DNA of 36,535 bases from Rhodospirillales bacterium (GTDB lineage Bacteria; Pseudomonadota; Alphaproteobacteria; Rhodospirillales; Casp-alpha2), in contig JAJFIJ010000301.1 of the NCBI GenBank assembly GCA_021775105.1, positions 1 to 36,535 of the forward strand. The letters are read 5' to 3'. The translations under genes and the position numbers were made by a program. The notes beneath the pieces are model-generated. The model ran no database searches, was not told where the DNA came from, and saw only the letters and a program-made list of their open reading frames with translations. Shown here piece by piece: positions 1 to 36,535 of this stretch; the stretch's first letter is position 1; each line of letters begins with the position of its first letter.

Positions 1-168
1 GGCGGCTTCTACATGGCCTACCGCAAGCCGATGGTCTCGTGTGATCCCGGTTCCTATTGCGCCACGCCCGCTTCGGGGCGGGTTCTCAAGATTTCACTTT
101 GGGGGGCAACCCTGTTGGTTTCGGCGGCGCTCGCTTTCCCCTACGTCGTCCCTTACCTGTTAGACTAA
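1..168 (+). CDS. merT: Mercuric ion transporter MerT, C-terminal part only
   Basis: Only the last 55 codons are present, open in frame 1 from the window edge to a TAA at 166-168. MerT is an inner-membrane protein that takes Hg(II) from periplasmic MerP and passes it to cytoplasmic MerA. The fragment has the Cys-bearing loop (SCDPGSYCATP) and a last hydrophobic helix ending in AFPYVVPYLLD, both typical of the MerT C-terminus. It lies 21 bp upstream of merP, the usual operon order. The first helices, the Cys-Cys pair and any merR lie outside the window. Identity rests on the short tail plus context. Confidence 0.85.
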   Translation, partial: GGFYMAYRKPMVSCDPGSYCATPASGRVLKISLWGATLLVSAALAFPYVVPYLLD

Positions 169-189
169 ACCAGAAAGGAAATTTACCAA

Positions 190-483
190 ATGAAACGATT
201 AATCGCGGCTTTAGCGTTTTCCGCCACGATACTGTTTGTCGGCCAAAGTTTTGCGGCCGAGAAGACTGTCAAACTGGCCGTCGAAAACATGTATTGCGCC
301 TCGTGCCCTTACATCGTCCAGAAATCCCTGACGAACGTACAGGGTGTGATCAAGGTTAAAGTTTCATTTGAGCAGAAGACGGCTCTGGTAACATTTGATG
401 ATGCTAAAACAACCGTTGAAGCGTTAACGGATGCAACATTCGATTCAGGATACCCGTCTGACCTCATCAAAACTGATGGTTAA
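190..483 (+). CDS. merP: Periplasmic mercury-binding protein MerP
   Basis: A 97-residue periplasmic Hg(II) carrier. Residues 1-23 form a signal peptide ending around SFAA. The rest is a single HMA fold with the metal loop NMYCASCP, giving the Cys36/Cys39 pair that binds Hg(II) and hands it to MerT. Length and motif spacing are normal for MerP. An AGAAAGGAA ribosome-binding stretch lies just upstream of the ATG. It sits between merT and a small membrane-protein gene, so it is almost certainly co-transcribed with the whole mer operon. Confidence 0.95.
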   Translation: MKRLIAALAFSATILFVGQSFAAEKTVKLAVENMYCASCPYIVQKSLTNVQGVIKVKVSFEQKTALVTFDDAKTTVEALTDATFDSGYPSDLIKTDG

Positions 484-526
484 CTGACATTAGATTGTTT
501 CCAGTGGATATCGAAGGCAGGGTGGT

Positions 527-817
527 ATGAGCGAAAAGCTTATGGCGGGTGTAATTACAGCGGTTGTTATCGCGCCACTCTGTTCAATTTGCATAATTGG
601 TCTAGCTGCTCTTGGAGCATTCCTGGGCGGCATAGCCGCTTGGTTTAGCGGGTTGGGTCCCGTTGCCGCTGGCGGTCTAACCGTTCCAATCGGCGTATTT
701 GTGATCGCAAGGAAACGTCGTTCTATGAAGTTAAAGACCAGACCTGACAGGTCTGTGACGAAGGTTTTGTCCATCAACACAAGTGAGTTAAGTGATGTCG
801 CAGTCTGGTATTCTTGA
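527..817 (+). CDS. Small two-helix membrane protein of the mer operon (MerE/MerF-like candidate)
   Basis: A 96-residue protein not assigned to a named family with certainty. It has two hydrophobic segments at about residues 5-33 and 36-62, a paired-Cys motif (APLCSIC, Cys19 and Cys22) in the first helix, then an Arg/Lys cluster and a polar 35-residue tail. Small Hg transporters (MerF, MerE, MerT) share this build: two or three helices with vicinal or near-vicinal cysteines in the first. Its 3' end overlaps the merB start by about 23 bp, suggesting translational coupling. The gene between merP and merB suggests a role in organomercurial or Hg(II) uptake. That role is inference. Confidence 0.75.
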   Translation: MSEKLMAGVITAVVIAPLCSICIIGLAALGAFLGGIAAWFSGLGPVAAGGLTVPIGVFVIARKRRSMKLKTRPDRSVTKVLSINTSELSDVAVWYS

Positions 818-1562
818 AATTCCGCTTTTATCCGGGGCGTCGTTTCCCGATTGGTCCGTCGTTACGTCCAATGAGGCACGTGCGTCCCTGAATGATACTC
901 TTGGGCGGCTTCGAATGACCAAACGATGGAGCGGTATGACACCACATGAGGAGACCGTGCGTAGAGCAATTCTGGACATCTATGTCGAGACGGGACACGC
1001 GCCAACACTAAATGCATTGGCTGAATTAACAGGCCTCACTCCGGTGGAGTTACCAGACCTGCTTTCATCATTGGCACAACGGGATTTGATTGTTTTGTCA
1101 GATGCCGACCAATCGATCGAGGCGGCATATCCATTTACGGATCGCAACATCGAACACCGTGTTTGTATAGGCGATGTATCACTTAATGCCATGTGTGCCA
1201 TTGATGCACTGGGAATTGGGGCAATGCTGAAACAGGATGTTTTGATTCAATCCCGGTGTCGATACTGCGATTGCGACATACAAATCGCGACAAAAAGCAC
1301 TGGACATGCGATAGAATCGACCTCGCCGCAAACTTCTGTCGTTTGGTCGGGGATACAGGATATTGACGGCTGTGCTGCGGATACGCAGTGCAGCGTCATG
1401 GCGTATTTCTGCTCGGATGATCATTTGGACCTTTGGCGCGATGAGGCCAATAGAGAACAGAACGGTCACCGGCTCACCATAGAGCAAGGCCTTGAAGCTG
1501 GCGCGGCGATATTCATTCCATTCTTGGCGACAGGTAAAGTTGTTACAGAACAACAAAACTAA
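795..1562 (+). CDS. merB: Organomercurial lyase MerB (alkylmercury lyase)
   Basis: A 255-residue cytoplasmic enzyme that protonolyses the C-Hg bond of organomercurials, releasing Hg(II) for MerA. The catalytic residues known from plasmid R831b MerB (Cys96, Asp99, Cys159) match Cys134 and Asp137 in the segment AMCAIDALGI and Cys199 in DTQCSVMAYF. The fourth cysteine of R831b (Cys160) is Ser here. An N-terminal winged-helix-like segment (about 50-105) precedes the lyase domain, and FCSDDHL follows the active Cys. An in-frame GTG at 792 would add one residue; the ATG at 795 is preferred. It overlaps the preceding small gene and is followed 12 bp later by a MerF-like gene. MerB makes this a broad-spectrum mer operon. 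Confidence 0.93.
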   Translation: MSQSGILEIPLLSGASFPDWSVVTSNEARASLNDTLGRLRMTKRWSGMTPHEETVRRAILDIYVETGHAPTLNALAELTGLTPVELPDLLSSLAQRDLIVLSDADQSIEAAYPFTDRNIEHRVCIGDVSLNAMCAIDALGIGAMLKQDVLIQSRCRYCDCDIQIATKSTGHAIESTSPQTSVVWSGIQDIDGCAADTQCSVMAYFCSDDHLDLWRDEANREQNGHRLTIEQGLEAGAAIFIPFLATGKVVTEQQN

Positions 1563-1574
1563 AGGATAATTTGA

Positions 1575-1979
1575 ATGAGAGAAAAGACATCCTTGAAGGC
1601 GAGCATTATCAGTACCATCGTGGCGGCGATTTGCTGCTTTACGCCGGTGCTGGTAATCGGCATGGGAGCCGTTGGATTATCCGCCTGGGTCAGCGGTATT
1701 GATTACGTTGTATTCCCGATAATGTTTGTTTCAATGGGGCTTACCGCCAACGCACTGTATGTGCGGGCCGGGAGGGCCGGACCAAAACCAATTGCGTTTA
1801 TCGGGGTGGCTGTTGGAGCGTTCACGATCGGATTGCTCTGGCTTGAGTTCAGATACGCGCTGCGTATTTCCCTGACAGCGGCTGCAATGGTCGGCGTTTA
1901 CGCTTGGTATCTCCGTTCAGTTTCGGCGCGAAATAGTGATACGACCTCGGACTCGAATGAGGTGGAACAACAGTCATGA
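1575..1979 (+). CDS. merF: MerF-like mercury transporter, extended form
   Basis: A 134-residue inner-membrane protein whose first 80 residues resemble MerF: helix one has AAICCFTPVLV with vicinal Cys20/Cys21, followed by GAVGLSAW and a second helix. Classic MerF is about 81 residues and ends after two helices. Here a further 50 residues add probably two more hydrophobic helices (about 73-90 and 95-112) and an acidic/polar tail. It is therefore a four-helix version, possibly a MerF/MerT intermediate. The stop overlaps the merA start as ATGA, indicating tight coupling between import and reduction. The symbol is assigned on the N-terminal half. Confidence 0.8.
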   Translation: MREKTSLKASIISTIVAAICCFTPVLVIGMGAVGLSAWVSGIDYVVFPIMFVSMGLTANALYVRAGRAGPKPIAFIGVAVGAFTIGLLWLEFRYALRISLTAAAMVGVYAWYLRSVSARNSDTTSDSNEVEQQS

Positions 1980-3424
1980 GTGATTTGAAGAGCGATTGCT
2001 GTGATTCCAGTTCAGCAGATAAATCAATAGACCAATACGATTTGGCGGTCATCGGTGCCGGGTCAGCAGGGTTTTCCGCTGCCATTACGGCTGCTGAAGA
2101 CGGCGCACAAGTGGCGCTCATCGGTTACGGCACCATTGGCGGCACCTGCGTTAACGTTGGTTGCGTGCCGAGCAAGGCAATGATCCGGGCGGCAGAATCC
2201 GTGCATCATGCGAATGCCGCGTCTCGGTTTGCCGGGATCAAGGGCGAAGCGCATGTCGAGAACTGGCACGCCCTGACCGCGCAAAAGGACGATCTGGTAA
2301 CGGCGCTCCGTCAGGCCAAGTACAGCGACATTCTGCCGTCCTATAATAACGTCGCCTACATTGAAGGGCGGGCACGGTTAACCGATGGCGGCGTAATTGT
2401 TGATGAAAAGCGTATCAAGGCAGGCAAGATCGTCGTCGCCACCGGAACTTCTGCGGTCGCGCCAAACATTGTTGGCATGGAAGATACACCTTACCTGACC
2501 AGCACTGAAGCCCTTGAGCTGAAAGAGTTGCCGAAATCGCTTCTGGTAATTGGCGGCGGGTATATTGGTTGTGAACTGGCACAGATGTTTGGGCGCTTGG
2601 GTGTCGAAGTCACAATTGTCTGCCGCTCGCGTCTGTTGCCGGAAACTGAGCCTGAGATTAGCGCAGCCCTGACAGATTATTTGCAGGATGAGGGTATTGC
2701 GGTGCGCGACGGCCTTGCCTATCACTCAATTGGTAGAACCGGCGATGGAATATCTCTTAATGTCAGTGAAGAGGGTCAGGACGTCAGTATTCTGGCCGAA
2801 CAGGTTCTTGTCACGACAGGACGCCGCCCAAACACGGATGGCCTCGATCTTGAAGAGAACGGCGTTGAGCTTTTGCCCAATGGTGGCATCAAAGTGGATG
2901 ACCGGATGCGCACAACGCGTTCCGGTGTTTACGCCGCTGGCGATGTGACCGGCACGGATCAGTTCGTCTATATGGCGGCTTACGGAGCCAAGCTGGCGGC
3001 AAAGAACGCCATGAACAGCGACGGCATGGTCTATGACAATTCCGCCATGCCGTGGGTTGTGTTTACCGATCCGCAGGTGGCTGGTGTCGGGTTATCGGAA
3101 GCCGTCGCAAAAGAACAAGGCTTTGATGTGAAGACCTCTGTCATCGGTCTTGAACATGTGCCACGGGCGCTTGCCGCAAGGGATACACGGGGCCTCATAA
3201 AACTGGTGGCGGACAAGAAAACCAATAAGCTTATTGGTGCCCAAATCATTGCTCCGGAAGGGGCTGACAGCATCCAGACGGCGGTTCTGGCCATCAAACA
3301 TGGTCTGACAGTTGTTGATCTGGCGGATACCATCTTCCCCTATCTTACCACCGTCGAGGGCCTGAAACTGGCGGCACAGACGTTTGACAAGGATGTCAGC
3401 AAACTGTCGTGTTGTGCTGGCTGA
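1976..3424 (+). CDS. merA: Mercuric reductase MerA lacking the NmerA domain
   Basis: A 482-residue NADPH- and FAD-dependent reductase converting Hg(II) to volatile Hg(0) in the cytoplasm. It shows the FAD-binding GAGSAGFSAA near residue 27, the redox pair in GGTCVNVGCVPSK (Cys58/Cys63), the NAD(P) motif GGGYIGCELA, the second FAD motif YAAGDVTG, and the C-terminal vicinal Cys479-Cys480 that delivers Hg(II) to the active site. The N-terminal HMA (NmerA) domain of many MerA proteins is absent. In its place is a short leader with its own Cys8-Cys9. It is the last gene of the operon, coupled to the MerF-like gene by ATGA. Confidence 0.96.
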   Translation: MSDLKSDCCDSSSADKSIDQYDLAVIGAGSAGFSAAITAAEDGAQVALIGYGTIGGTCVNVGCVPSKAMIRAAESVHHANAASRFAGIKGEAHVENWHALTAQKDDLVTALRQAKYSDILPSYNNVAYIEGRARLTDGGVIVDEKRIKAGKIVVATGTSAVAPNIVGMEDTPYLTSTEALELKELPKSLLVIGGGYIGCELAQMFGRLGVEVTIVCRSRLLPETEPEISAALTDYLQDEGIAVRDGLAYHSIGRTGDGISLNVSEEGQDVSILAEQVLVTTGRRPNTDGLDLEENGVELLPNGGIKVDDRMRTTRSGVYAAGDVTGTDQFVYMAAYGAKLAAKNAMNSDGMVYDNSAMPWVVFTDPQVAGVGLSEAVAKEQGFDVKTSVIGLEHVPRALAARDTRGLIKLVADKKTNKLIGAQIIAPEGADSIQTAVLAIKHGLTVVDLADTIFPYLTTVEGLKLAAQTFDKDVSKLSCCAG

Positions 3425-3657
3425 TTTCTGTTGGGGAATGAGGAAGCCCACGTCCGAGAAAGTTCACGAACCGCCCTTTTCACCACCCGTAATAGTCTTC
3501 CCATATCGGCACAACAGCGGACACCAAGTTCAGATGCAGGCCGTTTTCTCATTATACCGGGTCTCAAATTCTCAAATTATGTGTCAAGGAACACATCAGC
3601 CAAAGCCCCGTTAAATCAAAAAGCATCGCGATAAAAGTATTTCAACGATTTTTTCTA

Positions 3658-3701
3658 TATATTCCTATTTTCTTGACATTTTGCTACAAAAGGAATATAA
3701 A
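3658..3701 (+). promoter_or_regulatory. Orphan near-consensus sigma-70 promoter within an inverted repeat
   Basis: TTGACA at 3673-3678 and TATAAA at 3696-3701 are separated by exactly 17 bp. A perfect 9-bp inverted repeat, TATATTCCT (3658-3666) and AGGAATATA (3691-3699), brackets the -35 box and covers the -10 box, so it could be an operator. No gene of normal size follows for 900 bp; only a 13-codon frame starts at 3727. The product could be a small RNA, or this may be a promoter left from a lost mobile-element gene. Confidence 0.5.
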
Positions 3702-3820
3702 CACATCACGCCAGTGTTCAGGTGGAATGTGCGGGTGCTTCTTTGGGAGCGCTGAATTGCCCTTGTGAAGATTGATTTACCGACCGGTGCGGTGTGCTGG
3801 TGGTGAAGTGGTGGTTTGGG

Positions 3821-3860
3821 TGTTACCTATGCTCCCGGTCTGAAATGTTACCCATGTTTA
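3821..3860. repeat. Direct repeats resembling an insertion-sequence end (IS481-like scar)
   Basis: TGTTACCTATG at 3821 and TGTTACCCATG at 3846 are direct repeats spaced 25 bp apart, with a CCCGGTCTG stretch between. Repeated TGTTACC(C/T)ATG units next to CCCGGTC are, from memory, typical of the ends of some IS481-type integrase-core elements. No transposase remains nearby, so this would be a solo end or scar. The family name is an inference. Confidence 0.4.
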
Positions 3861-4025
3861 TGGTTGCTCAAAGAGCCTTTCCCGCCCCGCCATACATTTA
3901 CCCCCATACTATCGAGGCTGATGTTGGCAATGTGGGGGTTTTTGCATACCACTTTACTTTTTAATTTTTGAGAATGGCTGAATTCTGCGGTTTTTTCTGT
4001 TCGAAATGACGGACGGCGCGAAAAT

Positions 4026-4052
4026 GTGGGGGTTTGTGGGGGTAAATGGGGG
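4026..4052 (+). repeat. Tandem G-rich decamers (three G5 tracts)
   Basis: Three GGGGG tracts at 4028-4032, 4038-4042 and 4048-4052 recur with a 10-bp period, separated by TTTGT and TAAAT. A fourth G5 tract lies at 3934-3938. An 11-bp segment TGGGGGTAAAT (4037-4047) is the exact reverse complement of 3896-3906. Together they could form G-quadruplex-like or hairpin structure. Confidence 0.5.
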
Positions 4053-4084
4053 TTTGATGATTTGCCTTGGCTCGAGAAGAAGAT

Positions 4085-4203
4085 TTACCACTGAGAACAC
4101 CGAGAACACCGAGATGGAAACAGAGGAAAGAAGATAATTCCCTCGACCCGACATCAGTCTTCCTCAGTGAAGCCTCAGTGTTCTCTGTGTTCTCAGTGGC
4201 TAA
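4085..4203. repeat. Long imperfect inverted repeat (REP/MITE-like palindrome)
   Basis: The left arm 4088-4113 (CCACTGAGAACACCGAG followed by AACACCGAG) pairs with the right arm 4174-4199 with only two mismatches in 26. Weaker pairing extends inward (CAGAGGAAAGAAG against CTTCCTCAGTG) and outward by a few bases. Each arm is itself a tandem GAGAACACC repeat, which translates as the odd string TENTENTE on the minus strand. Similar palindromes are, from memory, scattered through many environmental bacterial genomes as non-coding elements. There is no transposase here. Confidence 0.65.
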
Positions 4204-4261
4204 AAAGCGGCTCAACTTGCCCCTGACGGAGAGGTCAAATCCGACGCCGTTTCGTTTTTAT

Positions 4262-4350
4262 GAAACTTCATGGGGATTCATGGGCATTGATTGGGATTTA
4301 TGGGCATTTTGGAGCAAAAATGGATGGCAAAATGCACATGAATCCCCGCC
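4262..4350. repeat. Degenerate ATGGG-rich repeats with inverted copy
   Basis: The stretch contains four near copies of a TTCATGGG / TTTATGGG unit between 4268 and 4310, followed by an inverse copy (ATGAATCCCC, then GATGCCCC) around 4338-4358. Such low-complexity, self-complementary DNA is not coding in any convincing frame and continues the repeat-rich character of this interval. Confidence 0.4.
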
Positions 4351-4602
4351 GATGCCCCTTGCGGACAGGGTCGTTTTTCGGCGGTTTCCAGGTTTTATGA
4401 AATTTTATCGGTTTTTATCCGTATTTCAGGGCAAAACGGGCGGCAAAAATACCGAAAAAAACGCATGTATGGACGGCCCGCGTGGACTGAATTTAGGCAA
4501 CTGCCTGTTTTTTAGGCAGCGGCCTTCACGATAAATTGCCCGTCAGAGTCGACACGAGTCCATATCATGTTGATTTTATTCGTTTTATTGGAATGTTGGC
4601 AA

Positions 4603-4619
4603 TTGGCACGCTTCCTGCT
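4603..4619 (+). promoter_or_regulatory. Sigma-54 (-24/-12) promoter of glnB-glnA
   Basis: TTGGCACG then CTTCCTGCT gives GG at 4605-4606 and GC at 4617-4618 with the obligatory 10 bp between, matching the RpoN consensus TGGCAC-N5-TTGCW. Transcription would start near 4630, about 70 bp before glnB. Nitrogen-regulated, NtrC-activated promoters of this type drive glnBA in many alphaproteobacteria. No clear NtrC palindrome was found upstream. Confidence 0.75.
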
Positions 4620-4633
4620 CTACACGGGCGTGA

Positions 4634-5038
<405 letters not shown>

Positions 5039-5102
5039 GACAGCAATTCTCAATCTTTTGTTTCAATTTATCAAAACACCCAAACCAAAAAGGAACCCAA
5101 CA

Positions 5103-6524
5103 ATGACCCTTAACTGTAAAACCCCGGAAGACGTCATCAAGCTCCTGAAAGACGAAGATATCCCCTTCGTCGATCTGCGCTTCACCGACCCGCGTGGCAA
5201 GTGGCAGCACCTGACCATGACCGCCAGTTTCGTTGATGAAGACGCTTTTGCTGACGGCATTATGTTTGATGGCTCTTCGATTGCCGGCTGGAAAGCGATC
5301 AATGAGTCCGATATGACCCTGATCCCTGATCCGACAACTGCCGTGATGGATCCGTTTTCCGCACAGCCTGCAATGATCCTGTTTTGCGATATCATTGAGC
5401 CGACAACAGGCCAGTCATATGGTCGCGATCCACGCTCGATCGCTAAAAATGCCGAAGCCTACGTTGCTTCCACCGGTATCGGCGACACCGTCTATTTTGG
5501 TCCGGAACCGGAATTCTTCGTTTTTGATGACGTGCGTTATGCCGTCGATATGCATTCGTGCTTCTTTGAATTCAATTCCGAAGAAGGCCCCTACGTGACC
5601 GGCCGCATCTTCGATGAAGGCAACATGGGCCACCGTCCGGGCATCAAGGGCGGTTACTTCCCGGTTCCGCCGGTCGACAGCGCCAATGACCTTCGTGCCG
5701 AAATGGTCACCGTCATGCGTGAAATGGGCCTCAACATGGACAAACATCACCATGAAGTGGCCCCGTCACAGCATGAACTGGGCCTGACCTATGCGCCGAT
5801 GGTCAAGTCGGCTGATAATGTCCAGATCTACAAGTACGTGACCCACATGGTTGCCCACACGTATGGAAAAACGGCGACGTTCATGCCGAAACCTGTTGCT
5901 GGTGACAACGGCTCTGGCATGCATTGCCACCAGTCGATCTGGAAAGACGGAAAGCCGACGTTCGCCGGATCAGCTTATGCTGATTTGTCTGAAACCGCGC
6001 TCCATTATATTGGCGGCATCATCAAACATGCAAAAGCCATCAACGCCTTCGCCAACCCGTCGACAAACAGCTACAAGCGGTTGATCCCGGGTTTTGAAGC
6101 CCCGGTTCTGCTGGCCTATTCAGCGCGCAACCGTTCGGCATCGTGTCGTATTCCGTTCGCCACGTCGCCGAACGGGAAACGTGTCGAAGTCCGCTTCCCG
6201 GATGCAACAGCCAACCCGTATCTGGCGTTCTCCGCCATGCTGATGGCCGGCCTTGACGGCATCCAGAACAAGATCAATCCGGGTGACGCCATGGACAAGG
6301 ATCTTTATGACCTGCCACCGGAAGAACTGGCCGACGTACCGACGGTTTGCGGTTCGCTTCGCGACGCCCTGGACGCTGTCGATGCGGATCGTGATTTCCT
6401 CAAGAAGGGCGGCGTCTTCACCGATGACGTGATTGATTCCTACATGGACCTCAAGTGGGAAGAAATCTACAACTTCGAACACACGCCGCATCCGGTCGAA
6501 TTCCAGATGTATTATTCAAGCTAA
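5103..6524 (+). CDS. glnA: Glutamine synthetase type I GlnA
   Basis: A 473-residue dodecameric enzyme making glutamine from glutamate, ammonia and ATP. Visible signatures are [12 protein letters not shown] (N-terminal), [24 protein letters not shown], the ATP-binding [12 protein letters not shown], and [10 protein letters not shown]. Tyr402 in [12 protein letters not shown] is the adenylylation site by which GlnE switches off GSI-beta enzymes. The ATG at 5103 is chosen over an in-frame TTG at 4920 because it is preceded by AAAGGAAC and gives the normal N-terminus [11 protein letters not shown]; the longer form would overlap glnB. It is followed by a rho-independent terminator. Confidence 0.97.
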
Positions 6525-6543
6525 GGTCAAGTTGCCTGATAAA

Positions 6544-6581
6544 AACTGGGATCGTTCTCCGGGGCGGTTCCAGTTTTTTTT
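6544..6581 (+). terminator. Rho-independent terminator after glnA
   Basis: AACTGGGATCG pairs with CGGTTCCAGTT (with G-U wobbles) around a CTCCGGGG loop and is followed by a run of eight T. It starts about 20 bp after the glnA stop and ends the glnBA transcript. Confidence 0.8.
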
Positions 6582-6634
6582 GAAATTACGTCAGATTTCT
6601 CGCGCATTTGAAACCCGGGTGATATTCTGGCGAT

Positions 6635-7522
6635 ATGGATACGCCCCCGCTCCGCCCCCCTGCGCTTAGAAGATCATGGCTGTTTGTCGGGGGTGTTGAT
6701 GAAGCGGCACTTTCGTCAGCGGCAACTTCCGGTGCCGATGTTATCATTCAGGAATTTGAAGATTTCACCCCACCGGACCTGCGGCCACAAGCCCGGCGTC
6801 TCTGCCCTGATCTGATCTCATCCTGGAAACAGGCAGGTGCGGTTGCCGCCGTCAGGGTTAATCCACTGGAGGGTGATGGTCGGGATGATCTGGCAGTCGT
6901 TATGAAAGCCGCTCCCCACATCATCCTGTTGCCAAAGGTCACAGGTCCGGACCATATCATCGAACTGGATCAGGTAATCAGTGCACATGAACTGGAATAT
7001 GACCTGATCGCGGGTTCGACCGAGATCGTCCCCAACGTGGAAAGCGCGCTCGGTTTGCGAAACGCCTTTGATATCTGCCAGTCCAGCACAAGGGTGACAG
7101 GCTGCCTTGTCGCCTCCGAAGACATGGCGGCTGATCTGGGTGCTGAGCGCACTGTCAGTGGCGAGGAACTGCAATACACCCGTGTTCGGTTTCTGGTTGA
7201 ATGCACCGCCGCAGGAATTCCGGCCATTGACTACCCCTACACCTGGACGGATGAAGGCGGCCTGATCGACGAAACGAAAATGGCCCGTCAGTTGGGCTTT
7301 AAAGCCAAAAGTGCGGTCAGGAATGAACATGCCCGGATTATCAACGGTCTGCTGACGCCTTCCGGTGAAGAGGCTGCAAAAGCCCGACGAATTGTCGATG
7401 CCTTTGAGGCTGCGCAAAATCTGGGCGAAGGCCGGGTTGTCGTTGACGGCTCAATGATTGAGATGCCCATCTATGCCAACGCCGTCAGGTTGCTGAAACG
7501 AGTCCAGGACCTTGACCAATGA
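6635..7522 (+). CDS. HpcH/HpaI aldolase / citrate lyase beta-like (CitE-like) protein
   Basis: A 295-residue TIM-barrel protein of the CitE / malyl-CoA lyase family, which cleaves or forms C-C bonds in CoA thioesters or small oxo-acids with Mg2+. Family landmarks are RSWLFVGG at the N-terminus (usually RSxLFVPG), GADVIIQEFED (usually DLED), a VRVNPL strand with the substrate Arg, LPKV, the metal-ligand Glu in NVESALG, and SEDMAADLGAER, the usual (S/G)EDxxxDLG motif. The Pro-to-Gly and DLED-to-EFED changes suggest a divergent subgroup, so the substrate cannot be stated. The gene stands alone downstream of the glnA terminator and converges on a PHP-domain gene. The ribosome-binding site is weak. 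Confidence 0.75.
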   Translation: MDTPPLRPPALRRSWLFVGGVDEAALSSAATSGADVIIQEFEDFTPPDLRPQARRLCPDLISSWKQAGAVAAVRVNPLEGDGRDDLAVVMKAAPHIILLPKVTGPDHIIELDQVISAHELEYDLIAGSTEIVPNVESALGLRNAFDICQSSTRVTGCLVASEDMAADLGAERTVSGEELQYTRVRFLVECTAAGIPAIDYPYTWTDEGGLIDETKMARQLGFKAKSAVRNEHARIINGLLTPSGEEAAKARRIVDAFEAAQNLGEGRVVVDGSMIEMPIYANAVRLLKRVQDLDQ

Positions 7523-7540
7523 TTTTGCGTGGGTTCCCCG

Positions 7541-8437
7541 TCATTGAAACCAGATCGGGTTTGACCACGCGCGTTTACCCTGATCGTCCCGAACGGTGAC
7601 CCGGACATAGGCCTCTTCGAAACGCTCCGTCGGGAACGAAGCTTTTGTCATGTTGTCGCCGCTCAAATATTTGGCGCGCGATCCGCGACCCTGCAGGGAG
7701 ATATTGGCCGCAGGTGAACACTCGACATGCAATTCGCCATCAGCGATCCGGATATCGTGGATTTCCGGCCCCTGACTGGAGTAATAGCGCCCCGCCTTCA
7801 TCGATTCAACCAGAGCATCAGGATCCAGGCTTTCGGCATGCACATTGATCCAGCCGCCGAAAGCATCATGCGTAAGATGATGGGCATCATCGGTAGCAAA
7901 ACCGCTGAGCCGCCATCCGTCGTTTAACAATAGGTCACAGAACGGCCAGTCTTCACCACGTTCCACCTCGACTTCCGAACCATGATTATAGATTTCTACG
8001 GCATGCGCGCAGGTAATGGATTTTGCATCTTCGATGGTCAGGCCATACCAGGATGGATGAACAATACCGATAAAAGCGCCCGCCGAGGCCGCTCGTTTGG
8101 CAATCTCAACAGCGCCTTCGTCTGAATTCGGTCGCGCAAAGTCAACAGGAACCCCGACCGCCAGAATATGCCACGTTTCACCAACCGCAGTTTTACCCTG
8201 ATGCAGTTCGGCAGCAATGACAGTCGTAAAATCGTCGCTGCGATAGGCACGTGTATCCGTTATCGGATAATCATAGTGCGCCATGAAATGCTCACTCAAC
8301 GATATAAAATCATACCCGGCGTCTTTGTAACGACGGCAAACCTTTCCAGCTTCCAGCACGCCATCCGAGTTGATGGAATGCGTATGTAAATTGCCACGGT
8401 AAAACCGACCGGGCTGTCCAAATGGCAGATTTTTCAT
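7541..8437 (-). CDS. PHP-domain metal-dependent phosphohydrolase (CehA/McbA-like)
   Basis: A 298-residue protein with the PHP fold found in trinuclear-metal phosphoesterases. The metal motifs are NLHTHS (His18, His20), SEHF (His50), a central His in IGIVHPSWYG, and the late Asp-Ala-His of TDDAHH. A C-terminal beta-rich segment of about 80 residues (with ISLQGRGS and ending SNPIWFQ) resembles the accessory domain of CehA/McbA-type stand-alone PHP proteins. No signal peptide is seen, so it is probably cytoplasmic. The substrate is unknown. It converges with the CitE-like gene (18 bp between stops), and a hairpin separates it from the next minus-strand gene. Confidence 0.8.
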   Translation of the reverse strand: MKNLPFGQPGRFYRGNLHTHSINSDGVLEAGKVCRRYKDAGYDFISLSEHFMAHYDYPITDTRAYRSDDFTTVIAAELHQGKTAVGETWHILAVGVPVDFARPNSDEGAVEIAKRAASAGAFIGIVHPSWYGLTIEDAKSITCAHAVEIYNHGSEVEVERGEDWPFCDLLLNDGWRLSGFATDDAHHLTHDAFGGWINVHAESLDPDALVESMKAGRYYSSQGPEIHDIRIADGELHVECSPAANISLQGRGSRAKYLSGDNMTKASFPTERFEEAYVRVTVRDDQGKRAWSNPIWFQ

Positions 8438-8493
8438 TGAAGTTCTCTATCTGGAAATACGGTTGTTCCCTATAGACGAAATATTCCAGAAAG

Positions 8494-8532
8494 ACTTTAA
8501 AAAAATGGCACGCCGTCATTTTTTTTTAAAGT
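8494..8532 (-). terminator. A/T-rich hairpin, likely terminator of the 8561-8953 gene
   Basis: ACTTTAAAAAAATGGC and GTCATTTTTTTTTAAAGT form a long A/T-rich stem with a small GC tip. Read on the minus strand, the GC-containing tip is followed by a T run, fitting a terminator for the small secreted protein gene. The symmetry could allow action in both directions. Confidence 0.45.
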
Positions 8533-8560
8533 CAAAGGTCCCTGAAAACTGGCGTCCAGC

Positions 8561-8953
8561 CTATTTCCGTTTTGGCAGTTTGAGCGTGAAGGTCCGCTCG
8601 CCATCCCCATGCACACTGTCGTGGGCACGGATGGTGATTTCCGTATCGCCCACAGGCACCTGAACGTTGGCAACGGAACGGGTAAATGGTTGTTCATCAA
8701 CATGCGGATGATAGAGAACCCGCGTCGCAATGACCTCGCCAGCCGGCGTCAATACGTCGAACTTGTCAGCGTAATGGGTCCAACCTTCATCTTTGTGATA
8801 AATGGTCGCCGATACTGCATAAGTGCCCTTGGCGTTGGCAATAACGGTCGCATCAAGCACGGAAACTTCTCCAGCGATGGCTAATGACGGGACCAGGAAG
8901 CTGACAATGGCGATTGTAGAAATAATAAATTGGTCAACGAGTCTGGCTTTCAT
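8561..8953 (-). CDS. Conserved small secreted protein, function unknown
   Basis: A 130-residue protein with an N-terminal signal peptide (about residues 1-27, ending PSLAIA) and a mature beta-rich domain of roughly 100 residues. Recognisable stretches are HYADKFDV, LYHPHVDEQPF and RAHDSVHG, His-rich segments that could bind metal, though this is not shown. No enzyme motif was recognised. The immunoglobulin-like pattern (alternating strands, closing TFTLKLPKRK) is compatible with a small periplasmic binding domain. The gene is monocistronic, with a hairpin after it and a divergent tiny ORF before it. Confidence 0.65.
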   Translation of the reverse strand: MKARLVDQFIISTIAIVSFLVPSLAIAGEVSVLDATVIANAKGTYAVSATIYHKDEGWTHYADKFDVLTPAGEVIATRVLYHPHVDEQPFTRSVANVQVPVGDTEITIRAHDSVHGDGERTFTLKLPKRK

Positions 8954-9058
8954 GGTTCTGCTCCAGTCGCGAATTGGTCCCGGTTGTCTCCGCCAATGCC
9001 AAGGTTGCGCAAAAATATCCCGGATATCAACCCCGTAATGGACCAGAAAAGAAAATAG

Positions 9059-9086
9059 TTGCTATTTTGTTCTATTTTTGTATTAT
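9059..9086 (+). promoter_or_regulatory. Putative sigma-70 promoter for the tiny ORF
   Basis: TTGCTA (9059-9064) and TATTAT (9081-9086) are separated by 16 bp in a very T-rich stretch. A start near 9093 would give a short leader to the ATG at 9121. The match is fair, not strong. Confidence 0.4.
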
Positions 9087-9120
9087 TTATGTTCTTATAT
9101 GGATGTAATAGGAGAACACG

Positions 9121-9204
9121 ATGAGCAGTTCAAGCTTTGTTAAGGATTTTGCCGCCCTCACCTTTCTGTTTATCAGCAGTTATATGCTGACATTGGTTGC
9201 CTGA
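9121..9204 (+). CDS. Possible 27-residue membrane peptide
   Basis: A short frame encodes 27 residues: a polar start MSSSSFVKDF followed by one hydrophobic helix (AALTFLFISSYMLTLVA). It has a good ribosome-binding site (AGGAG, 9110-9114) 6 bp before the ATG and a plausible promoter upstream. Size, single helix and expression signals fit the class of bacterial small membrane proteins. No homologue is recalled and chance cannot be excluded. Confidence 0.4.
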   Translation: MSSSSFVKDFAALTFLFISSYMLTLVA

Positions 9205-9240
9205 ACCGTATCACAGGCATAATGCTCCGATGACAAGCGG

Positions 9241-9669
9241 TTATGGTGCTTGAGGCACCTGACGCTTTGAACCGTCTTCGTTTAGGGCGACAAAGGTGAA
9301 GGTCCCTTCCGTGACCTTCATTTCTTCCCTGGTCGTCTCTCGGCGCACAATCCAGGCTTCGACCCGGGCTGTGATTGAGGTGTTGCCGGTTTTCAGGATT
9401 TCCACATAACAGCTCAGGACATCACCAATGAGGACGGGTTTATGAAAAGTGAAGCCGTTAACTGCCACAGTCGCCACCCTGCCCTGAGCGCAGGCGTAGG
9501 CGGAAATGCCCCCGGCGATATCCATTTGCGACATCAACCAGCCACCAAAAATATCGCCGGCCGGATTGGCGTCGGCAGGCATTGCCAGTGCCTTCAGGGC
9601 AAGCTCACCTCTCGGTTTGCCATAATCTTTGCCGGCAGCCTGATCTTCATTGTTAAGAGTCATCATCAT
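9241..9669 (-). CDS. YciA-like acyl-CoA thioesterase
   Basis: A 142-residue single hotdog-fold thioesterase that hydrolyses acyl-CoA to free acid and CoA in the cytoplasm. The YciA-family core is clear: ALAMPADANPAGDIFGGWLM with the catalytic Asp, then QMDIAGG and AVNGFTFHKPV followed by IGDVLSCY. Length is normal. Three consecutive ATG codons open the frame; the first is annotated, but initiation at the second or third would change nothing important. It is divergent from parE, sharing a 150-bp regulatory gap. Confidence 0.88.
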   Translation of the reverse strand: MMMTLNNEDQAAGKDYGKPRGELALKALAMPADANPAGDIFGGWLMSQMDIAGGISAYACAQGRVATVAVNGFTFHKPVLIGDVLSCYVEILKTGNTSITARVEAWIVRRETTREEMKVTEGTFTFVALNEDGSKRQVPQAP

Positions 9670-9748
9670 TGTCCTTCTGACATCCGGTTTTCATGTGGTC
9701 GTCCACAATATGTAGTCATCTTTTTTTAGTAAACACACTGTATCATGC

Positions 9749-9777
9749 TTGTCGAGAGCGGTTTCACTTTCTAGGAT
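9749..9777 (+). promoter_or_regulatory. Putative promoter of parE
   Basis: TTGTCG (9749-9754) and TAGGAT (9772-9777) are spaced by 17 bp in the gap between the divergent thioesterase and parE genes. A start near 9784 would leave a 36-base leader before the ATG at 9820, which argues against the TTG at 9790 as the parE start. Confidence 0.35.
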
Positions 9778-9819
9778 GGGGTACTTAAATTGCCTTTGGA
9801 CACGGCCAACGAAATAACC

Positions 9820-11913
9820 ATGACAGATCTGTTTAATCACGCTGAGACAATTGCTTCCGAAGCGCCGAAACCTGCGCCTGAAAAAGTCAAAGCCGTAAAT
9901 AATGGTGCGAAGAAGGCTGCACCAACAAAAGCCAAACCCGTAAAATCCAATGGAGATGATTATTCGGCCAAGGATATCGAGGTTCTGGAAGGGCTTGAAC
10001 CGGTCAGACGTCGGCCTGGCATGTACATCGGCGGCACTGATGAACGTGCGCTTCACCATCTGGTCGCGGAGATTCTCGATAATTCGATGGATGAAGCTGT
10101 TGCTGGCCACGCCAGCTGGATTGAAATAGAACTCCGTGAAGGTCAGACTGTTGTCATTACCGACAATGGTCGCGGTATTCCCACCGACCCTCACCCCAAA
10201 TTCAAGGACATATCCGCCCTTGAAGTCATTATGACGACACTTCATTCTGGCGGCAAGTTTTCCGGCGAAGCCTATGAAACATCAGGTGGCCTGCACGGGG
10301 TCGGCCTGTCGGTGGTCAACGCGCTTTCCGATCTATTGGAAATCGAAGTCGCGCGTGACCGCAAAATCTGGCAACAAACCTATTCTCGCGGCGTCCCGAA
10401 CGGTCCGTTAACAGAAATCGGCAGCACCCAGAACCGTCGAGGTACACGCATCTCATTTCACGCCGATGCCCAGATTTTCGGTCCCGTCAACCAATTCAAA
10501 CCTGCCCATCTCTACCGCATGGTGCGTTCCAAGGCTTATCTGTTCCGGGGCGTGGAAATCCGCTGGAGCTGCGATCCTAAATTGCTGAAATCTGGAGATG
10601 AGACACCAGAAACGGCAACGCTTCATTTCCCCGGCGGACTGTCCGATTATCTGTCAACTGCGCTCGGCAAGCGTCGCACGGTTACGCCGGTCCCGTTCGC
10701 GGGTGATTCAAAACTCAACGGTGGTTCGGGTAAAGCAGAATGGGCCGTACACTGGCCAATCGATGAAGACCCGTTTTTCAATTCATACTGCAATACGGTC
10801 CCGACACCGCAGGGGGGTACCCATGAACAAGGCCTGCGGTCTGCGCTGGCCAAAGGATTGCGATCTTACGGAGAGTTGATCGGCAACAAACAGGCGGCCA
10901 AGATTACGGCCGATGACGTCGTTGGCGGGGCCTGCATCATGCTTTCCGTGTTCATTTCCGACCCGCAATTTCAGGGCCAGACCAAGGACAAGCTTTCAAC
11001 CATCGAAGCCCAGCGTCTGGTTGAAGCGTCTGTTCGCGATCATTTCGATCATTGGTTGTCGGCAACGCCGGATGCCTCTGGAGAATTGCTGGAGCACACC
11101 ATCCAGCGTGCCGAGTTCCGACTGAAAAAGCGTCAGGACAAACAGACCAAACGCCAATCTGCAACCAAACGCCTGCGCCTGCCGGGCAAACTGACGGATT
11201 GCACACGCTCCAGCGCGGAAGGAACGGAACTGTTCATTGTTGAGGGCGATTCGGCGGGCGGGTCCGCCAAACAGGCCCGTGTTCGCGCGACGCAAGCAGT
11301 CCTTCCGCTGCGTGGCAAGATCCTCAACGTCGCCAGCGCTACCGTCGACAAACTACGCGCCAATCAGGAACTTAGCGATCTGATCGAAGCGCTTGGATGT
11401 GGCACAGGTGAAGCCTTCATGGAAGATGATTTAAGATATGAAAAAATCATCATTATGACGGATGCCGATGTCGACGGGGCTCATATTGCCTCACTGCTCA
11501 TGACGTTCTTCTTTCGTGAAATGCCGGGACTGGTCGAAAAGGGCCATCTCTACATCGCCATTCCGCCGCTCTATCGTATCAGTCAGGGAGGAAAAACCCT
11601 CTATGCCCGCGATGACGTTCATAAGGACGAACTGATGGAAACCGAATTCAAGGGCCGCGGCAAGGTCGAGATCAGTCGTTTCAAGGGCCTTGGTGAAATG
11701 CCTTCCAGACAACTGAAAGAAACCACAATGGACCCGAAGAACCGGATTCTTCTGAGGGTTACCGTACCGTCCGGGCACAATGATGATGAAATTATTGAAG
11801 CCCGCGATACCGAAAAGCTGGTGGAAAACCTGATGGGCAAAAAACCGGAAAAGCGCTTCCAGTTTATTCAGGAACACGCCCAGTTTATTGGAGATCTTGA
11901 ACTGGACGTTTGA
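9820..11913 (+). CDS. parE: DNA topoisomerase IV subunit B ParE
   Basis: A 697-residue ATPase subunit of topoisomerase IV, which decatenates daughter chromosomes with ParC. After a Lys/Ala-rich leader of about 45 residues come the GHKL ATPase motifs ILDNSMDEAVAG, ITDNGRGIP and SGGLHGVGLSVVNALS, and the TOPRIM motifs LFIVEGDSAGGSAKQ and IMTDADVDGAHI. The length and the lack of the long GyrB insertions favour ParE over GyrB. The ATG at 9820 is preferred to an in-frame TTG at 9790. The leader is unusually rich in Pro, Lys and Ala. Its stop abuts the stop of the converging methyltransferase gene. Confidence 0.93.
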   Translation: MTDLFNHAETIASEAPKPAPEKVKAVNNGAKKAAPTKAKPVKSNGDDYSAKDIEVLEGLEPVRRRPGMYIGGTDERALHHLVAEILDNSMDEAVAGHASWIEIELREGQTVVITDNGRGIPTDPHPKFKDISALEVIMTTLHSGGKFSGEAYETSGGLHGVGLSVVNALSDLLEIEVARDRKIWQQTYSRGVPNGPLTEIGSTQNRRGTRISFHADAQIFGPVNQFKPAHLYRMVRSKAYLFRGVEIRWSCDPKLLKSGDETPETATLHFPGGLSDYLSTALGKRRTVTPVPFAGDSKLNGGSGKAEWAVHWPIDEDPFFNSYCNTVPTPQGGTHEQGLRSALAKGLRSYGELIGNKQAAKITADDVVGGACIMLSVFISDPQFQGQTKDKLSTIEAQRLVEASVRDHFDHWLSATPDASGELLEHTIQRAEFRLKKRQDKQTKRQSATKRLRLPGKLTDCTRSSAEGTELFIVEGDSAGGSAKQARVRATQAVLPLRGKILNVASATVDKLRANQELSDLIEALGCGTGEAFMEDDLRYEKIIIMTDADVDGAHIASLLMTFFFREMPGLVEKGHLYIAIPPLYRISQGGKTLYARDDVHKDELMETEFKGRGKVEISRFKGLGEMPSRQLKETTMDPKNRILLRVTVPSGHNDDEIIEARDTEKLVENLMGKKPEKRFQFIQEHAQFIGDLELDV

Positions 11914-12537
11914 TCAGGCGACTTGCATTGCCACATCTGTTCGTACTTCATCAGCGCCATCCTTGGCGGCAAGCCCTCCGTCCAGTACGGTAATTTCCGG
12001 TTTCCGTTCCGGTACACGATAAACATAGACTTGCGGGCAAAACGAATCTTCAAGTTGGTGCACAGCATCTGGCTGCCATCCGGGAACATCAAAAACATTG
12101 CTGATTACCACTGTGCCGGGCTGAAGAGACGCCTCCAGAACCGGTCGCACTTTTTCCAGCATTTCCGAATGTAGATAACACACCACCGCGCGAACATCAT
12201 CGGGGTACGGATGATACAGAAAATTTGCCCGGACAATATCAAGGTTTGATCTTTGAAATACCAGGCCGCGCAGTTTCATGAACACCCATGGCAAGGGCGA
12301 CAGTTCGATCGCCAGAACTGGAGACTCACGGAACCGTTTCGCCATAGGAAATGCAAGAGTCCCCCATCCGGCCCCCAGTTCACAGAGCGTCCCCTGACCT
12401 TCCGGAACCAGAGAAAACATGAAATTCCGGGATATGCGAGAACTCGGGATCGGTGAGATTCCGGTGATTGCGCAATAGATCAGCGATATGATCAAACCGG
12501 TCACAATTGAAAACAGCATAATGTATTCGAAGATCAA
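11914..12537 (-). CDS. Membrane-anchored class I SAM-dependent methyltransferase
   Basis: A 207-residue protein with one N-terminal hydrophobic helix (about residues 6-27) followed by a Rossmann methyltransferase domain. The SAM loop is CELGAGWGTLAFPMA near residue 52, followed by an acidic strand end in VLAIELSPLP. The substrate is unknown. The membrane helix suggests a lipid, quinone or membrane-protein substrate, but this is inference. Its stop codon directly touches that of parE on the other strand (TGATCA at 11911-11916), and argC lies upstream on the same strand 144 bp away. Confidence 0.72.
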   Translation of the reverse strand: MIFEYIMLFSIVTGLIISLIYCAITGISPIPSSRISRNFMFSLVPEGQGTLCELGAGWGTLAFPMAKRFRESPVLAIELSPLPWVFMKLRGLVFQRSNLDIVRANFLYHPYPDDVRAVVCYLHSEMLEKVRPVLEASLQPGTVVISNVFDVPGWQPDAVHQLEDSFCPQVYVYRVPERKPEITVLDGGLAAKDGADEVRTDVAMQVA

Positions 12538-12681
12538 CAGCGTGACTCCCGGAAAAATTCAACAACTCCCGGAATGCCGCGATTGGCTTAAATCGAATAA
12601 ACACTTTAAGGATATTGAAAAAACTTAACTTCACTGGGGTTTTTGATACAGACCCAATGCCCCAAGTGCAAGGTTCCGGAT

Positions 12682-13653
12682 TCAGACGGGTAGCACCTCA
12701 TCCGATTCGAGACCCGTCTCTTCCGCAACGCCAAGCATAATATTGAGATTCTGAACCGTCTGACCGGATGCCCCTTTACCCAGATTATCGAGCAGCCCGA
12801 CAACGACCGCCTGCTGATTTTTAGTGTTGGAAAAAACATGCAGGCGCAGCTCGTTGGTGCCATTCAGACTTTCGGGATCAAGTTTGCTCATTGTGGCGGA
12901 GTCAGCCAGCGGTGCAACCGTGACATACCGGCATCCGGAATAATGATCTGAAAGCGCCTGATGGACGGTTTCGGGAGACGGACTTCCCGGCAAAGACCAG
13001 AGTTGCAAGGGAATCTGAACCATCATCCCCTGACGGTAACGCCCAACGCTTGGTACAAACAATGCCGGATGTTCGAGACCGCTCCATCTGACGATTTCAG
13101 GCAGGTGTTTGTGCTTCAGGCCGAGGCCATAAGCGAAGAAGGCTGATTCTGTATGATCCGGAGCGTTTTCGTCCTCGAAAGAAGCGATCATCTGCCGACC
13201 ACCACCGGAATACCCGGAGACGGCATTGATGGTAACAGGCGAGTCGGCGGAAACCACACCAGTCTTGATCAATGGATGCAGAACCGAAACCGAGGTAATC
13301 GCGTAACATCCCGGATTCGTCACTCGGCCCGCATGGGCAATCAGTTCCCGTTGAGCGGGCTCATATTCGGGAAACCCGTAAGCCCATCCGTCAGCGACCC
13401 GGTGCGCGGTTGAGGCGTCTATAACCCGCGTATCCGGATTATTGATCATGGCGACGGCCTCACGTGCGGCATCGTCAGGCAGGCAGAGAATCGCTATGTC
13501 CGCATCGTTCAACAGCCCGGCTCGCGCCGCGGCGTCTTTCCGACTGGTTTCAGACAGACTGAGAAATTCAAGATCATCACGACCGGAAAGGCGCGCGCGG
13601 ATTTGTAATCCCGTCGTTCCGACCTCCCCATCGATGAAAATCTTGGCTGCCAT
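12682..13653 (-). CDS. argC: N-acetyl-gamma-glutamyl-phosphate reductase ArgC (short type)
   Basis: A 323-residue NADPH-dependent reductase of arginine biosynthesis, converting N-acetylglutamyl phosphate to the semialdehyde. The N-terminal IFIDGEVGTTGLQI is the nucleotide loop of the short ArgC type, NPGCYAIT holds the catalytic Cys, and the segment with VSGYSGGGRQM and GLGLKHKHLPE supplies the substrate-binding residues. The start at 13653 has AGGAG upstream; a longer in-frame version (to 13689) would add 12 residues without a better signal. In many alphaproteobacteria argC directly follows rplM-rpsI; here it lies about 11 kb from them. Confidence 0.95.
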   Translation of the reverse strand: MAAKIFIDGEVGTTGLQIRARLSGRDDLEFLSLSETSRKDAAARAGLLNDADIAILCLPDDAAREAVAMINNPDTRVIDASTAHRVADGWAYGFPEYEPAQRELIAHAGRVTNPGCYAITSVSVLHPLIKTGVVSADSPVTINAVSGYSGGGRQMIASFEDENAPDHTESAFFAYGLGLKHKHLPEIVRWSGLEHPALFVPSVGRYRQGMMVQIPLQLWSLPGSPSPETVHQALSDHYSGCRYVTVAPLADSATMSKLDPESLNGTNELRLHVFSNTKNQQAVVVGLLDNLGKGASGQTVQNLNIMLGVAEETGLESDEVLPV

Positions 13654-13770
13654 TATTCCTACTCCTGAAGTAACCCCGCGACCCGTCACGGGGAGGCGAT
13701 CATAGGTCGCGCTTCCAAAACGTCACGAATTTTCTGATGACATCAGGAAAAAATTTACCCCCGGCAAATC

Positions 13771-14352
13771 TTACCTGTCGTCTTCACTGGCATCAGGTCG
13801 TTCCGGGAGTTCGTTGCTTTGCGTTGCTTCGCTGACCGCCAAGCCAATCAATGAACCAGAATTATCAGTGACAATCTGCGCCGCAAGTAGGTTTTCGGGG
13901 TCTATAGCTCCAACGGATTTCGATGTCAAACCCTTCTCATTTGGCTCAGATCCGCCATTGGTCAGGGAGTTTGCTGCAAGGCGTTTCTGTATTTCCTGGG
14001 AGATCATATCTTCTATCGCTATGCGTTGATCGGCAGGCATGTCAGCCAATGCTTCTTCGCTCAATCCCAAAGCCTGCAACAGTTTTTCACGCAGCTCTTC
14101 TATCTTCTGTTTATGAACTTCCTCCGCATAGGCGCGCAACCCGTATTCGCGTATGAATTCCAGATCATCTTTATTGGCATCTTCTTTTGCAGGCTGTTGA
14201 GATGCCAGAATCTCATTTCGAGCGGCTTCATTTTCGGCCTTCAATCCTTCAGCAGAAAGTACTGATGAAAATGGCTCTGCTGGTTGCCGCTGGCGAAAAT
14301 CGACCAGTGAAATATTTACTACAACAGCGGACTGATCATTATCAATTTTCAT
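13771..14352 (-). CDS. Conserved hypothetical cytoplasmic protein with coiled coil
   Basis: A 193-residue acidic protein with no signal peptide or membrane helix. The centre (about residues 65-128) is strongly helical and charged, including EFIREYGLRAYAEEVHKQK and ELREKLLQALGLSEE, then MISQEIQKRLAA. It probably forms a coiled coil or helical hairpin. The ends look disordered. No enzymatic motif was found. I recall similar helical cores in hypothetical proteins of other Rhodospirillales, without known function. It sits between argC and a dehalogenase-like gene on the same strand, with gaps near 100 bp on each side, so it is probably transcribed alone. Confidence 0.65.
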   Translation of the reverse strand: MKIDNDQSAVVVNISLVDFRQRQPAEPFSSVLSAEGLKAENEAARNEILASQQPAKEDANKDDLEFIREYGLRAYAEEVHKQKIEELREKLLQALGLSEEALADMPADQRIAIEDMISQEIQKRLAANSLTNGGSEPNEKGLTSKSVGAIDPENLLAAQIVTDNSGSLIGLAVSEATQSNELPERPDASEDDR

Positions 14353-14442
14353 GTTGACCCCTTTTTACCTCGAGCATGAAAATGTCTAAGCAAAATTTGG
14401 GCCAAACTCGGCACCTGAGCATCTTCTGAATTGGGACCCGTT

Positions 14443-15168
14443 TCAGACCCAACCACCAGCAACAGGCAGGACATGTCCGGTGACAAACCCGCATCGCCCG
14501 GATGCAAAAAGAGCAATCAGTTCTGCGACTTCCTCCGGCTCTCCAAGTCGACCCAAAGGTATATTGCCCAGAATTTTTGAAAGCGCCGCCTCATTTTCAA
14601 GCAGTTCCGGCGGAAAGTAGTCCGGATTTTTTATAAAATTGGGCGCGATGGCATTGACTGTAATACCAAACCGGGCCAACTCCTTTGACAAACTGCCGAC
14701 CAGCGCATTGGTCGCGCCACGGGCTCCTGCATAGATGGAGTAATTCGCGATACCGCCAATCGGTGCAGCGGAGGAAACAAAAATGATGCTACCAGAATTC
14801 TGGTGTTTCATCTGTCGGGTAATATGGGTTGTCAACTCAAACGGCCAGACGGTCAGGGCTTCCAGCGCCTTTCTGTAGTCATCCGCACTTGCCTCATCAA
14901 TAGGCGCGCGTTCTGCCGGATAGGGATCGTTAGAGATCAGGGCATCAATGCGCCCGAACCGGGCTATGACGTCTTCCACAACTGCTTTTGGCGTAATGCA
15001 GGAGGAAATTTCGGCATCTGGAAATATTTTTGAAAATTCTGCGCGTGTGGCCTGGTCCCCGAATGTCATGTCATGACATACAACTGTCATTCCCTCGTCC
15101 AGCAATCTGGCAACGGCTCCTGACCCGACGAAGTGATTCACATGCGTGACCAGTGATACGATGTTCAT
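14443..15168 (-). CDS. Halohydrin dehalogenase-like SDR protein
   Basis: A 241-residue short-chain-dehydrogenase-fold protein whose motifs match halohydrin dehalogenases (HheA-HheG), which eliminate halide from vicinal haloalcohols to give epoxides without a nicotinamide cofactor. Instead of the SDR loop TGxxxGxG it has Thr8-x4-Phe13-x-Gly15 (THVNHFVG), the known HHDH signature. The catalytic set is Ser133-x12-Tyr146-x3-Arg150, with Arg where ordinary SDRs have Lys. Segments such as VVCHDMTF, ISNDPYP, DDYRKALEAL and RLGEPEEVAELIALFASG align by eye with HheC. The neighbouring minus-strand gene, 48 bp upstream, encodes a TPR-sulfotransferase. Activity is predicted, not shown. Confidence 0.8.
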   Translation of the reverse strand: MNIVSLVTHVNHFVGSGAVARLLDEGMTVVCHDMTFGDQATRAEFSKIFPDAEISSCITPKAVVEDVIARFGRIDALISNDPYPAERAPIDEASADDYRKALEALTVWPFELTTHITRQMKHQNSGSIIFVSSAAPIGGIANYSIYAGARGATNALVGSLSKELARFGITVNAIAPNFIKNPDYFPPELLENEAALSKILGNIPLGRLGEPEEVAELIALFASGRCGFVTGHVLPVAGGWV

Positions 15169-15216
15169 TGTTTGATGCCCTCTGAAATACTGGAATATCC
15201 CAAGCCGGTTTATCCG

Positions 15217-16842
15217 TCAGGAACGAGAATGCAGGACCTCAAAAAGCGGGGCCAGTTCTTTTTCATAACGTCGCCAGAGTTCGACAGAACTTTTGTAAAT
15301 AGGTGAACGCACCTGAGTCACGCTGGCCGTTTTAACGGGACGTCTGGTCTTGTGAAATTCGAGACAGGCATCGTCCCAGTCGAGGCCGCTATGGGCAATC
15401 AGTGCGCGTGATTGCCCTTCCTGATCATTAATCAGGTCTTCGTATTGAATATCATGGATCGCGCCGGGCAAGACATCATGCCAGTGAGTCATTAACTCTT
15501 CATATAAACGATAGTATTGCCCCAGTTCCTCCAGATCATAAGAGTATTCGTGCAGACTTCCAGGGAAATAGGTCTTGAAGATCGACAGACAGTTATCTTC
15601 TGGCATCCGTTTACAATGAATGATCTTGGCGTTTGGCAGGGCCAGTTTTATCAAGCCGATATGAAGAAAATTCTGTGGCATTTTGTCGGTGATGAAACGC
15701 GCATCTTTTGAATGGCATCGAAGTGCGTCGATATAGGTTCGGCCCATCTTCGCAAACCTTTGCGGATCGCTACTATGTATGTTGTCCGAATATTCATCTT
15801 GTGCCACCGTACCAAATGTGACCCTCACGACCTGGCTTAGCACCGATAGCTCTCCAGCACCGAAGACATCGGGATGGGATGCCAGTATCTGTTCGACGAG
15901 TGTCGTTCCGGAGCGCGGCATACCAAGAACGAAAACAGGTGTCGTATCAGGATCACCGGTGCCATTGAACCGGTCGAAAAGTGAGCGTGGAAACGTGTCT
16001 CTGAACCGGTCGAAATAGGCCTTCTGTTCTTCTGACGAATAATAGAAACTATCCCGTTTGAGCCGACTCCCCTCTGCCAGATATTCAAAGGCCTTTGCGT
16101 ACTCGCCAAGATCCTCATTTGCCTTGGCCAATCCATAGGCTACCTGATAGCGATCCTCATCTCTCATTCCCGGCTTGGCATAAAGGTTTTCCATGGCCTT
16201 GATGTCGTCATTGTATTCGCGATGTTTGGTTATACTTGCCAATTGGCGATGAGATACACCAAGTTCCGGCTGCAAGGAAATTGCATCCTGAAAGGCCTCT
16301 CTGGCCGCATCCAGTTGCCCATCCTCGCTTAGTACAACACCGAGATTCATGTATGCATCAATGAATGAAGGTTCGATATCTATGGTTTTCCTGAACCCGG
16401 CAGCGGCCTCAGTCGTTAGATCCAGATCCTTGTAGACATTGGCCAGGTTGAAATGAGCACCCATAAAGCCGGGCTTCAACGAGATTGCCGCCTCATAACA
16501 GGGGATGGCTTCTGTCAGTTTACCGGCTGCCAGAAGCGCATTACCGAGATTGTAATGGGCTTCTGGAAAATCGGCACGAAGAGCGATGACCTTGCGATAA
16601 TTTACAGCCGCATTATCAAATTCCCGAAGCTGCTCGTAGGCTATGCCCAGATTTAGCAACGCATCGATATGATCGGGAGCTGCACGTATCACCTGAAGAT
16701 AATTCTCTACCGCCTCGGCAATACGACCTTGCTGATGATCACCAAGCGCCTGCTGTAATACAAGATTGATATCTGCCCCGGAACCCCCGCCCGGTGCCTT
16801 CTTGTGTTGTTTGGCCAATCGGCGGCGTTCGGCTCGGTTCAT
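15217..16842 (-). CDS. TPR-repeat sulfotransferase
   Basis: A 541-residue two-part protein. Residues about 25-200 contain five or more tetratricopeptide repeats (for example AHYNLGNALLAAGKLTEAI and AYMNLGVVLSEDGQLDAA). Residues about 300-541 form a PAPS-dependent sulfotransferase domain with the 5'-phosphosulfate loop GMPRSGTTLVEQIL (307-320) and the later RSPIYKSSVELWRRY. Such proteins transfer sulfate to a glycan, peptide or small acceptor, the TPR part holding the partner. The acceptor is unknown. No signal peptide is seen, so it is probably cytoplasmic. It lies 48 bp upstream of the halohydrin dehalogenase-like gene on the same strand and may share a transcript. Confidence 0.85.
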   Translation of the reverse strand: MNRAERRRLAKQHKKAPGGGSGADINLVLQQALGDHQQGRIAEAVENYLQVIRAAPDHIDALLNLGIAYEQLREFDNAAVNYRKVIALRADFPEAHYNLGNALLAAGKLTEAIPCYEAAISLKPGFMGAHFNLANVYKDLDLTTEAAAGFRKTIDIEPSFIDAYMNLGVVLSEDGQLDAAREAFQDAISLQPELGVSHRQLASITKHREYNDDIKAMENLYAKPGMRDEDRYQVAYGLAKANEDLGEYAKAFEYLAEGSRLKRDSFYYSSEEQKAYFDRFRDTFPRSLFDRFNGTGDPDTTPVFVLGMPRSGTTLVEQILASHPDVFGAGELSVLSQVVRVTFGTVAQDEYSDNIHSSDPQRFAKMGRTYIDALRCHSKDARFITDKMPQNFLHIGLIKLALPNAKIIHCKRMPEDNCLSIFKTYFPGSLHEYSYDLEELGQYYRLYEELMTHWHDVLPGAIHDIQYEDLINDQEGQSRALIAHSGLDWDDACLEFHKTRRPVKTASVTQVRSPIYKSSVELWRRYEKELAPLFEVLHSRS

Positions 16843-17013
16843 GATTATCCCGGATCGGTGTCAATCAAACTGCGAATTCACAGTCTATTGGGTTATTGGA
16901 AAATTAAAAAGGCGATTTCAGGCCGGAAACAGGGTGCTTTCTACAATCCTGACTTGGGCAATGTCGTGACGAATATCACATACACTACAGGCAATCTCGG
17001 TCACCATACTTTT

Positions 17014-17316
17014 ATGAACAATCGAAGAGAACATACACGTCGGGGGCCATCGTCACTCGCCGTCACTGTAAACGGACAACACTATCAGGCCAATGACTGG
17101 AGTTTCGGTGGGTTTCTTCTTGATGCCAACCCAGAGGATCTGCCGATCGGTACACTGGTCGAGATCGAAAGTGTTGGACGAGAGAAAAAAAAGCCGGTGA
17201 CTGTCGCCATTCGTGCCCGGGTGATACGATCCAGCGAAGATGGCAATCTGGTCGCCCTGAGCTGTCTGCACCTGGACGATGATGCCTTTCGGGTGTTGGA
17301 GGAATTTGGCGTCTGA
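17014..17316 (+). CDS. PilZ-domain protein (probable c-di-GMP receptor)
   Basis: A 100-residue stand-alone PilZ domain. The two c-di-GMP motifs are present: Arg5-x3-Arg9 in NRREHTRRG, and Asp28-x-Ser30-x2-Gly33 in NDWSFGGF. The remainder (about 45-85) forms the expected beta barrel with VAIRARVIRSS. Small PilZ proteins relay c-di-GMP levels to motility, polysaccharide or biofilm targets. The ATG at 17014 is chosen because upstream in-frame sequence is non-conserved and runs into the divergent sulfotransferase gene; no strong ribosome-binding site is seen. The target is unknown. Confidence 0.75.
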   Translation: MNNRREHTRRGPSSLAVTVNGQHYQANDWSFGGFLLDANPEDLPIGTLVEIESVGREKKKPVTVAIRARVIRSSEDGNLVALSCLHLDDDAFRVLEEFGV

Positions 17317-17537
17317 GGTCTTTAACCCAATAAAATCAAGCCGAAATCAAATATGCTCTGATAGCAAATTCGCTTATTACACTTTTTACCGCTGAATAAA
17401 ATCGCGCATACCTCAAATTTGATTAATGTCGTCTAACACGAATGTGAACGCTGGACTTCGTAACTTGAATTCCCCATTCCTCATCGAGACCGTAAATTAC
17501 GGATATCGAAAATCACTTCTTCCATAGAAGGACGGGT

Positions 17538-18236
17538 ATGGCACGCAAGTCTAATGTACGCACAACGGCATTCATATGCTGGCTCGTGGTTGTTGCATTT
17601 ATTACCAATGCTTCGGAATCGACTGCGAAAGATCTGACTTTGGCTGACATTGGCTGGAATGAGTTGACTATTCCTGGCAAGACTCCTTCTCAATTTCGAT
17701 TAACCGAGGACAGGGCTATTGCCATTCTCTCCGATGCCAGCGTATCGGTTCTATTTCGGACTCTTACCTCTCAGGAAGAAATATCCAGAATTCTGGTTTG
17801 GCGATGGCGAGTAGATGTCAGTGTACCGGCCACCAACCCTGCTGAGGTTGGAAAAGATGATCGTGATCTCGCAGTCCATGTCTGGTTCGCTGACAACGAA
17901 GCGGAAGGCTTGTGGGAATATCTCGGGGACGCCATCAAAAATGTATTGGGAATTCCTCAAATTGGGAAGGTCCTGACTTATGTTTTTGGTGGCACAGGTG
18001 AACGGTATCGACGTCTGGTTAATCCGCATCATGACCCCGATGGCGTTATTGTAATACTCCGTCCGAGCGGCACCAAAACCGGTAAATGGTTTTCTGAACG
18101 CGTCAACTTTGTTGCAGATTTTGAACAGGCTTTTGGCAAGGCTCCACCTAATCCCAAGTATGTCGCTATTTCTGCAGATTCAGACGACACAAAATCTTAC
18201 GGTGCCGGGCGTATTGCAGGATTGATGTTTCAATGA
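17538..18236 (+). CDS. DUF3047 family secreted protein
   Basis: A 232-residue protein with a signal peptide or anchor (hydrophobic about 10-28). The domain follows DUF3047: an early WNELTIPGKTPSQF strand, the WRWRVDVSVP strand, then DDRDLAVHVWF, and a C-terminal ERVNFVADFEQAFGKAPP with AISADSDDT. The family is common in proteobacteria and biochemically uncharacterised; the fold resembles carbohydrate-binding beta sandwiches. It is the first gene of a tight three-gene group (13-bp gap to the diiron gene, 12-bp gap after that), so the three products are likely used together, probably at the envelope. Confidence 0.78.
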   Translation: MARKSNVRTTAFICWLVVVAFITNASESTAKDLTLADIGWNELTIPGKTPSQFRLTEDRAIAILSDASVSVLFRTLTSQEEISRILVWRWRVDVSVPATNPAEVGKDDRDLAVHVWFADNEAEGLWEYLGDAIKNVLGIPQIGKVLTYVFGGTGERYRRLVNPHHDPDGVIVILRPSGTKTGKWFSERVNFVADFEQAFGKAPPNPKYVAISADSDDTKSYGAGRIAGLMFQ

Positions 18237-18249
18237 TCTGTAACCAACA

Positions 18250-19011
18250 ATGATGCACATAAACAATAACACTCATCGCCGCCTCGACGTCCTCAGCACC
18301 AACGGGCAGAATCGACAATGGACTGCTGACAAGGACATTGACTGGAAATTGGATATCATCCGACCAAATTGGCTGTTGCGCCGGTTCCACGGTGCCTTGA
18401 TCAGCCAATTCCGTCATGGCGAACTGATCACCGTACAAATTTGCAAACATCTTTTGGAACAGGTAACAGATCCCTTTGTGCGTAATTTGCTGATTCAACA
18501 AATTTCTGATGAAGAGCGCCATACGGAAGTCTACGAAAGGTATCTGATCCGCCTTGGCAATATTACCGAGATAGATCCTGCGATGGCAGAATCCGTAGAG
18601 AGAATGTACCATTGGCAGGGCTCATATCTGGGCCTGATGGTTGCCGTGCATATTATACTCGAAGGTGAGGCCCTGCGGACATTGCAAGACCTCTCCAAGG
18701 AAATTCCCTGTCCACTATTCAGCCAAATCAATAGCCACATAACTCGCGACGAAGCCCGACATGTGGCGTTCGGCAAGGTTTACCTGAAAGAACATTTGCG
18801 CAATCTTCACCCCGACGAACGTATGGAAATCTACCAATTTGTCAGATCATTGTGGCTCGAGAGTACCAAAGACATTTTGGCGGATTTCAAGATTGCTGGG
18901 TTTATCACGCAGGCCTTGCGTCGCCGCTGGGTCGATGACGGTTGGACCGTACATAGCCGGGCCCTAATTGATATCGGTCTGGTCAATGCCGAGGACATGG
19001 CCCGGGTATAA
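18250..19011 (+). CDS. Ferritin-like diiron protein, function unknown
   Basis: A 253-residue four-helix-bundle protein with a complete set of diiron ligands: Glu58 (FRHGELIT), Glu88-x2-His91 (SDEERHTEVY), Glu138 (ILEGEAL) and Glu168-x2-His171 (RDEARHVAFG). This two-ExxH arrangement occurs in rubrerythrin, ribonucleotide reductase R2 and AurF-type N-oxygenases. Length and the long C-terminal helices fit an oxidase or oxygenase better than an iron store. No signal peptide is present. Two ATG codons in a row (18250, 18253) make the start uncertain by one residue. It lies between a DUF3047 gene and a glycosyltransferase gene. The substrate cannot be inferred. Confidence 0.78.
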   Translation: MMHINNNTHRRLDVLSTNGQNRQWTADKDIDWKLDIIRPNWLLRRFHGALISQFRHGELITVQICKHLLEQVTDPFVRNLLIQQISDEERHTEVYERYLIRLGNITEIDPAMAESVERMYHWQGSYLGLMVAVHIILEGEALRTLQDLSKEIPCPLFSQINSHITRDEARHVAFGKVYLKEHLRNLHPDERMEIYQFVRSLWLESTKDILADFKIAGFITQALRRRWVDDGWTVHSRALIDIGLVNAEDMARV

Positions 19012-19023
19012 GGTAATGACAAC

Positions 19024-19707
19024 ATGATTTCAGTTATCATCCCCACCTTGAATGAAGCCGAAAATTTGCCTCGAATTGTGGACGTTATCGCAGGTGATGA
19101 AATCAAATCCGAGATTATAATTGTCGATGGTGGCAGCACAGACGGTACACCAACCATTGCCCGGAAACTGGGGTTGCGTCTCGTCGAAACGATACCCAGC
19201 CGAGGGATTCAGATCCAGGCTGGAACCGAAGCTGCGACAGGCGACGTTTTCTGGATTCTACATGCCGATTGCCATGTCGCTTCGGGTTCACTCAGCGCAA
19301 TAGAACGGGAGTTGTCTGTGGCCACCCAATCACCGGGGGGGAATTTCCGTCTGCTTTTCGATGGTGACGATGACTTCAGTCGCTGGCTTGACGGTTTCTA
19401 TGCCCGTATCAGATCGAAGGGCATCTATTATGGTGACTCGGGTGTCTTTGTGCGCCGAACTGCTTATGAACAGCTTGGTGGTATAAAGCCCCTGTTCCTG
19501 ATGGAAGACTATGACTTTAATCGACGATTGGAACGCTGTGGACCGACCATAATGATCAGCTCTCCCCCACTGGTTACATCCTCACGACGTTTCCAGAGTC
19601 GGCCAAAGTGGGCAATCATCACTCGATGGCTGGTTATTCATCTTATGTTTCACGCTGGCTTTCCATCGCTCTGGCTGGCAAAGCTCTATCACTCCACACG
19701 ACATTAA
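19024..19707 (+). CDS. Family 2 glycosyltransferase (TIGR04283-like)
   Basis: A 227-residue GT-A fold transferase. The N-terminal SVIIPTLNEAENL and EIIIVDGGSTDGT are classic GT2 nucleotide-sugar motifs; the metal motif is the Asp of LHADCHV, and the acceptor-side acidic motif is MEDYDFNRRLER. Length and the HAD(T/C) motif fit the TIGR04283 group (often linked to radical-SAM or selenium-domain genes, none seen here). A hydrophobic C-terminal segment (about 198-220) suggests membrane association. It ends the DUF3047 / diiron operon, 12 bp after its neighbour, and converges on a DUF547 gene. Confidence 0.83.
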   Translation: MISVIIPTLNEAENLPRIVDVIAGDEIKSEIIIVDGGSTDGTPTIARKLGLRLVETIPSRGIQIQAGTEAATGDVFWILHADCHVASGSLSAIERELSVATQSPGGNFRLLFDGDDDFSRWLDGFYARIRSKGIYYGDSGVFVRRTAYEQLGGIKPLFLMEDYDFNRRLERCGPTIMISSPPLVTSSRRFQSRPKWAIITRWLVIHLMFHAGFPSLWLAKLYHSTRH

Positions 19708-19729
19708 TAGACTGATATCTGTTCGCACC

Positions 19730-20584
19730 TCACTGCGCTTCATCATTGAGTCGCCAATCATAGGCATAGCCGGAAATACTTGTCACAGGCTCCAGGTTTC
19801 GACGCAACTCAACGTCAGCATATTTTTTGAGATGATTGAGTACGCGATCTTCCGAGCCGCCAAAGTCAGTCTGGAACCAAGAATAGATTTTCGACATAGT
19901 CACTTCACCGTCACTGATCTTGATTCCTCTGGGGCTGTTAATGTAAGACGATGCGGCGCGGTCAAGCATGTGGTCCATCCGGGCGGCAGTGAAGGCCGAG
20001 TTCTGAAGATTAGGACAGCCGATTGAGGCGCAATTCACCGCGTAGTGAATCCGCGGATCCTTCCAGATGGGGCGCAGTATACGATGCTCAATGTCATTCA
20101 GACTTAGCATCTCGCCCTCAAGTTCGATGAGGTTCTTATCCCATGGGCCACTGGAAAAGAACCCATTACCTATATCAATGTCCTGAATTGATGCTACAGG
20201 ATAGAATTCGGCAATCAATCTCACCGTGAGCGCATTATAAAGATTAATCCAGTAAGCCAGTTGCTCGGCTCGGTTGAGGCGACTGACTGAAACCGTTCTA
20301 AGATTGATCAAATAGCCATGCAGTTTTTTTGTATCGGCTTCGGTAATCTTGCCATAAGCGACAAGATTGAGCCCGGCCTTGTCGGTCATCACGTAACGCT
20401 TCAGAAATTGGTCCCAAATGCCATGATCGACGATTGTGCTCGAACCTTTGTCATTGGCCTCCCAGCGCGGCCATAGTTCCGCTTTGGGCACAAACAGAGA
20501 CTCCAGGGCAGCAAAACCGGAGAGCACCAGTATTAGCGCCAGGGCTGCAAGAGGTTTGCCGAGACGGGTGGAGATTTTGAACAT
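19730..20584 (-). CDS. DUF547 domain protein, secreted or membrane-anchored
   Basis: A 284-residue protein with an N-terminal hydrophobic segment (about 11-30), then a DUF547 domain, a cysteine-protease-like fold of unknown activity. Diagnostic parts are QLAYWINLYNALTVRLIAEF, the SLNDIEHRILRP helix, and DPRIHYAVNCASIGCPNL, whose His and Cys are the likely reactive residues. Export to the periplasm is likely. It converges with the glycosyltransferase gene 22 bp away and is divergent from the oxidase cluster over a long gap. Confidence 0.82.
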   Translation of the reverse strand: MFKISTRLGKPLAALALILVLSGFAALESLFVPKAELWPRWEANDKGSSTIVDHGIWDQFLKRYVMTDKAGLNLVAYGKITEADTKKLHGYLINLRTVSVSRLNRAEQLAYWINLYNALTVRLIAEFYPVASIQDIDIGNGFFSSGPWDKNLIELEGEMLSLNDIEHRILRPIWKDPRIHYAVNCASIGCPNLQNSAFTAARMDHMLDRAASSYINSPRGIKISDGEVTMSKIYSWFQTDFGGSEDRVLNHLKKYADVELRRNLEPVTSISGYAYDWRLNDEAQ

Positions 20585-20690
20585 GGTAGCCGTTTCTTCA
20601 CATCCGAACGTTTCAAATTATCAGCAGCTGATAAATCTTGATAATAAATTCGGCCCCAATCAACAAATCGCATTTCTTCACTTTTGCGTT

Positions 20691-20710
20691 AACTTGTTGA
20701 TGATCAAGTT
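20691..20710. promoter_or_regulatory. Short palindrome, possible operator
   Basis: AACTTG and CAAGTT form a perfect inverted repeat with 8 bp between; the inner part (TTGATGATCAA) resembles an FNR/CRP half-site pair but with spacing 1 instead of 4, so it is not a normal FNR box. A TATAAA follows at 20712. It may regulate the downstream oxidase cluster; evidence is weak. Confidence 0.3.
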
Positions 20711-20817
20711 GTATAAAACTCACCTGAGCCCAAAACAGCGCAAACGAAGATTCTTGACGAGAAAAAAAACCAAAAAAAGACGACCCCCGCAAGACAGCCC
20801 TTTTCCGTATTCATATG

Positions 20818-20845
20818 CAAGATACCGCTTACAAGATACCGCTTA
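20818..20845. repeat. Perfect 14-bp tandem duplication
   Basis: CAAGATACCGCTTA occurs twice head to tail at 20818-20831 and 20832-20845 in non-coding DNA. It may be a replication-slippage product or a doubled protein-binding site. Confidence 0.6.
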
Positions 20846-21052
20846 GCGTCGTTAGATGTATGTTATGTTATATTTTATCTATACATTACAATGAGTTACC
20901 AGGAACAATTATTAAATGTGATTTATTTACGACAAATTCAACGCCGCAAAATCAACCTGATGCGCCGCTAATGTTCAAATGCTCAAACACCAGATTCAGT
21001 TTTGCTCTTTGTAATAATTGAAAAGTTGGAAATGTTTCACTAGTATTGTCTC

Positions 21053-21415
21053 ATGGGTCGGTTGAGAAAATTGAGGATCGTGACACATTTCTCCCTCTTC
21101 GTATTTATTGCGTGGATGGGGGTCAGTGGACTGATCATGCCACAAATGATGCTATCGTCGGCTGGGATGCAGACGATAGAAGATACGTCTCGGGCACCAA
21201 TGTCATCAAATATGCTAAAATCCGGTTGTACCCGAAACAGTTCCGAACCTTGCATGCACTGTATTTGCAGCCCTGTCGCCAGTTCCGTTCTGGTGAAACC
21301 CGCCTTACACACGTTAACGGAAATCAGTCTCAAGCGGACCTTTGACGGAATTGGCGCGCTCGGGAAATCCCGGCGCCCGACTCCAGCCCCTCCACGAACA
21401 ATCTTCCTGTTGTAG
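21053..21415 (+). CDS. Possible small Cys-rich membrane protein upstream of the oxidase genes
   Basis: A 120-residue frame with one N-terminal hydrophobic helix (about 10-33, HFSLFVFIAWMGVSGLI) and a Cys cluster near residues 58-70 (SGCTRNSSEPCMHCICSP) that could bind a metal such as copper. The tail ends in Pro/Arg-rich RRPTPAPPRTIFLL. No family was recognised. It lies 105 bp before the CuA subunit gene in the same direction, so a copper-handling or assembly role would fit. The ribosome-binding site is poor, and an overlapping minus-strand frame is equally open, so it may not be a gene. Confidence 0.45.
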   Translation: MGRLRKLRIVTHFSLFVFIAWMGVSGLIMPQMMLSSAGMQTIEDTSRAPMSSNMLKSGCTRNSSEPCMHCICSPVASSVLVKPALHTLTEISLKRTFDGIGALGKSRRPTPAPPRTIFLL

Positions 21416-21520
21416 AATCCGGATCGCTGGCCAATAGCCGGTCTTTCCGTAAACACCTGACAATATTCATCCGCCGTTGGTGGCTTCCGTTCAGCTTGAC
21501 GGCGAGCGAGAGAGGAAGAA

Positions 21521-22150
21521 ATGCAAAACGCTTTGGGTTTAATGGACGAGCAAAATCTGCTTTTTGCGATTATGCTCGGCCTCGGGTTACTCGGCATCGG
21601 GGCCATGTTTTTTGCGCTATTCATGCCAGGTCGCTGGCAAGTGCCCTATTCTATTGAAGTGGTATTCGCCGCCATAATTTTCGTTATTGTCGTTGGGGGG
21701 GCTTACTACAGCACAGAAAAGGTGGACGAGTATTGGGCCGATGTGCCGAATATCGAAGAAGATTCCGCTTCTGGTAAAATCCCCATCGACTACGAGGCCA
21801 AGGCTTTCGACAAGGCGGTCAGTGCCTATCTTTATCAATGGGGTTTTATCTTTATCAATCCGGATGGCAGCGCCACGCGCAACGCGCTCGCGGTCAAACC
21901 TGGTGAAAAAATTCTGGTGCATGTGCTGGCCAACGATGTCATTCACGGATTTCAGATTCCGGCGGCACGGATCACCACCGAGGTTGATCCGAAAGCGGTC
22001 CGCTCGATCTGGTTCCGGGCACCCGATAAACCCGGAAAATATCTCATACAATGCATGGACTACTGCGGCATCGGTCATCATCAGATGAAGGCATGGCTTG
22101 TTGTCAGTGGCGAAGAGTCCGGAACGGACAAAGAGAAGGAACACGGCTGA
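21521..22150 (+). CDS. Heme-copper oxidase subunit II with CuA site
   Basis: A 209-residue membrane-anchored subunit carrying the binuclear CuA centre that receives electrons from a soluble donor. Two hydrophobic helices (about 11-36 and 45-65) precede a periplasmic cupredoxin domain. CuA ligands are His142 (NDVIHGFQIP) and the C-terminal set Cys178-x3-Cys182-x3-His186-x2-Met189 (CMDYCGIGHHQM); the usual Glu between the cysteines is replaced by the MDY stretch. No c-type heme motif is present. A GAGGAAG ribosome-binding site precedes the ATG. The stop overlaps the subunit I start (TGATG), showing tight coupling. Confidence 0.88.
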   Translation: MQNALGLMDEQNLLFAIMLGLGLLGIGAMFFALFMPGRWQVPYSIEVVFAAIIFVIVVGGAYYSTEKVDEYWADVPNIEEDSASGKIPIDYEAKAFDKAVSAYLYQWGFIFINPDGSATRNALAVKPGEKILVHVLANDVIHGFQIPAARITTEVDPKAVRSIWFRAPDKPGKYLIQCMDYCGIGHHQMKAWLVVSGEESGTDKEKEHG

Positions 22151-23736
22151 TGGCAAACGATTATCAATATCAGAACAGTCTCGACTGGACACCTGAGGAT
22201 TTGTTCGCCAAGCACACCTTTACCGAGATCATTACCTCCAGCGATGCCCGTCTCCTGGGCATCAAGGGCATGTTATTGGCGCTAATCATGCTTGGCGTTG
22301 GCGGCATTATGGCGATGACCATGCGTCTTGAATTGCTGGAACCGGGTATCCAGTTCATTGGACCCAAACCCTATATTAACGCCGTCACCATCCACGGGCT
22401 GATCATGGTATTGGCCTATTCTGTTCCGTTCGCGACGGCGGCCCTTTACTTCATACTGCCCAGAACTCTTGGCGTGGACAGAATTTACCAGCCGTGGGCG
22501 GCGCATATGAGCTTCCTGACGCTGCTGATTGCCGGGGGACTGCTGTTCATTGCCCGGCCCGATTTCACCTGGGCGTTTTACGCGCCCCTGAGTCTTCGGG
22601 TGGCTACCGATATGGTCTGGATGGGCCATATCGCGATTATCCTAGTGGGAATTAGCGAGTTTCTGGGCGGAATTCCGCTCGTCACCACGGCATTGGCCTG
22701 GAAACGCCAAACCGGCGGGCGCTGGACGGACATGCCGCTTTCCGGTTGGGGCGCGTTGACTGGCGGATTGTTCCTGATTTTCTCGGCACCGATGTTGTCG
22801 TTGGTCGGATTGATCATGTTAACCGATTTTCTCGAAGTCACGGCCATCTACGACCCGGCCCGCGGCGGCGACGCGCTGACATTCCTGTTCATGAGCTGGT
22901 TCTATGGCCATCCGGCGGTCTACTTGCCGCTGGTTCCGCTGATTGCGGTCCTGTATCACCTGCTGCCAAAAATGCTCGGGCGCAACCTGTGGAGTCACTC
23001 CTCCGGCGTTATCGCTTTCGCGCTGCTGTTCGTTCTCGGTTTTGGGGTCTGGGTGCATCATTTCCAACCCAATTTCACGATTCACAGCCTGCTGAACTTC
23101 TTCTATCAGTTCATGACCATGATGATCATAATTCCGAGTTCGCTGCACGTCTTCAATTGGGTGGCCTCCATGTGGCAGGGGCAGATTTCACCTGAGACAC
23201 GGGCGTCAATTCCGTTCAAGTTCATATGCGGGGCGGTTTTCATGATAATTGTCGGCGGTGTGAACGGGTTTCTGAACGGATTGATTTCGGTCGATACGGA
23301 CTTCATCCACAACACCTACTGGCTGCCAGCCCATTTCCACGCCATGTTCCTGGGCTTTATCGGAATGATGACGATGGCCACTTTTTATTTCTTCTTTCCC
23401 TACATCACCGGACGGATGTTCAATGTAAAGCTGGCCAACCTGCATTTCTGGATCTGGCTGCCTGGCATCTTCGTTCAGGTAATGACTATGTTCTGGCTCG
23501 GATTGACCTATCACCCACGCTGGGTGGTGGATTATCTGCCGCTTCCGGAATGGGTGTCGGGGCAATTCTGGTTGTCGATCGCCGGATTCGCCAATGGCCT
23601 CGGCTTTCTTTTGTTCGTGATCAACATCCTGATCAGCGTACGCTCGGGCAAGCCGGTCACCAGCGACCCCTGGTCCATGCCGAACACCACACCTGGGTCG
23701 AAACCGGCCCCTGCCGCCGCCAATGCGGCAGAGTAA
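22150..23736 (+). CDS. Heme-copper oxidase subunit I, atypical B-like type
   Basis: A 528-residue, roughly 12-helix catalytic subunit. Heme and copper ligands: His82 (low-spin heme, VTIHGLIM), His254 with Tyr258 (FYGHPAVY, CuB and the cross-linked Tyr), His303-His304 (VHHFQ), and His395/His397 (PAHFHAMF). The A-type Glu after HP is replaced by Ala, and the usual K-channel Lys position is His333 (PSSLHVF), so proton paths differ from A-type oxidases. The retained Tyr favours O2 reduction; an alternative is a CuA-type nitric oxide reductase (NorSY/sNOR), also annotated as cox. The start at 22150 overlaps the subunit II stop. No subunit III or assembly gene is in the window. Confidence 0.86.
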   Translation: MANDYQYQNSLDWTPEDLFAKHTFTEIITSSDARLLGIKGMLLALIMLGVGGIMAMTMRLELLEPGIQFIGPKPYINAVTIHGLIMVLAYSVPFATAALYFILPRTLGVDRIYQPWAAHMSFLTLLIAGGLLFIARPDFTWAFYAPLSLRVATDMVWMGHIAIILVGISEFLGGIPLVTTALAWKRQTGGRWTDMPLSGWGALTGGLFLIFSAPMLSLVGLIMLTDFLEVTAIYDPARGGDALTFLFMSWFYGHPAVYLPLVPLIAVLYHLLPKMLGRNLWSHSSGVIAFALLFVLGFGVWVHHFQPNFTIHSLLNFFYQFMTMMIIIPSSLHVFNWVASMWQGQISPETRASIPFKFICGAVFMIIVGGVNGFLNGLISVDTDFIHNTYWLPAHFHAMFLGFIGMMTMATFYFFFPYITGRMFNVKLANLHFWIWLPGIFVQVMTMFWLGLTYHPRWVVDYLPLPEWVSGQFWLSIAGFANGLGFLLFVINILISVRSGKPVTSDPWSMPNTTPGSKPAPAAANAAE

Positions 23737-23749
23737 GGGAGATAGAACA

Positions 23750-24841
23750 ATGATTTGGAAAATTTGGACAATCTTGATGGTCATTTTTGTCGGTGGCGTC
23801 TGGCTGTTGGCAATCCCGTATTCGCCGGAACCCATCCTGAAGACAGGAACGGTGATCCCGATCTATCGTGCCATGGGCATGGTGCCGGAACAGGGAAAAA
23901 TTACGGTTTCCGAAGATATCGGACACGACGTTTTTGAGGTGCCGCCGACCGACGCCGAGCACCTCAAGGAGGCGATGGCGACCATGAATACGGGCGGTCA
24001 GGGCATGGAGGGTATGGCCAAGCCGACCGCAGAGGGCATGGCCGGGATGAAGACGGAAGATCAGGCCATGGAGGGCATGGCCAAGCCGACCGCAGAAGGC
24101 ATGGCCGAGATGAAGACGGAAGATCAGGCCATGGAGGGCATGGCCAAGCCGACCGCAGAGGGCATGGCCGGGATGAAGACGGAAGGCCAGGCTATGGAGG
24201 GCATGGCCAAGCCGACCGCAGAAGGCATGGCCGGGATGAAGACGGAAGGCCAGGCCATGGAGGGCATGGCTGAAAAAGCGGGAGAACACGCCGAGGAAGG
24301 TATGGCCAAGGAAGCAGGGAAGCACGCTGAGGAAGGCGAAGTGCATGCCAAGGAAGAGGAGGCTGGAGGTCACGGGGGTGGAAGCGTCGCCGAGGGTCTG
24401 GTGGTCGTCGCCCAGGGCACGATTGCCGAGGTCGATGCGGCCTTGGCTGCCAAGGGCTTGAAGGTTAATACCGTCGCCATTGTCGACATGAAGGAATGGG
24501 GGTTCGAAACCGGCATGGTCTCGGGAATGCCCGGTCAACGAATCCGCCTGAAGGTCCGTAACACCGGCAATATTCCTCATGAATTCATGATCATGAACGG
24601 AGCCGCCATGAATGCGGTTAACTACCGTTTGACCCGGCCCGACTGGAACCTCCTTGAACATGAGGCGTTAAGCGAGGTTCCATTTATCATGCCGGGCGAC
24701 AGTGTCGATCTGGTTGTCGAGATTCACAAGCCGGGAATTTGGATGTACATGTGCATGTTTCCCTATCACATGCAGTTGGGCATGATGGGTATGCTCATGA
24801 CACCTGATATGATGGGAAAGATGGACGGCATGAAGATGTAA
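23750..24841 (+). CDS. Membrane-anchored cupredoxin with Met-rich tandem-repeat linker
   Basis: A 363-residue protein in three parts. Residues 1-24 form a membrane anchor. Residues 85-174 hold four perfect-length 21-residue repeats (unit begins MEGMAKPTAEGMAGMKTE) plus a partial fifth, then a Glu/His/Ala-rich segment (EEGMAKEAGKHAEEGE) to about 210. The last 120 residues form a cupredoxin with likely copper ligands His277 (HEFMIMNG), Cys335, His340 and a Met near 345, in CMFPYHMQLGMMG; the C-terminus is again Met-rich. Met clusters bind Cu(I), so the linker may store or relay copper, and the cupredoxin may pass electrons to CuA. It lies 13 bp after subunit I and ends the operon. Confidence 0.85.
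   Translation: MIWKIWTILMVIFVGGVWLLAIPYSPEPILKTGTVIPIYRAMGMVPEQGKITVSEDIGHDVFEVPPTDAEHLKEAMATMNTGGQGMEGMAKPTAEGMAGMKTEDQAMEGMAKPTAEGMAEMKTEDQAMEGMAKPTAEGMAGMKTEGQAMEGMAKPTAEGMAGMKTEGQAMEGMAEKAGEHAEEGMAKEAGKHAEEGEVHAKEEEAGGHGGGSVAEGLVVVAQGTIAEVDAALAAKGLKVNTVAIVDMKEWGFETGMVSGMPGQRIRLKVRNTGNIPHEFMIMNGAAMNAVNYRLTRPDWNLLEHEALSEVPFIMPGDSVDLVVEIHKPGIWMYMCMFPYHMQLGMMGMLMTPDMMGKMDGMKM
24002..24271 (+). repeat. 63-bp coding tandem repeat, four full units plus part
   Basis: Units at 24002-24064, 24065-24127, 24128-24190 and 24191-24253 are each 63 bp (21 codons) and differ at only a few positions (for example GGG/GAG and GAT/GGC codons). A partial fifth unit follows to 24271. Near-identity at synonymous sites points to recent expansion by slippage or unequal recombination. 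The repeat keeps frame, so copy number changes would alter only linker length. Confidence 0.9.
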
Positions 24842-24867
24842 ATTCAAAAAAGAACCGATTTTGTGAC

Positions 24868-24898
24868 AAAAAAAAGGGCCGCCCGAAGGCAGCCCTTT
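24868..24898 (-). terminator. Rho-independent terminator of rplM-rpsI
   Basis: Read on the minus strand, AAAGGGCTGCC pairs with GGCGGCCCTTT around a TTCG tetraloop, followed by eight T. It lies 30 bp after the rpsI stop. On the plus strand it is preceded by the cupredoxin stop but has no good T run, so it mainly serves the ribosomal operon. Confidence 0.88.
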
Positions 24899-24927
24899 GA
24901 AAAACAAGTGTTTTTGAAGATGCTGTT

Positions 24928-25440
24928 TTAACGCTTCGAGAACTGGAAGCTGCGACGAGCTTTGCGCTTGCCGTATTTTTTCCGTTCAACGACGCGGCTG
25001 TCGCGGGTCAGGAAACCTTCTTTCTTGAGTGCACCACGAAGTGCAGGCTCAAAAAGGGTCAGGGCCTTGGAGATACCGTGTTTGACGGCACCAGCCTGAC
25101 CGGAAAGTCCGCCACCCTTGACGGTCGCGACAACATCAAACTGGCCTTCGCGATCAGTCACCTGAAAGGGCTGGGCAATCAGCATCTGCAATACCGGACG
25201 GGCGAAATAGGTATTAAGCTCACGACCATTGACCGTGACATTACCCGATCCTGGCTTGATCCAGACGCGAGCAACAGCGTCTTTACGTTTGCCAGTCGCG
25301 TAGGAGCGGCCCTGCTCATCAATTTTTTGTTCATATACAATAGCTTCAATGTCTTCGACAGCCGCCGTAACCGGAGCCTCCGTCGTGCCTTCCATAACCT
25401 GTTTCAGGTCTTCCAGCGAGTTCAGTGTTTCCTCAGCCAT
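24928..25440 (-). CDS. rpsI: Ribosomal protein S9 (uS9)
   Basis: A 170-residue small-subunit protein whose C-terminal tail reaches the P-site tRNA. The S9 core is obvious: [40 protein letters not shown] and the terminal [12 protein letters not shown] with the conserved ending SKR. An acidic, non-conserved N-terminal extension of about 45 residues is usual in alphaproteobacteria. It lies 3 bp after rplM in one operon and before a strong terminator. Confidence 0.98.
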
Positions 25441-25443
25441 GGA

Positions 25444-25908
25444 TCAGGCGCTCCTTTTATTCTTGGGGTTCATCGCGGCAACGTCGAGCGCTTCAGGCTG
25501 CTGGGCCTCATGGGGATGCTCGGTGCCAGCGTAAACATGCAATTTACGCATCTGGTCGCGTCCCAGAGGATTGCGGCTGATCATGCGCTCTACGGCCTTG
25601 ATGACAACTCGTTCCGGATGCTTGCCTTCAAGGGTAGCACCAGCTGTGCGTTCCTTGATGCCACCCGGATAACCGGTATGCCAGTAATATTTTTTGTCTG
25701 ACAATTTACGCCCGGTAAGCTTCACTTTTTCGGCATTAATGACGATGATGTTGTCGCCACAATCAATATGAGCTGTGTACATCGGTTTATGTTTACCGCG
25801 AAGACGCATGGCAATGATGCTGGCCATACGACCCAGAACAAGGCCTTCGGCATCAATCACGTACCACTTCTTCTCGACTTCTGAAGGTTTGGCAGAATAG
25901 GTTTTCAT
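25444..25908 (-). CDS. rplM: Ribosomal protein L13 (uL13)
   Basis: A 154-residue large-subunit protein. L13 landmarks are [17 protein letters not shown], the [18 protein letters not shown] stretch, [19 protein letters not shown], and the final MLxxNPLGR-like [20 protein letters not shown]. Length and order are normal. It heads the rplM-rpsI operon. In E. coli L13 represses its own leader; a short stem in the leader here (around 25944-25955) could play that role. Confidence 0.98.
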
Positions 25909-25973
25909 TTCTCACCCGTTTAATGCTGTTCACGATGACAGAACGCCACATGGCGCTCTCCGTGTGGGCGCGG

Positions 25974-26001
25974 AGTATCTCATCAAAATTCCTGAAGTCA
26001 A
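25974..26001 (-). promoter_or_regulatory. Promoter of rplM-rpsI
   Basis: On the minus strand TTGACT (25996-26001) and GATACT (25974-25979) are 16 bp apart. Transcription would begin near 25967, leaving a leader of about 60 bases that contains the small stem CGCC-ATGT-GGCG (25944-25955). The elements and position are good for a strong ribosomal promoter. Confidence 0.55.
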
Positions 26002-26065
26002 CTGGAAAAGTCACATAAAAACCGATACTTATGACAGAGGTATCTGAATACCTCAATTTTTAAAA

Positions 26066-26485
26066 TTACCGATCTGGCGGTATGGAGTAGGTGCCAGTGG
26101 CATGAGCAACGGGTTCCTCATGCCCATCAGAATGAATGGTCACCTCGACAACGGCCAGACGCCGCCCAACCTTGAGAATCCGTCCTTCAGCAATCAGGTC
26201 AGCGGGGCTCGGGCGGTGCAGAAAATTGATATTGAAACTGGTGGTTACAGCCAGCTTGACAATGCCGATCAAACTCAAAACAACCGCATACATATTGGCA
26301 TCCGCCAGCATCATCATGGTAGGCCCGGAAACAGTTCCGCCGGGACGCAACATATTTTCATCGAACGGCAGCCGCATAATCGCCTGACCATCCCCCAGGC
26401 TGTCCAGTGACAGACCCACCTCCAGTGCCCAAGGCATCTCAGTCTCGAGAAGATAATTGAAATCGGAAATGGTAATTTTTGGCAC
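26066..26485 (-). CDS. PaaI-family hotdog thioesterase
   Basis: A 139-residue acyl-CoA thioesterase-like protein. The hotdog core includes RPGGTVSGPTMMMLADANMY (the central helix with its catalytic acidic residue), TTSFNINFLHRPSPADLIAEG, and a closing HATGTYSIPP strand. The substrate is unknown; relatives hydrolyse aromatic or medium acyl-CoAs. It lies upstream of rplM on the same strand with a 157-bp gap containing the ribosomal promoter, so it is transcribed apart. It is divergent from the nap operon. Confidence 0.85.
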   Translation of the reverse strand: MPKITISDFNYLLETEMPWALEVGLSLDSLGDGQAIMRLPFDENMLRPGGTVSGPTMMMLADANMYAVVLSLIGIVKLAVTTSFNINFLHRPSPADLIAEGRILKVGRRLAVVEVTIHSDGHEEPVAHATGTYSIPPDR

Positions 26486-26662
26486 CGAGTTACTCCCCTG
26501 ATCCGGCTACGCTGTGCGAAGATTAATTGACCCCCATGCGATGGCAAGGACGAAATTGTATTCTTATCGAAGCAATTTTTTGATCTGAAGCAAGAAAATT
26601 CCTCAAAAATAACCTTATATCAAATATGGTTTATTGTTAATTTTATGAGTCTTATCAATGTC

Positions 26663-26676
26663 TTGATAAGTATCAA
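26663..26676 (+). promoter_or_regulatory. FNR-type anaerobox of the nap operon
   Basis: TTGATAAGTATCAA is a perfect TTGAT-N4-ATCAA site, the FNR consensus (also bound by FnrN, Anr and Dnr-type regulators). A third half-site just upstream creates an overlapping palindrome, CTTATCAA-TGTC-TTGATAAG (26652-26670). With TATGAC at 26694-26699 as -10, the site lies near -40, as in class II FNR-activated promoters. It predicts induction of nap under low oxygen. Confidence 0.8.
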
Positions 26677-26746
26677 GGAAAGCAAGATCACAATATGACA
26701 ACTTTCTGCCGTGATTCGTTATTTATCGTTTTACAGGCTGAATGTT

Positions 26747-27265
26747 ATGACCGCCGCCGTCTCTCGGGCAGAATTTTTAAGAGGGCGCTTCAGCGCTGAT
26801 ACCAGTGCCCTGCGCCCGCCCTGGGCTCTGAATGAAACAGATTTTACAGCCCGCTGTACCCGATACATGTCGTGCGTTGACGCTTGCCCGGAGAATATCA
26901 TTTTCAAAGGTCAGGGTGGTTTCCCGGAAATTTCGTTCGCCGACGGCGAATGCACATTCTGCGCAGCTTGCGTCAAGACGTGTCCGGTTGGTGCCCTGAG
27001 TCCAACGCAAGACGAGAGGAACCGAAATACCAAGCCTTGGAATCTTCATCTGTCCGTATCAGACAACTGTTTATCCACGAAAGATGTGGTCTGCCGGATA
27101 TGTCCCGACAAATGTGACGCCAGAGCCATTCGATTTAAACACCCCGCCGCCAATGGCAAACCCGCAATTGACCAGGACCTCTGCACGGGTTGCGGTGCCT
27201 GCGTTGCGCCCTGCCCCGTCGGCGCCCTCACCCTATCACCTGTTCATCAACACAAGGCTGCATGA
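26747..27265 (+). CDS. napF: NapF, ferredoxin-type maturation protein of nitrate reductase
   Basis: A 172-residue cytoplasmic iron-sulfur protein thought to help load or repair the NapA cluster. Four-cysteine groups for three [4Fe-4S] clusters are visible (CTRYMSCVDACP; CTFCAACVKTCPVGA; CTGCGACVAPCPVGA), plus an extra group CRICPDKCDA. The N-terminus VSRAEFLRGRF is the usual NapF start; the ATG at 26747 gives this form, whereas the GTG at 26711 would add 12 unlikely residues. It overlaps napD by ATGA. It is the first gene of the operon, downstream of the FNR box. Confidence 0.92.
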   Translation: MTAAVSRAEFLRGRFSADTSALRPPWALNETDFTARCTRYMSCVDACPENIIFKGQGGFPEISFADGECTFCAACVKTCPVGALSPTQDERNRNTKPWNLHLSVSDNCLSTKDVVCRICPDKCDARAIRFKHPAANGKPAIDQDLCTGCGACVAPCPVGALTLSPVHQHKAA

Positions 27266-27546
27266 TCATGGAAGAACAATCAGAATTCAATATTTGCGGC
27301 GTGTTTGTGCAAACAACGCCCGAACATCTGGGCAGTGTCGAAACCACGCTCGCGCAAACACCGGGTATTGATATTTACCAAACCGAGAAGGACGGCCGGA
27401 TGGTCGTCACCATAGAAGATACGCCGGACAAATACGCCAGCGAAACGTTGACGGACCTGCGTTCGGTGGACGGGGTGCTGTCTGCATCCCTCGTTTATCA
27501 CCGTTGCGATATCGAATCTCAAATGTCGGAGGACATAACATTATGA
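27262..27546 (+). CDS. napD: NapD, NapA-specific chaperone
   Basis: A 94-residue cytoplasmic chaperone that binds the Tat signal of NapA and holds export until the cofactor is in place. The ferredoxin-like fold is indicated by [14 protein letters not shown], the central [10 protein letters not shown] and the [16 protein letters not shown] end, all typical of NapD. The start ATG at 27262 overlaps the napF stop as ATGA; a second ATG at 27268 is possible. It overlaps napA the same way. Confidence 0.93.
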
Positions 27547-30059
27547 AGATGAACAGACGCGATTTCATCAAATCGAACGCGGCCGCCGCGACAGCAGTTG
27601 CCGCAGGAATAAGTCTGCCCGCTACGCTTAAAGACGCCAGTGCCGCCAGCGATGGCATCCGTTGGGACAAAGGCGTGTGCCGCTTCTGCGGAACCGGTTG
27701 CGGTGTGCTGGTTGGCACCAAGGATGGCCGGGTTATTGCCACTCAGGGTGATCCGGATGCCCCTGTAAACAAGGGCCTGAACTGCATCAAAGGCTATTTC
27801 CTGTCAAAAATCATGTACGGCAAAGACCGCCTGACCAAACCGCTGCTACGCGGCAAGGACGGTAAATTTGACAAGGGTTCCAATGAGTTTTCTGAAATTT
27901 CCTGGGATCAGGCCTACGATATCATGGCCGAGAAATGGAAAGCCGCAATCGACCCGGAAGACCCGAAAGGGGCTACTAAGGTGGGTATGTTCGGTTCCGG
28001 GCAATGGACCATCTGGGAAGGTTATGCCGCCGCCAAAATGATGAAAGCAGGCCTGCGCTCCAACAATATCGACCCCAATGCCCGTCACTGCATGGCCTCT
28101 GCTGTCGGCGCATTCATGCGCGGCTTTGGTATTGATGAGCCGATGGGCTGTTATGACGATCTCGAGCACGCGGACGCCTTCGTCCTCTGGGGTGCAAACA
28201 TGGCCGAAATGCACCCGATTCTTTGGTCACGCCTGACCAATACGCGCCTGACCAAACCGGGATCAGAGGTTCATGTCCTGTCGACGTTCGAACATCGCTG
28301 CTTCGAGTTGGCCGACAACGGGTTGGTATTTACGCCGCAGACTGATCTGGCGATCCTCAACTACATTGCCAACTACATCATCGAAAACAAGGCCTACAAC
28401 AAGGACTTCCTCGACAAGCATGTCAACATCACCAAAACCGTGACCGATATCGGTTATGGTCTGCGCCCCGAACATCCGCTGGAAAAGAAAAAGACCGGCA
28501 AGGGTGGCAAGCTGACCAAGATCGCGTTCGAAGAGTATGCCAAGGCGGTCAGCAAATATACGCTCGATTATACCAGCGAACTTTCCGGTGTTCCCAAGGA
28601 AAACCTGTTGAAATTGGCCAAGCTTTATGCGGATCCGAAAAAGAAAATCGCTTCCTACTGGACGATGGGTTTCAACCAGCATACCCGTGGCGTCTGGGTC
28701 AATGGCCTGCTCTATAACGTGCATCTGCTGATGGGCAAGATTTCCGAGCCCGGCAACAGCCCGTTCTCATTGACAGGACAACCGTCAGCCTGTGGCACAG
28801 CGCGCGAGGTAGGCACCTTCGCCCACCGCCTGCCTGCTGATCTGGTGGTTATGAAGAAACCGCACCGTGCGGCGGCTGAAAAAATCTGGAAAGTGCCGGA
28901 AGGTGTTATCCCACCGAAACCGGGTTATCACGCGGTCCTGCAAAACCGCATGCTCAAGGATGGCAAACTCAACGCCTACTGGGTCATGTGCACCAACAAT
29001 ATGCAAGCTGCGCCCAACATGAACGAAGAAGGCCTTCCGGGCTATCGTAACCCGAAAAACTTCATTGTCGTATCAGACCCCTACTTCACGGTCACCGCTC
29101 AGGTTGCCGATCTTGTGCTGCCGACATCCATGTGGATGGAAAAGGAGGGGGCTTATGGCAATGCTGAACGCCGCACCCAGTTCTGGCGTCAGCAGGTGAA
29201 GGGGCCGGGTGAATCCAAATCCGATATATTACAGGTGATGGAATTCTCCAAGCGTTTCACCCTTGCCGATGTCTGGCCGAAAGCCGTCATTGAAAAAAGT
29301 GGCTATGGTGCTGACAAGTCACTTTATGACGTTCTGTTCCAGAACGGACAAGTCGACAAGTTCCCGGCTGATCCTGTAAAAGACGCGGCTGGCAACTCCT
29401 ATGGCAACGATGAATCCGAAGCACTCGGGTTCTACGTACAGAAAGGCATTTTCGAAGAATACCGGCGCTTCCAGTATGAGGGCCCGAAACCTGGCCATGA
29501 AATGGCCGAGTTTGAAGCCTACCACAATTCCCGTGGTCTGCGTTGGCCGGTCATCGACGGCAAGGAGACACTGTGGCGGTTCCGCGAAGGATATGACCCG
29601 CATGTGCCAAAAGGGGCGGACGTGAAATTTTACGGCAAACCCGATGGCAAGGCGAACATCATCTTTGCGCCTTACGAACCCGCCGCCGAAAGCCCGGATA
29701 AAGATTATGATCTGTGGCTGTCAACGGGCCGTGTTCTTGAACACTGGCATTCAGGGTCAATGACCCGCCGGGTTCCGGAACTATACAGGGCGTTCCCCAA
29801 TGCCAAGATTTACATGCACCCTGACGATGCCAAAAAGCGTGGATTCAAACGTGGACAGGAAGTCAAGGTGCAGACCCGGCGCGGTGAGCTTCTAACCCGG
29901 ATCGAGACCCGGGGCCGCAACAAACCCCCCGTTGGCCTGGTCTTCATGCCCTGGTTTGATGCCGGCCAGTTGGTCAACAAACTGACGCTCGACGCCACTG
30001 ATCCGCTATCGAAAGAAACGGATTTCAAAAAGTGTGCGTGCCGGGTGGTCAAGGCCTAG
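27543..30059 (+). CDS. napA: Periplasmic nitrate reductase catalytic subunit NapA
   Basis: An 838-residue molybdenum enzyme reducing nitrate to nitrite in the periplasm. A Tat signal (NRRDFIK at 4-10, then an Ala-rich core ending near KDASAA) leads into the [4Fe-4S] motif Cys46-x2-Cys49-x3-Cys53 with Cys81 (CRFCGTGC and GLNCIKGY). Cys183 in [17 protein letters not shown] is the molybdenum ligand. The bis-MGD binding segments include [30 protein letters not shown], and the C-terminal [15 protein letters not shown]. It starts by overlapping napD (ATGA) and is followed by a strong stem-loop before napG. Confidence 0.98.
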
Positions 30060-30074
30060 CACCTTCTGTTTAAA

Positions 30075-30098
30075 GGGCCGGTGGGTCACCACCGGCCC
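30075..30098 (+). other. Intercistronic stem-loop napA-napG
   Basis: GGGCCGGTGG and CCACCGGCCC form a perfect 10-bp GC-rich stem with a GTCA loop, 15 bp after the napA stop. No T run follows on the plus strand, so it is not a normal terminator. It could protect the 3' end of a napFDA mRNA segment or attenuate transcription. Confidence 0.7.
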
Positions 30099-30115
30099 CG
30101 GGACAGAATTTAGTT

Positions 30116-30898
30116 ATGTTTTCGGGATACGGCAAAGTGAATGAGCACAGCACCATAAGCGCAGCAAAGACGAACCGCAGAAAATTTCTGGCTGATACGG
30201 CCAGAACTGCCTGCGGTGTTGGGATCGCTGGCCTGGGACTGGTCCATTTGACCAATCAAGCTAAATCCCTGCCGATTGCTGCCGTGCGTCCACCCGGTGC
30301 CGGCGAAAATGCGGCATTCCTGTCGGCCTGTGTTCGCTGTGGGCTTTGTGTAAACGACTGCCCTTACCCGACCCTCAAGCTCGCAAAAATTGAAGATGAT
30401 ATTCCGGTTGGTACGCCGTATTTCGTCGCCCGCGACTATGCCTGTGAAATGTGCGATGACGTTCCATGTGTTGCCGCCTGCCCGACCGGGGCGCTCGACA
30501 AACGCCTCACCAATATTGATGATGCCCGTATGGGACTGGCCGTTCTGGCCGACGAAGAAACCTGCCTCAATTTCCTGGGGCTCAGATGCGATGTCTGTTA
30601 CCGGGTATGTCCGCTGATGGGCAAGGCTATTACGCTCGAGCAGCAGCCCAACATACGGACTGGCAAACACGCAACCTTCATTCCCACCGTGCACAGCGAA
30701 TTCTGCACCGGTTGCGGCAAGTGTGAGTATGCCTGCGTCCTCGAAGAAGCCGCCATCAAGGTCCTGCCCGGCGAAGTTGCCAAGGGGAAGCTTGGTAAAC
30801 ACTACCGACTGGGCTGGAAAGAAAAAGAGCGGCGTGGTGAAGCTCTAGTCAAGGGTATTACCGATCTGCCTGACCGGATGCCGGAGGTCAGACCATGA
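30116..30898 (+). CDS. napG: NapG, iron-sulfur electron-transfer subunit
   Basis: A 260-residue periplasmic ferredoxin-like protein passing electrons from quinol through NapH toward NapC/NapB. A Tat signal ([11 protein letters not shown] near 22, AGLGLVHL) precedes four [4Fe-4S] groups: [43 protein letters not shown] and [15 protein letters not shown]. Length is normal. It begins after the napA stem-loop and overlaps napH by ATGA, so GH are produced as a unit, as required for their membrane complex. Confidence 0.94.
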
Positions 30899-31803
30899 GC
30901 GCAAAAACCAACCCCGGTTATGATGCTGTACAGGTAAAAGGATGGCTCACGGCCCATCGTTGGCTGATCCTGCGCCGCCTGTCTCAAATCGGAATCTTAA
31001 CTTTGTTCCTGATTGGCCCGTTGACCGGCTACTTCCTTGTCAAAGGATCGATTGCCTCAAGCCTGACGCTTGATTTTCTGCTCCTGACAGACCCGTATAT
31101 TCTGCTCCAGACGTGGATTGCCGGCCATACCATTGAAGCAACGGCGCTTATCGGCGCGCTAATCGTCTTCACCGCTTATCTTTTGATTGGTGGACGTGTT
31201 TACTGCTCGTGGGTCTGCCCGGTGAACGTCATTACCGATGCTGCCCACTGGTTCCGCACACGGCTGGGCATTCAGGGCGGAATCAAATTTTCCAGAAAGG
31301 TACGATACTGGATGCTGGGCATGACCCTGATCGTCGCCTATTCGACGGGCATTCTGGCGTGGGAACTGATTAATCCGGTGACTGTGATTTATCGTGGTCT
31401 GATCTTCGGTATTGGCTGGGCCTGGGGTGCCGCACTGGTGCTGTTCATATTTGATCTGCTGATCAGTGAAAGGGGCTGGTGTAGCCATCTCTGCCCGGTT
31501 GGCGCGTTTTATGGAACACTGGGAAAGTTCTCCATACTTCGGATTCTCGCGGTTCGGCGCGATGACTGTAACGACTGCATGGATTGTTACGCCGTTTGTC
31601 CCGAACAGCAGGTCATATCGCCGGCCCTCAAGGGTGCCAAACATGGTCTCGACCCGGTTATTCGCGCCGGGGCATGTACCAACTGCGGACGCTGTATTGA
31701 TGTCTGCGCGCTGAAAGTTTTTGAATTCGGTTCGCGTTATTCCGAACCTTCCGTCGCCACCGGTCAGCCAGAGTCTGAACCGGAACTGAAAAAGGTTGCC
31801 TGA
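30895..31803 (+). CDS. napH: NapH, membrane quinol-oxidising iron-sulfur protein
   Basis: A 302-residue inner-membrane protein with four helices (about 28-48, 75-103, 139-159 and 168-190). Loops carry the conserved CSWVCPVN and CSHLCPVGA motifs of NapH/NosR-type proteins. A C-terminal cytoplasmic part has two [4Fe-4S] groups ([26 protein letters not shown]). It supplies quinol electrons to the Nap system together with NapG. The start overlaps the napG stop by ATGA. It is followed by a small stem-loop. Confidence 0.95.
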
Positions 31804-31823
31804 CTGTCGGCACACACCGACAG
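31804..31823 (+). other. Intercistronic stem-loop napH-napB
   Basis: CTGTCGG and CCGACAG pair as a 7-bp stem with a CACACA loop immediately after the napH stop. No T run follows. It is the second of three stem-loops inside the nap operon. Confidence 0.6.
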
Positions 31824-31883
31824 CAAACATGGAGTTTTAAAATGAAAAATCCAACTATGCGTTATCATTTAGGAGGTTATGCC

Positions 31884-32327
31884 ATGAAACGCCTGATCCC
31901 TTTGGTGCCAACAGGTCTTGCCATTGTTCTGCTTGCTGCGTCACCAATGAATGCTGTTGCGGCTGAGGAAATTTCCTCATTGCGTGGGCCGCTTGCCCTT
32001 GAAGGTCAGAAATCGCCACCCCCTGTTTTCAAACTGAAACTCGATCTGGAAAAATTTGATCGTAACTTCAAGACCCAACCGCCACTGATCCCGCACAAAG
32101 TGAAAAAATACAAGATCAATCTGAAGGCAAATCGTTGCTTGAAGTGTCACGACAAGGCCACCTACAAGGAAGAAGAATCGCCAATGATTGGTGTCAGTCA
32201 TTATCTGGATAAGGACGGCAAGGAAGGCAAGAAGATCAACATGAAGCGCTACTTCTGCACCCAGTGTCATGTCCCGCAGGTTGACGCCAAACCACTGGTT
32301 TCCAACACCTTCAAGGGCACAAAATAG
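31884..32327 (+). CDS. napB: NapB, diheme cytochrome c subunit of nitrate reductase
   Basis: A 147-residue periplasmic electron donor to NapA. A signal peptide (about 1-27, ending MNAVAAEE) precedes a small domain with two c-heme motifs, CLKCH and CTQCH, and the distal His residues SHY and PHK. ALEGQKSPP and PLIPHKVKKYKI are usual NapB stretches. An upstream in-frame ATG (31842) is rejected because a perfect AGGAGG lies 7 bp before the ATG at 31884. Stem-loops flank it on both sides. Confidence 0.94.
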   Translation: MKRLIPLVPTGLAIVLLAASPMNAVAAEEISSLRGPLALEGQKSPPPVFKLKLDLEKFDRNFKTQPPLIPHKVKKYKINLKANRCLKCHDKATYKEEESPMIGVSHYLDKDGKEGKKINMKRYFCTQCHVPQVDAKPLVSNTFKGTK

Positions 32328-32353
32328 CAACCTGGCGGATCGATGCTTTTTTT

Positions 32354-32388
32354 CTGACCAATACTTGAACAGCTCAGGTATTGGTCAG
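32354..32388 (+). other. Intercistronic stem-loop napB-napC
   Basis: CTGACCAATAC and GTATTGGTCAG form a perfect 11-bp stem around a 13-base loop. The T run lies before, not after, the stem, so it does not look like a terminator for plus-strand transcripts. It is the third stem-loop of the operon. Confidence 0.65.
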
Positions 32389-32433
32389 ATCGTTGCCCAG
32401 CACCCACAACCAACTGAAAGAAGAACCTGAACT

Positions 32434-33021
32434 ATGGATCATAACCAGGAACAAATGAGCTTGTGGCAGAAATTAAAATCGCCCAGTCGGACTACCTCAC
32501 TCGGTGGTCTGCTGGTCGTTGGCATCGTGTTGGGTATTTTCGGTTGGGGTGGGTTCAACTGGGCTATGGAAATGACCAACACCGAAACCTTTTGTGTATC
32601 GTGCCATGAAATGCGTGAAAACGTGTATGAGGAATACAAGGAAACCATTCACTACAACAATCGTACAGGCGTGCGCGCAACCTGCCCGGACTGCCATGTT
32701 CCGAAAGAATGGATTCACAAGGTTGTCCGCAAAATTCAGGCTTCGAACGAGCTGTACCACAAGCTTTTGGGCACGATCGACACTCGGGAAAAATTTGAAG
32801 CCAAACGTCTCGAATTGGCGAAGAATGTTTGGGCGGCAATGGAAAAGACCGACTCACGAGAATGCAAGAATTGCCATAATTTTGAGTTTATGGATTTGAC
32901 CAAACAAGAAAGAAGGTCACAGAAACGGCACGCAAAAGCACAGACCAAAGGTCAGACCTGTATCGCATGTCACAAAGGGATCGCCCACGAACTTCCCGAA
33001 GGTTGGGACGAGGAAGGTTGA
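32434..33021 (+). CDS. napC: NapC, membrane-anchored tetraheme cytochrome c
   Basis: A 195-residue quinol dehydrogenase of the NapC/NirT family that feeds NapB. A single N-terminal helix (about 22-44) anchors a periplasmic domain with four c-heme motifs: CVSCH (54-58), CPDCH (84-88), CKNCH (144-148) and CIACH (176-180). KGIAHELPEG is the usual C-terminal family ending. With NapGH also present the operon has two quinol routes. The gene ends the operon and converges on a minus-strand gene 8 bp away. Confidence 0.95.
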   Translation: MDHNQEQMSLWQKLKSPSRTTSLGGLLVVGIVLGIFGWGGFNWAMEMTNTETFCVSCHEMRENVYEEYKETIHYNNRTGVRATCPDCHVPKEWIHKVVRKIQASNELYHKLLGTIDTREKFEAKRLELAKNVWAAMEKTDSRECKNCHNFEFMDLTKQERRSQKRHAKAQTKGQTCIACHKGIAHELPEGWDEEG

Positions 33022-33029
33022 GTCCTCTT

Positions 33030-33836
33030 TTACTCGACCAGAGAACCATCAGACAGTCGGATGCGATAATCGTATCCGACTGGTTTCAACTCAGTTCCCA
33101 AGGCCCGCAGGTAATCTTCGTTGACTGGAGAATCGACGAGCAAATTGAATAACTGAATACCCACAGATGACAGCTTGAAAGCAGGTAACGTAAACAGCTC
33201 AAGTTCCGGATGGCGGAGGATGATATCGGCACCCTTGAACGCAAACGTCAGACCTTTGGTTTCTGCTGCGAAGGTAATGGAGAGGTCCTGAGCTTCCTGC
33301 AGCAGACCCAGTGTTTGCAAATGGAGGATTTCAACCCGGCCTATTTCAAATCGATCAAACTGATTTCGGTTGCCAACCTTGAACACATATCCTTCGGAAA
33401 AAGTCATCCGTCCAATCCGTTCCCACAATTCCATATCCCGAGATGTCATATTCGAAAGACATGCCAGAGAGGACAGGCTGACAGAACCCGGTTTTTCATA
33501 TTCACAGGCAAGGACAAACCCCCAGACCTGCGCCATGTCTGCATTGCCGACCTGTTCGGCATAAGCCAGAAACCGGGCCAGCCAGTCACCATCTACGGGG
33601 CCATTGCCCGGACTGTCTGCCGCATCAAGAGCGGCTTCGAACACGGCTTCAATATTGTGTTGACGACGCAGGCCAAGATGTACCATGCGGTGATTAAAGC
33701 GGTCATGAAAGGCTTCACGATCAGCAGCTTCCGACAGATTGCCGGGCGTATAACTGGCACCAAGAAACTCACTCAGACTGTTGGCAATCTGGTCCGTGGC
33801 AGTTGCAGTTGGTGTATTGCTGTCGGTTTCGCTCAC
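33030..33836 (-). CDS. DUF2806-like cytoplasmic protein
   Basis: A 268-residue protein with no signal or membrane segment. The middle (about 75-150) resembles DUF2806 / TIGR03899: DGDWLARFLAYAEQVGNADM, then QVWGFVLACEYEKPGSVSL, followed by a helix-rich part. The C-terminal half (FKLSSVGIQLFNLL) also fits. Function is unknown. No link to nitrate respiration is known; it converges with napC. It is divergent from the hydratase operon over a 169-bp gap. Confidence 0.65.
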   Translation of the reverse strand: MSETDSNTPTATATDQIANSLSEFLGASYTPGNLSEAADREAFHDRFNHRMVHLGLRRQHNIEAVFEAALDAADSPGNGPVDGDWLARFLAYAEQVGNADMAQVWGFVLACEYEKPGSVSLSSLACLSNMTSRDMELWERIGRMTFSEGYVFKVGNRNQFDRFEIGRVEILHLQTLGLLQEAQDLSITFAAETKGLTFAFKGADIILRHPELELFTLPAFKLSSVGIQLFNLLVDSPVNEDYLRALGTELKPVGYDYRIRLSDGSLVE

Positions 33837-34005
33837 GATCTTGATCCTCTAGACTTTCCGGTTCGTCATAATCATCAGGTTACAAGTTTAGCATTCAATA
33901 TCCATCATGCCAGTACAAGTGCTTGAGTAAAAACGATTTACCCCTTGAACTCCCCGTTATTAAGATCGAACATATTGACATAATGCAGCTAAGCGGAGAA
34001 CCAGA

Positions 34006-34803
34006 TTGAGCCCCGACCAAACCAGAGAACCCGTGTTGTTACGTGATGACAAAGACGGCATTGCAACACTGACCCTTAACCGCCCGGATAAATTCAACGC
34101 TCTGTCAACCGGGTTGATGAGCGCAATTCAGGCTGAACTCGATTCGATTGCCGCCGATTCCACTGTTCGGGTTGTCATCATTGCCGGCAATGGCAAAGCC
34201 TTTTGCGCTGGCCATGATTTGAAGGAAATGATGACTGACCCGGGTCGGGAAGCCATTGGCCAACTCTTCAAACAGTGCTCACATATGATGCTAACCCTGA
34301 CCCGTATGCCTCAACCCGTTATCGCCAAAGTCCACGGCATAGCCACGGCAGCCGGATGCCAGTTGGTCGCGCAGTGCGATCTTGCAGTTGGCGCCGATAC
34401 AGCGACATTCGCAACCTCTGGGATAGGTGTCGGGTTATATTGCGGAACACCATCTGTAGCCGTTACAAGAAACCTGCCCCGCAAGAAGGCCATGGAACTA
34501 TTGATGACAGGCGACTTCATTGACGCGGATACGGCGTGTCAGTACGGATTGATCAACAACGCCGTCCCTGCCAAAGATCTGAATGACGCCGTAGTTCAAC
34601 TGGCGTCACGAATTGCATCCAACGGACCCGCCTTCGTCGCGCGTGGTAAAGAGTTATTTTACACGCAACTGGAACAGGGATTGGAAGCGGCTTATGTGCT
34701 GGCAAGCGAATGCATGGTCGAAAACATGCAGGCTGCGGATGCGCAGGCAGGATTACAAGCCTTTATCGATAAAAAACCCATGCCAGACTGGTCTGACAGA
34801 TGA
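34006..34803 (+). CDS. Enoyl-CoA hydratase/isomerase family protein (ECHDC3-like)
   Basis: A 265-residue crotonase-fold protein. The N-terminal LTLNRPDKFNALS and the oxyanion-hole segment GKAFCAGHDLKEM are classic; the second oxyanion motif is HGIATAAGCQLVAQCDLAVG. The usual catalytic Glu pair is not evident: the relevant loop reads SGIGVGLYCGTPSVA, as in ECHDC3-like members, so ordinary hydratase activity is uncertain. The start is a TTG at 34006 with GGAG 7 bp upstream; no suitable ATG lies near. It overlaps the CoA-binding gene by ATGA. Confidence 0.82.
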   Translation: MSPDQTREPVLLRDDKDGIATLTLNRPDKFNALSTGLMSAIQAELDSIAADSTVRVVIIAGNGKAFCAGHDLKEMMTDPGREAIGQLFKQCSHMMLTLTRMPQPVIAKVHGIATAAGCQLVAQCDLAVGADTATFATSGIGVGLYCGTPSVAVTRNLPRKKAMELLMTGDFIDADTACQYGLINNAVPAKDLNDAVVQLASRIASNGPAFVARGKELFYTQLEQGLEAAYVLASECMVENMQAADAQAGLQAFIDKKPMPDWSDR

Positions 34804-35312
34804 GCGCATCGATTGAACCATCCTCGCTTCACTACGAAGATCGCGACATCGCCGGAATTTTACGTAGAGTCAAAACCATCGCCATGGTCGGTGCCAGCGC
34901 CAACTGGGTGCGGCCTTCCAACTTCGCCATGAAATATCTTCTCGGCAAAGGTTACAGGGTGATCCCGGTGAACCCAGGACACGCCGGAAAGGAAATTCTG
35001 GGGCAGATGGCGTTTGCAACTCTGTCAGATATCCCCGGCACCATAGATATGGTCGATATTTTCCGCGGTTCAGACGCAGCAGGCGATACGGTAGATGAGG
35101 TTATCCGGATTGCCTCCGAAAAACAGATCGAAGTGATCTGGATGCAGCTTGGTGTACGGAACGACGAAGCCGCCAAACGCACCGAAACGGCAGGTATCAC
35201 AATCATTATGGACCGCTGTCCGAAAATCGAATACGGGCGACTGTTTGGTGAACTGGGCTGGAGCGGTGTGAATTCCGGCATCATCACGGCCAAGCGCAGG
35301 AAGATGACGTGA
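34800..35312 (+). CDS. CoA-binding domain protein (YccU type)
   Basis: A 170-residue single CoA_binding_2 domain with a Rossmann fold. TIAMVGASANWVRPSNFAMK is the nucleotide loop, followed by YRVIPVNPGHAGKEILG, DMVDIFRG, EVIWMQLGVRNDEA and IIMDRCPKIEYGRL, in the order found in YccU-like proteins. The function of this family is not settled. It overlaps the hydratase gene by ATGA and the metY start by one base (TGATG), so the three are translationally linked. Confidence 0.88.
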   Translation: MSASIEPSSLHYEDRDIAGILRRVKTIAMVGASANWVRPSNFAMKYLLGKGYRVIPVNPGHAGKEILGQMAFATLSDIPGTIDMVDIFRGSDAAGDTVDEVIRIASEKQIEVIWMQLGVRNDEAAKRTETAGITIIMDRCPKIEYGRLFGELGWSGVNSGIITAKRRKMT

Positions 35313-36535
35313 TGGCAAATAAGAGCGACGGCCCCTGGCAATATGGTCCGGAAACAAAAGCCATTCACGCAGGCAGCCAGCCCGACCCGATCACCGGCGC
35401 GCGGAACACCCCCATCTATCAAACCACTTCTTATGTTTTCGATGACGTCGATCACGCCGCTGATCTGTTCAATCTGCAAACTTTCGGCTTCATTTATTCG
35501 CGCCTGACCAACCCGACTGTCTCAGTGCTTGAAGAACGCATGGCGAGTCTTGAAAACGGTCGAGCCTGTGTCGCAGCGGCGTCCGGTCACGCCGCCCAGT
35601 TTCTTACCTTTTTTTCGTTACTTGATCCTGGCGACGAATTTATTGCCTCAAAAAATCTCTATGGCGGATCAATCACCCAGTTTGGCGTCAGCTTCAAACG
35701 GTTGGGCTGGAACTGCAATTTTGTCGATGCGACGGATCCAGAAAACATACGAAATGCCCTGACATCCAATACAAAGGCAATTTTTATTGAAGTTCTGGCC
35801 AACCCCGGCGGAATAATTCTCGATCTGGAGGCAATTTCTGAAATCGCCAGAGAGGCCCATGTGCCACTGATTGTCGACAACACGCTTGCGACCCCATATC
35901 TGCTTCGACCGATCGACTGGGGTGCGGATATCGTTGTTGAATCGACAACCAAATTCCTGTCCGGGCATGGCACCTCGCTGGGTGGAGCAATTATCGAGTC
36001 CGGAAAATTTGACTGGGCGGCTGATGACAGGTTTCCGACCATGACCCAGCCAGACCCCGCCTATCACGGCCTGACCTTCTATGAAACTTTTGGTGATTTT
36101 GCCTTCACCATGAAAACCCGCGCAGTCGCACTTCGGGATTTTGGCCCCTGCCTGTCTCCCGCCAACGCCTTTTATACAATCACTGGCATTGAAAGCCTGC
36201 CAGCACGCATGGACCGCCATGTCGCCAATGCTATCCAGGTTGCCGAATTTCTGGAGACGCATCCGAAAGTTTCATGGGTATCTTATGCGGGACTTGCATC
36301 AAGTCCCTACCGCGAATTGGCCGATAAATATTTGCCGAAGGGTGCGGGTGCTGTTTTCACCTTTGGCGTGCTAGGCGGGTTTGAGGCCGGTGTAAAAATG
36401 GTAGAGAGCGTTAATCTGTTCTCACATCTTGCCAATATCGGCGACACCCGCTCATTGATTCTGCACCCGGCATCAACGACACATCGCCAATTGACGGACG
36501 AACAACGCGCCGCCGCCGGTGCGGGCGAAGATGTC
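35312..36535 (+). CDS. metY: O-acetylhomoserine sulfhydrylase (MetY-type), 3' end missing
   Basis: The first 408 codons of a PLP-dependent enzyme that makes homocysteine from O-acetylhomoserine and sulfide; the frame is open to the window edge. Landmarks are TKAIHAGSQPDPITGARNTP, YSRLTNPTVSVLEERMASLE, VDNTLATPYLLRP, and the PLP Lys214 in ESTTKFLSGHGT. LFSHLANIGDTRSLILHPAS near the end is typical, and the family is usually about 425-435 residues, so only about 20-25 are missing. It ends the hydratase / CoA-binding / metY operon. Cystathionine gamma-synthase-like alternatives are less likely from length and the LANIGD motif. Confidence 0.92.
   Translation, partial: MANKSDGPWQYGPETKAIHAGSQPDPITGARNTPIYQTTSYVFDDVDHAADLFNLQTFGFIYSRLTNPTVSVLEERMASLENGRACVAAASGHAAQFLTFFSLLDPGDEFIASKNLYGGSITQFGVSFKRLGWNCNFVDATDPENIRNALTSNTKAIFIEVLANPGGIILDLEAISEIAREAHVPLIVDNTLATPYLLRPIDWGADIVVESTTKFLSGHGTSLGGAIIESGKFDWAADDRFPTMTQPDPAYHGLTFYETFGDFAFTMKTRAVALRDFGPCLSPANAFYTITGIESLPARMDRHVANAIQVAEFLETHPKVSWVSYAGLASSPYRELADKYLPKGAGAVFTFGVLGGFEAGVKMVESVNLFSHLANIGDTRSLILHPASTTHRQLTDEQRAAAGAGEDV

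Follow-up and report, generated by a model that had tools for sequence, protein, structure and literature searches.

Does the open reading frame at positions 14443–15168 of a 36,535-nucleotide contig from a Rhodospirillales bacterium (JAJFIJ010000301.1; this whole stretch of DNA is referred to as the window) encode an SDR oxidoreductase, or a halohydrin dehalogenase (HHDH), as the initial annotation had proposed? HHDHs remove chlorine or bromine from haloalcohols, giving epoxides; members of the family are homotetramers that release halide and do not need NAD(P). They serve in biocatalysis for making and opening epoxides; the number of HHDHs available is small beside that of SDRs. The window gene very probably encodes a cofactor-independent HHDH, an activity read across from its homologues, and the family placement is supported by sequence motifs, a search of solved structures, fold comparison and phylogeny, all of which agree with the family first proposed. 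The protein is a further member of an already known small family and an enzyme of the expected kind, so that as a discovery of its kind it is routine; it adds an uncharacterised HHDH branch whose identity to solved structures does not exceed about 48%.

Sequence motifs and automatic annotation

The gene and its two diagnostic motifs are located as follows.

14443–15168, minus strand: predicted halohydrin dehalogenase gene, 241 amino acids (open reading frame; solved-structure matches to 6a41, HheC and HheA; tree; model with pLDDT 92)
15124–15147, minus strand: motif 1, T8-x4-F13-x-G15 (THVNHFVG), putative nucleophile (halide) pocket replacing the SDR nucleotide loop (motif definition in PMC4989007 and PMC11976700)
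14719–14772, minus strand: motif 2, S133-x12-Y146-x3-R150, predicted catalytic triad (sequence reading)

The reading frame starts with ATG and is preceded, about 10 nucleotides 5' of this codon, by a ribosome-binding-like AGAGGG. HHDHs differ from SDRs in an N-terminal T-x4-F/Y-x-G, as against T-G/A-x3-G/A-x-G, and in a catalytic S-x12-Y-x3-R, as against S-x10-14-Y-x3-K (PMC4989007, PMC11976700). Both HHDH motifs occur in the window protein, spelled T8-H-V-N-H-F13-V-G15 where SDRs have their glycine-rich nucleotide loop and S133-AAPIGGIANYSI-Y146-AGA-R150 with Arg for the SDR Lys, and neither classical SDR signature (the nucleotide loop or S-x10-14-Y-x3-K) is present, THVNHFVG and S-x12-Y-AGA-R standing there instead. 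The initial annotation had read both motifs exactly so, with a numbering one ahead of HheC (S133/Y146/R150 versus S132/Y145/R149), and had rightly called the pair published HHDH hallmarks (PMC4989007, PMC11976700).

Across all loci examined, both motifs with correct spacing were found in 34 of the 2337 open frames that were 180 amino acids or longer, and because every one of these (34/34) lay in the locus of an HHDH homologue or was in the window itself, their joint presence here is not due to chance. The genome that contains the window has a single HHDH gene, and a further 34 matches in it are more distant SDRs; among the seven SDR paralogues read out, neither HHDH motif was found (0/7) and five carried S-x12-Y-x3-K.

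General profile libraries recognized the protein only as an SDR. Pfam returned adh_short_C2 and adh_short, both generic SDR models, and NCBIfam returned 196 SDR-type families, with none among the best 25 of the 196 reaching its cut-off. An automatic pipeline is therefore very likely to say 'SDR family oxidoreductase', in line with the earlier expectation that the gene would be annotated as an ordinary SDR. The claim that the enzyme is 'hidden' holds for such general libraries; it overstates the novelty, since the motif pair already serves as a published route for mining HHDHs (PMC4989007).

Proposed reaction and gene neighbourhood

In the mechanism derived from HheC, Ser holds the substrate oxygen, Arg drops the pKa of Tyr and Tyr accepts the proton, while the halide displaced by the oxygen sits in an anion pocket that replaces the nicotinamide site (PMC4989007). 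By analogy, the window protein would perform the same type of reaction: the hydroxyl of a vicinal haloalcohol would be bound by Ser133 and deprotonated by Tyr146, whose pKa would be lowered by Arg150; the oxygen would then attack the neighbouring carbon to form the epoxide, and the leaving halide would enter an anion pocket lined by the T8-F13-G15 and P176-N177 loops. In the reverse direction, an epoxide could be opened with halide, azide, cyanide or nitrite.

Three genes surround the predicted HHDH gene.

15217–16842, minus strand: TPR-repeat and sulfotransferase (Sulfotransfer_3) protein, 48 nucleotides upstream of the HHDH gene (Pfam)
13771–14352, minus strand: 193-amino-acid protein downstream of the HHDH gene, with no Pfam match
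12682–13689: semialdehyde dehydrogenase (argC-like), after the gene for the 193-amino-acid protein (Pfam)

No window neighbour recurs beside the HHDH homologues in the loci of 24 relatives, the sole match being a weak one (30%) to a distant oxidase-like gene in one of these loci. Nothing was found that places the TPR-sulfotransferase protein in the same pathway as the HHDH and it is not common to the relatives' loci; a sulfate-related pathway was set aside, as this gene does not recur there. At L023:6494-7984, in a Rhodospirillaceae MAG, a sulfatase-like gene lies immediately 5' of the HHDH homologue, and the parallel with the sulfotransferase gene upstream in the window is probably a coincidence.

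In the window, the genes adjoining the HHDH gene include neither an epoxide hydrolase nor any other gene for dehalogenation. Elsewhere in the same genome, contig C159 matches the epoxide hydrolase N-terminal family (PF06441, 4e-35) in an open reading frame of only 223 amino acids, apparently truncated, and contig C114 gives a marginal match to the limonene epoxide hydrolase family. The lack of linkage is usual among HHDHs, because only two of the HHDH genes known in 2016 accompany an epoxide hydrolase (PMC4989007). The most likely role is stand-alone degradation or detoxification of haloalcohols, with an epoxide hydrolase supplied from another contig. Searches of the literature for a natural HHDH substrate returned nothing specific.

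A stand-alone gene devoid of catabolic neighbours would also suit an enzyme whose active site and chemistry are those of an HHDH but whose physiological reaction is another, such as anion opening of an epoxide or the expulsion of a different leaving group, and a 2016 review leaves room for other HHDH roles (PMC4989007); positive evidence for any specific alternative reaction is absent, however, and we consider this reading unlikely. It seems similarly doubtful that, in the window enzyme and the alphaproteobacterial group surrounding it, the HHDH site serves a non-dehalogenation reaction with dehalogenation as a side activity. Haloalcohol degradation or detoxification remains the preferred role, and stand-alone alphaproteobacterial HHDH genes of this type would be a place to test the natural role of HHDHs.

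Relatives of solved structure and predicted fold

A phmmer search of solved structures returned 6a41 as the best match (E 5e-72, about 48% identity over the whole length), the rest of the top ten being HheC and HheA entries (1e-49 to 5e-43; HheC 2e-48, HheA2 3e-44). These were followed by 8xxb, which is HheD8 (9e-30), and then by the FabG 4nbu (9e-27), the best-scoring SDR reductase for which no HHDH assignment has been reported.

The entry 6a41, titled 'Dehalogenation enzyme', has both motifs and the same fold as the window protein and differs from it in about half of the residues; a literature search found no paper on it. HheC from Agrobacterium radiobacter AD1 (38% identity) has the same Ser-Tyr-Arg triad and a motif 1 with Phe, but possesses a C-terminal extension that is absent from the window protein, and its gene, unlike that in the window, adjoins an epoxide hydrolase gene (PMC11976700). 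HheA/HheA2 (1zmo, 4z9f), 37–38% identical in structural alignment, also contain both motifs but fall on another branch of the tree, while HheD2 (7b73), HheD8 (8xxb) and HheB (4zd6) are cofactor-free HHDH relatives with both motifs, on a branch that does not include the window protein.

An AlphaFold2 model of the window protein, built from an alignment that comprised 24 relatives, had pLDDT 91.9 and pTM 0.90, with the last three residues poor. It matched HHDH structures best: in VIA-align, 6a41 came first (Z 35.1, rmsd 1.7, 239 residues aligned), followed by HheC (mutants, Z 33–34; 1pwx with bromide, Z 32.7) and HheA (Z 31.3), with the best FabG at Z 30.4, and Foldseek ranked the structures in the same order. 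The predicted fold by itself separates HHDHs from SDRs only slightly (Z 31–35 versus 30), because the two share one superfamily; it is therefore the motifs and the tree that carry the family argument.

Phylogenetic placement and homologues

A maximum-likelihood tree of 50 proteins was built in a careful IQ-TREE run with HheA2, HheB, HheC, HheD2, HheD8, 6a41 and SDRs as references. The HheD2, HheD8 and HheB references came from a search with a D-type relative as query, and the HheA2 query sequence was matched letter for letter by a solved-structure entry. For most of its length, the HheC sequence in the tree agrees with the alignments obtained for HheC entries.

A branch with 100/100 support separated the NAD(P)-dependent SDRs from the window protein, its alphaproteobacterial homologues, the HHDH references and 6a41, in a tree covering HheA to HheD out of the HheA–HheG range initially suggested, HheE, HheF and HheG being absent. 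HheG is missing because L054, considered as its homologue, was rejected as an ordinary SDR. The window protein groups with two homologues (100/99), nested in a nine-member group (96/88). A separate branch (100/99) unites HheB and HheD, and the window protein falls outside it, on the side of HheA, HheC and 6a41 (87/84); its sub-type can be given no more finely than 'HheA/HheC side', since HheA and HheC are long branches whose placement shifts between quick and careful trees.

Among 200 related genomes, 12 had a match with an E-value no higher than 1e-28, some of these being D-type relatives or proteins lacking the catalytic Tyr. The scan that covered 84,980 species genomes gave a group of alphaproteobacterial homologues, mostly from MAGs and 45–64% identical to the window protein, from Rhodomicrobium (64%), Rhodospirillaceae, Rhodobiaceae, Parvibaculum, Oceanibacterium and others. 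Nearly all of these keep both motifs, the exceptions being L036 (partial) and L034 (ambiguous bases), and among relatives Ser133, Arg150, P176-N177 and N80-D81 show little or no variation. No homologue was found in the viral contigs searched; the plasmid search gave one annotated haloalcohol dehalogenase, from Microbacterium (38%). That the protein should be an ordinary NAD(P)-dependent SDR oxidoreductase with a loop differing by accident, as the SDR families of the general libraries and its SDR fold would allow, is highly improbable against a T-x4-F-x-G in place of the nucleotide loop and an Arg150 in place of Lys that are both kept in relatives, and a tree that sets it outside the SDRs with full support.

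A sister clade lacking the catalytic tyrosine

A clade of HHDH-like proteins has motif 1, Ser133 and Arg150 but no catalytic Tyr (e.g. SCRTELPQPGGAMPDMAR). It comprises L039:7941-8741, L041:7983-8747, L045–L048, L050, L052, L065, L016–L018, L038/L020, L040, L042, L043 and L049, is supported at 98/91 in the 50-protein tree, is spread over several phyla and is about 33–41% identical to the window protein, the solved structure nearest to L041 being HheA. Comparison of the neighbourhoods revealed no common neighbours, the family models searched included none specific to the clade, and literature searches for HHDH-like proteins without Tyr returned nothing specific. If these proteins are enzymes, their chemistry cannot be the standard Tyr-based one of HHDHs, and the clade may be fresher than the window HHDH itself.

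Other features of the window

Reading of the open frames at 26711–33021 indicated a periplasmic nitrate-reductase-like cluster of an ordinary kind (molybdopterin oxidoreductase, ferredoxin-type proteins and cytochromes). A cupredoxin-like protein encoded at 23723–24841, adjoining cytochrome oxidase genes, contains a repeated 'MEGMAKPTAEGMAGMKTE' stretch.
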